Source of the DNA: Planktothricoides sp. SR001
GTDB lineage: Bacteria > Cyanobacteriota > Cyanobacteriia > Cyanobacteriales > Laspinemataceae
NCBI RefSeq assembly: GCF_001276715.1
Contig: NZ_LIUQ01000009.1
Coordinates: 1 to 32,625, forward strand
Direction of reading: 5' to 3'
Length of the DNA: 32,625 nt
Below, in pieces: positions 1 through 32,625 of this stretch (position 1 is its first letter; each line of letters begins with the position of its first letter). The position numbers were made by a program, and so were the translations under genes. The notes under the pieces were generated by a model that was given only the letters and a program-made list of their open reading frames with translations, searched no databases and was not told the origin of the DNA.

Positions 1-2
1 GG

Positions 3-93
3 GTCTCCCCAAGTAGAGCAAGTGGCGTGTCTCCCCAAGTAGAGCAACTGGTGAGTCAGTGCGGTCTTGGGGTCTCCCCAAGTACAGCAACTG
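3..93. repeat. Three copies of a 19-22 bp direct repeat
   Basis: GTCTCCCCAAGTAGAGCAA occurs at 3-21 and 29-47, and with one change (AGTACAG) at 72-90; the last two continue as CTG. Spacing is irregular (26 and 43 bp), which does not fit a CRISPR array. No gene is visible in 1-433. Confidence 0.7.
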
Positions 94-144
94 ACGAACC
101 CGTAGGGCGAACCCGGAGGGCTCGAATTTTAGTTCAGTAAAGCA

Positions 145-159
145 AGAAACCGGGTTTCT
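145..159. repeat. AGAAACC-G-GGTTTCT palindrome, single copy
   Basis: This 15 bp near-perfect palindrome is the first of about ten copies in the window; others are at 4045-4292, 5700-5732 and 9123-9155. It is followed by GGGTTGTCTAC, and a GGG extension is also seen on several later copies. Confidence 0.8.
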
Positions 160-183
160 GGGTTGTCTACTTCTTTCTTGCTT

Positions 184-301
184 CCATCCGCTGCCACCAT
201 CCGTTAACCCATCCGTTGCCCATCCGTTGCCTATCCGTTAACCCATCCGTTGCCCATTCGTTGCCCATTCGTTGCCTATCCGTTAACCCATCCGTTGCCT
301 A
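184..301. repeat. Tandem array of 11-12 bp units (CCATCCGTTGC / CTATCCGTTAAC)
   Basis: About ten units built on ATCCGTT (variant ATTCGTT) alternate between endings GCC and AACC. The unit length is close to one helical turn. The array ends about 130 bp before the COP23-type gene at 434. Confidence 0.8.
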
Positions 302-419
302 CCACCAAAAAAAATAGCCAGCTTTTTCGTAAAGAAATAAAATCAAAGTGGAGTAATGATTAATACTTAGTACCCCTGTTTTGCTTTACATAACTTAATA
401 TTTTCGGGTTCATATTTTC

Positions 420-425
420 AGGAGG
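420..425 (+). promoter_or_regulatory. Ribosome binding site AGGAGG of the COP23-type gene
   Basis: A full AGGAGG lies 8 bases before the ATG at 434. It is stronger than at most genes in this window and fixes the start. Confidence 0.75.
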
Positions 426-433
426 CAGGTTCC

Positions 434-1015
434 ATGACGTTCCGAGGCAAATTATTCACCCAACTATTCGCAGGATTGACGGGATTCACCGTCGCCGTAG
501 CCACTACAGTAAATCTGCCTACGGTGGCACAGCAAAACCGCCGCTTTTTTTGCGGCACCGATTTTAGTCCCACTCACGGTACCGTCCCAGCCACGATCGC
601 CCGGACTGAACGCGGCCCAGTTCCAATGATTCACTGGGTTTCTGATTGGATTAAAGATCCGAAGTGGACGCCACAAACCCGCTGCGAAGCAGTGGCCGAT
701 CGCTTTCAACGCTACCACGATAATGGCACTCTGAAATATATGCGAACCGGCAACAGCGGCAATTATCCAGTGATTTGCATTGCCGATACTAAGGGAGGAA
801 ACTGCCTCCAAGAAGATATTCTCGTTACTTTAGAACCTGGTACGAATGCCGATGATGTTTTGCAGCAAATGACTGACTTGCGGTCGCGCGTGGGTGGGGG
901 GCCGATAGAATTGAACGATGATTTATTCTTCTATGTTGATGGGGAAGCCTACATCAATATGGAAGTGTTTCTCGAACAAGGGCGCACCAATGAAGAATTG
1001 GAAGAACTTTGGTAA
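434..1015 (+). CDS. COP23-domain secreted protein
   Basis: A 193-residue protein with a signal peptide (basic start, hydrophobic residues 8-26, likely cleavage after VAQ near residue 33). The mature part carries the cyanobacterial COP23 pattern: RRFFCGTD near residues 36-43, then QTRCEAVADRFQRY around 81-94, then YPVICIAD around 111-118. Four cysteines (40, 84, 115, 124) could form two disulfides outside the cytoplasm. COP23 is named for a circadian oscillating cyanobacterial polypeptide; its biochemical role is not known to me. The strong AGGAGG supports the start. A protease gene begins 52 bp downstream on the same strand and a second follows, so the three may act together in the periplasm. 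Family assignment is from motif recognition; function is open. Confidence 0.8.
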   Translation: MTFRGKLFTQLFAGLTGFTVAVATTVNLPTVAQQNRRFFCGTDFSPTHGTVPATIARTERGPVPMIHWVSDWIKDPKWTPQTRCEAVADRFQRYHDNGTLKYMRTGNSGNYPVICIADTKGGNCLQEDILVTLEPGTNADDVLQQMTDLRSRVGGGPIELNDDLFFYVDGEAYINMEVFLEQGRTNEELEELW

Positions 1016-1050
1016 TGGCAGTTTTAAACGCAACGTGGCGATTTACTGGA

Positions 1051-1055
1051 AGGAG
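1051..1055 (+). promoter_or_regulatory. Ribosome binding site AGGAG deciding the protease start at 1068
   Basis: The reading frame is open from 918, inside the COP23 gene, but an AGGAG at 1051-1055 precedes the ATG at 1068 by 12 bases. The sequence after that ATG looks like an export signal, so 1068 is preferred. Confidence 0.6.
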
Positions 1056-1067
1056 AAATTGCCGCCC

Positions 1068-2036
1068 ATGAGTGCGATCGCCCTAATTACGAGTTTGCTG
1101 CTCACCTTGCCAGGAGATATGCCTCGGAAAACCCCAGAGTTGATATCCGTAAAAGCAGATCCGCCCTTGCTAGTAGTGGATCGATTGCAGCAGCAAGCCT
1201 GGGCTATTACCATCAGGGTGTTATCTACGAGTCCCCTGGGTTCGGGATTTGTGATTCAAAAGCAAGAGTCAGTTTATACCGTAGTCACAAATCAGCACGT
1301 CCTCCGAGGGGGCAAACCTCCCTATCGCGTCCAAATGCCCGATGGTCAGATATATGTTGCGGATGTGGTGACGGGGGTTGATTTATCGGCGTATGATTTG
1401 GCCTTATTGCAATTTCGCAGCCCGGATGTGGTCTATGCAGTGGCCCGGTTGCCTACCCCCCCAACCCCCCATCAAGGAGGGGCGAGGGGGGGTTTGTCCG
1501 TAGGGGATGAGGTATTTGCGGCAGGGTTTCCGGCTAGGCAAATTCTTTCCGACCCTCCAACTCCCCCAGGGCGCAAGCATTGCGCCCCTACAACCTGCAC
1601 CCGAAATCTCCCAGGTTTTGCTTTCCGACCCGGACGAGTCACCCTAATATTAGATCGGCCCTTAGAAGATGGCTATCAAATTGGCTCAAATAATGATGTA
1701 GAAAAAGGGATGAGTGGTGGGCCCTTATTGAACCTTCGCGGGGAAGTAGTGGGAATTAACGGAATACACGCTTATCCCCTGTGGGATGCAACGGAATTAT
1801 ATGCGGATGGGTCGGAACCTTGCCCCCCGTTACAAGATTTTATTGCGCGATCGAGTTGGGCAATTCCCATTGAGGTATTATCCACCGTTGTTGCTAAAAC
1901 CGCTGATAATTCGTTTCCTTTGTTATTAGAAGATTTGGCATTTCCCGCGATCGATGAAAGTCAACAGCGTTATACCCCCTATTTTATTTTGCAAATGCAA
2001 TTAGCCGCCGAAGCCGCAAAAAATTGTGTACCGTAG
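1068..2036 (+). CDS. Trypsin-like serine protease, secreted, carrying in-frame repeat insertions
   Basis: A 322-residue trypsin/HtrA-type peptidase. Catalytic triad: His77 in TNQHVLRGG, Asp110 in AYDLALLQF, Ser216 in GMSGGPLLN. Residues 1-17 form a short hydrophobic export signal. Two stretches are unlike the fold: residues about 130-143 (Pro/Gly-rich, from a C-run/G-run repeat at 1455-1492) and about 163-178 (from a GGGCGCAA palindrome at 1569-1587). Both match non-coding repeats elsewhere in the window, so they look like repeat insertions that kept the frame. The stop TAG at 2034-2036 is itself the edge of another GTAGGGGCGC repeat, so the C-terminus may be altered. The triad is intact, so an active enzyme is possible. 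It lies between the COP23 gene and a second trypsin-like gene. No PDZ domain is seen. Confidence 0.8.
   Translation: MSAIALITSLLLTLPGDMPRKTPELISVKADPPLLVVDRLQQQAWAITIRVLSTSPLGSGFVIQKQESVYTVVTNQHVLRGGKPPYRVQMPDGQIYVADVVTGVDLSAYDLALLQFRSPDVVYAVARLPTPPTPHQGGARGGLSVGDEVFAAGFPARQILSDPPTPPGRKHCAPTTCTRNLPGFAFRPGRVTLILDRPLEDGYQIGSNNDVEKGMSGGPLLNLRGEVVGINGIHAYPLWDATELYADGSEPCPPLQDFIARSSWAIPIEVLSTVVAKTADNSFPLLLEDLAFPAIDESQQRYTPYFILQMQLAAEAAKNCVP
1455..1492. repeat. C-run/G-run inverted repeat inside the protease gene
   Basis: A run of seven C, AA and six C is followed by ATCAAGGAGGGGCGA and a run of seven G. It is translated in frame as a Pro-rich then Gly-rich peptide. A related copy in the other orientation lies between genes at 14835-14863. 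Confidence 0.65.
1569..1592. repeat. GGGCGCAA-GCA-TTGCGCCC palindrome inside the protease gene
   Basis: An 8 bp inverted repeat with a 3-base centre, followed by CTACA, translated in frame as GRKHCAPTT. The same unit occurs downstream outside any gene at 2034-2056, 2127-2151 and 2170-2193. Confidence 0.8.
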
Positions 2037-2243
2037 GGGCGCAATGCTTGCGCCCCAAACCCCCGTAAAAAACGACCATATTTATCCCAATTTCAAAAAT
2101 TATTGCTACATCTCCGAGATTAATTTGGGGCGCAAGCATTGCGCCCCTACAATATCTGGTGATTTATCTGTAGGGGCGCAAGCATTGCGCCCCAAACCCC
2201 CGGAAAAAACGACCATATTTATACGTCAATGCTTCGCCCCTAC
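2034..2243. repeat. Cluster of GTAGGGGCGCAAGCATTGCGCCCC palindromes
   Basis: Copies lie at 2034-2056, 2127-2151 and 2170-2193, with a partial copy (AATGCTTCGCCCCTACA) near 2228-2244. The adjoining segment at 2051-2086 is also duplicated at 2188-2223 with few changes, so the cluster grew by local duplication. The first copy supplies the stop codon of the upstream protease. No credible gene lies in 2037-2315. Confidence 0.8.
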
Positions 2244-2315
2244 ATTTTTTCCTGACTTGAGGTATAAAATAGGTTTAAAATAAATTATCGCCAACGAGAA
2301 ATAACCAGCCAAATT

Positions 2316-3926
2316 ATGAATTTTTCCCATCGATTCCCACCAGCTATCTTTGGCGCCGCAATAGTTAGCAGCAAAATCGTAATGATGCAATTCGCGACAC
2401 CCGTAGCCTTAGCCGCAGACGTGCAGCAAATTGCCAGAGAAATTACGGTGCGGATTGATGGGCCTGGGGCCGGGGGTTCGGGATTTATTGTTAAACGAGA
2501 AGGTAATACCTATACAGTTGCGACAAACTGGCACGTTGTAGATCGCGAAGGGCAATATACAGTTAAAACCGAGGATGGTCGAGAATATTCGGTTAGCCAA
2601 ATCCAACAACTACCAGGGGCAGATTTGGCGGTGATGTATTTTACCAGTCCCCAGAGTTATCGAGTGGCAGAGTTGGGGAATTCAGATAATGTCAGTTTGA
2701 CTCAGCCGATATATGTGTCAGGTTGGATGAATCCTTTGTCTGATGCAATTCGCCAACCAGCTTATAGTTTGATTCAGGGACAAATTACGGCAATCCAGTC
2801 ACAAAATGATGGCGGTTATACTTTGGTTTATAACACCACTGGTAACTATAAAGGCATGAGTGGTGGCCCGGTATTGAATCAGGATGGTAAAGTCATCGGG
2901 GTGAATGGACAAGCGATATCGGATCCACGGATTGGCGTGGTGGGTTTATATCTGGGAATTCCGATTAATACTTTTGAACGGCTGCAAGCTAGGGTGTCTC
3001 GACCAAACCTTCAGCCAAGAGAAACGACTCAACCATCTAATACCCAAAGCGATCGGGCATTCTTAGAGCAGGGTAATGAACAGTATAATCGACAAGACTA
3101 TGAAAGTGCTATTGCAAGTTACAACCAAGCGATTAGGATTAATCCTGAATTAGCCCTTGCTTACAACAACCGAGGTGCTGCCTACGCCGACCAAGGAAAA
3201 TTAGACCAGGCGATCGCGGATTATAACCAAGCGATTAGGATTAATCCTGAAGATGCCGATGCTTACAACAACCGAGGTGCTGCCTACGCCGACCAAGGAA
3301 AATTAGACCAGGCGATCGCGGATTTTAACCAAGCGATTAGGATTAATCCTAATTATGCCGATGCTTATCATAATCGAAGTGTTGCCTACGAAAAACAAGG
3401 AAAATTAGACCAGGCGATCGCGGATTATAACCAAGCGATTAGGATTAATCCTGAAGATGCCGATGCTTACAACAACCGAGGTCTTGCCTACTACAGGCAA
3501 GGAAAATTAGACCGGGCGATCGCGGATTTTAACGAAGCGATTAGGATTAATTCTGAATATGCCGAAGCTTACAACAACCGAGGTCTTGCCTACTACAGGC
3601 AAGGAAAATTACCTGAATATGCCTCAGCTTACTACAACCGAGGTCTTGCCTACTCCGACCAAGGAAAATTAGACCAGGCGATCGCGGATTACAACCAAGC
3701 GATTAGGATTAATCCTGAATTAGCCCTTGCTTACAACAACCGAGGTCTTGCCTACTCCGACCAAGGAAAATTAGACCAGGCGATCGCGGATTTTAACCAA
3801 GCGATTAGGATTAATCCTGAATATGCCGATGCTTATCGTAATCGAGGTTTTGCCTACTACAACCAAGGAAATAACCGTCAAGCCCAGGAGAACTTCCGCA
3901 AAGCTTCTGAACTATATCAACGGTAA
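2316..3926 (+). CDS. Secreted trypsin-like protease with C-terminal TPR array
   Basis: A 536-residue protein. Residues 1-34 look like a signal peptide ending ALA. The peptidase domain spans about 35-225, with His73 (TNWHVVD), Asp103 (GADLAVMYF) and Ser182 (GMSGGPVLN). A linker near 228-245 is rich in Thr, Gln and Ser. From about 247 to the end there are nine tetratricopeptide units, most matching AYNNRGLAYxxQGKLDQAIAD(Y/F)NQAIRINPE. The units are nearly identical in DNA, and most carry GCGATCGC, so the array expanded recently. One unit lacks 14 residues (KL joined directly to PEYA). The TPRs probably bind a protein partner or substrate outside the cytoplasm; the COP23 protein encoded upstream is a candidate, by context only. 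No strong ribosome site precedes the ATG. Confidence 0.88.
   Translation: MNFSHRFPPAIFGAAIVSSKIVMMQFATPVALAADVQQIAREITVRIDGPGAGGSGFIVKREGNTYTVATNWHVVDREGQYTVKTEDGREYSVSQIQQLPGADLAVMYFTSPQSYRVAELGNSDNVSLTQPIYVSGWMNPLSDAIRQPAYSLIQGQITAIQSQNDGGYTLVYNTTGNYKGMSGGPVLNQDGKVIGVNGQAISDPRIGVVGLYLGIPINTFERLQARVSRPNLQPRETTQPSNTQSDRAFLEQGNEQYNRQDYESAIASYNQAIRINPELALAYNNRGAAYADQGKLDQAIADYNQAIRINPEDADAYNNRGAAYADQGKLDQAIADFNQAIRINPNYADAYHNRSVAYEKQGKLDQAIADYNQAIRINPEDADAYNNRGLAYYRQGKLDRAIADFNEAIRINSEYAEAYNNRGLAYYRQGKLPEYASAYYNRGLAYSDQGKLDQAIADYNQAIRINPELALAYNNRGLAYSDQGKLDQAIADFNQAIRINPEYADAYRNRGFAYYNQGNNRQAQENFRKASELYQR
3046..3920 (+). repeat. 102 bp tandem repeats encoding TPR units
   Basis: Nine consecutive units of about 102 bp, most with the core CAGGCGATCGCGGATT. 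The unit around 3600-3623 is 42 bp short (GGAAAATTA joined to CCTGAATATGCC), an in-frame loss expected from slippage between repeats. Confidence 0.9.
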
Positions 3927-3978
3927 GGAAACTAAGAATGGTATCAAAATGCTTTGGAGAGAATTCGGGAATTAGAGT

Positions 3979-4040
3979 AATTGTTGTTGGTTGTTTGTTT
4001 TTTGTTGGTGGTTGTTGGTTGGTGGTTGGTGGTTGGTGGG
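3979..4040. repeat. T/G-rich low-complexity tract (GTTGTTGGTTGGTGG)
   Basis: About 60 bases of almost pure G and T on the coding strand just after the protease-TPR stop codon. Similar tracts follow other genes at 14814-14910, 20661-20765, 25689-25830 (opposite strand) and 28601-28640. Confidence 0.7.
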
Positions 4041-4044
4041 ATTA

Positions 4045-4292
4045 AGAAACCGGGTTTCTTGTTGGCAGAAAACAGATAACTTTGATATCCACGACATAAA
4101 CCCGGTTTCTGGGTTGTTTATAAGTTTACTGTGGGGGTAAAGAAACCGGGTTTCTTGTTGGCGAAAAACCGATAACTTTGATATCCCGAAAAGAAACCCG
4201 GTTTCTGGGTTTGCGGGTGGAGGTTGAGAAACCGGGTTTCTTGTTTGCTTGTCACCGTTAACCCTTTGATTCACCACAGAAACCCGGTTTCT
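4045..4292. repeat. Three tandem composite units, each flanked by AGAAACCSGGTTTCT palindromes
   Basis: Palindromes at 4045-4059, 4096-4110 (one change), 4141-4155, 4192-4206, 4227-4241 and 4278-4292 pair up. Each pair encloses about 36 bp, giving 66 bp units. The left member has the ACCGGGT centre and the right member ACCCGGT, followed by GGG. The first two units share their interior (GATAACTTTGATATCC); the third interior differs. An open frame across this block on the minus strand is only repeat sequence. Confidence 0.85.
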
Positions 4293-4333
4293 GGGCTTTA
4301 GCAGGTTGTCACATCCCTTGCCACAAATGAGCT

Positions 4334-4364
4334 AAAATAGTCAAAATGTCCAAAATAGTCAAAA
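4334..4364 (+). promoter_or_regulatory. Direct repeats AAAATAGTCAAAA before the Phd/YefM gene, possible operator
   Basis: AAAATAGTCAAAA occurs at 4334-4346 and 4352-4364, 18 bp apart, ending 9 bases before the ATG at 4374. Phd/YefM antitoxins commonly repress their own promoter, so this is a reasonable operator candidate; the match is positional only. Confidence 0.45.
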
Positions 4365-4373
4365 ACTATCACC

Positions 4374-4634
4374 ATGCAGACTTACACCCTTAGCGAAGCC
4401 CGAAACCGACACGGGGAAGTCTTCGACCAAGCGGCCGTAGAACCCGTATTACTGACAAAACAATCTCGACCCAGCTATGTCCTCATGTCCGCAGAAAGCT
4501 ATCAACAATTAATCGATCGCCTCACCCAACTAGAGGATATGCTGTTAGGTCAAACAGCAGAAGAGGCACGAAATCAATCTCAAATGGTTGGTACTGAAAC
4601 CTTTACCAAAACTCTCAGGGAATTAGCCAATTAG
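4374..4634 (+). CDS. Phd/YefM family antitoxin, no partner toxin next to it
   Basis: An 86-residue protein with the family pattern: an N-terminal MQTYTLSEARNRHGEVFDQA DNA-binding half, then PVLLTKQSRPSYVLMSAESYQQLIDRL. This family binds its own promoter through the N-terminus and neutralises a RelE/ParE-, Doc- or VapC-type toxin through the C-terminus. No same-strand toxin gene follows: the next 40 bp lead into a nested inverted-repeat element at 4675. It is therefore an orphan antitoxin, or the toxin was lost. Paired direct repeats upstream could be its operator. The DNA just upstream is repeat-dense. Family assignment is confident; function in the absence of a toxin is unknown. Confidence 0.85.
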   Translation: MQTYTLSEARNRHGEVFDQAAVEPVLLTKQSRPSYVLMSAESYQQLIDRLTQLEDMLLGQTAEEARNQSQMVGTETFTKTLRELAN

Positions 4635-4674
4635 CCAGCTAACACGATACAAACAGCATTGGTAGCATTGGTAG

Positions 4675-4843
4675 GTAGGGTGCGTTAGGCGCTAGAGTTA
4701 TTTTTGCCGGAGATAGATAATTTTAAAAGCGCCGTAACGCACCAAACAATTAATATATTTATCCACCTTGGTGCGTTACGGCGGCGATTTTCGGCAAAGT
4801 TTCCAGAAATTGCCAATTATTTTCGCCGCCTAACACACCCTAC
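4675..4843. mobile_element. MITE-like element with nested inverted repeats
   Basis: Outer inverted repeats GTAGGGTGCGTTAGGCG (4675-4691) and CGCCTAACACACCCTAC (4827-4843) differ at one base. Inside, CGCCGTAACGCACCAA (4730-4745) and TTGGTGCGTTACGGCG (4768-4783) are perfect complements. The 169 bp element encodes nothing convincing. A partial copy of its left half lies at 5634-5694. It separates the orphan antitoxin from the TumE-like pair. Confidence 0.65.
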
Positions 4844-4863
4844 CGCTACGATGGATCTACGAT

Positions 4864-5253
4864 TTATTGAATATTTTTTTTCAGCCAATCCACAAAACCT
4901 ACAAATGTCATTTCTTCGGTTAAGGTTAACTGAGTTTTATCTTCCCTATGAAGATGAGGAACATATTCCCCGGCATGAGTTCCAATTTCGCCATATTTTA
5001 GCCGAATAGCACGAGGATCGGGACTATTATCAAACCCCGCTTCGACTCGTTCTCCGAGTAAAACATAATACCGATACTTCCTCACTTCATCGCTGAATAA
5101 CTCTGTCACCAACACCCGATACAAACCATATTTACCTTGAATCCGTAAAATTGCCCTGGCTGGAGTCATATCAGTAATAAATTCCACGGATTCAAAGGTG
5201 GCTTTTGCCAAAACAATTACATCGTTAAAATAGTCTGCAATTTGATTGTCCAA
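4864..5253 (-). CDS. TumE/DUF6516-like toxin candidate
   Basis: About 129 residues from a TTG at 5253. The frame is open to 5283, but AAGGA lies 8 bases before the TTG at 5253, which starts LDNQIADYF, the usual beginning of this family. Recognisable parts are the YF helix start, RYRYYVLLGERVEAGFDN (charged strand-turn with a DN(S/A)P motif), VPHLHREDKT (His-rich turn) and a C-terminal FVGFVDWLKKNI helix. These resemble the TumE toxins of TumE-TumA systems, which are small proteins paired with an antitoxin. The frame overlaps the end of the upstream 110-residue gene by 37 bp, so the two are probably translationally coupled. The toxin role is inferred from family resemblance and pairing. Confidence 0.6.
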   Translation of the reverse strand: MDNQIADYFNDVIVLAKATFESVEFITDMTPARAILRIQGKYGLYRVLVTELFSDEVRKYRYYVLLGERVEAGFDNSPDPRAIRLKYGEIGTHAGEYVPHLHREDKTQLTLTEEMTFVGFVDWLKKNIQ

Positions 5254-5549
5254 TCTTCGATTCCTTTGTAACAAAATTCCCAATCAGCCAAATCAATTTC
5301 CCATAGTTTATTTCCATCCGCCTCTATTTTCTCAATCCAGGCTTCATCTTGACCAATGCGTTGGGCAAAAGTGGGATAATCAATGCCATATTTAGCGCGA
5401 TATTTAGCCTCATTTTTCTTCAATTCGGCTACTTTTGCGGTAATCTGGGAAATCGCATAACATTGAACCGCTAAATCTATCGCTGCTTGCACATCACCCA
5501 AAGCCGTCAGTATCTCAATATATTCATCTTTAACTGATACGGTGGTCAT
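5217..5549 (-). CDS. Small helical protein paired with the TumE-like gene, likely antitoxin
   Basis: A 110-residue acidic, largely helical protein starting at an ATG at 5549. It begins with TVSVKDEYIEILTALGDVQAAIDLAVQ, followed by a charged helix (AELKKNEAKYRAKYGIDYPTF) and a Trp-rich end (WEIDLADWEFCYKGIEDW). The N-terminal half suggests dimerisation or DNA binding, but no clear helix-turn-helix is visible. It is the first gene of an overlapping pair whose second member looks like a TumE toxin, which argues for an antitoxin. I do not recognise the family with certainty; the role is inferred from the arrangement. Confidence 0.5.
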   Translation of the reverse strand: MTTVSVKDEYIEILTALGDVQAAIDLAVQCYAISQITAKVAELKKNEAKYRAKYGIDYPTFAQRIGQDEAWIEKIEADGNKLWEIDLADWEFCYKGIEDWTIKLQTILTM

Positions 5550-5633
5550 AGTCCTTAATATTCAGTAAAATTGACCAAAATCATCTTGACCGCGTTGCTA
5601 TATCACAGTATAGCATGAAACCAAAGATATCTG

Positions 5634-5694
5634 GTAGGGTGCGTTAGGCTCTAGAGTTATTTTTGCCGGAGACAGATATAAAAGCGTCGTAATA
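5634..5694. repeat. Partial second copy of the 4675 element
   Basis: GTAGGGTGCGTTAGGC followed by CTAGAGTTATTTTTGCCGGAGA matches 4675-4713 closely and then decays. Only the left half is present; it lies just upstream of the toxin-antitoxin pair. Confidence 0.75.
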
Positions 5695-5699
5695 AAACC

Positions 5700-5732
5700 A
5701 GAAACCGGGTTTCTTGAAGAAACCCGGTTTCT
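5700..5732. repeat. Paired AGAAACCSGGTTTCT palindromes
   Basis: Copies at 5700-5714 and 5718-5732 are separated by only three bases and have mirrored centres. They sit 3 bp beyond the kinase stop codon and could fold into a long hairpin at the end of that transcript. Confidence 0.8.
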
Positions 5733-5735
5733 CTG

Positions 5736-7244
5736 CTACAGCAAATCAAAACATTGCATCATTTCCCTCGCTGTGCTTTCAAATTTATTATATTGCCCAT
5801 TTTCTGCCCCATAAATCACCACATAAGCTTTATCAGTCCTGACAATTCCCATCTCTATTTTCTTCACCATCACCCCATTTTCAACTCCCTGATAAGTCAA
5901 CTCATAAGCGGGACTATTGGCTAAAGTGCCGTCTTGCCGATTCAAAATCGTAACTTGAGGAAAAAACTTGTTAATCTCCTCCATCGAAGCTTGAGAATAT
6001 TCAGCTAAGGATAAAGTTTTCTGTAATTTTTCTACCTTAATCGTCACCTTAGCCCTAGCATCATCAGGTGCCATAAACTTAGTAATTTCCCCGGTCATGG
6101 GATCATCAATGGCTTGCCTCCTCCAAGTTGGGTGATATTTAATTTTAAACCCATATTCATAATTATCATAAGGGGAAAATTTTTGACAGGGTAGTGGCGG
6201 TGGTGGCGGTGATGACGGTGGTGGTAACTGCTTGATTATCTCTGCCAGTAACGGAGACATGATTCCTGCGGCAGCTATGGGAATGAAAACCTTTTTTTTC
6301 ATCCAAAAATTCTGTTTTTTCGGTTTATTTGGCTTTTTCCCTGAATGATTGTCCGGATTAGGCTGTGATACCACCTCTGGCGGAGTAGAAGTGGGCGAGT
6401 AAGTATTTTGATTGCTATTTTTCACTGCTTTGACTGCTGCTAAAGCTTCTACCGCTGATGGATAACGCTGATTAAAATCATAAAGCACCATTCGGGTTAA
6501 AACCGCAGCGAATAATGGAGCAATTTGCACCTGATTTTGCCAGATTAATTCTCCATTAGCATCCTTTTTAAACTCCCCACTACGCGGGTCTGGATTTAAC
6601 CCAGTCAGGGCTTGAATTGCAATTACCCCCACCGCATAAATATCGCTACTTAATTGAGGATTGCCATTCGCTTGTTCATTGGGCATATATCCGTGAGTTC
6701 CCACCATCACCGTCAATGGTTGCCCCTGGGGATTCACCGATAAATTAGAAATTTCTTTAACCGCCCCAAAGTCAATTAAACAAATTTTCCCATCACTATG
6801 ACGCCGCATTAAATTCGCGGGTTTAATATCCCGGTGAATGATATTCTGCTGATGCACATAAGCCAGCACTTCCAAGATTTCTATTAATAGATTAATTACC
6901 TCGGTTTCGCTTAACTTCTGACCAATCTTCAATTCAGTTTTACTCAGGTCATCCCCGTCAATAAAATCCTGAACTAAATAGAATTCGCTATGCTCCTGAA
7001 AATTAGCTTGCAATTTAGGAATCTGCGGATGACTGAGTTTATGCAGGGTTTCCGCTTCGGTGTTAAACATCCGTTTGGCTGTAGCCAAAACTGATGATTT
7101 CTTTGACTGAGGTTGCAGTCGCTTCACCACACAATGAGGATTTCTCGGTAAATCCCGATCTTCGGCTAAATAGGTTTCCCCACAGCCGCCACTGCCCAAA
7201 CTCTTGATAATATGATAGCGTCCCCGTAATGTTGTCCCAATCAT
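5736..7244 (-). CDS. Membrane Ser/Thr protein kinase with extracytoplasmic PsbP-like domain
   Basis: A 502-residue Hanks-type kinase. Kinase domain at about 10-270: glycine loop GSGGCGETY (17-25), Lys41 in VVKRL, catalytic HRDIKPAN (137-144, Asp139) and DFG (158-160); all key residues are present. A linker rich in Pro, Asn and Ser runs to about 312. KKK precedes a membrane helix at about 319-338, followed by a Pro-rich stalk (341-352). Residues about 358-502 (YDNYEYGFKIKYHPTW to the end) resemble the PsbP/MOG1-like fold found on several cyanobacterial kinases. The expected topology is kinase in the cytoplasm and sensor domain outside. No ribosome site is clear. The ligand and substrates are unknown. 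Confidence 0.88.
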   Translation of the reverse strand: MIGTTLRGRYHIIKSLGSGGCGETYLAEDRDLPRNPHCVVKRLQPQSKKSSVLATAKRMFNTEAETLHKLSHPQIPKLQANFQEHSEFYLVQDFIDGDDLSKTELKIGQKLSETEVINLLIEILEVLAYVHQQNIIHRDIKPANLMRRHSDGKICLIDFGAVKEISNLSVNPQGQPLTVMVGTHGYMPNEQANGNPQLSSDIYAVGVIAIQALTGLNPDPRSGEFKKDANGELIWQNQVQIAPLFAAVLTRMVLYDFNQRYPSAVEALAAVKAVKNSNQNTYSPTSTPPEVVSQPNPDNHSGKKPNKPKKQNFWMKKKVFIPIAAAGIMSPLLAEIIKQLPPPSSPPPPPLPCQKFSPYDNYEYGFKIKYHPTWRRQAIDDPMTGEITKFMAPDDARAKVTIKVEKLQKTLSLAEYSQASMEEINKFFPQVTILNRQDGTLANSPAYELTYQGVENGVMVKKIEMGIVRTDKAYVVIYGAENGQYNKFESTAREMMQCFDLL

Positions 7245-7430
7245 TAGAGATATGCTGGATGGTGAATTGCGCTGACTATTTTGATTCTGCCATAAACAAT
7301 TGGTTTTGATTCCCCCAAGTGGTGCTAAATTTCTGATGGATGATATTCAGCGTCTAATTTCTGGAAAATGGGCAAATCACCGTGAATTTATTAATTTATC
7401 CCATTAATTTATAGACAGCATACCCCTTTT

Positions 7431-7664
7431 GTAGGGGCGAAGCATATAGCCTACCCTACCCTACGGGAAGGCGTTCCGCCTACGGGAAGCCGCTCCGCGT
7501 CTACGGCATGGCTTCGCTTACCGGGCAGTGAATTTTCGGTTTTTACAGTTAAGATAATTACCCGAATGCTTCGCCCTGGGTTAACCGAGTAAAGGGCGAA
7601 GCATTCCCGCCGATAAGTGATTAATTATAAGCATAAATTTCCGGCGGAAATGCTTCGCCCCTAC
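7431..7664. mobile_element. Second MITE-like element with nested inverted repeats (GTAGGGGCGAAGCAT family)
   Basis: Perfect 15 bp outer inverted repeats GTAGGGGCGAAGCAT (7431-7445) and ATGCTTCGCCCCTAC (7650-7664) enclose an inner pair, GAATGCTTCGCCCT (7564-7577) and AGGGCGAAGCATTC (7593-7606). A stretch at 7455-7525 has further short inverted repeats (TACGGGAAG, CCGCCTACGG). Nothing coding is seen. Related termini occur at 2228-2244, 19261-19337 and 24142-24170. The rest of 7245-7725 shows no gene. Confidence 0.65.
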
Positions 7665-7725
7665 GGAGATAATTTGCAATGGGAAAATAGGCGATCGCAC
7701 TAAACCCTACAACTACAACTAAACC

Positions 7726-10700
7726 CTAAAAAGCTAAGTCATCCTCAACCATTTTATCCCCGATTTCTTGATAAGCATATTCACAAATTTCTGCATAGGG
7801 ACAAATCTGACAATTGCTTGGCCAAGCATGGGCGCGATAATCTCCTTGTAAAATTTTTTGCACAATATTTTTCACTTCATCACCAACGGCTTGGAAATAG
7901 TCACGGGGATAAGTGAAAAGCTTGGGTTCTCTTAAGTAAGCAATGTGGGCTTGGGGGCGTTCCGTTGCTGCCGCATAAACCCATAATTGGCAGCGATGTA
8001 AATGAGGTTCGATGATTTGGTCTGTTTTATAATCTAAAACAAAATCATCACCTAATAAATCAATCACCCCATTAAAAGTAATGCTATCTATTTTGAAAGT
8101 AATCTTGGTTTCTTTGCTAATGTTTCCTTGGCGATAGGGGGCATAGTCTGGGTATTCATCCCAAGCTTGCACCAGAGATAATATTTCTTGGATTTGTGCC
8201 GGGAATAAGCTAGAGTTAAATCGAGATAAAGTTTCCGGGTTTCTGATGTTATTTTCCAAAGCTTTATGGACTAAAATGCCAATTTTTTGAGCGATCGCCA
8301 TCCCTTCTCCTGTCCCTGGGTGTCCATCAATATAGCGAAATTTAAACCGTTTAGGACAGCGAGTATATTCACTCAAAGCTGTCACCGGCAATTCAAATAA
8401 TCCCGAACCAACAAAACCGATAATTTCTGGACGATCGCCCTCTAGTAAAGGGGGTAATGGCGGTTCGGGGGCGAATAAATCCTCGGCGGTTAAAGGAATT
8501 TTTTCTACAGAAATATTCGCCGCATTCAGTCCCGGACGCAGCAAATCTAACAAACTGCCTTTCTCACTAGCTGCGGTTAAAATTAGGCGATCGCGACTCC
8601 GAGTAAAAGCCACATAAAGCAACCGCAAAGCTTCAGCATCTTCTCGTTGTTTCTGTAAATTTTCCAGCCAAACGTAAAGGACTGGCTTTTGTTTTTCTCC
8701 TTCCTCATTAGACAAGGAAACTGCCACACCCCACGCAGGGTCAAAATACACCGATGGCGAATAATTGGGTTTACTTCTGGTTAAATCAGGCACTATTACC
8801 ACCGGCCATTCTAAACCTTTAGCTGCATGAATCGTCATTAAAGTAACGGCATTTTCTGCCTCCAAAGGTAGCCGGGTAATTTTCACATCAGCGGCGGCAA
8901 TTTGTCGTAACCGTCGCACCACATTAAATACATCATTATTTCCCGTTTCTAATTGTCGCACAAGTTCCATAAAACCTCGCCAGTCTGCCAGCCGACGGGG
9001 TGCTCCTGGTAGGTTATTAATCACTGCTGTATATCCGGTTAAACGGTCAGCAATTTGCAGTAAACGGGTGGGCGGTTCTACGGTGCGATCGCCTAAAAGT
9101 TGCTTTAATATTTCTACGGCAGAGAAACCGGGTTTCTCCAAGAAACCCGGTTTCTGTTCCATCTGAATTTTTTCCCACCAAGAAAGGTTTTTTCCCTCAA
9201 CGGTTAACAGAGAACGACTAATCATAAATAAGGTGCGATCGCTAATAGCAAAAAATGGGCTCCGTAACACCGCCACCAAAGCAATATCATCCGTAGGATC
9301 CGCCAAAAATCTTAATAAAGCCCAAGCATCTTTTGCTTCCCTAGTATCTAACAAATTGCCGCCCCCGGACAACACCACGGGAATGCCCTCACTTGCCAAA
9401 GTTTCCCCATACAATTCTAACGGATCCCAAGTGCGAGAAAGAATCGCCATATCTCCCGGTTTCACCGGACGCAAACCGCCTGTTTTTTTGTCATAAACAG
9501 GCATTTTTTGCTCTAACATTTGTTTAAGCGTTCGGGCAATATGCCGACCTTCTGCCTGACGGCAACGGTTAATATCATTTACCTCTCCAGCGGCAACAGT
9601 ATAAGCCTCTAAATAAGTATTAACATCTGGATTAATATCATTAACATATGGGGCTTCTGTGCGAAAAGCCGTTAAATTTTGGTGCAAATTTCCCAATAGC
9701 GGCGCAAAGATGTGATTAATCTGGTTAATCAAGCTTTCATGGGTGCGAAAACTGGTAGAAAGTTCCACAATTTCGCCACCTTTTCCTCTTTTACCTGAAT
9801 CATGCTGAATGCGATCGCACCAGCTTTGAAACACCGCCACATCGGCCCGTCGAAACCCATAAATTGACTGTTTAGCATCGCCCACAATAGTCAATATTGC
9901 CTTAGAATTTAGCAACTCTAAAAATTCTCCTTGGACGGGGTTAGTATCTTGGAATTCATCCACTAAAAAAGCTTGCCACCGTTGCCAATAATACTCTTGA
10001 ACTTCGGGATGACTCAGGGCTTTTAGGGCATAGACTTCTAAATCCGCAAAATCTAATAATCGGGCTTTTCGTTTAGCCGCTGCTAAAAACTCCCGCACTT
10101 GCATAAATGCCTGCTTGAGGATGGGCAAAATAGCGGTTAATTTATGGTCAAATTCGCCAATGTCTAGATTAATCCTGCCTCGCTTGATTTCTTTGTCTGC
10201 CAATTTTTTTAGAGTAGCGATCGCCTCTTTAATTTCCGTAAATCCCCCATCTGGCCATTTTTTCTTACTGCCTCCCTGCAAATTAATCTTGGTTAGATTT
10301 TCCAAAGCGTTTGTTGGTTCACTATTTTCTTTTAAACTATTGACTGCCTGAATCGCAGTTTTCCGGGCTAATTCTATGCGATCGCCTTCAAGTCCTGCAA
10401 ACTGGTGTAAAGTTTCTGTTGCCAATTGCCATTGGGAATTGCCCAACAATTCACTCAGGGCAAATTGCTGCATTTGGGCAATTAAATGTTCTGGATTAAT
10501 TGACCGATTAAAAGCTCGTTCAGCGGCGATTGGATCGGCAATTAAATGGGGTAAAATTTCCCCCAATTGACTATAAAAAATTTCTTGATAAATCTCGGCA
10601 GGTAATTCTGTCAAAGCCAAAATTAATTGCTGATTAAGCCAAATTTTACTTTCCAACTCATCCAATACGGTAAAATCAGCGGGAACCCCTGCCGCTTCCG

Positions 10701-11010
10701 GGTGTTCCTGACAAATTCGGGTGGCTAAAGAGTGGAGGGTACTAATTTGGGCTGCTTCCAATTCAGCTAACAAGTCAAAGCGATCGGGCAGTCTTTGAGA
10801 AACCGTTGCCCGAATGCGCGATCGCAGTTCGGCTGCTGCCTTATCCGTAAACGTACAAGCCACAATTTCCAAAGGGGAAAACCCGTCAACAGTGAGGTGA
10901 TAAAAATAGCGTTCTGCCAGCATATAAGTTTTCCCTGTACCAGCACCAGCAATCACCGCTACACTACCAGAAGAATAGGCTGCTTTTTCTTGTTCCGTCG
11001 TTAAAGTCAT
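7726..11010 (-). CDS. UvrD/AddA-type ATP-dependent helicase with C-terminal PD-(D/E)XK nuclease
   Basis: About 1094 residues from the ATG at 11010 (MTLTTEQEKAAY); the 17 codons upstream lack family features. Helicase motifs run in order: AGAGTGKT at 21-28, FLVDEFQDTNPVQ near 350, IVGDAKQSIYGFRRADV just after, LMTIHAAKGLEWP near 725 and LLYVAFTRSRDRL near 800. The nuclease domain has VLDYKTDQ near 990. Four cysteines (one in YTRCPKRFKFRY near 884, then CQICPYAEIC near the end) fit the iron-sulfur-bound nuclease of AddB-type proteins. The likely role is end resection in double-strand-break repair. No AddB or RecC partner is nearby. Residues about 618-629 (QKPGFLEKPGF) come from a palindromic repeat pair inserted in frame. 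Confidence 0.88.
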   Translation of the reverse strand: MTLTTEQEKAAYSSGSVAVIAGAGTGKTYMLAERYFYHLTVDGFSPLEIVACTFTDKAAAELRSRIRATVSQRLPDRFDLLAELEAAQISTLHSLATRICQEHPEAAGVPADFTVLDELESKIWLNQQLILALTELPAEIYQEIFYSQLGEILPHLIADPIAAERAFNRSINPEHLIAQMQQFALSELLGNSQWQLATETLHQFAGLEGDRIELARKTAIQAVNSLKENSEPTNALENLTKINLQGGSKKKWPDGGFTEIKEAIATLKKLADKEIKRGRINLDIGEFDHKLTAILPILKQAFMQVREFLAAAKRKARLLDFADLEVYALKALSHPEVQEYYWQRWQAFLVDEFQDTNPVQGEFLELLNSKAILTIVGDAKQSIYGFRRADVAVFQSWCDRIQHDSGKRGKGGEIVELSTSFRTHESLINQINHIFAPLLGNLHQNLTAFRTEAPYVNDINPDVNTYLEAYTVAAGEVNDINRCRQAEGRHIARTLKQMLEQKMPVYDKKTGGLRPVKPGDMAILSRTWDPLELYGETLASEGIPVVLSGGGNLLDTREAKDAWALLRFLADPTDDIALVAVLRSPFFAISDRTLFMISRSLLTVEGKNLSWWEKIQMEQKPGFLEKPGFSAVEILKQLLGDRTVEPPTRLLQIADRLTGYTAVINNLPGAPRRLADWRGFMELVRQLETGNNDVFNVVRRLRQIAAADVKITRLPLEAENAVTLMTIHAAKGLEWPVVIVPDLTRSKPNYSPSVYFDPAWGVAVSLSNEEGEKQKPVLYVWLENLQKQREDAEALRLLYVAFTRSRDRLILTAASEKGSLLDLLRPGLNAANISVEKIPLTAEDLFAPEPPLPPLLEGDRPEIIGFVGSGLFELPVTALSEYTRCPKRFKFRYIDGHPGTGEGMAIAQKIGILVHKALENNIRNPETLSRFNSSLFPAQIQEILSLVQAWDEYPDYAPYRQGNISKETKITFKIDSITFNGVIDLLGDDFVLDYKTDQIIEPHLHRCQLWVYAAATERPQAHIAYLREPKLFTYPRDYFQAVGDEVKNIVQKILQGDYRAHAWPSNCQICPYAEICEYAYQEIGDKMVEDDLAF
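9122..9156. repeat. AGAAACCSGGTTTCT pair inside the helicase-nuclease gene
   Basis: Copies at 9123-9137 and 9141-9155 with mirrored centres, the same arrangement as the non-coding pair at 5700-5732. They are translated on the minus strand as QKPGFLEKPGFS without breaking the frame. Confidence 0.88.
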
Positions 11011-11220
11011 AATGCCAAAAATAATTGAACCGAACCATCGGCAGGCGATCGCCATTGGCAATTAAGCCGATTCTCTAGCATTCTACCATTCTGTAATCCT
11101 GGAACCAATCCTGGAACCATAAGTAATTTTTGAAGATTTCGTGAAATTAGTCAAACTAAATTCTTTTTTGGTAATTTTTATGGTATATTACATAATTAAG
11201 AAAAAATCAAAATAACCTCA

Positions 11221-12561
11221 ATGACAACTGAATTTAACTTTTTTCAAAATTGGTATCCGATTTCCCCCCTTGAAGACCTAGAATATGACCGACCTACTAC
11301 CGTAACGATTTTGGGCAAATCCTTGGTAATTTGGCAATCCCCGGTATCTAAAAAATATCAAGTATTTTTAGATGAATGTCCCCATCGTTTAGCCCCCTTA
11401 AGTGAAGGCAGAATCGAACCGAAAACCGGAAATTTAATGTGTAGCTATCATGGCTGGGAATTTGATGCCGATGGCACTTGTCAGCGGATTCCCCAAGCGG
11501 AAAATCCCGACTTAGTGAGTAAAAATAAAACAAATTTTTGTGCCCGCAAATTTCCCACCCAAGAAGCGAATGAATTACTCTGGGTTTGGCTGGATCCGAA
11601 ATCAGAGGAGTTAGCCGCCAAAACCCCGCTACCTTTATCACCGCAAATTGATGCCGAAAAAGGGTTTGTTTGGTCTTCAATCGTGCGAGATTTAGAATAT
11701 GATTGGCAGACATTGATCGAAAATGTCGCCGACCCCAGTCATGTGCCTTTTGCTCATCATGGGGTACAAGGCGATCGCGAAAAAGCCGAACCCTTACCCA
11801 TCACCATCAGCCAATCAAATGCCCAAATCATCGAAGCGAAAATTGACCGAAAATTTAAAAGCACAATTACCTTTCAACCTCCTTGTCATTTAGAATATCA
11901 AATTTCCTTGGGTGCGGATAAACAAATAGGATTAATCACCTATTGTATTCCCGTTTCTCCAGGCAAGTCGAGAATAGTCGCGCAGTTTTCTCGGAATTTT
12001 GCCCAAAACTTACACCGGATCACCCCGCGATGGTGGGATCATCTACAAAATCGCAACTTAATATTAGACGGAGACATGGTTTTCCTCCATTATCAAGAGC
12101 GAATATTACAACAAAAACAACAAACCCAAACTTGGAAAACCGCCTACAAAATGCCCACATCGGCGGACAAATTAATTATTGAATTTCGCAATTGGTTTGA
12201 TAAATATTCTGGGGGTAAATTGCCGTGGCAGGAAGTAGGAATAAACCCGCCAGATATTTTGTCAATTTTGCCAATGACTCAAAACCGACAACAAATACTC
12301 GATCGCTATCATCAACATACCCAACATTGCAGCAGTTGTCGGGGGGCATTAAAAACCGTGCAACGGTGGCAAATCTTTTTGCTGGTTTACTTTATCCTCA
12401 CAATTGCTACAGTTGCACTGCTGCCAGATGCCCTCAGACTGCCCTGGGGTCTGCCTTTAACCTTAACCGCACTCCTCGGTATGGGGGTCTACGGTGGACT
12501 CAAATTTTGGCTAGAACCGAAATTTTACTTTGTTGATTATATCCACGCATTCAAAAAGTAA
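11221..12561 (+). CDS. Membrane Rieske oxygenase, pheophorbide a oxygenase-like
   Basis: A 446-residue Rieske non-heme iron oxygenase. [2Fe-2S] ligands: Cys53 and His55 (CPHRLAPL), Cys74 and His77 (CSYHGWEF). The mononuclear iron site is NVADPSHVPFAHHG, with Asp171, His174 and His179. Near the C-terminus, Cys370-Ser-Ser-Cys373 matches the CxxC redox motif of PaO/Tic55-type enzymes, followed by two membrane helices (about 384-402 and 408-430). These features place it in the pheophorbide a oxygenase/LLS1-like group, which in plants acts in chlorophyll breakdown; substrates of cyanobacterial members are mostly undefined. It is divergent from the helicase gene with a 210 bp gap. No ribosome site is evident. 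Confidence 0.85.
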   Translation: MTTEFNFFQNWYPISPLEDLEYDRPTTVTILGKSLVIWQSPVSKKYQVFLDECPHRLAPLSEGRIEPKTGNLMCSYHGWEFDADGTCQRIPQAENPDLVSKNKTNFCARKFPTQEANELLWVWLDPKSEELAAKTPLPLSPQIDAEKGFVWSSIVRDLEYDWQTLIENVADPSHVPFAHHGVQGDREKAEPLPITISQSNAQIIEAKIDRKFKSTITFQPPCHLEYQISLGADKQIGLITYCIPVSPGKSRIVAQFSRNFAQNLHRITPRWWDHLQNRNLILDGDMVFLHYQERILQQKQQTQTWKTAYKMPTSADKLIIEFRNWFDKYSGGKLPWQEVGINPPDILSILPMTQNRQQILDRYHQHTQHCSSCRGALKTVQRWQIFLLVYFILTIATVALLPDALRLPWGLPLTLTALLGMGVYGGLKFWLEPKFYFVDYIHAFKK

Positions 12562-12876
12562 TCTTGAGTCTGTATAAGTCTGTATGTCAACCCGCAATGG
12601 GTGACTTCTGTCCGGGGAAGTGAAACCTGGTGGGCTAAAATTAACACTGGCAATTCAGCCTGAACATAAGGCGAAAGTAAGGTGGGCAATGCCCACCTTA
12701 CTTAGTCGATCGGGGTCATCCACAGAAATCTTAAGAAATCTTAAGTAATTTTCCTAATACAGTTTAACCACTAGACAAATGACTACCTAATGTGTTGCTA
12801 CATCTGACCGCTTAATGTCTGACTCCGGTTTCCAGGGAACTTGCCTAAAACCGATTGGTTCACGAGAAATAACTAA
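12562..12876. other. Intergenic stretch with one strong hairpin
   Basis: Apart from the 11 bp inverted repeat at 12677-12701 and a doubled AAGAAATCTT near 12728, no gene or RNA is recognised. The response-regulator promoter should lie in the second half or further downstream, toward its likely start at 13066. Confidence 0.4.
12677..12701. repeat. GTAAGGTGGGC-AAT-GCCCACCTTAC hairpin
   Basis: A perfect 11 bp inverted repeat with a 3-base loop, 116 bp after the Rieske gene. No T run follows on either strand, so it looks more like a dispersed repeat than an intrinsic terminator. Confidence 0.75.
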
Positions 12877-13065
12877 ATGTGCGGTCTACCGTCGATAAAT
12901 GATGTAATAGTCATAATCCTGGTTGACCAAGAAAGTACCATATTGCCCACCAAGAACCAGACGCTTCAGTGCAAGACATTTTGCTTTGTCCTGCATGACA
13001 AAGATGCTGATTTTTGCCTGATGGATTGCCCAAACTCAAAGATTCGTGAGTTAATAGTTAATTGT

Positions 13066-14016
13066 ATGATGAATAACTCAATTCCAGAGCTAGAAAATAT
13101 TATTACTCAGTTGAAAAGCCTACAACGACGTAACAAAGCCAAAATGCTGGTGGTGGATGACGAACCAGATAACCTGGATCTACTCTACCGCACTTTCCGA
13201 CGGGACTATCAGGTACTCAAAGCCGAAAGTGGCACCCGCGCTTTAGAATTATTGCGCGAAGAGGGTGAAGTGGCCGTGATTATTTCTGACCAACGAATGC
13301 CGGAAATGAAAGGGACGGAGTTCTTAAGTAGAACGGTGCCTGATTTTCCCAATACAGTGCGGATTATTCTAACTGGGTTTACGGATATTGAAGACCTGGT
13401 AGATGCGATTAACTCCGGTCAGGTTTATAAATATATTACGAAACCTTGGGATCCGAATGAACTGAAAACGGTGGTGCATCGTGCCGCAGAAACTTATAAA
13501 GTGCTCAAAGATCGCACGGAAGAATTGCGGCGGGCTGAAGCGCAAACCAACCTCCTATCAATTATTTTGAATTTATCTCAAGAGGCTAATTCTTTAGAGG
13601 ATTGTTTGAAACCGATCGCCGTCGCCTTTGGGGAAAATTTTGCCGCTGATGTTTGTCTTTTGCAACTGGTGGAAAATAATCGCTTAATCCCCAGTCAAGG
13701 GGTATTTTCTAAAGTCGGCATTGAGGAAAACTGGTTAGAACATGACCCGTTAACCGCAGCGGCGATCGCCACCAGAACCTTGCAAGGATCTGTTCATGTA
13801 GAAAAAGATAGCAACCTTGCCGAGGACGAACATTATCAAAAATCTGGGACACAAGCTCATTTGGTCATGCCAATTACTTACCGGGATGAACTTCTAGCAG
13901 TCTTGTCTCTTCAGTGGAAGCAACCCTTTACCCTGCGAGAAGATGAAGTGTCTACAATCCATTTGTGCGCTAGGCAAGTGGGTGTCACCCTGACCTGTGT
14001 CCGCTATCATCCTTAA
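13066..14016 (+). CDS. Response regulator, receiver domain plus GAF domain
   Basis: 316 residues from the ATG at 13066; the frame is open from 12877, but the extra 63 residues are Cys-rich and unlike the family. Receiver domain at about 25-145: acidic pair Asp31-Asp32 (VVDDEPDN), phospho-acceptor Asp75 (IISDQRMPEMKG), Thr103 (LTGFTD) and Lys126 (YITKPWD). A short coiled linker (TEELRRAEAQ) leads to a GAF domain at about 165-312. There is no DNA-binding, HD-GYP, GGDEF or kinase output domain; the protein ends with the GAF domain, so it may act by protein contact or ligand binding. No cognate histidine kinase is adjacent. The start is uncertain because the ribosome site is weak. Confidence 0.8.
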   Translation: MMNNSIPELENIITQLKSLQRRNKAKMLVVDDEPDNLDLLYRTFRRDYQVLKAESGTRALELLREEGEVAVIISDQRMPEMKGTEFLSRTVPDFPNTVRIILTGFTDIEDLVDAINSGQVYKYITKPWDPNELKTVVHRAAETYKVLKDRTEELRRAEAQTNLLSIILNLSQEANSLEDCLKPIAVAFGENFAADVCLLQLVENNRLIPSQGVFSKVGIEENWLEHDPLTAAAIATRTLQGSVHVEKDSNLAEDEHYQKSGTQAHLVMPITYRDELLAVLSLQWKQPFTLREDEVSTIHLCARQVGVTLTCVRYHP

Positions 14017-14075
14017 GGTTGATCTGATGGATTCTCTATAATTTTTCTGCCCCCTGAATTACTCTTATTTTACAG

Positions 14076-14810
14076 ATGTCTACTGTTTCTAAACCTCCTA
14101 TATCTTTATCCAATCAAATGGTTCCTTCTGCCAGCGAAATTCAACAGATATTTAATCGCATCGCCCCAGTTTACGATCAATTCAATGACTGGCTGAGTCT
14201 GGGTCAGCATCGGATTTGGAAGCGGATGACTATTGCCTGGAGTGAAGTCAGTCCTGGAGATATTTGTTTGGATCTGTGCTGTGGCAGTGGGGATTTAACT
14301 CTGCTTCTCGCGGAAGAAGTAGGAAAAACAGGTCAAGTCTTTGGGGTAGACTTTTCTGTAGAATTGCTGAATCAAGCGCGTCAACGTCCGGGAAAACAAG
14401 AGGTCATCACCTGGGTAGAAGGGGATGCCTTGGATTTACCTTTTCCTGACGAATATTTTGACTGTGCCACCATTGGTTATGGTTTACGCAATGTTAAAGA
14501 TATTCCCCGTTGTTTAAGCGAATTGCATCGAGTGCTTAAACCCGGTGCCAAAGCCGCGATTTTGGACTTTCATCGCCCCAGTAATGCGATCGCCCGTGAG
14601 TTTCAGCACTGGTATTTAGATCATATTGTCGTACCCTTAGCCAAAGCCAACGGATTATATAATGAATATGCTTACATTTTTCCCAGTTTAGATCGATTTC
14701 CCATTGGCAAAGAGCAAGTTGAGTTAGCGCGAGCGGCTGGATTTGCTGCCGCCACTCACTATCCTATTGCCCAAGGAATAATGGGAGTATTAGTTGTGAA
14801 TAAAGTTTAA
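14076..14810 (+). CDS. menG: Demethylphylloquinone / demethylmenaquinone methyltransferase (UbiE/MenG family)
   Basis: A 244-residue class I SAM-dependent methyltransferase. It has the UbiE/MenG signature: IFNRIAPVYDQFNDWLSLGQHRIWKR at 25-50, SAM motif LDLCCGSGDLT at 65-75, ATIGYGLRNVKDIPRCLSE in the middle, and LKPGAKAAILDFHRPS. In cyanobacteria this enzyme performs the last methylation of phylloquinone, the secondary electron acceptor of photosystem I. Length is normal for the family. It stands alone, 59 bp after the response regulator on the same strand, with no quinone genes alongside. The ATG at 14076 starts a Ser/Thr/Pro-rich tail of about 20 residues seen in other cyanobacterial copies. 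Confidence 0.92.
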   Translation: MSTVSKPPISLSNQMVPSASEIQQIFNRIAPVYDQFNDWLSLGQHRIWKRMTIAWSEVSPGDICLDLCCGSGDLTLLLAEEVGKTGQVFGVDFSVELLNQARQRPGKQEVITWVEGDALDLPFPDEYFDCATIGYGLRNVKDIPRCLSELHRVLKPGAKAAILDFHRPSNAIAREFQHWYLDHIVVPLAKANGLYNEYAYIFPSLDRFPIGKEQVELARAAGFAAATHYPIAQGIMGVLVVNKV

Positions 14811-14813
14811 TCT

Positions 14814-15010
14814 TTAGTGCTTGGTTGTTGGTGGCCCCTCTTTGAAGGGGGGGGGTTGGGGGCTTGTTAGTGGTTGATTGTTGATTGTTGGTGGTTGATT
14901 GTTGATTGTTGAAGCAGCAGGACATGGACTTTCACCTTGTCTCTACGGAGATCACCGTCTTCTTATCTCCCCCTGCCCCCTGCCCCCTGCCCCCTACAGC
15001 CTACACCCTC
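14814..15010. repeat. Repeat-rich gap: T/G tract, C-run/G-run repeat, TGCCCCC and CCTACA repeats
   Basis: Following menG there are TTGGTTGTTGGTGG, the C-run/G-run repeat at 14835-14863 (related to 1455-1492), several GATTGTTG units and, near 14969-15020, CCCCTGC and CCTACACCC repeats. Short open frames here are repeat translation only. Confidence 0.7.
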
Positions 15011-15079
15011 TCCCCTACAGCCTACACCTGGAAAAAAACACCTCTTTGCGAATACGATTAAAGGAGATTAGATTGCGCT

Positions 15080-16249
15080 ATGTTTCAGATTCTTGATTCT
15101 ACTCTCAGAGAAGGAGAGCAAACCCCAGGAGTTTATTTTTCCCCGGAAACAAAGTTGTTAATTGCTCAATATCTAGATCGAATTGGCATCGATATTATTG
15201 AAGTCGGAAATCCTGCTGTTAGCCCGGAAATTTCTGAAGCGATCGCCTTAGTTGCCCAGGCAAAATTAAATGCGAAAATTGGCGCCCACTCTCTTTGTCG
15301 CATCGATCACGTTCAAAAAGCATTGGATTGTGGCATAGATTTTTTAGGCATCTTCTTTAGTGTCGCCAAACACCGTTTAGAGCGAGACTACCATATTACT
15401 TTTGACCAAGCCCTTGAGCAAATTGTCGAAGTAATTCGCTATGCCAAAGCCCAAAATCCCAACCTGTTGATTCGCTATACCCCTGAAGATGCAACCCGCA
15501 CCGAAATCGAACAGGTGATTGAAGTAGCCACGGCGGCAGTCCAAGCTGGTGCAGATATTATTAGCATTGCCGACACAACGGGATACGCAACTCCGTTTCA
15601 ACCCGATCGCAGTTACGCCTATTTTGTCAAAACTTTAAAGCAAAAACTAGCGGATCTTCAGCTATTTCCTAAAATTGCCGTTCATTGTCACAATGACCGA
15701 GGTTTAGCCCTCGCCAATGCCCTTGATGCTTACAAAGCTGGCGCCGATATTATCGATGTCAGTGTTATCGGTTTGGGAGAACGTGCGGGGATTGTTGATT
15801 TGGCAACTTTATTAGTCAACTTAGTTGAAATGGGGGAATCAAAACGGCGTTGGGAGTTTAAATATCTTCAAGAACTCTATCATCTGGTGAGTCAAGCTTC
15901 CCGGATTTCAATTCCGCCTCTTTTCCCGATTATGGGAAAAAATGCCTTCACTCACTATGCCGGGGTTCATGTCACAGCGATCGCCAAGGATCCGATGCTT
16001 TATCAAAGTCTCAACCTGGAGAGTTTGGCTCATCAAAATAAATTAGCCTTAGGAATGCAATCTGGTCGAAATTCAATTGAATTAGCTCTCAAGCAAATTG
16101 GCAAAGAGGAAATGATCGAGAATGAAAGTCTAATTAAGTCAATTCTAAAAGAGGTGAAATTTTTAGCTAAACAAGGAACTTTGATTGATATTCATAATGA
16201 ATTTATCAACCTAGTTAATCGATGTGTTGCTATAGAAAATTTTGAATAA
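15080..16249 (+). CDS. Homocitrate synthase-like DRE-TIM metallolyase
   Basis: A 389-residue member of the isopropylmalate/homocitrate synthase family, which condenses acetyl-CoA with a 2-oxo acid. The TIM-barrel start is LDSTLREGEQTPGV with Arg10 catalytic and Glu11 a likely metal ligand; RYTPEDATR lies near 132-140, IADTTGYATP near 163-172 and HCHNDRG with His202/His204 as metal ligands. LREGEQ (Glu, not Asp) and GERAGI (Ile where isopropylmalate synthases have Asn) resemble the lysine-pathway type of homocitrate synthase more than NifV or LeuA. A short C-terminal helical part is present, but no LeuA regulatory domain. No nif or lysine genes are near. An exporter, a P-loop protein and a lactonase follow on the same strand. 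The 2-oxo acid substrate cannot be read from sequence. Confidence 0.82.
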   Translation: MFQILDSTLREGEQTPGVYFSPETKLLIAQYLDRIGIDIIEVGNPAVSPEISEAIALVAQAKLNAKIGAHSLCRIDHVQKALDCGIDFLGIFFSVAKHRLERDYHITFDQALEQIVEVIRYAKAQNPNLLIRYTPEDATRTEIEQVIEVATAAVQAGADIISIADTTGYATPFQPDRSYAYFVKTLKQKLADLQLFPKIAVHCHNDRGLALANALDAYKAGADIIDVSVIGLGERAGIVDLATLLVNLVEMGESKRRWEFKYLQELYHLVSQASRISIPPLFPIMGKNAFTHYAGVHVTAIAKDPMLYQSLNLESLAHQNKLALGMQSGRNSIELALKQIGKEEMIENESLIKSILKEVKFLAKQGTLIDIHNEFINLVNRCVAIENFE

Positions 16250-16333
16250 TATTGGTCAGCATTCACCCTTATGGTTTGGGTTGCTAAAACCATAGAAATA
16301 TTGTCTTTGAGGAGCCTCTAGGTTTGACGTTAA

Positions 16334-17332
16334 ATGATCTCTAACCCATCAATATCCATCCTATTTAACAGATTTAAAATTAACTCCCCAGGTTCGATAT
16401 TTTCACTGTTCCTGGCTTTAATCGCCTTGTCTTTTGCCGCAATCTTGATTAAACTATGCGAACAAGAAATGAGCGCGATTGGCACCGTGTTTAACCGTTT
16501 ATGGATGGCATCGATCTTACTAGGAGGCTGGGATTGGATCGCTCAAATGGGCGATCGCACCCCCGAATCCGATCTGCCCGGGCTAACCCTGACTACCCAG
16601 CCCCAAACAATCCCTAATTTTCGGGAAATTGCGCTTTTATTTCTAGTGGGAATTATCGGCACGGCTTCGGTCTTATGTTGGGCTTGGTCATTAACTCAAA
16701 CGAGCGTGGCAAACTCAACCCTGATGCGGAATTTATCGCCCTTATTTACTTGTATTCTCGGTGGGATATTCTTACAACAGCAGTTTGAAATTCGCCTGAT
16801 CGGTGGTCTGTTTTTAGGCATATTTGGCGCATCACTGATTGGCATGAATGACATCCAAATTGGACTAGAATATCTCTGGGGAGATGGGTTGGGTCTATTA
16901 GCCGCATTGTTTTATGCCTTAAATCTGTCTATCCTAGAATATTTACGCCCCAAATTTTCAGCGGTGAAATTGTTATTTTGGCGCTGCACGATTGGCGCGA
17001 TCGCTTTGTTGCCGCTGATTTGGCTAACCCAAGACAGTTTTTTTCCCCATTCTTGGCGCGGATGGGCTACCGTATTTATCTTAGCCAGTCTTTGTCAATG
17101 CTTTGGTCAATGTATGTTGATTCATAACCTCAAGTATTTTTCTTCCACCTTTATTGCGATTTTCTTACTCCTTGAACCAACCCTGACAGCAATTTTTGCC
17201 TGGGTGATTTTTGGCGAAACCTTAAGTGGGTTAAATTCCTTGGGATTTGTGATTATTTTGAGCGGCATATTTCTGGCAAAAACTAGCCAAAGCTCCCATA
17301 AAAAAATTTTAATCGAGGAAAAAACAACATGA
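16334..17332 (+). CDS. EamA-family (DMT) transporter, probable exporter
   Basis: A 332-residue membrane protein with two EamA halves and about ten hydrophobic helices. The first half includes FAAILIKLCEQEMSAIGTVFNRLWMA and TSVANSTLMRNLSPLFTCILGG; the second includes LAALFYALNLSILEYLRP and LLLEPTLTAIFAWVIFGETLSG, the typical helix-9 pattern. DMT proteins mostly move amino acids, organic acids or nucleotide sugars across the inner membrane. It starts 84 bp after the homocitrate-synthase-like gene, and its stop overlaps the next start as ATGA, so it is co-expressed with the P-loop gene. GAGGAG is about 20 bases upstream of the ATG, farther than usual, and an in-frame stop just before the ATG excludes a longer protein. 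Substrate is presumably the cluster product, by inference. Confidence 0.85.
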   Translation: MISNPSISILFNRFKINSPGSIFSLFLALIALSFAAILIKLCEQEMSAIGTVFNRLWMASILLGGWDWIAQMGDRTPESDLPGLTLTTQPQTIPNFREIALLFLVGIIGTASVLCWAWSLTQTSVANSTLMRNLSPLFTCILGGIFLQQQFEIRLIGGLFLGIFGASLIGMNDIQIGLEYLWGDGLGLLAALFYALNLSILEYLRPKFSAVKLLFWRCTIGAIALLPLIWLTQDSFFPHSWRGWATVFILASLCQCFGQCMLIHNLKYFSSTFIAIFLLLEPTLTAIFAWVIFGETLSGLNSLGFVIILSGIFLAKTSQSSHKKILIEEKTT

Positions 17333-18183
17333 TGCAATTAAACCAAAATCAAACGGAGTCGATAGAGTTAATCCCTGGAATTGGATTTGGATTCTCCGCC
17401 GTTGATGGCTGGCTTCCCCTGGTGGAACAACCCTTGCTGATTTTAGTTGGCTTGACGGGAGTCGGCAAAAGTACCTTGGTCAAGGCTTTATCGGATACCC
17501 AGTTAAACTTTACCCTGTTGCCTAACCGTCGAACTTTAACCGATCGATTTATCATTCCCACCGTGAGACAAATCGATGGAGTGGTCACGGACGACGATCT
17601 CACCTGCCGTGTGACACGCTTCTCTTATACCCGTCGCTATAAGCAACTCTTTCCCGAAGGAATGGTCTATGTTTTAAGTCAATTACAAATCAACCCGGAG
17701 CGACTCTGCTTTCCGCTACTCTTTGATGGTTTGCGCGGAAAGCTGGAGGTAAAATATGCCAGTGAACTTCTGCCAAATTCTCAATTTATCGTGTTAGAAG
17801 CGCCGAATTCGGTTCGCTTGGAACGTCTGTTAACTCGTCAAGATTCCTTTGATCGCATTGGACAATCTAGCCCGATCGCCTGTAACAATGATACTCAGAA
17901 AATTAGCAGTTTGGCCGAATTAGGATTGCCCGAAGCGGTGAATTTCTTCTCACCGGAAGAAACCACCAGGATTTTAACTCAAATTAATCAAGGAGACTAC
18001 TCGATCGCCGAGGTGCGCGATCGCCTAAAAATTATCGTGGAAGAACAAAAAAACTACGATCCCTTAGCGGCGCGATCGGTCTTAGAACTCCTGCCGACCC
18101 ACCGCACTCTATTTATTGATACAACGCTTAATAGTCCTGAGTCCATCGCCCAAAAAATTAAGTCCTCATTCCTGGCTAATTAA
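17329..18183 (+). CDS. P-loop NTPase / small-molecule kinase-like protein, function unknown
   Basis: 284 residues from ATG 17329 (ATG 17332 is an alternative). Walker A GLTGVGKST at 41-49 follows a hydrophobic strand LLILV. An Arg-rich strand FTLLPNRRTLTDRFIIP (61-77) and DDDLTCRVTRFSYTRRYKQ (88-105) could bind phosphate. LCFPLLFDGLRGKLEV (126-141) may provide the Walker B-like Asp133. IVLEAPNSVRLERLLTRQDSFDRIG (154-178) looks like the LID region of nucleoside-monophosphate-kinase-type enzymes. The fold suggests phosphate transfer to a small molecule, but no known kinase matches. It overlaps the transporter gene by ATGA, showing translational coupling, and precedes the lactonase gene by 34 bp. 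The function is not known to me. Confidence 0.7.
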   Translation: MMQLNQNQTESIELIPGIGFGFSAVDGWLPLVEQPLLILVGLTGVGKSTLVKALSDTQLNFTLLPNRRTLTDRFIIPTVRQIDGVVTDDDLTCRVTRFSYTRRYKQLFPEGMVYVLSQLQINPERLCFPLLFDGLRGKLEVKYASELLPNSQFIVLEAPNSVRLERLLTRQDSFDRIGQSSPIACNNDTQKISSLAELGLPEAVNFFSPEETTRILTQINQGDYSIAEVRDRLKIIVEEQKNYDPLAARSVLELLPTHRTLFIDTTLNSPESIAQKIKSSFLAN

Positions 18184-18217
18184 CCCAACCCTGAATTAAG
18201 GTAAAATAAGGTAAAAG

Positions 18218-19264
18218 ATGATTTTCATCCCTAAACTAGCCCTTGGCTTCCTGTGGCTATTCACTATTTTAGTTGCCCTCCCTACTCCGGTTCTGGCCAA
18301 CAATTTGGCAGACATTATCAATGAGGGCGATCGGGTAGAACAGGTAGTCACAGGTTTTGCGTTTACAGAAGGCCCCGTTTGGCACGATGGTGGTTTTTTA
18401 CTATTTAGTGATATTCCCGCTAATACTATCTATCAATTGTGGACGGGCGATCGCGTTAGGTTGGGTTTCGTTCCTCAACCCAACCTAAGCAATAATTTTT
18501 TTGTCGCTCAACCCGATCAACAAGTAGAGTTAAAAGTATTTCGTCATCCTTCTGGAAATGCCAATGGCAACACTTTAAATCGGCAGGGTAGCTTGCTAAG
18601 TGCTGAATATGCTAACCGTCGGATCTCCTTGACCCAGAAAGATGGTACAATGATTACATTGACCGATCGCTATCAAGGAAAATATCTCAATAGCCCCAAT
18701 GACTTAGTAGTTAAATCCGATGGCAGTATCTACTTTACTGACCCTAACTACAGCCCTAAATTTATCCAGCATTACCATCTGCAAAAACATTCTCAAGAAC
18801 TGGAATTCTATGGGGTCTATCGGCTCACCCCGGATGGTAAATTGACGCTTCTATGCCGGGAATTCCTACATCCCAATGGGATTGCCTTTTCTCCAGATGA
18901 AACAAAATTGTACATCAGTGATTTCCAAAAATCTCACATTCGCGTCTTTGATGTGAAGCCAGACGGCACCCTAACCAACGGACATATTTTTGCCCAACTC
19001 AATCCATCTAGTCAAATCGGAGGGCCAGATGGGATAAAAGTAGATCGGCGAGGAAATGTTTATTGTACTGGACCAGAAGGAGTGTCCATTTTCTCCCCGG
19101 CAGGGGATTTTATGGGTCTGATTCAAGTACCAGAAGTTCCGAGTAATTTAGCCTTTGGAGACAGTGACTATCAAACCCTTTACATCACCGCAAAAACCAG
19201 CATTTACCGGATTCATCTCAAAATCCCAGGATCCGCAGTAACCGGGACCATCCCATATTTGTAG
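18218..19264 (+). CDS. Secreted SMP-30/gluconolactonase-family hydrolase
   Basis: A 348-residue six-bladed propeller of the SMP-30/gluconolactonase family. Signal peptide 1-28 (hydrophobic 5-21, cleavage near VLA). Family marks: FTEGPVW with metal ligand Glu51, LNSPNDLVVKSDGSIYFTDPNYS near 157-178, HPNGIAFSPDETKLYISDF near 219-238 and GGPDGIKVDRRGNVYCTG near 268-285. Members hydrolyse lactones with a divalent metal. Residues about 80-90 (RLGFVPQPNL) are encoded by a 12 bp inverted repeat that looks inserted in frame. The stop TAG (19262-19264) is part of a GTAGGGGCGAAGC repeat, so the last residues may not be original. As last gene of the cluster it could open a lactone of the exported product; homocitrate itself forms a lactone. 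Confidence 0.82.
   Translation: MIFIPKLALGFLWLFTILVALPTPVLANNLADIINEGDRVEQVVTGFAFTEGPVWHDGGFLLFSDIPANTIYQLWTGDRVRLGFVPQPNLSNNFFVAQPDQQVELKVFRHPSGNANGNTLNRQGSLLSAEYANRRISLTQKDGTMITLTDRYQGKYLNSPNDLVVKSDGSIYFTDPNYSPKFIQHYHLQKHSQELEFYGVYRLTPDGKLTLLCREFLHPNGIAFSPDETKLYISDFQKSHIRVFDVKPDGTLTNGHIFAQLNPSSQIGGPDGIKVDRRGNVYCTGPEGVSIFSPAGDFMGLIQVPEVPSNLAFGDSDYQTLYITAKTSIYRIHLKIPGSAVTGTIPYL
18456..18488. repeat. TTAGGTTGGGTT hairpin repeat inside the lactonase gene
   Basis: TTAGGTTGGGTT (18456-18467) and AACCCAACCTAA (18477-18488) are perfect complements around a 9-base loop. The form matches a dispersed cyanobacterial hairpin repeat known to me from other genomes. It is translated without breaking the frame. 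Confidence 0.8.
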
Positions 19265-19337
19265 GGGCGAAGCATTCGCGTAGATAATTTTTCGGTTTTT
19301 TGGGATAAATTTATCCGCGAATGCGTTCATCCCCTAC
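19261..19337. repeat. GTAGGGGCGAAGCATTCGCG inverted-repeat element at the lactonase stop
   Basis: The left arm at 19261-19280 and the right arm CGCGAATGCGTTCATCCCCTAC (19316-19337, with mismatches) enclose about 35 bp. The left arm contains the lactonase stop codon. It belongs to the same family as 7431-7664. Confidence 0.75.
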
Positions 19338-19430
19338 GGGCTGATTTACCAAAATGGGATGCTCCCGCAGTAACCCCCAAGGGGGTTTGAAGACCAAACT
19401 TCTACTTGATCCCTGCCTCTTGCTCGATCA

Positions 19431-20660
19431 ATGAATTTATCTAACTTATTTATTTATATTGGCCCGCCCATTGCCGGTGGCATTATTGGCTATTTCACCA
19501 ATGATATCGCCATTCAAATGTTATTTCGTCCCTATCGAGCGATTTACATTGGTGATCGGCGGCTGCCATTTACTCCCGGACTAATTCCGCGAAATCAAGA
19601 ACGTCTAGCTAAACGAATTTCTGATACCATTATGGGGTCTTTGTTAACCCCGGAAGAATTGCAAAACCTGGCACGGCGTTTGCTGCAAACCGAACGCATG
19701 GAAGGGGCAATTCACTGGCTATTGCGGATGGCAATGGATCAGATTAAGTCCGATACAGAAGCCAAAACCGCGCAAATTTTGGCGGGAATTCTCCATGATT
19801 TTCTCGGCCAATCTTTGCCAAGAATGTTAAAGGTTTTAGCCAAAGATGAAAGCTTTTTACAAGAACAACTCGATCAAATTTTTGACCAAGTTTTATTAGA
19901 AATTCAACTCAATCGCGCCCAAGCCCATCAACTAGCCAATTGGCTGTTAGATGTGGTATTGCCCCCAGATGTAATTCGGCAAGTGTTGGTCGATTTCTTG
20001 ACTGATCGCAACATTCACACCATTGATGAAGGATTTCGCGAACAAAGTAGTGGCACCTATTGGGTCGTAGCCAACCTGATTGGATTACGCAGTACCTTGA
20101 TGCGGTTACGCACCTTTTGTTTAGATGAAAAAGAAAAGTCAAACGATCGCATTCGGGATTTAATTGTTGCCCTGGAACTGCGCGATCGCCTAGAAGAATG
20201 GTTTCAAACCCTTTCCCTGCAAAATCTGCCCTTATCCACCGTCAAACAATTGCGGAAAACCATCCGCGATAGTGTCCGCAACTACCTGCAAACTAGCGGC
20301 ACGGATTTATTATTAGGCTTAAGTAACTCAATTGATTGGCAAAAAGTATCTAGTTTAATCTTAACTCGCTTACAAAAATCCGCAGTGGTCAGTAAATCCC
20401 TCGGATTAGTCAGTCACGAACTAGCCCTGATTTTAGAAAGATATCTAGAACGGGACTTAGAAAATTTAGTGGCCAAAGCCATCCCCATTTTAAACATCGA
20501 TCAAGTAATTATCAATCGGGTGAAAGCCACCTCTCCCGAAGAATTAGAAAATGCCATCAATGGCATTGTCAAAAGTGAATTACAGGCGATCGTTAATCTA
20601 GGAGGAGTGTTAGGTCTGATTGTCGGTTGTATGCAAACTATTATTCTGCTTTTACAATAA
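19431..20660 (+). CDS. DUF445 family membrane-anchored protein
   Basis: A 409-residue DUF445 (YheB-like) protein. A hydrophobic N-terminal segment at 8-31 contains the conserved [20 protein letters not shown], followed by [25 protein letters not shown], the strongest family signature. A long helical middle (about 60-385) with repeated charged helices leads to a C-terminal membrane helix at about 389-408 ([19 protein letters not shown]). Both ends are membrane-associated and the body probably lies on one side as a coiled helical domain. The biochemical role of this family is not established. The gene is separated from the lactonase by a repeat element and has no visible ribosome site; a convergent gene follows. 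Confidence 0.88.
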
Positions 20661-20870
20661 TGATTTGTTAGTTGTTAGTTATTAGTTGTTAGTTATTAGG
20701 TGTTGGGTAGGGATTCTTTGGTTGTTAGTTGTTGGTGGGTAGGGATTCTTTTGTTGGTGGGTAGGGATTCTTTGGGTAGGGATTCTCTGGGTAGGGATCC
20801 TTTAGTTGTTGACGTTTGACAAACAACAAACAACCAACAACTAACAACAAATAACAACTAACAAATCATT
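20659..20870. terminator. Large inverted repeat between convergent genes, possible two-way terminator
   Basis: AATGATTTGTTAGTTGTTA (20659-20677) is exactly complementary to 20852-20870. Imperfect pairing continues inward through T/G-rich and C/A-rich tracts. Between the arms lie five or so GGGTAGGGATTCTTT units. The arms overlap the stop codons of both flanking genes. The folding is clear from sequence; terminator activity is inferred. Confidence 0.5.
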
Positions 20871-22287
20871 CATAAATCGTGCCATCGGGCATAATCGCAC
20901 CACTGAGGTTAAATTTTTCTAAATGAACCCCTGTCAGCGTTGCTCCATATAAATTTGCTCCACTTAAATTGGCCAACTTTTTTGTCGCCAGATTTTCTAT
21001 GGGGTTCTCCTGACGGGACTTTTCATAATTGCCGAAAGATGGCAATCTTAACTGATCACCCACTAACAGCAAAGTAAAAATACCGATTTGAATCGTTGAA
21101 CCATCGGTTAAAACCACAGGTTCTTTCACTCTTTGTCGATTGACAAATACACCATTGGTACTATTTTGATCTTTTAAAATGTAACATCCTTGATCGTCCG
21201 TTTCAATAATCGCGTGCCGTCGAGAAACCATCGGGGAAATAAACCGCACATCCGCATTATGATGGCGACCAAGTAGGACAAATTTTTTATTTTTTAAACA
21301 AATTGAATGAGGGATGACTAATTCAGTGGATTTTTGCAAATTGCTTTCCAAAGAATTGGTATTATGTCCCGACCCAGCATTGCCGATAATTTCCGTTAAT
21401 TTAGCATCCGTGAGATTGGCATGATTCAGATTTGCTTCACTCCAATTAGCCAGACTTAAATGGGCTCTAGTCAAATTGGCTCCAGTTAAGTCTGCACGAG
21501 TCATATTGGTCGAGTATAAATCCGCGCCAGTGAGATTAGCTTTGCTGAGATTTGCCTCACTTAATTTTGCTCCTCTGAGGTCGGCTTCAATTAAATTCAC
21601 CCCGACCATTTTGCTAGAAAATAATTGGGCATTAATTAATTCAACGTATTCTAAATTTGCCCCGGTTAAGTCCGCATTATAAAGTTGCGCTTCACTCATT
21701 TTGGCGCGGGTCAGATCCGCTTCAGTCAGATTCACTCCCGCGAGGTTGGCGAATTCTAATTTGGCATCTTTTAAATGAGCTTTACTTAAATCAGCCCCGG
21801 TTAAATTTGCTCTAATTAAGTCGGCCCCAATTAAGTGCGCCCCATTTAAATCCGCACAGTATAAATAAGCCCGAAAGAGATAAGCCCGAAATAAGTCGGC
21901 CCGCCGGAGATCCGCATAGCTTAAGTCTGCATAACTTAAATAAGCTCCAAAGAGTTTACTATCTCTTAGGTCTGCATGACTCAAGCAGGCTTTTTGTAAA
22001 TTGGCACTGCTGAGATTGGCTAATTTGAGATTGGCTAAATTCAGTCTCGCACCGTTGAGTCTGGCATCATATAAGTCCACATCACTGAGATCCGCCCCGG
22101 TAAAGTTGGTGCTGCGGAGTTCGGTTTCACTCAAGTTAGACCCACTCAAGTTCGCTCCACTGAGGTCAGCACCACTCAGGTCAACACCATTTAAATCAAC
22201 TCCTTTGAGGTTAGCCCCTTTGAGATCAATCCCACAAAAATCTCTTTCTCCTGCTGCGTATGCTTTTAACAGTTCTTGAGCATCCAT
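20866..22287 (-). CDS. Pentapeptide-repeat protein with an inserted FHA domain
   Basis: A 473-residue protein. After a short helical cap (1-19) there is an unbroken run of about 56 A(D/N)LxX pentapeptides from 20 to 298, which should form a right-handed beta helix. A linker (299-322) leads to an FHA domain at about 323-412 with the phospho-threonine pocket residues Gly340-Arg341, SRRH (355-358) and NSTNG (375-379). A second short pentapeptide stretch (438-465) and the ending MPDGTIYE follow; such endings are typical of pentapeptide proteins, so the FHA domain appears to sit near the end of a solenoid. FHA domains bind phospho-Thr peptides, so a kinase such as the one at 5736-7244 could act upstream, by inference. 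It is probably cytoplasmic, with no signal peptide. Confidence 0.88.
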   Translation of the reverse strand: MDAQELLKAYAAGERDFCGIDLKGANLKGVDLNGVDLSGADLSGANLSGSNLSETELRSTNFTGADLSDVDLYDARLNGARLNLANLKLANLSSANLQKACLSHADLRDSKLFGAYLSYADLSYADLRRADLFRAYLFRAYLYCADLNGAHLIGADLIRANLTGADLSKAHLKDAKLEFANLAGVNLTEADLTRAKMSEAQLYNADLTGANLEYVELINAQLFSSKMVGVNLIEADLRGAKLSEANLSKANLTGADLYSTNMTRADLTGANLTRAHLSLANWSEANLNHANLTDAKLTEIIGNAGSGHNTNSLESNLQKSTELVIPHSICLKNKKFVLLGRHHNADVRFISPMVSRRHAIIETDDQGCYILKDQNSTNGVFVNRQRVKEPVVLTDGSTIQIGIFTLLLVGDQLRLPSFGNYEKSRQENPIENLATKKLANLSGANLYGATLTGVHLEKFNLSGAIMPDGTIYE

Positions 22288-22665
22288 TCAAAAAACCCCC
22301 GCTACTGCACGTGATCTCCGAAATATTAAGCTGACGAGAAATGTAGCGCGATCGCCCGATCAAATTCTTTGACAGACGGATCTTGACAGACGGATCTGAT
22401 ATTGATTCCCAGGCGCTATTAGGCTGAGGCTGACCGAGCTAAAATATTAGCAATCCCCTCCTGAATTAGTTTAAGCCTAACAACTATTTTGACAGGGAAT
22501 TTTAATTTTGGTTCTATGATTAAACCATGACAGCATGATGACATGACAGAATGATGATTTGTCATCTTTTGTCACCCTGATGCTTTATCCCTGATGTTTA
22601 CCAATTCACTCCGCAACAAATCCATCTAACAATTTCATCGGCTTCATCGGCAAGAAACAAAAAAT
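22288..22665. other. Intergenic stretch between RimK-like and pentapeptide genes
   Basis: No gene is seen. It holds a direct repeat TTGACAGACGGATC (near 22370-22398) and repeats of CATGACAG / ATGATGA near 22525-22565. A promoter for the pentapeptide gene should lie in the right part on the minus strand, but no convincing -10/-35 pair was found. Confidence 0.4.
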
Positions 22666-23571
22666 TTAATACTGCATCCGATCGCGCATCTTCCCCTTCA
22701 CCGCATTTTTCTCAATAAACTCAATAATCTTACCCGCGACATCGACTCCGGTTGCCGTCTCAATTCCTTCCAGACCGGGGGAAGAATTCACTTCCATCAC
22801 CACCGGGCCATGATTAGAACGTAACATATCCACCCCGGCTACTTTCAACCCCATCGTTTTCACCGCCCGAATTGCGGTGGAACGTTCCTCTGGAGTTAAC
22901 TTAATTTTCTCTGCGGTTCCCCCTCGGTGAAGATTAGAGCGAAATTCCCCCTGAGCCCCTTGGCGTTTCATCGCCGCAATCACTTTTTCCCCGACCACAA
23001 AACACCGGATATCTGCACCACCTGCTTCTTTAATAAACTCCTGGACTAAAATGTTGGCATCTAAACCGCGAAACGCTTCAATCACCGACTTGGCGGCCTG
23101 GTGAGTTTCCGCCAGCACCACGCCAATGCCCTGAGTTCCTTCTAATAATTTAATCACCAAAGGGGCTCCGCCTACCATATCGATTAACCCATCAATATCT
23201 TGGGTAGAATTGGCAAATCCCGTCACCGGCAAACCAATTCCTTCTCTGGCTAGTAGTTGCAAGCAACGCAACTTATCCCGAGAACGAGAAATTGCCTGGG
23301 AACTATTGGTAGAAAATACGCCCATCATTTCAAACTGCCGCACCACTGCGGTGCCATAAAAGGTTTTCGATGCACCAATTCGGGGAATCACCGCGTCAAA
23401 GTCTTCTAATTGTTTGCCTTGATACACTAAAATCGGTCGATGGGAGGTGATATTCATGTAACAACGAAGGTAATTGATTACTTTCATTTCATAACCCCGT
23501 TGCTCACCGGCTTCCTTCAATCTAGAAGTAGAATAAAGCGTACTATCTTGAGATAAGATGGCAATTTTCAT
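22666..23571 (-). CDS. rimK: RimK-family ATP-grasp glutamate ligase
   Basis: A 301-residue ATP-grasp enzyme with normal RimK length. It starts [21 protein letters not shown]; the ATP-binding core includes [19 protein letters not shown] (Lys141, flexible loop 144-151), [18 protein letters not shown] and the metal-binding end [15 protein letters not shown]. Family members add glutamate to the C-terminus of ribosomal protein S6 in E. coli or to other acceptors elsewhere. Its ATG overlaps the stop of the upstream RimB-like gene by 4 bp, so the two are coupled; this pairing is known in other bacteria. The acceptor in this organism is unknown. Confidence 0.9.
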
Positions 23572-24050
23572 ACAATGATTCGTTTAACTTGTTTTTTTCC
23601 GGTGGGAGAAAGATTGCGGCTAAGTAAGTATGATTTCCCAGGATTAACCAAGAAGCGATCGCGGACTGCCTGACGTCCCAGCAGCATCCTGAAGCCCATC
23701 ACATCCCGATTAGTTAACGTCAGTTCAATCGGCCATTCAGAACCGCCAAGAACTACCAATGTGACAATCGTTAATCTTAACTCAGTATGCCCTCCAGAAT
23801 TGCGGACTTCTCGTTCCTCTAAAATTTCCGCTTCACTAATCACAGTCGTGTGGGGATTCCGCTGATAAGGATGCACTTTAAAGCGCACCTTATATTTATC
23901 TTCTGAGGAGAAAGTCTGGAGATCAAACGCATGAATCGCCGAGGATCTAGCCCCGGTATCAATTTTGGCCTTCACTGCCACAATTCCCAACTCTGGCAGA
24001 GACAGCCATTCTCGCCAACCGATCGCTGGTAAATCTTGTTTTTTTTTCAT
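23568..24050 (-). CDS. RimB-like retropepsin-type peptidase
   Basis: A 160-residue protein of the family often labelled ATP-dependent zinc protease. The motif [12 protein letters not shown] (Asp31-Thr-Gly-Ala) is the DTG(A/S) active site of retropepsin-like aspartic peptidases, preceded by [13 protein letters not shown], the usual start. [25 protein letters not shown] is the conserved C-terminal part. RimB-type proteins work with RimK by cleaving glutamate tails. The gene is directly upstream of rimK with a 4 bp overlap, which strongly supports a shared job. The peptidase would act as a dimer because only one catalytic Asp motif is present. Confidence 0.85.
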
Positions 24051-24097
24051 CTGAGATCGCTGCAGAGTAAACTCGTTACCAGATTACCGGCATTTTT

Positions 24098-24130
24098 CCC
24101 AATATTTTCCCAATATTTTCCCAATATTTT
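24098..24130. repeat. Three tandem 11 bp units CCCAATATTTT
   Basis: Perfect head-to-tail copies at 24098-24108, 24109-24119 and 24120-24130 in the gap upstream of the RimB-like gene. Confidence 0.85.
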
Positions 24131-24141
24131 TCTCAATAGTA

Positions 24142-24170
24142 TAGGGGCGAATGCTGATGCATGCCCCTAC
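24142..24170. repeat. TAGGGGC...GCCCCTA short hairpin repeat
   Basis: TAGGGGCGAATGC is followed by TGATGCATGCCCCTAC. It is a degenerate, shortened relative of the GTAGGGGCGAAGCAT family. Confidence 0.6.
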
Positions 24171-24222
24171 TAACCAACCAGCGATCGCACAACCACCATC
24201 AAACCAAGGAGGAAATCCGAGT

Positions 24223-25428
24223 TTATTCCGGTAGTTTATACTGACTCACAATTCGCTTGGCGAATTCCGGCACATGATCCGCTAATTTTTCTGGATGATT
24301 CCGTTTCACATAAAGATAATTGCGGGTAAAGTGAGAATCAATGGAAAAGCGGGCATATTCTAAACCTTTCGGGCCAATTCTTTCGATCGCCACCCCCATA
24401 AGTTTCGCTGCCCACATTGGTAAAGTCACCGCCTGATCGTAAGCGGGAATACTTTGTTGTACGGCGGGTTTGCGGTTGCCTTGGGACATCACCGGCTGAG
24501 TATCCAGTTGATCCTGCACCAAATCCAACATTTCTTGGCCGATTTGGTTGCGAACCACAATCCACTGCCAACCAAACGGTGCCCCCATATAACCCACCAC
24601 CAAATCCGCCAAGCCATTGGTATAGTCAAAGCAACTCATACAAGAAGGGGCAAAAATATCTTTCAGTTTCTTGGTGTTCAGGCCAAAAAACGGCACCAAT
24701 TCCACGGAACCATCTTCATGTTTGAAGTGAACCCGGAAATCCTGCATAAATTCATAATGAACCACTGTATCCGGTGACTTGCTGGTGGTTTCCAAGAAGG
24801 TTTGTAACCCAGCGCGGCTGACGTTATCGACGCAGGGGGTGCCTAAAACATAGAGTTTTTCTAAACCGAGTTGTTTTTCTACCGCTCGCAAGGCTTGAAT
24901 TTGACAACCTACCCCAATCACCAGTAACCGTTTCATGCCTGATTTTTCCACTTGTTCGAGCACCGATAAGTTGGGGGAAAGGGTGGGTTTATTCACTCTG
25001 GCCGCCAGCACTTCTTCTTTGGTTCTCGCTACCACGGGCATGGGTTGAAAACGGTCTTCTTTGGTGTTCTGCACGCAGACCACCCCTTCTACTAGACCGC
25101 GATCGAGCATTTCACAGGCAATGCTACTGACGATCCCAGTCCATTGGGCGCCGGGGATCGGGTCTTTTTTCTTGGCGGCCATCATCTGTTGATGCACGCC
25201 AAAGTACAGTTCATCGGGGTTATCTAAGTTGCGATCGCGCCCGTGGGCAGCCTGTTCCAATTCTGACATCTGCTGGTTCAGAAAAGCACAAGCTTCTTTG
25301 ACGTAATGGATGTAATAAGTATCACACAGCCCACATTCGCTACAAAGTTCCTTGGCGGGACGCCGCGCACCGGGTCGCAGGGCTTTCGCTTTTTTATGCT
25401 TGGGAGTTTCGGGAATAACTGAAGTCAT
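24223..25428 (-). CDS. bciB: Ferredoxin-dependent 3,8-divinyl chlorophyllide 8-vinyl reductase (F420 hydrogenase beta-subunit family)
   Basis: A 401-residue iron-sulfur flavoprotein of the coenzyme F420 hydrogenase/dehydrogenase beta-subunit family. An N-terminal cysteine group (Cys29, 32, 35 in LCSECGLCDTYY), GVGCQIQALRAVEKQLGL, GTPCVDN, and APSCMSCFDYTNGLADLVVGYMGAP provide Fe-S ligands and flavin contacts. Cyanobacterial members of this length, such as Slr1923, reduce the 8-vinyl group in chlorophyll a synthesis with ferredoxin. The related plant 7-hydroxymethyl chlorophyll a reductase is the main alternative; in a cyanobacterium the vinyl reductase is the more likely role. It stands alone on the minus strand without other chlorophyll genes. 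HIP1-type sites occur within the gene. Confidence 0.87.
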   Translation of the reverse strand: MTSVIPETPKHKKAKALRPGARRPAKELCSECGLCDTYYIHYVKEACAFLNQQMSELEQAAHGRDRNLDNPDELYFGVHQQMMAAKKKDPIPGAQWTGIVSSIACEMLDRGLVEGVVCVQNTKEDRFQPMPVVARTKEEVLAARVNKPTLSPNLSVLEQVEKSGMKRLLVIGVGCQIQALRAVEKQLGLEKLYVLGTPCVDNVSRAGLQTFLETTSKSPDTVVHYEFMQDFRVHFKHEDGSVELVPFFGLNTKKLKDIFAPSCMSCFDYTNGLADLVVGYMGAPFGWQWIVVRNQIGQEMLDLVQDQLDTQPVMSQGNRKPAVQQSIPAYDQAVTLPMWAAKLMGVAIERIGPKGLEYARFSIDSHFTRNYLYVKRNHPEKLADHVPEFAKRIVSQYKLPE

Positions 25429-25635
25429 GGAAATTTTATTTCTCTGCTCAAATCGCCTATATTCACTATCCTATCTGATTCCATCGCCTTTTTTTCATTA
25501 ACTTTTCATCAACGCTTAAAAATTCAGTCAAAAACATTTATTATTATTTATGAATAAAATTAATTATATCTCTAATTAAAATGATATTGATGAATTTTTA
25601 ATGCTATTATTAATCTGGCTATTTATACCAAAATA

Positions 25636-25687
25636 AACAATAAATATCATCTAAATATATTAATATATTTAGATGATATTTATTGTT
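25636..25687. repeat. 52 bp perfect palindrome
   Basis: Arms 25636-25661 and 25662-25687 are exact reverse complements with no loop (AACAATAAATATCATCTAAA... and its complement). It is AT-rich and lies between the 5' end of bciB and the 3' end of moeA, the latter transcribed toward it. It could serve as a terminator for moeA, a cruciform site or a remnant of a mobile end. Confidence 0.9.
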
Positions 25688-25688
25688 G

Positions 25689-25830
25689 GTTGTTAGTTGC
25701 TGATTAAATGTCAACCAACAACCAACAAACAACAATCTTGCCCTGAGCCCAGTCGAAGCCGAAGGGCAAAAACAACCAACAAACAAAGAACCCCTACCCA
25801 ACAATCAACAAACAACAATCAACAAATATT
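25689..25830. repeat. C/A-rich tract (T/G-rich on the moeA strand) with an embedded CCCTGAG...CCGAAGGG repeat
   Basis: AACCAACAAC and AACAATCAAC units fill the gap up to the moeA stop. At about 25738-25769 there is TTGCCCTGAGCCCAGTCGAA followed by GCCGAAGGGCAA, a short imperfect hairpin repeat. Confidence 0.7.
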
Positions 25831-25832
25831 CC

Positions 25833-27116
25833 TTATTTCACCCACATAACCTGAACCATTTCACCAGCAGGAATTAATTTTTTACCCACAGGCACGATCG
25901 CTAACCCATTTGTTTGAGCTAAATTGATCAGATTTCCCGAACTATGACTACCACCGGCTAATTTAAATTGATATTCAGAATCAACGGATTGGATCTGACC
26001 CCAAAGATAGGTTTCTCGCTGACCTCCAGCCCGTAAGTCTTGCTGAGTTTTGGCGAGGATAAATTCTGGTAAACAGCGATCGCGTAATCCAGAGAGTTTG
26101 CCCAGGGCTGGTTGGACAAAGCGCCAAAATGTCACTAATGCGGAAACCGGATTTCCTGGTAAGCCGAAATATAATAAGTTTCTGGATAAGTTTCTGGATA
26201 AGTTGCTGGCAGAATCTCCCAGGGTTGTGGACGGGGGAAATGTAGCGACGGTTAAAGGTTTTCCTGGTTTAATCGCCACAGATTTAATATGAATTTGACC
26301 GCCTAATTCCGTGAGGATTTGTTCTACATAGTCATAGTCACCGACAGAAACTCCGCCAGTGGAAAGGACAAAATCCGCCAGGGACAAGGCTTGGGCGATC
26401 GCCTGTTTCAGCTTGCCCGGATCGTCCGGGACAATGCCCAACGGGACAGCCTCACACCCTGCGGCGATCGCTGCTGCGGTCAAAGCATACTGATTAGAAT
26501 CCACCAATTGTCCTGGTTTCAGGGATTCTCCGGGGGCAACTAACTCGTCGCCTGTGGAGAGAATAGCCACCTTGGGACGGCGATAGACCGGGACTTGGAC
26601 ACATTGCGCCGTGGCTAAAACGGCAATATCCGGGGGGGCGATCGCAATTCCAGCGGGCAGCAGGGGGTTTCCCGCCCGATAAAAAGACCCTCCATACCGA
26701 ACAAACTCCCCGATTTCTCGTGGGGCGGCCAAAATTTCCACCGCTGTGCCTTGGCGTCGGGTTTCTTCTTGCATCACCACCGTATCCGCCCCAGGGGGCA
26801 TCATTGACCCGGTTAAAATCCGGGCAGCCAGTCCAGGCTTAATTTCTACCTGTGGCGGTTTACCAGCGGGAATTTCTTCAACCACGGTTAACAGGGTGGG
26901 AGTTTCTGGACTAGAGTTGCTCACATCTGCATAACGAACGGCATACCCATCCATTGCCGAATTATCCCAGTGGGGAAAATCTCTTGACCCCACCACCGGC
27001 GCCGCTAACACTCGTCCAGATGCCGATAACAAGTCTAAACGTTCTACGTCCTGCTGGTCATCTAACGGCTTGACCAGGTTGAAAATGATTGACTCAGCTT
27101 CTTCAACTGACAACAT
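25833..27116 (-). CDS. moeA: Molybdopterin molybdenumtransferase MoeA
   Basis: A 427-residue MoeA, which inserts molybdate into adenylylated molybdopterin in the cytoplasm. The N-terminal linker/domain carries RDFPHWDNSAMDGYAVR (45-61). The central MoCF domain has VAILSTGDELVAPGE and DFVLSTGGVSVGDYDYV, followed by KPGKPL and LYFGLPGNPVSALVTF. The C-terminal MoeA domain ends VMWVK. Just before the LPGNPVS motif there is an extra short Ser/Asn stretch (NLSRNLSRNL) encoded by a perfect 12 bp tandem duplication at 26176-26199, probably a surface-loop expansion. AAGGT lies 5 bases before the ATG. No other molybdenum genes are adjacent. Confidence 0.93.
   Translation of the reverse strand: MLSVEEAESIIFNLVKPLDDQQDVERLDLLSASGRVLAAPVVGSRDFPHWDNSAMDGYAVRYADVSNSSPETPTLLTVVEEIPAGKPPQVEIKPGLAARILTGSMMPPGADTVVMQEETRRQGTAVEILAAPREIGEFVRYGGSFYRAGNPLLPAGIAIAPPDIAVLATAQCVQVPVYRRPKVAILSTGDELVAPGESLKPGQLVDSNQYALTAAAIAAGCEAVPLGIVPDDPGKLKQAIAQALSLADFVLSTGGVSVGDYDYVEQILTELGGQIHIKSVAIKPGKPLTVATFPPSTTLGDSASNLSRNLSRNLLYFGLPGNPVSALVTFWRFVQPALGKLSGLRDRCLPEFILAKTQQDLRAGGQRETYLWGQIQSVDSEYQFKLAGGSHSSGNLINLAQTNGLAIVPVGKKLIPAGEMVQVMWVK
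26176..26199. repeat. 12 bp tandem duplication inside moeA
   Basis: AAGTTTCTGGAT is repeated exactly and followed by a third, diverged AAGTTGCTGG. It adds an NLSR unit in frame. Confidence 0.85.
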
Positions 27117-27192
27117 ATTACCTTATATTTTTTTGATACTGACCTCCTGATTATTTTAAAGTATCAGTGATTAATTGAAAAATTCATCTCAG

Positions 27193-27459
27193 CTATTCGT
27201 CTTCTTCCGACTCTTCATCACTGGGATTAGGTTTGCCAATCCCTAGATTTTTTTTCGATTGTTTTAACTCATGCCAAAGAGATTTAATTTCTTCATAAGC
27301 TTCTTGCGGACTGAGTTTGCCTCCGGTTTCTAAGTTACAAATATAGTTTACTTTCTGGGCAAATTCCTGCAAATTTGAATTAAAAACCACATTTTCCGGT
27401 TTAAAATCCCCGTAGTAACGACTCCGAGGATACAGAAAATCATCTTTGCTGTTTGGCAT
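27193..27459 (-). CDS. Small conserved cyanobacterial protein (DUF7219-like)
   Basis: An 88-residue hydrophilic protein. MPNSKDDFLYPRSRYYGDFKPENVVFNSNLQEFAQKVNYICNLETGGKLSPQEAYEEIKSLW resembles a widespread cyanobacterial small protein that I recall as DUF7219; the label is from memory. The C-terminus is acidic (SDEESEEDE) and probably disordered. AGGAGA lies 8 bases before the ATG, so translation is well supported. It lies 76 bp upstream of moeA on the same strand and may share its transcript. No catalytic motif is visible and the function is unknown. Confidence 0.75.
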   Translation of the reverse strand: MPNSKDDFLYPRSRYYGDFKPENVVFNSNLQEFAQKVNYICNLETGGKLSPQEAYEEIKSLWHELKQSKKNLGIGKPNPSDEESEEDE

Positions 27460-27904
27460 TAGGTTCTCCTCTATTTACAAATCATGTATCCGGATAAATA
27501 TTTCCTAGTTTGGCAACATTCATTTATGGTTTTATCTTGTTTTCTCCTTTTGGATCTCTCGGTAATTCAACTCACCTATCAGGATCTTTTGTCCTAAGCA
27601 TTTATGTTTTGCTTTGTTGGACGTTTTTCGGTTAAGTTAATCTAATTTTAACTTAATTTTAAAATAAAATTAATTAGTGGCGGAAAATGCCTGATGAGAA
27701 CTGGCGACTCTAGATTTAGAGTCCATTACTTCAGGAAACCACAGCCTACCAGTCCCTGGCGGTGAGTTAGTCTTATCTCATTTTCACAATCTCTCATGGT
27801 TTTGTCTGCAATTTTATTGCAAGTTGGCGATTGCATATCGGAGTGATAGAATCGCGTTAGGTTACCTTCGATGTAAGCTAGAAGCGTTGTATGGTAAGCA
27901 AAAA
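27460..27904. other. Intergenic stretch upstream of cobO
   Basis: AT-rich in the left half (near 27630-27675). A hairpin GACTCTA (27706-27712) / TAGAGTC (27717-27723) lies in the middle. A search by eye for a B12-box and the conserved core of a cobalamin riboswitch was negative. A frame open from a TTG at 27824 joins cobO but lacks family features. Confidence 0.4.
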
Positions 27905-28600
27905 ATGGAAAAAAACACCCGAATTCAAGAAACACAAGGCAACGGGGAAATAGATTCAAACATCGATTCCAACAACATCGATTCAAGCATCGATCGCGCC
28001 TTAAATGCCGAACAGTACAAGCAGAAGATGCAACGGCGTCAAGCTATCCAAGCGGAACGGCTGGCAAAAGCCATTCCAGAAAAAGGACTGATTATTGTTC
28101 ATACAGGCAATGGCAAGGGAAAAACGACCGCAGCATTGGGAATGGTGGTGCGATCGCTTGGTCATGGTTATCGAGTGGCGATTGTCCAATTTATCAAAGG
28201 TGCCTGGGAACCGGCAGAAAAAGCCGTCCTCAGTCAGTGGGAGTCTCAATTAGAATTTTATGCGATGGGGGAAGGTTTTACCTGGGATACCCAAGACCGC
28301 GATCGCGACACCCAAAAAGCCCAAGAAGCTTGGCAAAAAGCCAAAAGCTTAATTACCAACCCAGAAATTAAGCTGGTTCTCCTTGATGAAATTAATATTG
28401 CCCTCAAGCTGGGTTATTTATCTGTAGAGCAAGTCCTTGCTGGTTTAGCCCAAAAACCCGCTGATTCCCATGTCATTCTCACCGGCAGAGGCGCCCCAGC
28501 CCCTTTAATTGAACGGGCTGATTTAGTCACGGAAATGACCCTGGTTAAGCATCCGTTCCGGGAGCAAGGGGTGAAAGCGCAACCAGGAATTGAGTATTGA
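27905..28600 (+). CDS. cobO: Cob(I)yrinic acid a,c-diamide adenosyltransferase (CobO/BtuR)
   Basis: About 231 residues from the ATG at 27905; an upstream TTG (27824) would add 27 unrelated residues. The core matches CobO: KMQRRQAIQAERL, then IIVHTGNGKGKTTAALGM (P-loop GNGKGKTT at 68-75), GYRVAIVQFIKGAWEPAEK, LVLLDEINIALKLGYL and HVILTGRGAPAPLIERADLVTEM. The enzyme transfers the adenosyl group of ATP to cobalt in cobalamin synthesis or salvage. The first 30 residues have a low-complexity stretch of IDSN repeats (around 16-31) encoded by ACATCGATTC-like units, unusual for the family. No other cobalamin genes are adjacent. Confidence 0.9.
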   Translation: MEKNTRIQETQGNGEIDSNIDSNNIDSSIDRALNAEQYKQKMQRRQAIQAERLAKAIPEKGLIIVHTGNGKGKTTAALGMVVRSLGHGYRVAIVQFIKGAWEPAEKAVLSQWESQLEFYAMGEGFTWDTQDRDRDTQKAQEAWQKAKSLITNPEIKLVLLDEINIALKLGYLSVEQVLAGLAQKPADSHVILTGRGAPAPLIERADLVTEMTLVKHPFREQGVKAQPGIEY

Positions 28601-28886
28601 TAGTTGTTTGTTGATTGTTGGCAAGTTGGTTGTTGGTTGGAGAAAGGGGAACAGTTATCAGGGAACGGGGAACGGAGGAGAGAGGAGAGAGAAGAGAGAA
28701 GAAAGATGCATAGAAGAGAGAGTTTTCATAATTCACCTCTTTTCTGTTCCCTGTTCCCTGTTCCCTGTTCCCTGTTCCCTGTTTGTTGGTTGTTGGCAAG
28801 TTGTTTGTTGGCAAGTTATTTGTTGGCAAGTTATTTGAATTATCTGGCTCAAAATCACGAATAACCAATAACCAAATGTACCAAAT
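28601..28886. repeat. Repeat-filled gap between convergent genes
   Basis: It holds T/G-rich GTTGTTTGTTGATTG units after the cobO stop, a purine-only tract (about 28672-28724, GAGGAGAGAGAAGAGAG), five copies of the 7 bp unit CTGTTCC (28744-28778) and three copies of TTGTTGGCAAGTT (28790-28835). No coding sequence is credible. Confidence 0.75.
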
Positions 28887-29540
28887 TTACCAAATTTGTT
28901 CTTGATAGTTGTCCTTGCAGGTAGCTAAAAGACGCCGATCCAAGTCGCTGAGGTTGGCGATCGCCTGAAATCCTTCTAAAGAGAACTTTGTCTCGCCATT
29001 TCCCGGAGGTTGGCGATCGCTGGCTGACGCCACTGGGTAATCTTCCACAATTCCCAAAGCAAAAGTATGAGTCATGCCATCATAACTATTGACTACAGTT
29101 AAAGCTAACTGATTTCCCTGACGAGTGCCGTAAAAACAATCAAACTCGGAATGTGGCATATACAATGCACCAATAATCTTGCCCCCACGAGACTCAAACA
29201 CCATATAAGCTTGACCAATTTGATCTAATTCCGAGGATTCACCATAAAGATAAACGCCATCGGGCAAGGAATCATCGCTCTTGTCGAGCAATTTTTCTGG
29301 TTTAATCGATGCAGGATTTGATAAATGAATTGTCTGTGCGATATTTTCCGTAGTTCGATGCAGAATTGCTTCTGGAGTCACATCGACCACGTTCGACAAT
29401 GCCAGCACTTGTGTCGCGCATAATCCGACCAGCATAGTTCCCAGCAAGACACCACCCTTTAAATAGAGATTTTTGGTGACTTGGGCGAAACGGGCAAAGT
29501 CCAGCAATGGCGACGTTGAACTGATTAAATGATGCAACAT
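28887..29540 (-). CDS. Membrane-anchored cyanobacterial protein of unknown function
   Basis: 217 residues. A strong GGAGGA lies about 8 bases before the ATG. Residues 1-27 are cytoplasmic-like and a hydrophobic segment at about 28-48 (LKGGVLLGTMLVGLCATQVLAL) is a membrane anchor or late signal peptide. The rest is probably extracytoplasmic: LPDGVYLYGESSELDQIGQAYMVFESRGGKIIGALYMPHSEFDCFYG suggests a beta-rich domain, and CFYG with a late Cys (ATCKDNYQEQIW) gives a potential disulfide. The pattern is familiar from filamentous cyanobacteria, but I cannot name the family. It is convergent with cobO. Its role is unknown. Confidence 0.75.
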   Translation of the reverse strand: MLHHLISSTSPLLDFARFAQVTKNLYLKGGVLLGTMLVGLCATQVLALSNVVDVTPEAILHRTTENIAQTIHLSNPASIKPEKLLDKSDDSLPDGVYLYGESSELDQIGQAYMVFESRGGKIIGALYMPHSEFDCFYGTRQGNQLALTVVNSYDGMTHTFALGIVEDYPVASASDRQPPGNGETKFSLEGFQAIANLSDLDRRLLATCKDNYQEQIW

Positions 29541-30106
29541 CTCACTTCCTCCCCCTGAATGTTTAGACGGTGAGAATTGTTATAATAAAGTCATCAAGTA
29601 ATGGGGAAATACCCAAAAAAATTTTTCCTTATAGAATTAGTTTCACCGATATTTAGGGGGATTTCCGCATTCCTTTACATTTTGTAACATAATGATGATG
29701 TCTAGAAAAAAATACTCAGGAAAATAAGAAAACTCATCAGAAAACTCAGATGTTGGCACAAGCCAGAGTCATGGTTGGCAAACAACTAAGTTTGCTCGTC
29801 AGAAATTCGGCGATGCGATTTGACTGAAAATGAACAAGCCCTATGTAGAAGAAGATGAAAAAATTTAACCCTGGAGGCAATACTGGGCAAGTTTTATATT
29901 CAAAAGGCGATAGTCAAAAGGCGATATTCAAAAGGCAAGTGAAAAAAATAGCTAACAAAGTGATGACATTGGCAAAAAAGCAAAAATTTGAGGCAAATAA
30001 ACAAATTGAACGGAGCAGAAACTCCATGAATTATCCCCCTCAATAAACCCACTTCCACCCGATTTTCCACCGTATAACCGGCAGCTTGCCCATCTAGGTG
30101 AAAGAC
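29541..30106. other. Long intergenic stretch with one weak small frame
   Basis: The 5' side of the 28887-29540 gene is AT-rich (29600-29720). A small plus-strand frame lies at 29855-30046 (next entry). Three TCAAAAGGC units (29899-29938) form a short tandem repeat. No tRNA or known RNA motif was recognised. Confidence 0.35.
29855..30046 (+). CDS. Possible small basic protein (63 residues)
   Basis: An ATG at 29855 opens a 63-residue Lys-rich frame (KKFNPGGNTGQVLYSKGD, then KRQVKKIANKVMTLAKKQKFEANK) that would form a basic amphipathic helix. There is no clear ribosome site and part of the frame is a TCAAAAGGC repeat, so it may be chance. It does not resemble a family I know. Confidence 0.2.
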   Translation: MKKFNPGGNTGQVLYSKGDSQKAIFKRQVKKIANKVMTLAKKQKFEANKQIERSRNSMNYPPQ

Positions 30107-30134
30107 AAAAAAAGGACAGACATAATGCCTGTCC
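30107..30134 (-). terminator. Intrinsic terminator of the DUF3386 gene
   Basis: On the minus strand GGACAG (30134-30129) pairs with CTGTCC (30119-30114) across a 9-base loop, followed at once by seven T (30113-30107). It lies 56 bp past the stop of the minus-strand gene at 30190. Read on the plus strand there is no T run, so it is directional. Confidence 0.75.
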
Positions 30135-30189
30135 CATAACATCAAATTCTATCAAAAAATAGAAATGCTCGGCTCATCGGGATTTCAGC

Positions 30190-30828
30190 CTAGCCCAACA
30201 GTTGGATGTTAGAAAAGGTGAACCGATCGCGGCGATCGCTTTCCGGGTTGTGAATCAGGCGATCGCTCAGAATTTGATACTTGCCCACCTGGGTATAGTG
30301 GTCTTCAAAATTGCTCTTTTCCCCCTTTTGCTCCCCAGTTTTGGGGTCGTGATAGACAGAATCATAACAGTGGGAAAGGTAGCCCTCTGGGGTTTGGTGG
30401 CTGCTTTGGGTGTAGATCGTCACCACAACCCCGTGGATGTGGCGATGCACCATGCAGACCTCATTATTGCGGAGTTGGTAGCGATCGCCTTCCCCCTTAC
30501 CGCCGATAATAATTTCCACTGCCCCCGTTTCATCGGTTTCCCCATAGCTAAAAGTATTTTCCCCATGCACCGCTTCAAAATCGCGACGCACACGGTGGAT
30601 CGCCGTTTCCCAAAGTTGCCCATGAATCGCCTTTTGCGCCGCCTCATCAGCAACATCCATAACTTCCGCCTTCATATCCGGCCCCACCTTCACCCGGCCC
30701 TGAATCACCTGACCCTCATGCTCATAAGTGACATCAGCGGTATAGCCGGGAAAATCCGCATCCCAGGTGTAACGATTTTCATAAGCAGCACGGAAAAATT
30801 CGCGGGCAGAAACTTGAGTTGCAACCAT
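30190..30828 (-). CDS. DUF3386 family protein
   Basis: A 212-residue cytoplasmic protein of the cyanobacterial DUF3386 family: start VATQVSAREFFRAAYENRYTWDADFPGYTADVTYEHEGQ, followed by RRDFEAVHGENTFSYGETDETGAVEIIIGGKGEGDRYQLRNNEVCMVHRHIHG and a Thr/Ser-rich strand region, ending DRFTFSNIQLLG. Secondary structure should be mostly beta. GGAG 5 bases before the ATG supports the start, and an intrinsic terminator lies downstream, so it is a single-gene transcript. The function of this family is not established. Confidence 0.85.
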   Translation of the reverse strand: MVATQVSAREFFRAAYENRYTWDADFPGYTADVTYEHEGQVIQGRVKVGPDMKAEVMDVADEAAQKAIHGQLWETAIHRVRRDFEAVHGENTFSYGETDETGAVEIIIGGKGEGDRYQLRNNEVCMVHRHIHGVVVTIYTQSSHQTPEGYLSHCYDSVYHDPKTGEQKGEKSNFEDHYTQVGKYQILSDRLIHNPESDRRDRFTFSNIQLLG

Positions 30829-31199
30829 AAATACTCCAAGTGTTCCAAGTGTAACGATAAAATCTATTAACTAGAATAAGCTTTTGTGAGAAATTTTTGT
30901 AGGGTGCCTCAGACACAAGAAATGTGAACTCAAATCTAGACTTTTAAGAGAATAAGTAAAGAAAGTTTTGATTAAATTCACCGAAAATACCGCCATCTTG
31001 TGCTGGCCATCTTGTGCCGGGGAATCAAAAGCGAAACAGGCGAGAAAATTAAAAGATAAAATTTATCCTCTCATCTGCACACCCCAGACCCCCAAAACTT
31101 GTGACAGAAATGCTTGGGGATGCCAGCGCCTCCTTGAGGCAAGCCCCCCCTTATGGGAGGGTAAGTTAAGCTAAAACAAAATCAACTTAGGCACCTCAC
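30829..31199. other. Intergenic stretch with short repeats and hairpins
   Basis: It includes the doubled GCCATCTTGTGC (30992-31018), a hairpin GCCTC-CTT-GAGGC (31128-31140), a C-run/G-run fragment (31143-31161) and a 13 bp duplication CACTTAGGCACCT at the stop of the next gene. Open frames here show no protein character. Confidence 0.45.
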
Positions 31200-31757
31200 T
31201 TAGGCACCAGCGAGCACAAAATCGACCTCATTAGTGCCATCAGTTTGTCCTTGACCGGACGTAATTTGCTGACCCGTGGTCTCCACTTCCACCGCCATTG
31301 GTGTTCCTTCTAGAGAGATATTGTAATCAGTCCCATCCGCTGTATAGCCAACGCTGGCAACCATTTTCCGAGCACCATCGGTATATTTGAAAGCCAACAT
31401 TTGTTTTTTCCCTTTCTGGTTATCGTCAGCCCAAATCACCATATATTGAGTATCTTGATAATCAAAAACTTTCGGTGGACGATTGGGGACGTAACGACCG
31501 GGAGACCCAAAACTGGCATCAAGAAAACCCTGAACTGAACTCGGTTCTACATTGACATATTGAATGGTCTGTTCCGGTGGCGCTGAGAAAGAGGCCATTT
31601 TTGCGGCAACGGTTTCCTCAACAGCCGCTTCGTCTTCTAAGTTTCCTTCGGGGGTTTGTTCTTTGCCTCGGTTGCGTAAATAATCCGTGGCCAGCTTAAC
31701 ACCAATGCCGCCAACCGCAGCGACTCCGGCACCAATCAGTAAATTTTTCAGTTTCAC
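31200..31757 (-). CDS. Membrane-anchored protein of unknown function, GTG start
   Basis: 185 residues from a GTG at 31757, supported by AGGAG 8 bases upstream (31766-31770). Residues 5-20 (NLLIGAGVAAVGGIGV) form a Gly-rich hydrophobic anchor or signal, followed by an acidic linker (EGNLEDEAAVEETVAA). The main domain (about 62-150) contains IQYVNVEPSSVQGFLDASFGSPGRYVPNRPPKVFDYQDTQYMVIWADDNQKGKKQMLAFKY, with many aromatic strand segments and probably beta-rich. The tail is Gly/Thr/Gln-rich. I do not recognise the family. It is divergent from the Uma2 remnant, with a 117 bp shared upstream region. Confidence 0.7.
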   Translation of the reverse strand: MKLKNLLIGAGVAAVGGIGVKLATDYLRNRGKEQTPEGNLEDEAAVEETVAAKMASFSAPPEQTIQYVNVEPSSVQGFLDASFGSPGRYVPNRPPKVFDYQDTQYMVIWADDNQKGKKQMLAFKYTDGARKMVASVGYTADGTDYNISLEGTPMAVEVETTGQQITSGQGQTDGTNEVDFVLAGA

Positions 31758-31874
31758 TATTTGTTCTCCTGATACTGAGCAATCTCAATGGCATGATAGC
31801 AAACGACGGGTGTGACCCGATCGCGTCAGTGCTGTTCTGGTTAAAATAGTCCAGAGGTTTTGAGGAAACTTAAT

Positions 31875-32024
31875 ATGATCGCTCAACTTTCATTGCCCGA
31901 AACCGAGCCAGAAATTATTTATCCGGATAGTGACGGTCAACCGATCGCAGATAAGTGCATCTGTAAAATTAATTGCATATTCAGTTCCAATCCCCAGGAG
32001 AATTTTTCTCACAGATGTTACTAG
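31875..32024 (+). pseudogene. 5' fragment of a Uma2-type endonuclease gene, cut by an IS
   Basis: The ATG at 31875 begins MIAQLSLPETEPEIIYPDSDGQPIAD, the usual start of cyanobacterial Uma2 (DUF820, PD-(D/E)XK-like) proteins. After 26 residues the frame enters unrelated DNA (KCICKINCIFSS...) and stops at 32024. The break falls at a TA dinucleotide (31952-31953), the target preferred by IS630-type elements. The remainder of the gene may lie beyond the window on the far side of the element. Confidence 0.75.
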
Positions 32025-32625
32025 GCTTGACCAGTCCTTATAAGCATCTACTTGAATCCATTCATATTTCATACATAAATTTCCACAAAATCTCAATCAA
32101 ATTTAGCTGGGGTGAATCAGGGGGTAGCCAAAATATTTCCAGCCCAGCGACCTGCCATGATTCTATTTTGTCGATCGCGGCTTTACTTGTATGGATTGAA
32201 GCCTGGTTGGTCTATCACCACTACGGTTTTTTTAGTTAAGGTTTGGCAAAAATCATCTAAAACCTTTATTAACCCGTCACTTGTCAGCGTATTATGATAA
32301 ATTTTAGAAAACAATTCATTTTTTCTGTTCAGCCAACCTACCACATTCAATCGGGGGCTGCTTGAACTTTTCAAAGTAATTGTTTCCCCCGGCAATTGCC
32401 ATCCATAAGGGATAACAGGAGTCAGGCTAAAGCCAACTTCATCTAAATACCTTAAGTCTATGTCGCCTTTTTCATCAAGGTTTTTTAAGACTGATAATTT
32501 TTCTAGCTTCAGCTCATATTCCCACTCAAAGAGTGGCCTGTTGAGACCTATGATCATTCTTTTCCTGGTCATGCCGAATTCTTTTACCACTTTTTTTAGG
32601 GTGGATTTACTCACTTTGATTCCCC
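31954..32625 (-). mobile_element. IS630-family insertion sequence, incomplete at window edge
   Basis: The left edge is set by the Uma2 break at TA 31952-31953; the element begins AGTGCATCTGTAAAATTAAT. It extends past 32625, so the other terminal inverted repeat and the duplicated TA cannot be checked here. Confidence 0.75.
31960..32625 (-). pseudogene. IS630-type transposase with two frameshifts, 5' end outside the window
   Basis: The minus strand encodes the DDE transposase in three frames. Frame one (from the edge to about 32206) includes KSTLKKVVKEFGMTRKR, YLDEVGFSLTPVIPYGW with the first Asp, and VVVIDQ with the second Asp. A shift near 32202-32206 leads to ASIHTSKAAIDKIESWQVAGLEIFWLPPD and SPQLNLIEILWKFM, containing the catalytic Glu. 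A 4 bp duplication (ATGTATG on the minus strand) at 32070-32076 causes a second shift into KYEWIQVDAYKDWSSLVTSVRKILLGIGTEYAINF. All three catalytic acidic residues are present but split, so the protein is probably inactive. The first shift could conceivably be programmed; the second looks like decay. Confidence 0.85.

Follow-up and report, generated by a model that had tools for sequence, protein, structure and literature searches.

Why should a cyanobacterium carry a homocitrate-synthase-type gene in one run with genes for a membrane transporter, a kinase-like protein and a lactonase-type protein? Homocitrate has two established roles, in lysine synthesis and in the nitrogenase cofactor. A sequence-only reading of the window (the whole stretch of 32,625 nucleotides from Planktothricoides sp. 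SR001, genome G000 in our numbering) had inferred for this run a cluster that makes, phosphorylates or activates, exports and processes a small carboxylic acid or lactone.

The cassette and its occurrence

The list of open reading frames confirmed the four genes, all on the plus strand, with gaps of 84, -4 and 34 bp. The start of the kinase-like gene (KIN) overlaps the stop of the EamA gene as ATGA. The features of the locus are:

14076..14810, plus strand: UbiE/MenG-type methyltransferase, left flank, outside the unit (NCBIfam NF001244, over cut-off)
14833..19430, strand not assigned: cassette segment missing from the congener G001 (blastn)
15080..16249, plus strand: HCS, LysS-lineage homocitrate-synthase-type enzyme, 389 aa (PF00682 and HCS_D2, tree, residues)
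16334..17332, plus strand: EamA/DMT-type membrane transporter, probable exporter, 332 aa (two EamA stretches)
17329..18183, plus strand: KIN, P-loop small-molecule-kinase-like protein, 284 aa (AAA_18, weak fold matches)
18218..19264, plus strand: SMP-30/gluconolactonase-type protein with hydrophobic N-terminal segment, 348 aa (SGL domain)
18459..18485, strand not assigned: 27-base palindromic repeat, within an in-frame insertion of the lactonase gene
19431..20660, plus strand: DUF445 membrane protein, right flank, outside the unit (PF04286)

The four family assignments were upheld, with all matches above the Pfam cut-offs: HMGL-like (213.7 bits) and HCS_D2 (PF22617, 44.6 bits) for HCS, EamA (129.4 bits), the AAA_18 P-loop family for KIN (39.0 bits), and SGL/SMP-30 (150.4 bits, cut-off 26.3). 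The Pfam and NCBIfam scan covered the four cassette proteins and the flanking proteins at 11221-12561, 12877-14016, 14076-14810 and 19431-20660. As had been claimed, no nif, lys or leu gene was found among these four neighbours, and neither were homoaconitase, LysX or LysZ.

The expectation of a set conserved outside this strain as well was borne out. All four genes occur in the same order in G092 (79, 71, 73 and 68 % identity). G068, G159 and G308 have three of the four each, rearranged in two of these three genomes, and two Moorena genomes have two each, in genome samples that overlap and cover part of the cyanobacterial phylum. In the congener G001 (locus L163), the blastn match to the window runs up to 14832 and resumes at 19431; the two flanking genes lie about 0.2 kb apart and the cassette is absent. 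The UbiE gene adjoins the DUF445 gene in both G001 and G004. The recurrence in G092 and the other genomes, together with the exact stretch missing from G001, argues that the grouping is more than chance. Furthermore, because G001 lacks exactly the cassette between the same flanks, the cassette is a movable unit, the genes of which move and are kept together. As the mover, a transposase and flanking repeats were both considered and rejected, since the segment ends show simple repeats only.

Lineage and probable specificity of the synthase

In a tree of 101 proteins, the 18 cyanobacterial HCS proteins formed one group (support 99). Its sister was a group of 33 LysS-like proteins (98), the two being joined with a support of 99, and 14 NifV (98) and 14 LeuA (96) proteins sat apart. 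The tree was computed by a 'quick' method, leaving out one outlier (L072), rows shorter than 280 aa and duplicates, and according to a tool warning the placement of long rows is unsure, among them G029, G111, G214, L124 and L153. The phylogeny suggested in the sequence-only reading thus places HCS with LysS-like proteins. Two outcomes had been named beforehand as speaking against that reading, namely genes neighbouring only in this strain, or a first enzyme grouping firmly with NifV or LeuA in genomes that lack another copy. Neither was observed, since the set recurs elsewhere and HCS groups with neither family.

The 33 LysS-like proteins are the closest sequence relatives outside the HCS clade (47-54 % identity). 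Among their loci, L030 carries homoaconitase-family and LysX genes and L028 a [LysW]-aminoadipate kinase gene, all over the NCBIfam cut-offs; these two sister synthases belong to LysW-type lysine operons. LysS of this type (L028 and L030; solved structures 6ktq and 2ztj) shares the joined group with HCS, and the substrate residues are equal in the three rows compared. In contrast, HCS forms a cyanobacterial clade of its own and adjoins an exporter gene and KIN, and none of the homoaconitase, LysX, LysZ and LysJ genes of the LysW/aminoadipate operon.

Residues at four of five substrate positions point in the same direction, using a table that comes from one paper, PMC12961565, of which a part was available to us. 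There, the 2-oxoglutarate-selecting residues of homocitrate synthases are given as His, Arg, Thr, Ser and His, the isopropylmalate synthase (IPMS) row as L, E, S, N and E, and the HphA residues as A73, D157, A159, M186 and S242. The genome's own LeuA reads L, E, S, N, E, identical to the IPMS row, which supports our mapping of the columns. In the window HCS, H70, R132, T134 and S162 match the homocitrate-synthase pattern and the fifth position is D226, not His (4/5). An Asp at this position is also present in three LysS-like rows and in the Thermus enzyme 2ztj. Unlike HCS, both NifV rows in the comparison read W, A or S, G and R over the first four positions.

HCS scored 325.9 bits against the NCBIfam equivalog TIGR02146, below the cut-off of 413.55. 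This model may be too narrow here, as L028, a protein from a LysW operon, does not reach its cut-off either (345.0 bits). By sequence, HCS belongs to the LysS lineage and likely has homocitrate-synthase activity, falling short of the TIGR02146 equivalog.

Other identities were rejected. NifV, which has the same predicted product and belongs to the same superfamily, is separate in the tree, differs in its residues and has a model that HCS does not reach (TIGR02660, 255.8 of 462.9 bits). LeuA is excluded by score (TIGR00973, 216.1 of 598.7 bits), tree and residues, and a separate LeuA-like gene is present in the genome. CimA is excluded by tree and residues, using one CimA-like row of G000 (L003). 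HphA, the first enzyme of homophenylalanine and homotyrosine synthesis, is a cyanobacterial member of the same superfamily; as far as the available part of the paper shows, its Ala, Asp, Ala, Met and Ser are unmatched by the H, R, T, S and D of HCS. This comparison is one of residues and not of phylogeny, since the tree holds no confirmed HphA, and the G068 protein L153, taken for HphA, matches two of the five HphA residues in that table. The earlier description of the first enzyme as homocitrate-synthase-like is sharpened by its LysS lineage and mostly 2-oxoglutarate-type residues, with its separation from HphA made at the residue level.

Partners of the synthase

An exporter gene is a frequent neighbour of HCS, as the sequence-only reading had led us to expect. 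It is present in the HCS run at 12 of the 18 clade loci, as EamA at five and as a DHA2-type MFS transporter at seven; no EamA or MFS exporter is nearby at the other six (G066, G186, G306, G380 and both Moorena loci). EamA relatives of at least 61 % identity were found in five of the 30 genomes searched, each time inside the HCS run. The window protein has two EamA stretches over the Pfam cut-off and, in a crude scan, eight strongly hydrophobic segments, and is a probable exporter.

KIN belongs to an uncharacterised P-loop family, judged by its sequence: apart from generic P-loop models, no named family was matched in the Pfam and NCBIfam scan. All ten aligned members match AAA_18 at E <= 0.01, the P-loop is invariant and Arg-rich motifs are conserved. 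The structure model (pLDDT 86) has weak matches in the PDB. Ranked by E-value, these are led by tyrosylprotein sulfotransferases and an AdkA-like protein, with adenylate, gluconate and dephospho-CoA kinases following; the best TM among the matches listed was 0.47/0.62, to a dephospho-CoA kinase. KIN may be a P-loop small-molecule kinase: weak matches, in sequence (E 0.004) as well as in structure, suggest the fold of UPF0200/AdkA-like proteins and of dephospho-CoA and gluconate kinases. It differs from them in being about 100 residues longer and in having conserved motifs of its own.

Searches with KIN alone retrieved ten cyanobacterial genomes (6 of 119 and 7 of 386, three shared; in the larger set six first-look candidates were scored per genome). 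In seven of the ten, KIN is no further than one gene away from a synthase of 2-oxoglutarate type, defined from the partly available residue table by His at the first substrate position, Arg at the second and Thr or Ser at the third. These synthases come from three distant lineages: the window clade (five), the G029 type (one) and the G214 type (one), the latter two differing at the fourth position (Cys and Gly). The KIN of G214 is broken, G016 and G337 have KIN without a synthase neighbour, and in G004 the pieces of a decayed cassette lie 29 kb apart. From the side of the synthase, KIN is not nearby at 11 of the 18 clade loci. There was no match to KIN on plasmids, none of 18 pattern matches on viral contigs was confirmed, and in PHROGs the sole match, to guanylate kinase, was short and confined to the P-loop. 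The kinase-like gene is thus tied to 2-oxoglutarate-type synthases; the phosphorylation or activation ascribed to it is something that we infer.

The place of the lactonase is less firm than the sequence-only reading supposed. Its product carries an SGL domain, has putative and exported gluconolactonases (3e5z and 3dr2) as nearest solved structures, and is probably exported, as suggested by a hydrophobic segment at residues 1-19. We put somewhat below even the probability that HCS, the exporter and KIN alone belong together and that the lactonase is a passenger unrelated to them, as even the exporter might be. In G068, G159 and G308 and at both Moorena loci the run has no lactonase gene, and SMP-30 paralogues (53-67 % identity) are present without the cluster. 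The G000 gene, in addition, contains a repeat-derived insertion, in-frame on visual comparison with the proteins of G092 and G004, the repeat having one exact copy in the window. On the other hand, the gene stays in the intact run in G000 and G092 and beside KIN in the decayed G004 set, and among 30 genomes the relatives of 74-75 % identity occur only in these genomes with the lactonase beside KIN (G092 and G004). The lactonase as a cluster member therefore holds for two genomes and one decayed set, within a family that also occurs elsewhere, and the gene may be a later addition to the cassette.

Fate of the product

We give about an even chance to the cassette being a homocitrate production-and-export module. 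HCS would convert 2-oxoglutarate and acetyl-CoA to homocitrate, as suggested by its family and most of its residues. Homocitrate or a close derivative would be the end product, because neither a nitrogenase nor a dedicated homoaconitase was found in G000. The EamA protein, or the DHA2-type MFS transporter in related loci, would export it, given their recurrent neighbourhood. KIN, linked by the same kind of evidence, may act on homocitrate, on activated homocitrate or on the synthase, and its many invariant arginines would suit a polyanion. The last step is the weakest: the SMP-30 protein, which is probably exported, would act beyond the inner membrane and open the lactone of homocitrate there.

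It is unlikely that the synthase instead takes the place of NifV, with the cassette as a remnant or accessory of nitrogen fixation. Several genomes suggest such a link. A nifH over the cut-off is present in 9 of the 16 G-numbered clade genomes, which come in part from a synthase draw on 386 genomes with four first-look candidates scored per genome. The nitrogen fixer G066 has no NifV over the cut-off and a window-type HCS 21 kb from nifH. G159 and G308 have full-length HCS and KIN, while their NifV matches are short and do not reach the cut-off (403.7 bits with a frame of 305 aa, and 411.3 bits with a frame of 321 aa); in G214 the broken KIN and another HCS adjoin NifW and NifX-associated genes. 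However, no nifH over the cut-off was found in G000, which is one of the seven clade genomes without nifH at E <= 1e-80, a search that could miss a nifH interrupted by an excision element (G068, G186, G306 and G320, all with NifV). Moreover, 10 of the 16 also have NifV over the cut-off, and cofactor supply would not call for exporters.

Equally improbable is that HCS catalyses the first step of a 2-oxo-acid chain elongation, to 2-oxoadipate, 2-aminoadipate or longer, with LeuCD- and LeuB-like enzymes encoded elsewhere completing the route towards a natural product or lysine-like compound. The sister loci tested do serve the aminoadipate lysine route, and an extra aconitase-family gene is present in G066, G068 and G306 (583-585 aa), as well as in G001, itself without HCS (592 aa). 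Yet the HCS run has no aconitase-family genes. At E <= 1e-30, where distant members can be missed, since for some genomes the search lists no AcnB-like gene, G000 has only two aconitase-family proteins, of 479 and 901 aa and on other contigs, which are LeuC- and AcnB-like by length. A third first-look candidate fell short of that threshold, and G092 has likewise two such genes. For G000 the aminoadipate lysine pathway was rejected, as a dedicated homoaconitase did not turn up at E <= 1e-30. Against homocitrate as an end product, a side activity of LeuCD or AcnB could take it further.

Still less probable is that HCS makes citrate from oxaloacetate like a Re-citrate synthase, or drains an overflow of 2-oxoglutarate and acetyl-CoA, with the surplus acid being exported. 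In favour, Re-citrate and homocitrate synthases are of the same family, exporters recur beside HCS and 2-oxoglutarate is, to go by a title cited in PMC5452144, reportedly the nitrogen-starvation signal. Against it, four of the five window residues fit the 2-oxoglutarate pattern, as far as the partly available table goes, and the 400 bp ahead of the genes of the window, G092 and Moorena contain no NtcA-type site (GTAN8TAC). For the window gene, this negative also counts against the production-and-export reading. Common NtcA regulation is unsupported, since such a site is missing from 14 of the 16 clade genes scanned (G159 and G308 were left out); G102 has two sites, at -31 and -21, and G186 one at -346.

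As for what released homocitrate might serve, legume hosts supply it to rhizobia that lack NifV (PMC8073898 and PMC6934396, as far as the parts available describe). There, an organism without nitrogenase makes homocitrate for another cell, with a plant enzyme and in a plant setting; cyanobacterial cross-feeding is hypothetical. By analogy, and as a distinctly remote prospect, cyanobacteria that do not fix nitrogen might make homocitrate, modify it via KIN and release it, either as such or phosphorylated or as the lactone. It might then serve as a public good or a currency of exchange, and NifV-less diazotrophs in their mats are one group that might be fed in this way. In titles and abstract openings, mostly of non-subscription literature, no homocitrate synthase-exporter-kinase set and no homocitrate in Moorena came up.

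If this remote reading of homocitrate as a released public good is true, no earlier kinase devoted to a homocitrate-type acid is known to us, and KIN would be the first. For the three nitrogen fixers G066, G159 and G308, the question arises whether HCS replaced NifV. The cassette would also name a testable partner kinase family and a simple metabolite to seek in cyanobacterial mats. With neither of the two established roles found in G000, a cassette for homocitrate production and export would add a third role for this acid.

Gene set and lineage of the synthase

The sequence-only reading had placed four genes in one direction on this contig, and their positions were confirmed exactly, all on the plus strand and with gaps of 84, -4 and 34 bp. 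Each protein is a member of a known superfamily:

15080-16249, +, HMGL-like synthase with a homocitrate-synthase post-domain (HCS)
16334-17332, +, EamA transporter
17329-18183, +, P-loop, kinase-like protein (KIN)
18218-19264, +, SMP-30/gluconolactonase-type protein (lactonase)

This cassette is flanked by a UbiE-type methyltransferase on the left and a DUF445 protein on the right.

In a tree of 101 proteins, including HCS, LysS-like, NifV and LeuA sequences, the 18 cyanobacterial HCS formed a single group (support 99). Its sister group (itself supported at 98) is made up of 33 LysS-like proteins, whose sources include Ignavibacteriota, Calditrichota and Woesearchaeota, and the two groups are joined at 99. 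NifV (n = 14, support 98) and LeuA (n = 14, 96) stood apart from the HCS group. The surroundings of seven of the 33 LysS-like loci were inspected, and the neighbours of two were tested with profiles. At L030, LysX and a homoaconitase-family protein exceed the cut-offs, and at L028 a [LysW]-aminoadipate kinase does so; at L049, no LysW-type lysine operon was seen on inspection.

According to the available text of PMC12961565, homocitrate synthases carry His, Arg, Thr, Ser and His at five positions linked to substrate choice. The window HCS has H70, R132, T134, S162 and D226, and the Asp at the fifth position also occurs in the three LysS-like rows compared and in 2ztj. Our mapping of these columns is supported by the LeuA of the same genome, as its residues (L, E, S, N, E) reproduce the IPMS row in that text. 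The window HCS misses the TIGR02146 profile (325.9 vs a cut-off of 413.55 bits), and L028 is also under the cut-off (345.0 bits). The genome has three PF00682 genes, which were named by tree and residues as LeuA-like, CimA-like and the window HCS.

Distribution, gene order and mobility

A search of 386 cyanobacterial genomes at E <= 1e-75 recovered members of the HCS clade in 15. Among 119 relatives, eight had matches (E <= 1e-50), including the window genome itself, a fragment in G004 (same family) and a distant protein in G111. In G111, the homocitrate-synthase-like protein encoded at L022:6913-8328 (471 aa) is extended at its C-terminus by a stretch of cupin-like appearance, and its gene is next to an apparent alpha/beta hydrolase and two apparent ThiF-like genes.

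All four genes occur in the same order in G092 (identities 79, 71, 73 and 68%), and HCS-EamA-KIN in G068. In G159 and G308 the order is altered to EamA-KIN-HCS (gaps of 2 and 11 bp), yet the three genes stayed together. Two Moorena loci have an HCS-KIN pair with a 50-bp gap. Elsewhere, a DHA2-type MFS gene follows HCS on the same strand, either directly, after 25-403 bp (G070, G174, G176, G179, G320 and G455), or after 1207 bp and one ORF (G102), and a 158-aa remnant of it is kept in G159 and G308. The G102 protein, the one to which NCBIfam was applied, is over the TIGR00711 cut-off, and the others were assigned by BLAST grouping with it. An intact exporter gene is thus in the run at 12 of the 18 HCS loci, and absent from it at six (G066, G186, G306, G380 and both Moorena loci).

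In the congener G001, matches to the window cover pieces of 7725-14832 (90-93% identity) and resume at 19431 (92%, then 85%). The 4.6 kb in between have no counterpart there, and UbiE and DUF445 are spaced by ~0.2 kb. These two genes are also neighbours in G004, and a different contig of that genome carries a decayed version of the set, with residues 14-190 of HCS, residues 144-282 of KIN and a lactonase match split into two pieces. Because the flanks adjoin in G001 and G004, and G092 has its intact cassette on C6 and the DUF445 gene on C4, it is simpler to assume that the cassette was inserted in the window lineage. Neither a transposase nor clear flanking repeats were seen at the cassette.

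The kinase-like protein, the exporter and the lactonase

KIN-only searches retrieved the protein from six of 119 relatives and seven of 386 genomes across the phylum, ten genomes together. In five (the window genome G000, G068, G092, G159 and G308) it is inside the HCS run. The synthase near KIN in G029, at a distance of 198 bp, is of a different type and shares 33% identity with HCS. In G214, a synthase of a third type (32%) lies 6 bp from the end of broken KIN pieces, with NifW and NifX-associated genes alongside. These two synthases have His, Arg and Thr/Ser at positions 1-3 and Cys or Gly at the fourth, and in the tree they sit on long branches of uncertain exact position outside the HCS/LysS-like group. 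The decayed HCS and KIN pieces of G004 are ~29 kb apart on one contig. G016 and G337 have no synthase beside KIN, and have NifV elsewhere. With a rough figure of 3-5 synthase-type genes per some 5,000 genes, KIN would by chance lie at most one gene from a synthase in about one genome in several hundred. Chance is therefore a poor explanation for their proximity in three lineages.

Against TIGR02146, the G214 homocitrate synthase scores 413.5 bits, level with the cut-off of 413.55. Together with the broken KIN (L094:7274-9300 for the two) it is found where a nif cluster ends (NifX-associated, NifW, MoeB/ThiF-like, IscA-family, ferredoxin), and a NifV over cut-off is also present in this genome.

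The KIN model (pLDDT 86) gave weak matches, among which tyrosylprotein sulfotransferases rank first by E-value, ahead of P-loop kinases. The best shape match shown, itself weak, was dephospho-CoA kinase (TM 0.47/0.62). Among the invariant positions are those of the P-loop as well as R67, R68, R94, R97, R136, R163, R166 and R170; we read these arginines as suited to a polyanionic substrate.

EamA relatives of at least 61% identity occur in five of 30 genomes searched, every one in an HCS run, and the next best reaches 46%. Among 30 genomes, lactonase relatives of 74-75% were restricted to G092 and G004, next to KIN or what is left of it, and paralogues of 53-67% lie outside the cassette in G001, G004, G092, G111 and G174. 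The window lactonase gene is lengthened by a stretch inserted in frame, which contains a 27-base palindrome (18459-18485); among 165 loci, exact copies occur only in L073, L082 and L155, all from the window genome and covering this site.

Nitrogenase and the possible fate of homocitrate

No gene of the window genome (99.46% complete) exceeds the nifH cut-off; the highest-scoring match (220 bits, cut-off 394) is presumably ChlL, the relative that acts in chlorophyll synthesis. Two aconitase-family genes were found at E <= 1e-30, whose products (479 and 901 aa) fit LeuC and AcnB by length, and a third first-look candidate fell short of this threshold.

Among the 16 G-numbered HCS-clade genomes, nine have nifH and ten NifV over cut-off. 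The nitrogen fixers G066 (a 430-aa frame at 155 bits), G159 and G308 have no NifV over cut-off, and the window-type synthase may serve nitrogenase there. In G066 it lies 21 kb from nifH (C6:701545-702708 and 723331-724146). The NifV matches of G159 (C1:2227861-2228691) and G308 (C1:2632264-2633193) are short, below-cut-off frames of 305 and 321 aa, and the window-type synthase is full-length in both; NifV was possibly replaced by it. G068, G186, G306 and G320 have NifV over cut-off and no nifH match at E <= 1e-80, which would fit either a loss of nif genes or the disruption of nifH by an inserted element. Another NifV-like protein of G092 (L124, C6:330510-331658; 326 bits, 427-aa frame), ~50 kb from the cassette, has a long branch and altered residues.

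From gene content, lineage and residues, we propose a chain of synthesis, export, KIN action and lactone opening. HCS probably forms homocitrate from 2-oxoglutarate and acetyl-CoA, and EamA may well export it or a derivative. More tentatively, KIN could modify the acid, or else control the synthase. Least certain is the last step, in which the lactonase might open the lactone outside. In the literature searched, as far as its text was available, we found no account of the HCS-exporter-KIN-lactonase combination, of a KIN-synthase link, or of a LysS-lineage enzyme in a cyanobacterium without detected nitrogenase or homoaconitase genes. Between legumes and rhizobia, homocitrate is passed from one organism to another, according to the available text of PMC8073898 and PMC6934396. 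Since such a supply is known, homocitrate cross-feeding by cassette carriers might be possible.
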